From positions 1-21,164 of the IMG/VR virus record IMGVR_UViG_3300009537_000210: DNA of 21,164 bases; one strand, given 5' to 3'. The DNA is from a virus. Both the position numbers and the translations under genes were made by a program. Below are positions 1-21,164 of this stretch, in pieces. The notes under the pieces are model-generated. The model was not told the DNA's origin and did no database searches. It worked only from the letters and a program-made list of their open reading frames with translations. Positions within the stretch are counted from its first letter, which is position 1; every line of letters starts with the position of its first letter.

Positions 1-117
1 GGCCATGCGCTCGTCGCGCTCGGTCTGAAATTCGTCTTGTTGTTTTTGCCTGACGAACGGCGCAGCGAATTCCGCCCCCTTGCCAAGCCCGATTCCAAAA
101 TCCAAGAGCCCCGCCAT
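1..117 (-). CDS. Partial virion-associated protein, 5' end only
   Basis: An open frame starts with ATG at 117 and runs off the left edge; 39 residues are visible. It begins MAGLLDFGIGLGKGAEF and continues into a charged, Gln/Arg/Glu-rich stretch (QKQQDEFQTERDE) that looks like the start of a helix. A GGAGG ribosome binding site lies five bases upstream, and the ATG follows two bases after the stop codon of the preceding gene, so it belongs to the same operon. The small glycine-rich start followed by a charged helix resembles other proteins in phage ejection/internal-virion clusters, but too little is visible to name a family. The role is inferred from position only. Confidence 0.7.
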   Translation of the reverse strand, partial: MAGLLDFGIGLGKGAEFAAPFVRQKQQDEFQTERDERMA

Positions 118-118
118 A

Positions 119-637
119 TCAGCCTCCTTGCGGAATCATTGGTGCCGCGCCGGCGGATGGCGCTTGTGCCTGCGACAGCATTTCAGGTGACCCGCCCTGG
201 GGTGGCGGCGCATCTTCATATTTCGTCATCTCGCCCACTTTTTTCAGAACCGTGGGGATCATGCCTGGATCAACCTGGAATGCCTTGGCGGTTTCTGCCA
301 GCTCCAGCAACAGCACCACGATCAACGGCGCGACGGCATAGGCGACCTTCGGATTGACGCTCTTCACGCTCTGTTGCAGTTTTTCCAGAATCATGACCGC
401 AGCCTGCGCAACGGCCGCAATCGGATCATCTGCTCCAGCCTGCATCTGTTCGACGAGCTTCTGTGAAGACTGCTCGTCGTAGATGATCTCCATCGCATTC
501 TTGCCCAGTTCCCGGTATATCGTTTTTGGATCGACGGGCTCTTGGCCTGCTGGCGCGACATTGGGCGCTGACTGGCCAGCTTGAGGGCCTGACGGAGACG
601 GAGCGGTAGGCTGTTGCATTGCGTTGTTGATCAGCAT
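119..637 (-). CDS. Putative internal virion/ejection-type protein, 172 aa
   Basis: Residues 8-36 are a Pro/Ala/Gln/Gly-rich, probably disordered leader. Residues 38-95 are a helical, acidic region (YRELGKNAMEIIYDEQ, then AAVAQAAVMILEKLQQ). A hydrophobic segment follows at about 97-113 (AYAVAPLIVVLLLEL), then a Pro/Gly/Gln-rich tail. The hydrophobic helix could cross a membrane or pack in a bundle. I do not recognise a named family; I believe similar small proteins occur in the tail-end clusters of other short-tailed phages, but cannot verify it here. Start ATG at 637 has AGGAG and AGGG upstream, overlapping the end of the preceding gene. Placement at the end of the structural operon suggests a virion-internal or DNA-ejection role, which is inference. 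Confidence 0.8.
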   Translation of the reverse strand: MLINNAMQQPTAPSPSGPQAGQSAPNVAPAGQEPVDPKTIYRELGKNAMEIIYDEQSSQKLVEQMQAGADDPIAAVAQAAVMILEKLQQSVKSVNPKVAYAVAPLIVVLLLELAETAKAFQVDPGMIPTVLKKVGEMTKYEDAPPPQGGSPEMLSQAQAPSAGAAPMIPQGG

Positions 638-643
638 GATTCC

Positions 644-1726
644 CTATCTCCTAAACATGGCCGCATTCAGCAATCCGTTCTCGTTCCATATCGGGGTCCC
701 GTCAGGCCGCAGTAATGGACCTTTGGGGCCAGGAGAAAGCGGCACAGTGGCCACATTTCCCTTGAGCATGTTGGCTTCTTTCGTGATCGCAGGCATCCTC
801 TCACGTGACTCACGATCGAGTCGAGCATCTTCGGCAGCCTGTTCCCGATTTGCGTCCGCAGTCTCCTTTGCGCGCGCCGCCGCAGAGGCGCCGCCTACGA
901 CCGACGCCCCAGTCAGACCAAGCGCAAGAAGGTCGGAAGTTTTCATGCCCTTGATTTCGCCCAGCACCGTATCGATGAGCCCCTTCTTGCCTGCCGTCCC
1001 TGTTGTCGCCGTGGCTGCGTCAGCGAGAAAACCCGCAGAGTCCGCACCGGTAAGCCCCATCGCATCGCCCCCGAGCGATTCTGCCCCACCTGTGCCGGTG
1101 AATAGTTCTGCGGTGGAATCGAGGAAATTCGATATGCTTGTTCCGGCGTTCGAGATCGCCTTGCTCACATAATCCACGCCTGAACTGAATAGGTTCGACG
1201 CCCCTGCTTCCAATGCGCCAGATCCGCCAGTGCCCGCAAGGCCAGCATCCAGTCCAGTCAACGCCTCACTCACGCCGGAAACGGTTCCAGCCGACCCGCC
1301 CGCAGCGGTTGCACCCGATGTTGCCGCACCCGTCCCCGACAATGCGCCAAGAGCCACATTGCCGGCGACCGCCGCCACGGCCATGATTGCCAACGGCTTC
1401 AGTCCGCTGATGATATGACTGAACGTGCTCCCCTTTTGTCCCTCTTTCTGCCAGACTTTGGTGATTTCTCCTGTCTGCGGATCGATCTCACCGAGCAGGT
1501 ATTTGTCCTTGTCGCCTGGGTGATCTGGATCGTCTGCGGTGAACTGCCATTTTGTGTTTGCCCCGATCCCCACCATCTCCCCGCCTTCACCGATATCCCC
1601 TGGAAGGATACGAGGAGGGATGAGATGAACTTTGGTTCCATCGGGCAGCGTCACGTCGCGCTTACTCTCGTCTGCAGCGGCGTGAGCCAGCAGCGCCTGA
1701 AAATCAGTACCTGTTTCCGCTGCCAT
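644..1726 (-). CDS. Gly/Ala-rich putative internal virion protein, 360 aa
   Basis: Residues 1-100 look folded and polar, with a TLPDGTKVHLIPP stretch and a short YLLGEIDPQTGEITKVW beta-like region. From about residue 110 the protein becomes hydrophobic and rich in Gly, Ala, Ser and Thr (PLAIMAVAAVAGNVALGAL at 111-129), continuing to about 290 with several membrane-compatible stretches. A charged helix (AKETADANREQAAEDARLD) follows near 290-310, then a Pro/Gly-rich end. Ala/Gly-rich, membrane-active character is typical of podoviral ejection proteins such as the P22 gp7/gp16/gp20 group, but I see no specific homology. ATG at 1726 has a strong AGGAG site that overlaps the stop of the upstream gene. 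The function is inferred from composition and position. Confidence 0.82.
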   Translation of the reverse strand: MAAETGTDFQALLAHAAADESKRDVTLPDGTKVHLIPPRILPGDIGEGGEMVGIGANTKWQFTADDPDHPGDKDKYLLGEIDPQTGEITKVWQKEGQKGSTFSHIISGLKPLAIMAVAAVAGNVALGALSGTGAATSGATAAGGSAGTVSGVSEALTGLDAGLAGTGGSGALEAGASNLFSSGVDYVSKAISNAGTSISNFLDSTAELFTGTGGAESLGGDAMGLTGADSAGFLADAATATTGTAGKKGLIDTVLGEIKGMKTSDLLALGLTGASVVGGASAAARAKETADANREQAAEDARLDRESRERMPAITKEANMLKGNVATVPLSPGPKGPLLRPDGTPIWNENGLLNAAMFRR

Positions 1727-1738
1727 GTCCTTGCTCCT

Positions 1739-3073
1739 CTAGATGGCTGGAATACTTACGTTGCCGATGGTTCCAATCGTTCCGAACCCGGCATTCAGTG
1801 TTTGGATGAGCTGAGTGACCGCGGCTTGGCGCTGCTCGGCAGTCATATTCGTATTTTGTTGAATCGTTGCAATCTGACCAGTCACGCTGTTGAACATGCT
1901 TGTCGCCGATACGCTGGTCTGCAGCAGATTGGAATTCGCGCTCTGGATTCCATAGAGAATCTTCTGGTTCTCGAAATTCAGACCGGCCATCTTTGTTTCT
2001 TGTTCCCCACGCAGCCGTTGAACTTCCACCGCCGCCCCAGACGCAGAGACGGTGGCTTGAGCTTGCAATCCTGCGACCTGGAGTGATGTTTTTGCGCTCA
2101 GTTGGGCGATCGCGTAATCGTTCTCCCCCTTCAGTTTCTGAAGCTCTTGAAGCTGCTTTGCCTCCTGGGTTGACAGTTCGCTTGCGGACTTTGCTTGCAG
2201 CGCCTGCATTTCCTTGTTGATCTCGGCCTGTTGCGCCAAGAGCGCTTGTTGCTGTTTCCCGGCTTGTTCGGAGAGTTGCTTGTCGATCTCTGCTTTCTGC
2301 GCTTGCAGCACCTGCTGCTGTTGCGCCTCTTGCGCGGATAGCCCTCGAGCTTCGGCAGCCTTCAACGCTTCAAGCTGCTTGTCGATCTCCCCCTTTTGCG
2401 CGGCAAGCTGTTGGGCCTGTGCGCCTTCTTGCGCGCTCAAGCCGAAAACATTGCTGGCGCTCTGATTGGCAAGGCGCTGCGCCGAGTAGGTGCCGGCGTC
2501 CGCGGTGGCGATAGGCAGTGCAGCATCAATCGCCGCGCCCTCGCCGGCGCCGGCCGCGATCGAACTGTTGAGCAGACCGCGTTTGTTTGCCGCGCTGGCC
2601 GCGCTCGCCCTTGCTCTGGTAATGTACGGATTGTCCGCGCTGAGAATGTTTTGCAACTGACCGCTCACCGTGTCCGTCTCAGTATTCACGGTTCCGAGCG
2701 TAGGACCTGGCCCCGCTGGCTGAACTGGCGGCAACGTGCTTGGCGCCGTGTACGTTGGTCCGCTCAACTGAGAAGGCTTCGGTTCCTTGCCTCCAGTCTG
2801 AATAGGTGGCAACGTGGTCGGTGCTGTGTATGTTGGCCCAACAGGACTCGGTTCCGGCGCAGACCTTTCCGGAGGACGAGTGCTCGGCAACGCGCCATCA
2901 CCAGGAATCTCCTCAGGAGTCGACCGCTCAACACCACTCGGCAGCGTCATGGTCGTTCCCGCGTTGAATTTCGTGTAGTCGAATCCAGGCAAGCCGACCC
3001 CGCCGCTAGGCGCCGGGTTTTTCAAGACCGGCGGCAGCTTCTTATCCACAATGTTGTTGATCAATCCGGCCAT
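1739..3073 (-). CDS. Coiled-coil virion protein, 444 aa (likely internal/ejection)
   Basis: Three parts are visible. Residues 1-130 are Pro/Thr-rich and low complexity, with a duplicated GPTYTAP(T/S)TLPP(I/V)Q motif at 79-91 and 105-117. Residues 135-200 contain the stretch QNILSADNPYITRARASA, then NKRGLLNSS and AALPIATADAGTY, a pattern I recall from structural proteins of many short-tailed phages. Residues 210-365 are a long Gln/Ala/Glu/Lys-rich coiled coil with repeated (K/A)(A/G)EIDKQL units. The C-terminal 80 residues are Ser/Thr/Asn-rich. Start ATG at 3073 has GGAG seven bases upstream. It follows the tail fibre gene by 16 bases. An extended, flexible coiled-coil protein here could be an internal head protein, a tail fibre linker or an ejection protein. 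Confidence is high for the gene and low for its exact job. Confidence 0.85.
   Translation of the reverse strand: MAGLINNIVDKKLPPVLKNPAPSGGVGLPGFDYTKFNAGTTMTLPSGVERSTPEEIPGDGALPSTRPPERSAPEPSPVGPTYTAPTTLPPIQTGGKEPKPSQLSGPTYTAPSTLPPVQPAGPGPTLGTVNTETDTVSGQLQNILSADNPYITRARASAASAANKRGLLNSSIAAGAGEGAAIDAALPIATADAGTYSAQRLANQSASNVFGLSAQEGAQAQQLAAQKGEIDKQLEALKAAEARGLSAQEAQQQQVLQAQKAEIDKQLSEQAGKQQQALLAQQAEINKEMQALQAKSASELSTQEAKQLQELQKLKGENDYAIAQLSAKTSLQVAGLQAQATVSASGAAVEVQRLRGEQETKMAGLNFENQKILYGIQSANSNLLQTSVSATSMFNSVTGQIATIQQNTNMTAEQRQAAVTQLIQTLNAGFGTIGTIGNVSIPAI
2723..2839 (-). repeat. Twofold Pro/Thr-rich repeat inside the coiled-coil protein gene
   Basis: Two copies of a 39-base unit (2801-2839 and 2723-2761) encode GPTYTAPTTLPPIQ and GPTYTAPSTLPPVQ, spaced 78 bases start to start. 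The copies differ mainly at third codon positions, so the protein motif is retained while the DNA has drifted. This suggests an older duplication kept for its peptide sequence, probably as a flexible linker. Confidence 0.75.
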
Positions 3074-3089
3074 AATGCTTCTCCAATCT

Positions 3090-4415
3090 CTAAAGGATCA
3101 GATACGTGAAGTGGAAGTAGACATAGGACAGCGATGAGACGGCCGCTCTGTACGTCGCACGGCAGACATCAGCCGTGACTTCCGCATAGATCACCAATGG
3201 CTGTACATACGGAGCCGTCAGGTCTCCTCCGCTTCCTGCGCATTGAAACGATGTCGCAAAGTTTGACGCAATCGGGAGAGATATATCGAAAATGGTTGAT
3301 GTGGCTCCTGATGTTGCGTCGATGCTTAGGCCGCCGCTGACCGTAACAACGTTTCCGACGCGCATCCATTGGCTCACCTGTGCCGTTGACGAGTCTATGT
3401 TTACAAAGTTAGTTATGGTTGGCGTGTAAGTCCCGCTGACGATGTACTGATTCGTCGTTCCGGTGACTGCTCCGGCGTTATTGTGCAACGCCGTTCCGTA
3501 TGGAGCCCCTGTGGCGCTAAGCTTTACAGAGCCGCTTGACGAACCCGATAGCGTTGGGTTTGAAATCGTAGGGCCGGTGTTCATCACGAACGTAGAGCCC
3601 GTTCCAGTCTGCGCGGCTACCGAGGTTGCATTCCCGACGCTGGTGATCGGGCCAGTCAGGTTCGCATTCGTAGTGACCGTGGAAGCGGTTGTGGCGGTCG
3701 TAGCAGTTGTAGCGGTCGTGGCGGTCGTGGCGGTCGTGGCGGTTCCTGCCGTCAAGCCTGCCGCCGTGCCGGTCGCATTGGTCAATACGATTGCCGATGG
3801 CGTCCCGGCATCACCATTGAATAGAACGGGCGCACCCGCGCTTCCGGTATTCTGAGCAAGCGCTGTTGCGACCCCGGTGCCAAGACCGCTCACTCCGGTG
3901 CTGATCGGTAGCCCCGTGATGTTCGTTGCCGTCCCTGATGACGGCGTTCCCAACGCACCATTGAATAGAACTGGCGCCCCAGCGGTCCCAGCATTATTCG
4001 CCAATGCGGCGGCGACCCCGGTGCCAAGGCCACTTACCCCGGTGCTGATCGGCAATCCTGTGATGTTTGTTGCGGTTCCAGACGAAGGTGTTCCAAGCGC
4101 CCCATTGAACAAGACCGGAGCCCCTGCGCTGCCAACGTTCACGCCGAGAGCGGTGAGTATTCCTGTACCTGTGGTAATGGCCTCCTGCGCGCTGCCGCCG
4201 CTATTGATGGCGACGAGCTTGCCGCCGTTCCCGGTGTAACCCGCTATCTTCGTGAAGCCGGTGGCGATGCTGGCGAATTCAGCGCGCATCACCGACGATG
4301 ACAGCGCGGCACCTGTTGCAGGGTTCCCAGTAGCAGTGAAATAGTCCGCGCCGATCGCGGTGATACCGAAAACAATCGCACTCAACGCCACGGCAACGCG
4401 CAGAACCTTTCTCAT
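3090..4415 (-). CDS. Tail fibre/receptor-binding protein with signal-peptide-like start, 441 aa
   Basis: Residues 1-22 form a basic start plus hydrophobic core (MRKVLRVAVALSAIVFGITA), like a Sec signal peptide or membrane anchor. Residues 28-65 (TGNPATGAALSSSVMRAEFA, then GFTKIAG) match the virion-attachment start seen in many phage tail fibres. Residues 97-192 hold two near-identical 48-residue repeats and a partial third (AGAPVLFNGALGTPSSGTAT). Residues 222-243 are a TATTATTATT low-complexity run. The last ~120 residues form a beta-rich tip domain with MRVGNVVTVSGGLSID, resembling C-terminal domains of phage fibres. ATG at 4415 is chosen over an in-frame GTG at 4421 because GAGGAG is seven bases from the ATG but only one from the GTG. 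It overlaps the upstream gene's stop codon region. It probably binds the host surface. Confidence 0.85.
   Translation of the reverse strand: MRKVLRVAVALSAIVFGITAIGADYFTATGNPATGAALSSSVMRAEFASIATGFTKIAGYTGNGGKLVAINSGGSAQEAITTGTGILTALGVNVGSAGAPVLFNGALGTPSSGTATNITGLPISTGVSGLGTGVAAALANNAGTAGAPVLFNGALGTPSSGTATNITGLPISTGVSGLGTGVATALAQNTGSAGAPVLFNGDAGTPSAIVLTNATGTAAGLTAGTATTATTATTATTATTATTASTVTTNANLTGPITSVGNATSVAAQTGTGSTFVMNTGPTISNPTLSGSSSGSVKLSATGAPYGTALHNNAGAVTGTTNQYIVSGTYTPTITNFVNIDSSTAQVSQWMRVGNVVTVSGGLSIDATSGATSTIFDISLPIASNFATSFQCAGSGGDLTAPYVQPLVIYAEVTADVCRATYRAAVSSLSYVYFHFTYLIL
3685..3738 (-). repeat. Six tandem 9-base units in the tail fibre gene
   Basis: Six consecutive 9-base units of the form gcggtcgtg (plus-strand reading) occur here, three of them identical and the others with one to three changes. 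On the coding strand they encode repeated Ala-Thr-Thr triplets. Because the unit is a multiple of three, gain or loss of copies keeps the reading frame and would only lengthen or shorten the fibre's low-complexity linker. Confidence 0.85.
3790..4127 (-). repeat. 144-base tandem repeats in the tail fibre shaft
   Basis: Two full 144-base units (about 3984-4127 and 3840-3983) and a partial third (to about 3790) encode 48-residue repeats beginning AGAPVLFNGALGTPSSG and containing LPISTGVSGLGTGVA. Protein identity between the two full units is very high while the DNA shows many synonymous differences. Such repeats are typical of the shaft of phage tail fibres, where they set fibre length. Confidence 0.85.
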
Positions 4416-4417
4416 GC

Positions 4418-6505
4418 TCACGCTCCTCTTTGCAAACGTCTCTCAGAGTAATGAATGATCGCCCCGCTAAAATTGAGCGCCTCGTCGTAATCCGAATCAC
4501 CGGAAATGATCAGCGAAATGTTCTCTGCCTCTCCGGGACAATCAAATGTCGATGGAGAAAGAACCTGCGCATCCCATACGCCAACGTCCCATACGAGACC
4601 TGCCTCATCCCATGCGCCCGCAGAAAAGTTGGCAGTTCCGTCCTGCATATCAGGCTGGCCGATGTCCGTGCTGTTATAGCCGAGCGCGTAGGAAAACTTG
4701 AAAGCGCCGTACCCGGTGCCTGCAATCTCCAGAATCACATCGTAGAAACGCTTGATCACTCCAGGCGAGCCAAGAAAATCCCACGCCAGTCTGAAATAAT
4801 GCGCGATGTTGTCGCCATCAAACGACGTGCCTTTCTCCATCTGGTAGACCATCCCATCGTCGGAGCCGAAAAATATGGTTTCCGAGCCATCGGGTTCTTC
4901 GGACGAATAGGCCCACGTCACTGCGTCGACAAAGATCATGGGCATGATGCCAACCACTTTCCCGCCGACGAAGGTGACGAACGCGGCCGATCCATCCGAG
5001 AAGAACAGCCGGTACTGGCTTTTGTCCCGGGATATGCAGGATGCAACCGCAAGGGAGCGGTTGCTGTTCAACCATGTCCTGATCTTGGCGCTGATGGCGT
5101 TGTGCGCGAAGTTACCGTAGGTCTGCGCGGCCACCAGTGTTGTGATACCCTGGTCGTCCAGGAACATCGTCGTGCCCATGTCCTGGATTGTGTAGGCGTA
5201 GGCCCCCAATTCTTTGCGGTATTCGATCAACTCCCAATCGGCTACCCCGGTGCCGTACAGGATGCTGGTCTGGTTGCGCGTGAAGATCGCCAGTGCACTA
5301 GCGGTTTCGCTGCCTGCCTGGGACATGAATCCGGTTACAGTATCGCTCATCGCCAGCTCTGCGGCACCAAGGATTGCTGACCAGATATATGGCGTCCCCG
5401 GGCCTGCATGTTGTACTGACTCGTCGAACGAAAAGAACAGATGCTTCTTGTGCGTCCAAACGTGATTGGGGGTGTCCACCGTCATGCCGGTGGTGATCGG
5501 GACCAGTATGGTTCCGTCAAACTCGAACCCGCGGTTGACGCCATCGCATCCGTAGATCCGCTTCGTCGCCACGCTGCCACCAAAATTATCGACGAGGAAT
5601 TCGTATCTGCCGCCCGGCAGTAGAGTGATGGCCGTCTGGATTGCGGACAGCGTGCATGTCGCGCCGCCGGAAAAAGTCGCTGCGCCCGCGGCGAAATTCC
5701 CGCCGGCCGGATTGGTGATGATGAGCCGTCCCGCTGCGGTTGTCGTGGCCCAGGTCGATGATGCTGTGGTTGCCACCACGCGCTTTACCGTCGCCGTAAC
5801 GGCGCCTTGCGTCAATACTTCCCCCTCAGCAGGTTCCGTAGCCCCGCCAATGGTGAAGCTGATCTCGTTGTAGAGCGTGACCTGGACCCACCCTGCTGTC
5901 GAGGACTTCCAGACATCGACGGCTGTTGCTCCGGCATTGTTGCGGAAGGTGTATGTGACACCACCAAATCTGACCCCACCAAGATTCGATCCCGAGCCTG
6001 TCGGTGCTGCGATATCATCCCGATAGACATCTGCCGCCAGATTGTTGTACTGGGCATGCAGGAGGACCGTCGAGGCTCCGTTTACCGTCCCGGCAGTCGT
6101 GGCAACGGCGATGGTCGGACCGCCGACATTCAGGTTCTCGCCCGCCACATAGGCAGTTCCGTTGCGCTTGGTCAGGACGAAATACGTGGCTGTCACCGCA
6201 ATGATGACGCCGGTAGCCCCGCCGGCGCCGGTTAGAGTGTCTCCTACCGCGCCCCCGGTGATGCTGGTGCACGGCAATACGGTATAGGTTGCGGCCGAGG
6301 GGGAGGGCCTACCGTCGAAGCGTTCATAGCCCTTGATGCGGCCGTACCCGCCTATTATGTTCGCCTCGTAATTCTGAGATTCCCTGAGAAATCCTGATTT
6401 CAGGAACAAAGGTGGAGTGACCTGATCCCACCCGCCCAAGAACCGGATCGCGTATGACTTGATCTGTGCCAGTCTGATCTTGGCGAGTGCGAGGGCGGTT
6501 TTCAC
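4418..6505 (-). CDS. Large tail protein, probable nozzle/tail tube-like, about 695 aa
   Basis: The start of the protein carries YAIRFLGGWDQVTPPLFL and SQNYEANIIGGYGRIKGYER, a pattern I associate with the large tail protein that follows the adaptor gene in many short-tailed phages. Residues ~70-300 are beta-rich with repeated Gly/Thr stretches (GDTLTGAGGATGVIIAVTA). The central part (WTHKKHLFFSFDESVQH, FTRNQTSILYGTG, FLDDQGITTLVA) resembles a beta-propeller as in podoviral nozzle/stabilisation proteins. I prefer the GTG at 6505, just after the adaptor's stop codon and with GGTG seven bases upstream. An in-frame TTG at 6529 would overlap the adaptor by 20 bases and lacks a visible ribosome binding site. 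The fibre gene follows immediately. The nozzle role is inferred from order and fold-like features; the gene itself is certain. Confidence 0.82.
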   Translation of the reverse strand: MKTALALAKIRLAQIKSYAIRFLGGWDQVTPPLFLKSGFLRESQNYEANIIGGYGRIKGYERFDGRPSPSAATYTVLPCTSITGGAVGDTLTGAGGATGVIIAVTATYFVLTKRNGTAYVAGENLNVGGPTIAVATTAGTVNGASTVLLHAQYNNLAADVYRDDIAAPTGSGSNLGGVRFGGVTYTFRNNAGATAVDVWKSSTAGWVQVTLYNEISFTIGGATEPAEGEVLTQGAVTATVKRVVATTASSTWATTTAAGRLIITNPAGGNFAAGAATFSGGATCTLSAIQTAITLLPGGRYEFLVDNFGGSVATKRIYGCDGVNRGFEFDGTILVPITTGMTVDTPNHVWTHKKHLFFSFDESVQHAGPGTPYIWSAILGAAELAMSDTVTGFMSQAGSETASALAIFTRNQTSILYGTGVADWELIEYRKELGAYAYTIQDMGTTMFLDDQGITTLVAAQTYGNFAHNAISAKIRTWLNSNRSLAVASCISRDKSQYRLFFSDGSAAFVTFVGGKVVGIMPMIFVDAVTWAYSSEEPDGSETIFFGSDDGMVYQMEKGTSFDGDNIAHYFRLAWDFLGSPGVIKRFYDVILEIAGTGYGAFKFSYALGYNSTDIGQPDMQDGTANFSAGAWDEAGLVWDVGVWDAQVLSPSTFDCPGEAENISLIISGDSDYDEALNFSGAIIHYSERRLQRGA

Positions 6506-6509
6506 GACG

Positions 6510-7223
6510 CTACACCAATGGTTCGCCAATCCGGCATTCCGGGCGCTGGTTTCCTTCCAATTGACGCATCAACTTGTTGCCCTCGGTGGTCCCGCGCGAT
6601 AACACGTCGGGCGCGGAACGGAAGGTGCCGTACTTCTTCATCGCCTCGTAGACGAGCAGTTGATGAAAATCCGATGGCAGTTCCGGCGTGTCACCATTTG
6701 CCGCTAGGACTTGCGCGCTCATCTGATATTCGCCGGTCACCGTGTAGACGGCATCCGGCTTCGGCCCGAGGACGAGATTGCGCTGTGGGTCCACGGTTAC
6801 ATGCACCGGGAAATTGTCGGTTTGCGTCCCGCGCTTATACAGATCCCGAAACTGCGCCCAGGGCAAGGGAGTCAGGTAACGCTCGCCGGCCACGCCGTCT
6901 GAGGTCAGGTAGATCTTGACGTTGGGGAATCCTTCGTTGTCCAGCAACCACCACCGGGAAAACCGCGTGATGACCCCAGCCAGCCTAGAATCCGTCACAT
7001 CGCCGTAGGCATAGGTGTCATCGCTGGCCACCGTGTTGACCGTGAAGGTCGAGCGCAACCACAACCAATCCTTGTGCCGGTTTTGCACCTCGATGTAGCC
7101 GTTTTTCACCCACGCGACGATTCTTTCCAACTCGCCGGTCTGCTCGGTCACGGCCGCAGGGCCTGTACCGGTCACGCCGCACTCGCGCCTAGCGTCAACG
7201 CATAGCTGGAGAAATGTGCTCAC
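6510..7223 (-). CDS. SU10-type head-tail adaptor protein, 237 aa
   Basis: The protein resembles the adaptor family typified by Escherichia phage phiSU10. It opens with a helical segment (STFLQLCVDARRECG), followed by TGELERIVAWVKNGYIEVQ and a Trp-rich patch (HKDWLWLRSTFTVNT). Later come LPWAQFRDLYKRGTQ, the beta hairpin LVLGPKPDAVYTVTGEYQMS, and LPSDFHQLLVYEAMKKYG. Adaptors of this group form a ring under the portal and connect it to the tail nozzle. The length of about 240 residues is normal. The start is GTG at 7223, four bases past the preceding stop, with AGGA about nine bases upstream. It lies directly before the large nozzle-like gene, as expected for neck genes in short-tailed phages. 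Confidence 0.8.
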   Translation of the reverse strand: MSTFLQLCVDARRECGVTGTGPAAVTEQTGELERIVAWVKNGYIEVQNRHKDWLWLRSTFTVNTVASDDTYAYGDVTDSRLAGVITRFSRWWLLDNEGFPNVKIYLTSDGVAGERYLTPLPWAQFRDLYKRGTQTDNFPVHVTVDPQRNLVLGPKPDAVYTVTGEYQMSAQVLAANGDTPELPSDFHQLLVYEAMKKYGTFRSAPDVLSRGTTEGNKLMRQLEGNQRPECRIGEPLV

Positions 7224-7226
7224 GGC

Positions 7227-7499
7227 CTAGATCCTGATGAACGTGAAGGTGGCGCGCGGCTTGGTTGGTTGTTGGCCCGCGGCGAGCGCCTTCAATCCGG
7301 CCCGCAAGACGACGACCTGATCCATGAATTCCTGAAGGTCGGTATCGCCAGTGTGTTCGAGCAGTCCCACTGATCCGAAGCCGCCGATCACTTGGCCGTT
7401 TGCGCACGTCACGAGTCGCATCGGCCCGTCGCCGGCGAATCCGTCCGCTTCCTTCGGCGTCATGCTCACCTGTGCGCCGCATATCACTTTATCCAGCAT
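7227..7499 (-). CDS. Small conserved-looking phage protein, 90 aa, unknown function
   Basis: This is a compact protein with a glycine-rich centre (GDGPMRLVTCANGQVIGGFG), a helix at about 55-75 (DLQEFMDQVVVLRAGLKAL) and a basic C-terminus ending ATFTFIRI. I do not recognise a family. ATG at 7499 has GGAG with good spacing, and the gene starts only 12 bases after the U-tract of a strong terminator. It sits between the putative decoration protein and the adaptor, so a minor head or neck role is possible, but this is position-based inference only. Confidence 0.72.
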   Translation of the reverse strand: MLDKVICGAQVSMTPKEADGFAGDGPMRLVTCANGQVIGGFGSVGLLEHTGDTDLQEFMDQVVVLRAGLKALAAGQQPTKPRATFTFIRI

Positions 7500-7510
7500 T
7501 TCAGGCTCCA

Positions 7511-7538
7511 GAAAAAGAAAGGGGTCCGAAGACCCCTT
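7511..7538 (-). terminator. Strong intrinsic terminator after the decoration-like gene
   Basis: On the minus strand an 8-base-pair stem AAGGGGTC / GACCCCTT closes a UUCG tetraloop and is followed by TTTCTTTTTC, a T-rich tract. The stem is perfect. It lies 34 bases after the stop codon of the 668-residue gene and 12 bases before the start of the next gene, so distal genes depend on read-through or another promoter. Confidence 0.9.
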
Positions 7539-7571
7539 GAATCACCCGATGGAGGAGTGGACTGATTTCAA

Positions 7572-9578
7572 TTACGCGTTGCTGGCCGGCCGATGACCTT
7601 GGAACTTGATGTAATCAATGGCCACCGTGCAAGCCGTCTGCGCATCCACCGCGCTGTCACCCCAAATGTAGGGGATCAGCAAGGCCGTTGTCGCTACTGC
7701 GGTTGCCCGGGTAGCTCGGAGAACGCCGTCGATGTAGAACCTGGCATCCCCAGAAGCATCAACTTCGATGCGCAAAACCTGGTAGGTATTAACGGCCGGA
7801 ACATCCGTCAAAGGTTCTTCAGCGGCTGCGTTGCCAACCGTGCCTCCATTGGTCGAACATGCCTGCCACTGCGCCGTGGTTGCATCGGTGTCGAACACGA
7901 AGGAAATGGCGTTGGCGATGCCAGCGTCATCCGCAACTACCCCGCTGTTGACGGTGTAATTGGCAACCTCCGTGTCATTCGCCAGCACGTCGCCAAGGCC
8001 GAAGCCCCACGAACAGCCGGTAATCGCCGAGAACGAAACGCGCGTCTCGAATACCGTCTTGCCGAGGCTGATCAGAGATCCCTTGGCCACCAGGATCAAG
8101 CTCATCACGGTCTTGTCTTGGGCGTCGTTGGCGGCGCCGTTGATCATCGTGACCTGGCCTTCAGGCGCCGTGACCGTGGCAGCCGCTTGCGCAGCACCAG
8201 TCGTGCCGTCGAACGTGATCCAGTTATTTGTCGTGTCAAGAGCGGCAGCAAGGAAGTCGTCGAAGACCTCGAAGTGCGTCTCGGTTGTGGGCTCGGCAGC
8301 CGACTTCTTGGCATACCACTGGGTCGCCGAAATCGCTTTGAACGTGGCTTGTTGTTTCGGCCCAAGGATAAAGGCTTCATCCGCTGCCAGTTCGTTGATC
8401 ACATCATCGCCGGCATTCACCGTCCAAACCTTCACCGCATAGATCGGGTGATCGTTGATGACCGTGTACTCCAGCAGATCGGCCGCAGCGGGCAAACTGA
8501 CTCCAGCCGCACCATCGGCGCCAGTAACGATCGTCAGCTGATCCACAAGCGCCGCTGCATCCCCCTGACCTGTTCCAGCCGCGGCCAGCGTATCAGCCGA
8601 GAGCTTGAAGAAGTCGCCGTCGCCCATTGCGAAGTCGCCATTGGAATCGCGAACCATGAAAGTGCCGGTCGCGCCTGGGTCAGGAATCGTCAGGGTAGAT
8701 CCCTGACCAAACGAGGCATTTGTAACGACAACTTCGTGATCCGCAGCGTTGTCGGCCGCCTTGAACACCAACTCACCGCGCTGGGTCGTCGGTGCCGGCA
8801 AGACCAGCGCTTCATTGGTCTCCCAAACCGTCGCGCTGATCGCGCGGAACGTCAGTTGCCCGCCAACCGGAATGTTGACCGACAGGTCGACGGCCAGGGC
8901 GTTGATGCTGTCCCCGCTGAACGGGAACACTGCTAGGCTTGCCGCACCGGAGTTCTTGACGGTGATCTTCCGCCCCTGCACTGCGGTCGGCAGATTGACG
9001 CTATCCCCGGCGGTCGCGCAGGTTGTGACGTTGTTGAACTCGCCGGTGAGGGCCGTGCCCGGGTTGGCGCCGCCAGCAAGGGCCGTGATCGTGGTGTTGT
9101 GGTCGTAGGCGTTCGGGGCGCTCGACGTGATGTTGGTCGCGGTGATGGCGCCGAACACTTCGGTCGTGCTCACCCCACCGAGACGGATGTAGTTCCCCTG
9201 CACCACGCAGATGTACCACACGCCGTCGCCGGCCAGATGCTCTACCCCCGTACCCGTCGCCACAGAATCGATGGTGCTGGGCGAGGTCGCGAATACCTGC
9301 ATGGCAAGCGCCGCGGAGTTCTTGACGAAGTGGGATTCCCCGACCATCGCCAGAGGCAGCAGGATCGAATCGGCGGCCGTCGCAACCACGGTGACATCGT
9401 GAAACGAACACTTCTTCTTCAACGGGGTTGCGTTCGCCTGCCCGCCGCCGGCATACGCGGTAATGGCCGTGTCAAAGCCGGTGGGGGTAATGATCGACAT
9501 CACCTGCGTCAGCGCGTTAACGATGCGCTTGTCGTTGATGCTGTTCAGGTACTCCTGAATGTCTGACTTCATGCTCAT
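7572..9578 (-). CDS. Putative capsid decoration/head fibre protein with lectin-like C-terminus, 668 aa
   Basis: Residues 1-33 are a helical leader (SDIQEYLNSINDKRIVNALT). Three related beta-rich modules follow at about 35-135, 160-255 and 340-425. Modules 1 and 2 share ITA.AGG...(A/T) near the start, then VTT.ATA.DS..LP and VKNS. Modules 2 and 3 share TF(R/K)AISAT.W at their ends. A region at 290-330 (TIPDPGATGTFMVRDSNGDF) looks like a linker. Residues ~435-668 resemble a concanavalin/LamG-type fold, with FEVFDDFLAAALD, a strand-rich middle, TYQVLRIEVDASGDARFYID and IDYIKFQG. The start ATG at 9578 has GGAGA seven bases upstream; an upstream in-frame extension to 9620 lacks such a site. Its position just past the capsid block suggests capsid decoration, but a tail fibre is possible. 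Confidence 0.8.
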   Translation of the reverse strand: MSMKSDIQEYLNSINDKRIVNALTQVMSIITPTGFDTAITAYAGGGQANATPLKKKCSFHDVTVVATAADSILLPLAMVGESHFVKNSAALAMQVFATSPSTIDSVATGTGVEHLAGDGVWYICVVQGNYIRLGGVSTTEVFGAITATNITSSAPNAYDHNTTITALAGGANPGTALTGEFNNVTTCATAGDSVNLPTAVQGRKITVKNSGAASLAVFPFSGDSINALAVDLSVNIPVGGQLTFRAISATVWETNEALVLPAPTTQRGELVFKAADNAADHEVVVTNASFGQGSTLTIPDPGATGTFMVRDSNGDFAMGDGDFFKLSADTLAAAGTGQGDAAALVDQLTIVTGADGAAGVSLPAAADLLEYTVINDHPIYAVKVWTVNAGDDVINELAADEAFILGPKQQATFKAISATQWYAKKSAAEPTTETHFEVFDDFLAAALDTTNNWITFDGTTGAAQAAATVTAPEGQVTMINGAANDAQDKTVMSLILVAKGSLISLGKTVFETRVSFSAITGCSWGFGLGDVLANDTEVANYTVNSGVVADDAGIANAISFVFDTDATTAQWQACSTNGGTVGNAAAEEPLTDVPAVNTYQVLRIEVDASGDARFYIDGVLRATRATAVATTALLIPYIWGDSAVDAQTACTVAIDYIKFQGHRPASNA

Positions 9579-9670
9579 GATGGTTCTCCGAAAAAAGGAC
9601 GAAAGGGGCGAAATGCCCAACCGCTATACTGAGTACGATCGGCCTTTTTTAAGGGCCGTTTGCTGCTACT
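9579..9670 (-). promoter_or_regulatory. 92-base intergenic region before the decoration-like gene; weak signals only
   Basis: This is one of the largest gaps between genes. On the minus strand it contains an imperfect inverted repeat GGCCCTTAAAAAAGGCC (9636-9652), an AT-rich GTATAG near 9625 that could be a -10 box, and a short GGGC/GCCC hairpin followed by CCTTTCGTCCTTTTTT next to the ribosome binding site. None is a textbook promoter or terminator: the -35 match is poor and the hairpin has only four base pairs. It may carry a phage-specific promoter or weak terminator for the following gene. Confidence 0.3.
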
Positions 9671-10225
9671 TCACGCCTTCTGCTGCATCCACTGCGCGAA
9701 CATCTTACGGCCTTCCTGGGTGTCTTCCAGCAGGTCGATACGGTGTGTGGTACTGGTGCGTCCGGTCAGGCGGTTGAACTCGCGACCGGAACCGTCTTTT
9801 CCGAACGAGGATGCCTGCGCGGTTTTCTTTGCCGCGATGAGCGAATACAGAAACTTCCGTTTGATTCGCTGCGGGACGCCACGCTGAATGTACTGATCGG
9901 TCCCGTTGTGCCCGCTCTGCACGAAAATGGGGGCGTCCGGGTCTTCGCTGCCCTGGATCAGGATGGTGACGTACTCGTTCATGAACGCTGCGTCTTTGGC
10001 CTTCGCCTCCATCTTGGCCTCGGGGATCACTTCAATCTGGCTGTGGCGAACGCTCGCTGGGCCGGTAGCGGAAATCTCCGCTTCACTTCTGGCTCCATCC
10101 AGGTCTTTGGTGCTGATCATCGGCTTGCGCCGCAAGCTGCGCAGGCGCTGGTCGTTAGCAAGCTGCTTCGGTGTGCGGGACGGCTTGGTGGCCGCTGCGA
10201 CTTCGTGGGGTTTGAGACGTGGCAT
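9671..10225 (-). CDS. Conserved-looking head-region protein, 184 aa, unknown function
   Basis: The N-terminal ~80 residues are basic and Lys/Arg/Ala-rich, probably disordered (PRLKPHEVAAATKPSRTPKQ). The C-terminal half has a beta-rich core (NEYVTILIQGSEDPDAPIFV), then QYIQRGVPQRIKRKFLYSLI, a layout I recall from proteins found near the capsid gene of unrelated short-tailed phages. There is no catalytic motif that I can see. ATG at 10225 has GAGGA about five bases upstream. The gene is preceded by a GC-rich hairpin and followed by a 92-base gap. The basic tail could bind DNA or the capsid interior, which is inference. Confidence 0.78.
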   Translation of the reverse strand: MPRLKPHEVAAATKPSRTPKQLANDQRLRSLRRKPMISTKDLDGARSEAEISATGPASVRHSQIEVIPEAKMEAKAKDAAFMNEYVTILIQGSEDPDAPIFVQSGHNGTDQYIQRGVPQRIKRKFLYSLIAAKKTAQASSFGKDGSGREFNRLTGRTSTTHRIDLLEDTQEGRKMFAQWMQQKA

Positions 10226-10236
10226 GTGATCCTCTT

Positions 10237-10265
10237 GAAAATGACAAGGCCGCCCGGAGGCGGCC
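10237..10265 (-). terminator. Probable intrinsic terminator, weak T tract
   Basis: On the minus strand a perfect 7-base-pair stem GGCCGCC / GGCGGCC closes a TCCG loop and is followed by TTGTCATTTT. The stem is very stable but the T-tract is interrupted, so termination may be partial. It lies between the 166- and 184-residue genes, about 12 bases before the next start codon. Confidence 0.65.
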
Positions 10266-10299
10266 CTGTCGTGGTTGATGAACTACTCGAACTACTGGG

Positions 10300-10800
10300 T
10301 TAAGACGTCTGCGGCCTGTCGGGCAGCACGCCGCACTGCACGAACTCGCTGGTCGTCACGCCGGTCGCGGCCCAAGCCCCGGTACACGGAACGAAATCTG
10401 ACGCCGAGGGGGCGGTGCGAATGAGGCAATATCCCCAGACCATGAAGTCATCCGGCAAAGACGGGAACTGCGGAGCCCGCTTGAACGCGCCGGGGGTCGT
10501 GGTGATACCGACCTCGGTATCCTCGATGCTGCCCTGGCACACCTTGTGCGTACCATCGGCTTGCTGCCCGACGACAAGAACCGTGGCCTTATTATCGGTC
10601 AGGGTTTTGAACGCGGCGCCAGTTGCGTAGTCCGTGGTCGGAAGCGCTTCGTTCGTCAGCGCGGAGACTTCGGTCACGAATTTCCCGCCGATCATCCCTT
10701 GGGACGTGACGGTGGTGGTGATGCTCAGTCCTGTGCCTTTGATCAGTTTCGGGCTGGTCAAGCACAGGGTAAGTCCTGCTCTCAGCAAATGCGATTGCAT
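10300..10800 (-). CDS. Protein immediately downstream of the capsid gene, 166 aa, unknown
   Basis: The protein is beta-rich with few charged residues: SITTTVTSQGMIGGKFVTEV, then KATVLVVGQQADGTHKVCQG and a C-terminal stretch with three cysteines (GYCLIRTAPSASDFVPCTG, VQCGVLP). I do not recognise a family. Beta-rich proteins of this size next to a major capsid gene are often decoration or cement proteins, so that is the leading guess. ATG at 10800 has AAGGA eight bases upstream and follows a strong terminator by about 15 bases. Confidence 0.75.
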   Translation of the reverse strand: MQSHLLRAGLTLCLTSPKLIKGTGLSITTTVTSQGMIGGKFVTEVSALTNEALPTTDYATGAAFKTLTDNKATVLVVGQQADGTHKVCQGSIEDTEVGITTTPGAFKRAPQFPSLPDDFMVWGYCLIRTAPSASDFVPCTGAWAATGVTTSEFVQCGVLPDRPQTS

Positions 10801-10814
10801 GATGATGTCCTTTT

Positions 10815-10845
10815 GAAAAAGATAAACCCCGCCGAAGTGGCGGGG
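10815..10845 (-). terminator. Strong intrinsic terminator after the major capsid gene
   Basis: On the minus strand a perfect 7-base-pair GC stem CCCCGCC / GGCGGGG closes a five-base loop ACTTC and is followed by TTTATCTTTTT. It lies 38 bases past the capsid protein stop codon and about 15 bases before the next start. It would give a discrete capsid transcript end and reduce expression of downstream genes. Confidence 0.9.
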
Positions 10846-10883
10846 CTATTAGTTCACGCGAAAGGTCAGGAGAAGCACCGTTA

Positions 10884-11921
10884 TTACGTGAGGACGCTGA
10901 CGCCCATCTCGGTCACGGCCATCCAGCCGTGGTTGGTCACCAACCCGACATCGTAGAACGTGCCGGAGACGTAACCGCGCTCGCCAGTCGGATCGGACTT
11001 GTCCTTCTGATTGACCGGGATATGGCTGAAGTCGATTGCATCCAAGCCTCTGAAGGCGACATGCCCCCATGCGTACTTGGCGACGGTGAACATCTGGTAG
11101 ATATCAACCGAGGTTCCGCTGGTCGTCTTCAGGCCGCTGGCTACTGCTGTTGCGGCGCCGGCGTCGGCTACCTTGGGCATGTCCGGCGATGTGACAAACC
11201 TGTGCGCCCCGACCGCTCCAAGCTCGCGCTTGTGGATGCGCTTCTCGCCACCGTAGTCCTTCACGGCGACGTAGCCGGCCAGCTTCTCGATGTCGGCGCG
11301 CGCGTCGGTATGCACGTAGTTGATGAACGCCATCGAGAGCGCCTGCGTGCCGTACTTGACGGTCGAGGACATCATCTCGGTTACGTAGTCCGCATGGTTG
11401 CCTTCCAGATTCCGGGTGATGCGGTCCAGCAGGTTCACGCTGACCGCTTCATCGACGGTTAGCCGGGTCGTTCCGCCCGCGTAGAAGCGGTTGGTGCAGC
11501 CCTGCATGGCACCGAGGTAGACGAGTTCGCGGACCAAGCCAAGGCGCTCACCAAGCTGCTCCTCCATCCAGGCCGGCATATCGTCTTCGCCGAGGGACTT
11601 CTGGCGCTCGGTGTAGCCGTACAGCGCGCCGTACTTCGCAACCGTCGCGCTCGTGTCCAGAATCGTGATGCTGTCCACGTCCGGGGTCATGCCCTCTTGA
11701 ATCAGGTGTGCAGCGGCGGTCGTGCTGAACACGTTGGGGGCCGCGGCCGTTGCGCCAAACGGCACAACCTGACGGAACACGACGGTATCGCCGGCCCGGA
11801 CCTTGGCCTTGTAGACTTCGCCTGACGCCTCGACCACTTGCTTGTGGATCGCGTGCTTCAGGATCATTCCCAGTTGTTTGCCGATCCTCTGGCCTGGGAC
11901 ATCGTAGGTAGCTTCGCTCAT
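10884..11921 (-). CDS. Major capsid protein, N4 gp56 family, 345 aa
   Basis: This looks like the N4 gp56-type major capsid family (HK97-like shell proteins of N4 and many other podoviruses). Characteristic stretches are the start YDVPGQRIGKQLGMILKHAI, the beta strand region KVRAGDTVVFRQVVPFGA, the helix with ARADIEKLAGYVAVKDYGG and the C-terminal FYDVGLVTNHGWMAVTEMGV. It is slightly shorter than the ~400 residues of N4 gp56. There is no protease or maturation site that I can identify. ATG at 11921 has GAGG eight bases upstream, 11 bases past the scaffold gene's stop. It is followed by a strong terminator. It should form the icosahedral shell around the scaffold and portal. Confidence 0.9.
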   Translation of the reverse strand: MSEATYDVPGQRIGKQLGMILKHAIHKQVVEASGEVYKAKVRAGDTVVFRQVVPFGATAAAPNVFSTTAAAHLIQEGMTPDVDSITILDTSATVAKYGALYGYTERQKSLGEDDMPAWMEEQLGERLGLVRELVYLGAMQGCTNRFYAGGTTRLTVDEAVSVNLLDRITRNLEGNHADYVTEMMSSTVKYGTQALSMAFINYVHTDARADIEKLAGYVAVKDYGGEKRIHKRELGAVGAHRFVTSPDMPKVADAGAATAVASGLKTTSGTSVDIYQMFTVAKYAWGHVAFRGLDAIDFSHIPVNQKDKSDPTGERGYVSGTFYDVGLVTNHGWMAVTEMGVSVLT

Positions 11922-11932
11922 AATCTTGCCTC

Positions 11933-12925
11933 TTATTCGTCAACCGAGGCGAATCCTCGTTCCATGGCTTCGCGCTCGGAAATGGGTCTGTGGCTCGGCG
12001 TTGGCACCCCTCTCGGGGTGATCGCGGCATCGAGCCGCTTTTTGTTGCGCGCTTCCGTTTCCGCGGCCTTAGCGGCGGCTTTCCTCTGATCGGCGTAGAG
12101 GTCCAGCATCTTGATGGCATCGGCGGCCTTGCTGCTCGCGCCCAGCGCCTGGACTTCAGGGGCCTGCGCTTCCCGCCATGCCGCGAATTCCGGCGTCTTT
12201 ACGTCGTCTTCCCAGTTCTCGTACTTGCGATCGATCTTCGCCATTTCACGAGCCTCGGCTTTTGCCTCGCTGGTGGCCTGCGCGATGATCTGGCTCATTT
12301 CGGTCTTCAACCCGGCGACATCGACATTGGGCGGAAGGGCCAGCTTTGCGAGCCGCGCCTCCATCCGCACGTCGATGCGCTTGTCGATTCCCGCCTGCCA
12401 GGCAGGGAATTCTTCCAGCAGTTCCTGCCACTCCTTGTCGTTCTCGGCTGCCGCAGCGATCTGCGCTTGGGTGGGTGCATCACCGCCCGCCTTGGTCACG
12501 GCTTTCGCGGCTTCCATGGCGGTCCTCAGTGCATGCACACCCTCAAGCGCCGCTCCCGTGCGGCCTGCGATGCTCTTGACGTCGTGCTGGAGCTTGTCGA
12601 TGACGCCGACCTTGCCTGAAATCGCCTCCAGCGTCTGCCTGACCTTCGGCGGCACGCCTTCCCATTCGGCTTCGGCAGTGGCCTTCGCGGCGGCTTCCTC
12701 GGCTGCTTTGGTTTCGGCGGCGATCTCGGCCTCGGTCTTCGTGGGCTTGTCGTCGGTCTTGGGATCTTGCTTCGGTTCGGCGTTTTTCTCAGCCTTCGCC
12801 TCCGTTTTCACCACCGGCTCATCGACCGATTCAAAGGCGGCTTCGGCGGCGGCTTGGTCCGCTGCGGCTTTGGCGGCCAGATCTTCAGCGCTCAGTGCAT
12901 CGTCCTTCGTGATTACTTGCGTCAT
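11933..12925 (-). CDS. Probable scaffolding protein, 330 aa
   Basis: The protein is highly charged, Ala/Glu/Lys-rich and mostly helical. Residues ~10-95 are almost wholly A, E, K, D and T with repeated (A)EA(A) and KTEAKAEK patterns. A central coiled-coil-like region (RQTLEAISGKVGVIDKLQHD) and a second helical region (IDRKYENWEDDVKTPEFAAW) follow, with a basic C-terminus (AETEARNKKRLDAAITPRG). Low hydrophobicity, helical bias and position directly before the capsid gene are classic for scaffolds. I see no serine-protease motif, so it is not obviously a fused prohead protease. ATG at 12925 is preferred to the in-frame codon at 12946 because GAGAGGA lies directly upstream of it. Confidence 0.82.
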   Translation of the reverse strand: MTQVITKDDALSAEDLAAKAAADQAAAEAAFESVDEPVVKTEAKAEKNAEPKQDPKTDDKPTKTEAEIAAETKAAEEAAAKATAEAEWEGVPPKVRQTLEAISGKVGVIDKLQHDVKSIAGRTGAALEGVHALRTAMEAAKAVTKAGGDAPTQAQIAAAAENDKEWQELLEEFPAWQAGIDKRIDVRMEARLAKLALPPNVDVAGLKTEMSQIIAQATSEAKAEAREMAKIDRKYENWEDDVKTPEFAAWREAQAPEVQALGASSKAADAIKMLDLYADQRKAAAKAAETEARNKKRLDAAITPRGVPTPSHRPISEREAMERGFASVDE

Positions 12926-12944
12926 GGTTCCTCTCGGGGGCAAC

Positions 12945-12967
12945 AAAAAAGCCGCTCAATGGCGGCT
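12945..12967 (-). terminator. Intrinsic terminator before the scaffold gene
   Basis: On the minus strand a perfect 6-base-pair stem AGCCGC / GCGGCT closes a six-base loop and runs straight into TTTTTTG. It lies about 50 bases after the stop of the 70-residue gene and 20 bases before the scaffold start codon, separating the portal transcript from the scaffold-capsid unit. Confidence 0.88.
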
Positions 12968-13017
12968 GATGGTGCGGAGGGCTTTTCAGTCGTCCGCGGT
13001 GATCTGTCCTGCCGTCG

Positions 13018-13230
13018 CTACTCGGCGCTCGGCTCCTTCTTCGGATCCTCGCAAAGCGCGATTGTCGCCTTCGCCCGGGCAATCTCCCCGCGGGTATGTT
13101 CGGTTTGCTCGATCGGGCGGCTCTTGTCGTTGTACCGCCTCAAGGCCTCAAGCTCGGACTCCAAGTGCTTGCGCAGCTTCACCACGCCAGGGCTGTGTCG
13201 CTCGTCGTGGGTAAGAAGGGGCGCGGTCAT
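13018..13230 (-). CDS. Small helical phage protein, 70 aa, unknown
   Basis: Predicted to be mainly helical: VVKLRKHLESELEALRRYND, then the basic RGEIARAKATIAL helix. The pattern of a charged helix, a YND turn and an RG(E/R)IA helix is one I recall from small proteins encoded after portal genes in other short-tailed phages, but no function is known to me. The ATG overlaps the upstream stop codon (ATGA), which indicates translational coupling. It ends the portal unit before a terminator. Confidence 0.75.
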   Translation of the reverse strand: MTAPLLTHDERHSPGVVKLRKHLESELEALRRYNDKSRPIEQTEHTRGEIARAKATIALCEDPKKEPSAE

Positions 13231-13490
13231 CAGTGCCTCGTCGCGTTGCCGCGCACCTGCTCGACTGCGGTATTCACCATAGTCTGCTCAGGCTTCGAAA
13301 CGACCGGGACCGCCCGGTACCAGTACGATCCGGCATCACCTTCGGCCACGTCCATGCACTGCTCGCCTGCCACCAGACGGCCCATGATCGAGGGCTCCTT
13401 GACCCATTCCGGTACGTCATGCTGCATCACCGGCTGCCACCCGTCGCGCCCGTTGGCGCTGCGGTAGATTACAAGGACGGCTTGTTTCAT
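13230..13490 (-). CDS. Small phage protein, 86 aa, unknown
   Basis: The protein begins MKQAVLVIYRSANGRDGWQP, a short beta-rich start with a hydrophobic strand, followed by a Trp-containing region (DVPEWVKEPSIMGRLVAGEQ) and SYWYRAVPVV. I do not recognise a family. ATG at 13490 has GAGG six bases upstream and lies eight bases past the portal stop; its own stop overlaps the next start. Expression is therefore linked to the portal transcript. No catalytic residues or membrane segment are evident. Confidence 0.75.
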   Translation of the reverse strand: MKQAVLVIYRSANGRDGWQPVMQHDVPEWVKEPSIMGRLVAGEQCMDVAEGDAGSYWYRAVPVVSKPEQTMVNTAVEQVRGNATRH

Positions 13491-13497
13491 GATGTCC

Positions 13498-15831
13498 TCA
13501 CTGTTGATATGCCTTCCCGGGCTCGGCTAGGCCAGCCGGTTCGGTGGGCGGCTTCAGGATCTGTTTCGGCACAGGATTGGAATGCTTGTGCAGGTCAGCG
13601 GCGATATCGGCGCCGTGCCGGTCCACTCCGTCCCGAATCGAGGCGGCGGACAATTCCTTTTGCGTCCTGAGCTTCATCGCGGTGCCCGCGAGTTCGGATT
13701 TTATCTTCGCCAGCGTCTCGCGCTCGCTCGAGGTCAGTTCGGTGGACTTCATCCGCTCGTCGATCACAGCCACGGCCAGCTTGTTCTCCCGGTCCTTCTC
13801 GTTTTCCTGAGCCTCGAACTGCTGTTCCATCGCCGCCAGCTTCTCCTCGAGCTGGGCGCGCATCTGGGCGATCGAGACTCTTGGATCGCCCTTTTGCATA
13901 TTGGCGACGATCTTCTGCCATTCATCGTCGTCGTAGTCGAACCGCTTCGGATCGAAGTGCCGACTCGCCAGGTACTCGTTCATGAACTTCGCCGGGTCTT
14001 TCTTGAACACCGGGTTGAGGGACATCTGCATAGCCTTCAGCAGTTCCTGGTCCTGGAGCAGCCGCTCGACGTTGACAGAAGCGCCACGGGTGTCCAGCAC
14101 GAACTCGCCTTTCTCGTCGTCAGGTCCGTACTGCAGCAACCAGTTGTAGTAGCGCCTGCCGTGCGGTTCGGATACGTCATCATCGTAGGACGCACCCAAG
14201 TCCCGCAGGAATTCGCCCGCGTTCTGGTTCAGCACCTGTACCACCCCAACCAGTTCCGGCGCGCTGCCCTGCTGCCCTTGCAGCAGCATCGGCATGTTGG
14301 TTGACTCCTCCATCCACCTGAGCCCCATCTGGATAATATTCGCCAGTTCCTGCTGTCGCATCGGTACTTCGACGAAGGCAAACGCCTTCCTCACATCGTC
14401 GATATCGCCGTCCTCGGCGTAGTCCCACAGCTTCCACGGAACGATCTCATCGATACCGTTGTTTGGAGTGACCTGCGTACCCTTGATGATCTGCGGCCCA
14501 GCCGAGCGGCCGGCGTTGTCCATCATCGCCCGCACAGCAGCCACCACGATCCGCTGCGGAGCCCGGCCGGCCCGGGCAATCCCGGTTCCCCATGGCATCC
14601 CCTTGCGCTTCTGCGGCCAGGCGAACACGTCGTAGGGGAATTCCCCGTCGTCCAATGGGTTCAGCACCACCTTAATCACGTGCTCATTGACCATGGTGAG
14701 TAATGCAGGAACGGTTTCGCCTTCTTCGCACTCGCAGCCGGCGGCCTCCATGTGTTCTTTGGACAGGTCCCCGTAGCGATACCAGATCTCGTATGGCCCT
14801 TTCTTCGGTTGGCCCATCTGGCCGTCCTTCTTGATTGGCGCGATCGCGCGCATCGGGCCTTCAGCCAGGCAGGCATCAATCTGGTCGTCCAGATAGTCCC
14901 CGCCTTTGAGCTTGCGCAGCTTCTTCGTGGTGATCGAGTCCCGCTCCCAGAAGTAGGACCCGTCATGGATATTCTCGCCGCACGCCGGATCCGGGTAGCA
15001 GTTATGGACGTCGACCCGAACAGTGACCGGCTTGGTGACCTCGCTGACGATCACCTTGCCGTCCTTCAGCGCAATCCTGCGGATCTTCTCGGGGATCGGC
15101 CCCTTCAGCACGCCGGAACCGATCTTGGCGGCATCCTTGATAATCAGCCGGTTCTGAGTGTAGTACCGGCCCTCGACGTACCAGTCCTCGAGGCGCTTCT
15201 TCGCCTTCTCGGCCTTGGCCTTCGATTCTTCCATCACGGCCATGGCTTCGCGCACCGCGATCTCGGCGGCGTCGGCCGCCTGGGCAGGTTTCCCGGCGAA
15301 CTGGGTGCCGATCTGCTGCATCATCTTGGGTGACAACTCGCCCTTGGCCGCGCTGATCATCTCCGGCACTGGCGTCGGTTCCAAGCTCACCCGAGGCATT
15401 AGGATGTTGCACACCCGGGCCGCGGCGATATTCACCGCCGGCCGGGTGATGTTCACGAAGATCGAGGATTGTAACTGGCCCTTGCGCTTGGTCGCGATTT
15501 GCCCAGCTGGGCGCTGCTTCCATGCGTTCGAGTACTCATCCCGATTGGCGTCGTCGATGCCGTCGTAGTGCTCCTCGTCCTCTTGCCAGTCTTGCTCGAT
15601 CCCAGACTGTTCCCGAAACTGGATCGCCTCACTGCGCTCGCCTGCCAGTGTTCTCGCCATTTCGTCTAGCCGCGCGGCCAGCTCCTCGCGCTTGGCCTTG
15701 AGTTCTTCCTCAGATGGCCCTGTGGGTTCCTCAATCCCGTCACCCGGCGATAACGGCTTTGGCCCCGCCGCGACGACGTTCGTCTCCTGTTCTGGCGGCG
15801 GATACGGCCTGCGCTGGCGCTTGGTAGCCAT
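13498..15831 (-). CDS. Portal protein, 777 aa
   Basis: The size, position between terminase and scaffold/capsid, and layout indicate a podoviral portal, the twelve-subunit DNA entry ring. Residues 1-65 are a disordered, then helical leader. Residues ~95-150 include QSSIFVNITRPAVNIAAARV; the stem/wing region has KPVTVRVDVHNCYPDPACGE and FAWPQKRKGMPWGTGIARAG. The latter resembles portals of large podovirus-like phages. Residues ~640-720 form a coiled coil (RAQLEEKLAAMEQQFEAQEN) compatible with a C-terminal barrel, and the end is Pro-rich. The start codon shares a base with the preceding stop (TAATG), so translation is probably coupled; no strong separate ribosome binding site is seen. I have not been able to assign a named portal family with certainty. 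Confidence 0.87.
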   Translation of the reverse strand: MATKRQRRPYPPPEQETNVVAAGPKPLSPGDGIEEPTGPSEEELKAKREELAARLDEMARTLAGERSEAIQFREQSGIEQDWQEDEEHYDGIDDANRDEYSNAWKQRPAGQIATKRKGQLQSSIFVNITRPAVNIAAARVCNILMPRVSLEPTPVPEMISAAKGELSPKMMQQIGTQFAGKPAQAADAAEIAVREAMAVMEESKAKAEKAKKRLEDWYVEGRYYTQNRLIIKDAAKIGSGVLKGPIPEKIRRIALKDGKVIVSEVTKPVTVRVDVHNCYPDPACGENIHDGSYFWERDSITTKKLRKLKGGDYLDDQIDACLAEGPMRAIAPIKKDGQMGQPKKGPYEIWYRYGDLSKEHMEAAGCECEEGETVPALLTMVNEHVIKVVLNPLDDGEFPYDVFAWPQKRKGMPWGTGIARAGRAPQRIVVAAVRAMMDNAGRSAGPQIIKGTQVTPNNGIDEIVPWKLWDYAEDGDIDDVRKAFAFVEVPMRQQELANIIQMGLRWMEESTNMPMLLQGQQGSAPELVGVVQVLNQNAGEFLRDLGASYDDDVSEPHGRRYYNWLLQYGPDDEKGEFVLDTRGASVNVERLLQDQELLKAMQMSLNPVFKKDPAKFMNEYLASRHFDPKRFDYDDDEWQKIVANMQKGDPRVSIAQMRAQLEEKLAAMEQQFEAQENEKDRENKLAVAVIDERMKSTELTSSERETLAKIKSELAGTAMKLRTQKELSAASIRDGVDRHGADIAADLHKHSNPVPKQILKPPTEPAGLAEPGKAYQQ

Positions 15832-16061
15832 TACGCGGTGCCAGTCCCTTGGTCAACAGACTCGAAGCCCTGTTGCATCCCTGTGGCCTTTACGGCCTGC
15901 TGATCGCTTCCACCCATCATGGCTATCGCCTCGTCCAGCATGGAGCGCGCCCGAGTCATGAGCTCGGCGGCCTTGGCCATCTTGGCGCCATGGTCCATTT
16001 CGCCGCCGGCCGACTGGCCTGGTTGTGCGCCAGCCTGCGAGAGCATCGTTTGCATGTCCAT
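15831..16061 (-). CDS. Small phage protein before portal, 76 aa, unknown
   Basis: The protein is helical and Met/Ala/Gln-rich: QTMLSQAGAQPGQSAGGEMD, then KMAKAAELMTRARSMLDEAI, ending in a flexible Gly/Thr tail. I do not recognise a family. ATG at 16061 has AGGGGG about six bases upstream. Its TAA overlaps the portal ATG (TAATG), so translation of the portal probably depends on ribosomes finishing this gene. It could be a minor head protein or simply a coupling leader; neither is shown by sequence. Confidence 0.75.
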   Translation of the reverse strand: MDMQTMLSQAGAQPGQSAGGEMDHGAKMAKAAELMTRARSMLDEAIAMMGGSDQQAVKATGMQQGFESVDQGTGTA

Positions 16062-16071
16062 TGTCGCCCCC

Positions 16072-16404
16072 TTACTCTTTGTCCACCGAGTAAAAGCCCT
16101 TTGCGACGCCGTCTTCCTCGGACAGCAAGGCCAGCCTCATGATCTGAATCGAGATGCTGCGATCAGTCTTTTTCTCGTTGGCCGATTGCGTTGCCTGGGT
16201 CACCTTGCCGACGGCGTGCAGGACACATCGGTCCCCAGGCTCAGGTAGGTCATCAATGTCGAGCTTTTTCAACGCCGCATCGTCCAGGTTGATCGACAGT
16301 CCCCAGGGGTAATCCTCAGTCGAACCGCCGACAGTCGGGGACGTCGTGAACTTCTTTTTCTCTGCCTTCGTGAGCTTCATGTTGGTCATGCTCGGCATCT
16401 TCAT
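16072..16404 (-). CDS. Small head-associated protein, resembles capsid staple family, 110 aa
   Basis: After a basic start (MKLTKAEKKKF) comes YPWGLSINLDDAALKKLDID, then LPEPGDRCVLHAVGKVTQAT and ISIQIMRLALL. This order, an MKLT start followed by YPWGL and LP.(V/P)GD, matches my recollection of small phage proteins annotated as capsid staple proteins, which clip onto the shell. I cannot confirm it without a search. The beta-rich layout fits a small barrel. ATG at 16404 has GGAG seven bases upstream; the gene is nine bases past the large terminase stop. An internal ATG at MTNMKL could be used instead. Confidence 0.72.
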   Translation of the reverse strand: MKMPSMTNMKLTKAEKKKFTTSPTVGGSTEDYPWGLSINLDDAALKKLDIDDLPEPGDRCVLHAVGKVTQATQSANEKKTDRSISIQIMRLALLSEEDGVAKGFYSVDKE

Positions 16405-16413
16405 TGCGGTCTC

Positions 16414-17781
16414 CTAGAGTCCGACTGCTGAATCGTGTGGGGTGTAGGTCGAGCCCGGGCGAGCTCGTGGCCGCGGATCATTCCTGATCTGGTCCACTAT
16501 CGTTGCCAGGCCCCGAAATGCGTCTGCCCCATGGCTGTACTCATCATGCACCGGCGCGGCCGGCTCGCCAGTCTTCTCAGGAATCGCGCGCCTGTAGCGC
16601 TTCAGGCATTCCAGCAACCGCCCGACCCCAACGTATCCGGTCCCATTCTCTATGCCGGGGCCGTCATCGAAGTACGTCCGCGGGAACATCATCCTCGCGG
16701 CCTTGATCCCCGACTCTACGACCAACTTCGGGATGATCTTCACCTTGCGCCGGAGCCCCTCCAGGATCTGCTTGCCGCTTTTGCCGGCCTTCGGGTCCTT
16801 GCTTTCTCCGTCGTGCGGGAGCCAGTCGTCGCCCCAGACGTAGTGCAGATCGTTCAGCTGCGCGACGTACTCTGCATAGGTTCGGAAGTTGTCCTCGATG
16901 TAGCCGATCACCATGACTGCGGACGGCAGGCGTTGAACCAGTATGATCGTCATCGCGTCGTTCCACCCCAGATCCCAGATCGTGTGCACCGGCAGGGCGG
17001 GATCGTATGGCGTGGGTCTGATCCTGCGCTTCTCGATCGCATCCAGGACCTCGCGGGCGTAAATCGCGCCAGCAACCACCAGTCTCGGCATGCCGCCGTA
17101 CACGTGCCGGTATTCCTCTGGGTCGGAACGCAGCAACTGCAGCCGGTGGCTGTCCAGCACTTCAGAGAACCACGGATTGTCCTCCCATGTGACTTTCTGC
17201 ACCCACGCATCATCCGGCGGCGAAACGACAAAGCGCTGATACGTGTCGTCGGTATCCAGGTCTGGGTTAAACGTCGCCCATATCTCGGACTCCGGCGCCC
17301 GAATCGTCGGTATCAGGATCTCCCATGAGCGCTTTATGATCGCGTGCGCTTCCTCAGCCCAGGCAATATCGACACCCTCAAAGGACTTGATTTTTGCCGC
17401 GTCAATGCCCCGTAGCCCGGCGAACAGGAACTCGGCCTTGTTCCGCCCGGTGATGCTCGCGTCCTGCACCTGGAAGTAGCTCCCTGCATTCAGCGCCGCG
17501 ATCTGATCAGCCAGTAGCTTGTGCACGGAATCCGCGATGGTCCGCTGGATCTCCCGCACGCACAGTATCCGCAACGGGTCGTAGATCGCCAGGAGAATTA
17601 GCGCACGCCCGAACGTCCAGCTCTTAGCGCTATCCCGACCTCCGTGCGCGATGTAGTAGCGCCGGCGCTTGACGCTGTAATCCCTGGCGCCGTTCTTGTA
17701 CCCCTCCAGCAGCGGCAGCAGCTTGGCCGGAATCTCAACGCGGATTGACAGATTTTCGCGCTGGCTCGATGCCGACGACAT
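16414..17781 (-). CDS. terL: Terminase large subunit, 455 aa
   Basis: This is the packaging motor ATPase and nuclease, of the PBSX/Terminase_3-like type. The Walker A is GGRDSAKS at 47-54, a variant of the usual GxxGxGKS, with Asp and Ala replacing two glycines. The Walker B with catalytic glutamates is VDIAWAEEAH at 137-146. A coupling motif follows (SEIWATFNP, 165-173). The C-terminal RNase H-like nuclease shows acidic residues in IWDLGWND (268-274), LPHDGESKD (321-329) and HDEYSHGADAFR (412-423). Length is normal. The ATG at 17781 overlaps the small subunit gene by 47 bases and has GTGAG upstream, suggesting coupled synthesis. The protein docks on the portal and cuts and translocates DNA. 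Confidence 0.95.
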   Translation of the reverse strand: MSSASSQRENLSIRVEIPAKLLPLLEGYKNGARDYSVKRRRYYIAHGGRDSAKSWTFGRALILLAIYDPLRILCVREIQRTIADSVHKLLADQIAALNAGSYFQVQDASITGRNKAEFLFAGLRGIDAAKIKSFEGVDIAWAEEAHAIIKRSWEILIPTIRAPESEIWATFNPDLDTDDTYQRFVVSPPDDAWVQKVTWEDNPWFSEVLDSHRLQLLRSDPEEYRHVYGGMPRLVVAGAIYAREVLDAIEKRRIRPTPYDPALPVHTIWDLGWNDAMTIILVQRLPSAVMVIGYIEDNFRTYAEYVAQLNDLHYVWGDDWLPHDGESKDPKAGKSGKQILEGLRRKVKIIPKLVVESGIKAARMMFPRTYFDDGPGIENGTGYVGVGRLLECLKRYRRAIPEKTGEPAAPVHDEYSHGADAFRGLATIVDQIRNDPRPRARPGSTYTPHDSAVGL

Positions 17782-18331
17782 GGATACTCACGTTGGTAGG
17801 TAGTCTCTGCTGTTCGTTGTCTTTCTCGTAGAGCCCGTGGTACTTCATCGCCTTTTCGAGCGCGGCGTTCTTGTCCCAGTGCTTGATCTTCTTCAGTTCT
17901 CCAACCTTCCTGCGAGCCTCACCGCGACCATCGAATACATCCTCAACCTCGACGCTTGCCACAGTAGCCGCCGTATCATCATCCAGTTGGAGCACAGGAA
18001 TCAGATTGCCATCGGCGTCATAGAGTTTGCGCGGGTCAGAGTATGCGAGACGCGCAACCTCGCGCAACGTGCGCTCCAGGTCCAGCCCCACGATTTTCCC
18101 GACTTTTTCGGCCTCAACGCGCAGTTCAGCCGCAAACGCCGGATCAGTCATCAGGCGAGAGCCCTGCTGTCCAGCGGTCTTGGGACTGAATCCGGCCGCC
18201 AGGGCTGCCGCCGTGCAATTGCCTCCGTTGGCGAGCCACGCGACCTTGAATAACTGCCGACGTTTCGCGGCCTCCGCCTTGCTGGTCCCGAGCTTGACGC
18301 GCTTGCTTCTCTTGGCCCGTTTCTTTTTCAC
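17735..18331 (-). CDS. terS: Terminase small subunit, 198 aa
   Basis: It resembles the Terminase_2/XtmA small subunit family. A very basic leader (residues 1-28, Lys/Arg-rich) is followed by a helix-turn-helix-like DNA-binding region (FKVAWLANGGNCTAAALAAG, then FSPKTAGQQGSRLM). Residues ~75-170 form the oligomerisation part, with LERTLREVARLAYSDPRKLY and a LKKIKHWDKNAALEKAMKYH helix. The small subunit recognises the packaging site and regulates TerL. The start is GTG at 18331, three bases past the upstream stop; I see no alternative ATG. It is the first gene of the packaging pair. Confidence 0.9.
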   Translation of the reverse strand: MKKKRAKRSKRVKLGTSKAEAAKRRQLFKVAWLANGGNCTAAALAAGFSPKTAGQQGSRLMTDPAFAAELRVEAEKVGKIVGLDLERTLREVARLAYSDPRKLYDADGNLIPVLQLDDDTAATVASVEVEDVFDGRGEARRKVGELKKIKHWDKNAALEKAMKYHGLYEKDNEQQRLPTNVSIHVVGIEPARKSVNPR

Positions 18332-18332
18332 G

Positions 18333-18509
18333 TCACCGCTCGCTCATCGAGGCCAGATCCGACTGCTTCACCAGCTTGATCCCCGCCATGCAGTCAATCC
18401 TGCGCCTGTAGGATTCCCCGGCGTTGGCGATGATCTTGCCGTTCACCGATCTGAGACGCCAGCGCCATTGCTTATTGCGCGAGCGGAAAACTTCGAAAGT
18501 AAGCCCCAT
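18333..18509 (-). CDS. YegP/DUF1508-like small protein, 58 aa
   Basis: The short protein reads FEVFRSRNKQWRWRLRSVNG, then KIIANAGESY and IDCMAGIKLVKQ, which matches the DUF1508/YegP domain pattern (F.(V/L)(Y/F).(D/S)....WRWRL.(A/S).NG..IA.(S/A)GE.Y......GI..VK). The domain is a single beta-alpha unit of about 50 residues, often in tandem in bacteria; here there is one copy. No biochemical function is established for the family to my knowledge. ATG at 18509 has GGGAG and AGGA upstream; the longer frame to 18578 overlaps the upstream gene and has no site. It lies between the lectin-like protein and terS and is likely co-transcribed. Confidence 0.85.
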   Translation of the reverse strand: MGLTFEVFRSRNKQWRWRLRSVNGKIIANAGESYRRRIDCMAGIKLVKQSDLASMSER

Positions 18510-18514
18510 GTTTC

Positions 18515-20707
18515 CTATCTCCCGTTTGCAACGATCCGGTATTGGTCGTCGTTCGCCGCCTCCTGCGGGTTGACCCAAGCTACGCGGTAAGGCATCAGCC
18601 AGGACGAATCGGCGGTCTGCATTGCGGCTTGGGTGGAGGACATTGCGGCGAGCCAGATCCTCACGTTGCGGATGGTGCCGAATAGCTGGTTGGTTGAGGC
18701 GCTAAGATCCGGCCTCACCCCGATACCTAATACAGCACTGGTATTCAGAGAACCGTCAAACACTTGTTCAGTTCCAAGAGTGCCATTCACAGCACCGATA
18801 GTTGTCGCGCCACCCCAGTTAATGCCTACCTTAGTACTCGTAAGCAGGGGCCGAGAAACAGATGGGCCGCTTTCTCTGGTAGTCGTTACATCATATAGCG
18901 ATAGCTTGTTGGTGGTTTCTATAAATAACGGAACGCCGCCACCACCACTAAAGGTGTCACCTATGGGCGCATAACTACCATCAATGCCGCTGGTGGTGAT
19001 TTCTGCATAAATAGTACCAGCACTGTTTTGGATATTCCCCGCCGTCACATACGTCAGCACATCCCCCGCCTTGCTCACGTTGACCGGAATCGGCGTCGGG
19101 TTGGCGAAGGCTGCGGGTTCGAGGGTGTTGAAATCGACTTCTATTGCATCCGCGTTCGTCGTGATCCGGAAGCCGACGACAGGATTCGCCTGAGTGCGCG
19201 TGACTTGGAATAGCTTGTAGGTAGTGGTGAGCGTCGAAGTGATGTCCGTCCAGTTCGCTCCGCCGTTGTCCGTCATTTCGATAGTGCCGGTGCCTGTCTT
19301 GCGGCGTACCAATCCGCTGTAGGTATATGCAGCAGACCCTAGAACTGTCGTGAACAGGATCGTATTCGTCGCCGTGACTGCTCCACCCGTGAGGCTCGCG
19401 GCGGCATCCGTAACGCCATCCGTCCCTACAGCAGTCCCTACCGTCATTGTCGCGCCAACTACCCATCCTGCGTCCGTCATCGTGCGGCGGATCGCAGCGG
19501 TAGCTCCTAACACGTCGGCACGAGCACCTTCGGAGAGATAGCCAGTCGGACCATCTGCATCTACTACGCTAAGCGCTACACCATTCGCGCACTCAGCTTC
19601 AGCGCTCGTGATCAACGCCCCCGTCGCCTCGGTCACGACATTGGAAGCTACCGTGTTCCCGTTCAGGGTGTCGAAGTATTTCACTCCATCCACGCCAGCG
19701 CCGTGGAAGGGGGCGGAGAGGAATCCGTTGCTTACAGCCTCGGACGGATTCTGATTTGCCTGCCCGGTCACGTCCTCGACCATCGGCAGATACAGGTCTA
19801 TGGCATCGCCTGTCGTTCTGAGGAATATAGAAATAGCGGCGCCGTTCCTAAGCGCGACCGCTGAGGTCACGCGCACCCATGAGGATGAGATATTCCCGGT
19901 GATGGCTAGCAGTGTTCCAGCGGTATTAGAGAACTCCACCACTCCAGTGCCAGTCCGGCGGCGCACATAGAACGTGTACCTGCTGCTACGCCCAGTTGCC
20001 GATGCTGGCGTCACGTAAATACGGGAGTCTGCCGCAGCGTTGGTGGCCGTAAGCGTTATCGCATTTGTGTCGCCTGCCGGGTCTGCAATCCCTGTCGTTC
20101 GCGTGGCGTCAGCCGCCACAGTCCATGTGGACATATCGGAACTGACAAGATTCTCTACCCGCCTCGCCCCCTGCATCCTCGCCTCACCACTCAGCGCGAG
20201 ATTATGCTTGCCCTCGAAGTCGATCTGGTAGGCAGTCGTGGCGCGGGTGAAGGTGGGGGTGGCGCTGCCCGCGCTCCAGGATGGAACGAGCGTGGTCTGA
20301 AGCGGTGCGAAGAAGTCCGGGACGGGCGGAGTCGTTCCGGTGGCGCCAAGCCACGGCGTCGTGAATAGCGCGAGTTGGTCAAGTGGATCGGATGGCGGCC
20401 CGCGCGCGCTCTGCGGCCAATGCAACCAGGACCATGAGGACGGTTCGACGGTGTAGAAGTATTCTCCGTCGCCCGACCGCTTCGCCGCGTGGCCGGATGA
20501 GGAATCTATCGCGTGTGGCTGGTGATCGAGGCGCGTCTGGCTGATCTCGATGATGCTCTTGCCATCGGCATCTGATGCCGAGAAAGAGCAATCGCCTTGG
20601 CAGGTCAGTTCAGGGAATGCTTGCGCGTCGTGGCGCTGCACTACCCCCGGCAAAAACGAGAGCAGTATGGCTACAACCAGGACATACAGGATGGATCGCT
20701 TGATCAT
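18515..20707 (-). CDS. Large secreted-looking lectin/fibre-type protein, 730 aa
   Basis: Residues 1-30 form a signal peptide: a KR start, hydrophobic core (ILYVLVVAILLSFLPG) and a plausible cleavage after DAQA. Residues 31-145 are a unique segment with cysteines at 36 and 40. SATPTFTRATTAYQIDFEGK (148-167) resembles N-terminal modules of phage proteins carrying lectin-like domains. Two jelly-roll-like modules follow (about 190-312 and 413-535), each with an RR(R/K)TGTG..E motif, and a C-terminal concanavalin/LamG-like domain ends in LFGTIRNVRIWLAAM (675-689). ATG at 20707 begins just after the preceding gene's stop; the 53-residue upstream extension is Arg/His-rich and overlaps that gene, so I reject it. 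No strong ribosome binding site is visible. It probably binds carbohydrate, on the virion or at the cell surface. Confidence 0.82.
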   Translation of the reverse strand: MIKRSILYVLVVAILLSFLPGVVQRHDAQAFPELTCQGDCSFSASDADGKSIIEISQTRLDHQPHAIDSSSGHAAKRSGDGEYFYTVEPSSWSWLHWPQSARGPPSDPLDQLALFTTPWLGATGTTPPVPDFFAPLQTTLVPSWSAGSATPTFTRATTAYQIDFEGKHNLALSGEARMQGARRVENLVSSDMSTWTVAADATRTTGIADPAGDTNAITLTATNAAADSRIYVTPASATGRSSRYTFYVRRRTGTGVVEFSNTAGTLLAITGNISSSWVRVTSAVALRNGAAISIFLRTTGDAIDLYLPMVEDVTGQANQNPSEAVSNGFLSAPFHGAGVDGVKYFDTLNGNTVASNVVTEATGALITSAEAECANGVALSVVDADGPTGYLSEGARADVLGATAAIRRTMTDAGWVVGATMTVGTAVGTDGVTDAAASLTGGAVTATNTILFTTVLGSAAYTYSGLVRRKTGTGTIEMTDNGGANWTDITSTLTTTYKLFQVTRTQANPVVGFRITTNADAIEVDFNTLEPAAFANPTPIPVNVSKAGDVLTYVTAGNIQNSAGTIYAEITTSGIDGSYAPIGDTFSGGGGVPLFIETTNKLSLYDVTTTRESGPSVSRPLLTSTKVGINWGGATTIGAVNGTLGTEQVFDGSLNTSAVLGIGVRPDLSASTNQLFGTIRNVRIWLAAMSSTQAAMQTADSSWLMPYRVAWVNPQEAANDDQYRIVANGR

Positions 20708-20709
20708 GC

Positions 20710-21164
20710 TTACGCCGTGCAGGTGAAGTTCTGGGCGTCGATGGTGCCGTACCAAGTCGTACCGCCGTCGTACGTGAACCAGGTGTACTTGTCGCACTTG
20801 CCGCTCGTCGAGCTTGGCGTAGGGGCGGCCCCGCCGTTGTTGATCCAGGTCGCTCCGCTCATCCATGCGATAGTGCGCGGCGTCCCATCGGCCCGGTAGA
20901 TCAAAATGAAACTGGATACCGTGCCAGTGGCGGCCGGATTGCTCACCGTCGTCGTGGTGACGTTCGCATCGAGGGGGACGACGAAGAAGTTTGCGAGTGC
21001 AAGATTGAGCGTGATGACACCAGCCGCGATGGCAGGCGCGGCCTTGGCCATCTGCGCGTAGGTGAACCCCCCTCCGACTGGCGTAGTCAGACCAATCGCG
21101 GAGTTATTGATTGTCGCGCCGCTGATCGTGCTCGACCATGTGCCGGTCGTGACCGTGCCGGTCG
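20710..21164 (-). CDS. Partial tail fibre protein, C-terminal end
   Basis: The frame is open to the right edge of the window; about 150 residues are visible and the true start lies outside. The beginning has TGTVTTGTWSSTISGATINN and IGLTTPVGGGFTYAQMAKA, a pattern common in phage fibre shafts. The last 85 residues (FFVVPLDANVTTTTVSNPAA, then SSFILIYRADGTPRTIAW, WINNGGAAPTPSSTSGKCDK, FTYDGGTTWYG) match the beta-rich C-terminal fold widely seen in tail fibres and appendage proteins. A methionine at 21051 is internal and not the start. It is followed three bases later by the start of the lectin-like protein. Confidence 0.85.
   Translation of the reverse strand, partial: TGTVTTGTWSSTISGATINNSAIGLTTPVGGGFTYAQMAKAAPAIAAGVITLNLALANFFVVPLDANVTTTTVSNPAATGTVSSFILIYRADGTPRTIAWMSGATWINNGGAAPTPSSTSGKCDKYTWFTYDGGTTWYGTIDAQNFTCTA

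Follow-up and report, generated by a model that had tools for sequence, protein, structure and literature searches.

The window analysed here, meaning the whole 21,164-base stretch, is a linear virus record whose minus-strand genes form a structural module. Their order runs from a fibre fragment through SPfib, the small and large terminase subunits, a portal-type protein, a gene in the scaffold position, the major head protein and an SU10-type adaptor to further fibre-like and ejection-position genes. The presence of terminase, portal, and HK97/P22-type head genes identifies a tailed phage, and the closest large terminases among named phages belong to Pseudomonas phages such as H66 (50% identity). 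SPfib (18515 to 20707, minus strand, 730 aa), identified as a signal-bearing lectin/fibre gene from ORF, profile, repeat, and model evidence, follows an upstream fibre gene of which only the C-terminal part falls inside the window (20710 to 21162, minus strand; phrog_9017, tail fiber protein, E 1.1e-9). The next gene downstream is the terminase small subunit (17735 to 18331, minus strand; phrog_51, E 8.3e-19). A second signal-bearing fibre gene, SPfib2, encodes 441 aa at 3090 to 4415 (minus strand). The gene before it (4418 to 6529, minus strand) matches phrog_5107, labelled amidase, over 400 residues (E 2.9e-10), but from its location within the module a connector or stabilisation protein would be expected instead. 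A 682-aa fibre-like gene without a signal (7572 to 9620, minus strand) separates the head genes from the adaptor and matched no PHROGs family up to E 1.

The SPfib ORF opens with an ATG at 20707 and its stop codon ends at 18515. Its N-terminus reads MIKRSILYVLVVAILLSFLPGVVQRHDAQA|FPELTCQGDC, and the predicted Sec signal peptide (residues 1 to 30, 20618 to 20707, minus strand; cut AQA|F) divides into MIKRS, ILYVLVVAILLSFLPGVV, and QRHDAQA, with a net charge of +2. A hydrophobic export signal had been proposed in the original prediction, and all three parts of a Sec/signal peptidase I substrate are indeed present: a positive n-region, an uncharged core of 18 hydrophobic residues (mean hydropathy 2.75), and small residues at positions -3 and -1, with the AQA cut falling at residue 30. 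Signals were called with a custom rule, not SignalP. It called SPfib with a score of 58.5, the highest among called window ORFs of 100 aa or more; the other called ORFs include plus-strand frames, which were taken as noise. Under the thresholds used for the surveys below (score of 32 or more, start within 120 codons), false positives amounted to 1/78 TerL ORFs and 9/750 codon-shuffled fibre starts (∼1%).

We considered whether a later start or a chimeric N-terminus might disguise an ordinary cytoplasmic fibre. No clear ribosome site was seen ahead of the SPfib ATG, and most relatives of its C-terminal half lack a signal (see below), as such a start-site or assembly artefact would predict. However, the ATG lies two bases past the stop of the upstream fibre gene (TAA GC ATG), and on visual inspection neither of the other in-frame starts among the first 50 codons, TTG (codon 19) and GTG (codon 23), has a well-spaced ribosome site. 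The caller also gives few false positives, and signals occur on two genes of the window. We regard an artefact as very improbable. Retention in the inner membrane by an uncut core after Sec insertion is also improbable, if slightly less so: the 18-residue core is near the length of a membrane span, but a proper AxA site follows it at 7 residues. Processing as a lipoprotein by signal peptidase II was rejected, as there is no lipobox, residue 31 is F, and the first cysteine is C36. By eye, no outer-surface targeting feature (lipobox, autotransporter, or sorting motif) was seen in SPfib, so nothing found links it to display on the infected or lysogenic cell, which the original prediction had put forward as a possibility. 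Just past the predicted cut, C36 and C40 (20588 to 20602, minus strand) are a candidate disulfide pair by position. With C373, the mature part holds three cysteines, an odd count.

The N-terminus of SPfib2 reads MRKVLRVAVALSAIVFGITAIGA and continues with DYFTATGNP. The position of the cut is less certain here, with A23 as the last residue before it by eye and residue 30 as the best site given by the program. Along with the signal, SPfib2 carries two cysteines (392 and 418), both of which are absent from the aligned, signal-less and cysteine-free tail protein of a Stenotrophomonas phage (L104). A relative of SPfib2 (L087, 5240 to 7018) begins MPNDFYAVTGSPG without a leader, and a relative of SPfib that lacks a signal (L098) is encoded on the same 61-kb contig, so the same fibre-type pair occurs both with and without signals. 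In tblastn searches of a phage collection, SPfib2 matched 7 records; in the 4 of these that were examined, the signal was absent from the four matched proteins and from 8 further ORFs of two records. The same searches returned no match for SPfib, for two signal genes of the related locus L097, or for the genes from L096, L130, and L109. The protein from L106 matched 2 named records, and both proteins start without a signal yet hold 8 cysteines; cysteine alone is therefore no mark of export.

Beyond the signal, SPfib is built from repeated modules, as the original prediction had proposed from a shared RR(R/K)TGTG motif. RRRTGTG occurs at residue 249 and RRKTGTG at residue 468, and the two repeat regions align with a score of 92, compared with 46.6 ± 8.2 (maximum, 79) for 500 shuffles. 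The first module (residues 186 to 310; 19778 to 20152, minus strand) is head-spike-fibre-like or CBM-like, based on the profile match described next and on the duplication score. SPfib matched the NCBIfam phage head spike fiber domain NF048003 in two stretches (E 2.2e-5), giving a weak match in each of the two repeat regions, with a score of 25.1 bits that lies below the curated cut-off of 36 bits. Searches with SPfib gave no match to PDB sequences up to E 1 and nothing above the cut-off in Pfam, and neither SPfib nor SPfib2 matched PHROGs up to E 1. The second module (residues 402 to 528; 19124 to 19504, minus strand) is predicted to be a CBM-type beta sandwich from structure comparison with the xyloglucan-binding XG34 module 3jxs_A (Z 10.2, rmsd 2.8, 119 aligned) and the K2-2 tailspike 8iqe_A (Z 9.8, rmsd 2.7, 117 aligned). 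Structure prediction of both modules had been suggested originally, and it bore out the second; the model of whole SPfib is poor (mean pLDDT, 44.8), and no fold is claimed for module 1 or for residues 31 to 124.

For the C-terminal part (residues 560 to 702; 18602 to 19030, minus strand), a LamG-like fold had been predicted. A jelly-roll likeness emerged, of CBM40 type and from the same low-confidence model, which gives this part of the prediction weaker backing: the best rows match residues 125 to 702, in discontinuous segments, to jelly rolls of CBM40 type (5fra_B, Z 10.7, rmsd 3.9, 145 aligned). The modelled jelly roll is probably completed by strands near residues 125 to 165, and the pairing of residues around 125 with those up to 702 in this weak model suggests that the CBMs are inserted in the jelly-roll domain. 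A relative, L092, was modelled with a mean pLDDT of 55.5 and up to 93 by block, the well-supported portion being the CBM part only. That part resembles 8xmz_A (Z 11.9), 4xuo_A (Z 11.3), 8iqe_A (Z 10.9), and 5w6h_A (Z 10.8), with agarase-, porphyran-, and xylan-binding modules at Z 11 to 12. Its C-terminal part had no separate row in the PDB list, and in the viral library the best rows for L092 include phage proteins named “Concanavalin A-like lectin,” with low TM-scores.

Module 2 and the L092 relative thus share the fold of CBM22-, CBM16-, CBM29-, and CBM4-type modules and of the CBM-like domains of the tailspikes K2-2 TSP and CBA120 TSP4. Unlike in those proteins, no catalytic domain was recognised in SPfib, and sequence identities are about 8 to 15%. 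Sequence and predicted fold together support the earlier description of SPfib as a fibre-type lectin with duplicated sugar-binding-like modules, sugar binding being predicted from the fold.

The match to NF048003 recalls the head spike fibre of the gene transfer agent RcGTA (Rcc01080): two stretches of SPfib match this domain, and SPfib lies beside head genes. RcGTA head fibres are reported to bind capsule (PMC10218006, PMC7296036), and the hydrophobic N-terminus of the fibre, a peptide with Ile-Ala-Leu-Gly repeats, can serve as a virion anchor (PMC7296036). The original prediction had offered an uncleaved hydrophobic start anchoring SPfib in the virion as an alternative to export, and for this the RcGTA fibre provides both a precedent and a module likeness, although the fit to the SPfib N-terminus is less good. 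SPfib differs from Rcc01080 in its two modules, its probable jelly-roll part, and the Sec signal that stands in the position of the glycine-leucine anchor peptide. On comparison of the N-termini, SPfib lacks the RcGTA-type anchor peptide: it shows no alternating glycine pattern and instead has an 18-residue unbroken hydrophobic core after KR, ending in AQA. The cysteine density, cysteine parity, and signal clustering reported below are also not expected of an anchor. We consider a virion anchor unlikely, and less likely than a free exported lectin, the main rival discussed below.

Scans with the C-terminal half of SPfib recovered 12 viral loci and 1 bacterial locus, which became 11 distinct relatives once L090/L091 and L099/L100 were merged. 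A signal peptide is present in one of them (L097) and absent from the other ten, so the proposal that all relatives are exported proved too strong. The signal gene of L097 stands within a run of four signal-bearing genes, between the portal and maturation protease genes. The relatives consist of a short N-terminal stretch, one CBM, and the C-terminal part, to which SPfib adds a second CBM-like module. Homologues starting downstream of the hydrophobic segment had been named as a concern for the export signal, and on this point the relatives give a mixed picture. The ten signal-less relatives differ from SPfib over their entire N-terminus and therefore give no evidence of a later SPfib start, and L097 has a signal. 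Three of the ten (L002, L096, and L099) still hold 7 cysteines. One signal-less relative (L100, 5305 to 6795) lies on a scaffold of Zavarzinella formosa (Planctomycetota), and the IMG/VR contig L099 is identical to it. Across 80 loci related by TerL to the window, plus L002, a signal was called in 13/543 ORFs with a length of at least 150 aa, none of them fibre-like by eye; the phage group to which the window belongs thus does not typically show the signal trait.

We surveyed phage fibres in three samples, all recruited by similarity to fibre parts outside the signal. From the SPfib2 repeat family, 80 of 540 loci were kept and 71 were N-complete. Four of the 71 carry a signal (L165, L166, L175, and L195, with 10, 2, 5, and 14 cysteines, respectively), a count that includes L165 at a score of 37, under the first threshold of 40. 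When an A was required at the end of the cut, L195 escaped the rule and an internal start was called in L209. The other 67 average 0.24 cysteines per 100 aa, in a counted set that still included L195. A motif shared with an L097 gene recruited 25 loci after the query's own contig was dropped; 4/25 were called by the strict rule and 6 by eye (L108 and L109 by eye only). The third sample, the L195 family, retained 80 of 580 loci, of which 66 were distinct and N-complete, and 8/66 bear a signal, query included.

In this third sample, cysteine density was about 7 times higher in the 8 signal-bearing proteins than in the 58 without a signal (1.58 versus 0.23 per 100 aa). With the query removed, the seven remaining signal proteins average 1.51 (p 7e-6), and only 1/58 signal-less proteins reaches the lowest density of the seven, counted on mature parts. 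The cysteine-free recruiting octamer FWRGDGTW is held by 65/66 of the sample, and among its holders alone the contrast stays (1.69 versus 0.25, whole frames). No such enrichment is seen in the non-signal ORFs (at least 200 aa) of these contigs (0.56, n = 19, versus 0.66, n = 159), so the contrast does not stem from host or phage-lineage composition.

Even cysteine counts together with high cysteine density are expected of disulfide-forming proteins, and in most bacteria disulfides form outside the cytoplasm. We examined parity in a pool of 38 low-charge signal-bearing ORFs (150 aa or more, score of 35 or more). Among fibre-like ORFs having cysteine, the count is even in 30/36 with a signal (p 3e-5), compared with 141/337 without, noting that the first pool was partly recruited by signal-bearing queries and that the signal-less pool includes spurious frames. 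For ORFs with two or more cysteines, the figures are 30/34 and 141/230 (Fisher p 0.001), and the tendency is weaker (16/22, p 0.026) when each contig contributes a single ORF and two close relatives are left out.

Signals are also clustered along the genomes. They occur in 12/32 low-charge neighbours of signal-bearing fibres and in 5/193 otherwise (p 3e-8), and an earlier pool contained 7 same-contig signal pairs, above every one of 5000 label shuffles. Signals on neighbouring genes fit export, since partner proteins would need to reach the same compartment. As for genomic setting, the signal-bearing fibre of L233 matches phrog_11393 (tail-fibre) and is encoded after the major head protein, with a head-tail adaptor gene on one side and a gene for head closure (phrog_578, E 1.6e-92) on the other. 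On the contig shared by L105 and L097, the run of signal genes is surrounded by genes for terminase, portal, and maturation protease. Any virion- or tail-type PHROG was matched by 4/10 of the signal-bearing proteins scanned (L233, L211, L085, and L213).

Several other loci have comparable arrangements. L286 (2435 to 8240) contains at least 5 consecutive signal-bearing genes by the survey rule, the first encoding a 788-aa fibre-like protein, and the gene preceding this run matches tail fibre families. In L264 (3401 to 8097), three consecutive signal genes encode 549, 270, and 745 aa, with 12, 6, and 14 cysteines in their mature parts. Fibre-like proteins of ∼1025 aa with a signal by eye are encoded in L085 (2952 to 6032) and L086 (6705 to 9776), each followed by a 167-aa signal-bearing gene. 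The related phages L109 (4936 to 6951) and L111 (6339 to 8033) have the near-identical leader MKKLLLALLF(I/V)L(I/V)ALPLQAQS at the start of fibre-like genes that differ in the remainder, with smaller signal-bearing genes nearby.

The cysteine density, the even counts, and the clustering of signal genes suggest that signal-bearing phage fibres are a recurring group that is really exported, with disulfide formation. For SPfib, the Sec anatomy, the second signal gene in the window, and the richness in cysteine, with mostly even counts, of signal-bearing phage fibres as a group give comparative support to the export that was originally predicted.

Based on these observations, we propose that SPfib is a late fibre of the structural module that would be exported by Sec, fold outside the cytoplasm, bind sugar, and join the virion at lysis. 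Residues 1 to 30 would probably be a Sec substrate that signal peptidase I removes, judging from sequence anatomy and group statistics. With slightly less confidence, the mature protein would then fold outside the cytoplasm, with disulfides forming in this protein group, as cysteine density and parity indicate. A little less surely still, on the basis of fold only, the two CBM-like modules and the jelly-roll part would bind surface polysaccharide. Once holin and endolysin have breached the inner membrane, fibres in the periplasm could meet particles from the cytoplasm; given export, it is about an even chance that the fibre would join the virion there, the phage finishing its fibres outside the cytoplasm. 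Export, cleavage, and oxidation are the best-supported steps, and the chain as a whole is plausible at somewhat less than an even chance. The odd cysteine count of SPfib and the signal-less state of ten of its eleven relatives, three of them with 7 cysteines, weigh against it, and as a further counterweight attachment after lysis would need to overcome dilution. The P22 tailspike is known to join heads in extracts, which shows that a fibre can in principle be added late.

The main rival is that SPfib is a free lectin, secreted to the periplasm or beyond without being part of the virion, where it would bind sugars of the infected cell's capsule or LPS and mask receptors from other phages, or soak up receptor fragments after lysis. 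The evidence for export serves this reading equally well; moreover, SPfib has binding modules and no recognised virion-attachment domain (no PHROG match, and NF048003 below its cut-off), and the signal-less fibre-like ORF at 7572 to 9620 could serve the virion. However, a single decoy would not need the runs of adjacent signal genes (four in L097 and three in L264), those runs include proteins whose signal-less relatives lie in virion modules, and SPfib shows no signal for outer-membrane targeting. We consider a free lectin rather unlikely, and prefer loading onto the virion at lysis because runs of neighbouring genes carry signals and signal-less relatives occupy virion modules.

In the textbook account, tailed-phage assembly takes place in the cytoplasm, and virion proteins that pass through Sec are familiar from the filamentous phages, whose coat proteins carry signal peptides. 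Unlike those phages, which assemble in the membrane, the window is from a tailed phage. Tailed phages can send a late protein through the host Sec system, as PMC6116005 describes for the signal-peptide endolysin Lys44 of fOg44 and for SAR endolysins. Unlike these endolysins, which act in lysis, SPfib is fibre-like, non-enzymatic, and encoded in the structural module. Within the open-access literature searched, which covers few subscription journals, fibres of tailed phages were not described as bearing signal peptides.

We suggest, still more tentatively than for SPfib itself, that tailed phages may have a second, so far unrecognised route of fibre maturation, in which the products of whole blocks of fibre genes pass through Sec, are oxidised in the periplasm, and are loaded at lysis, signals and cysteine pairs having been added repeatedly to many unrelated families. 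If a share of fibres (8/66 and 4/71 in two of the samples) is exported and oxidised, then either a part of the virion would be finished outside the cytoplasm or lectins would be released apart from the virion. Either outcome, if true, would change the annotation of fibre genes and the understanding of superinfection and adsorption. The laboratory expression of receptor-binding proteins would also be affected, as fibres rich in disulfides could misfold when they are expressed in the cytoplasm without their signal.
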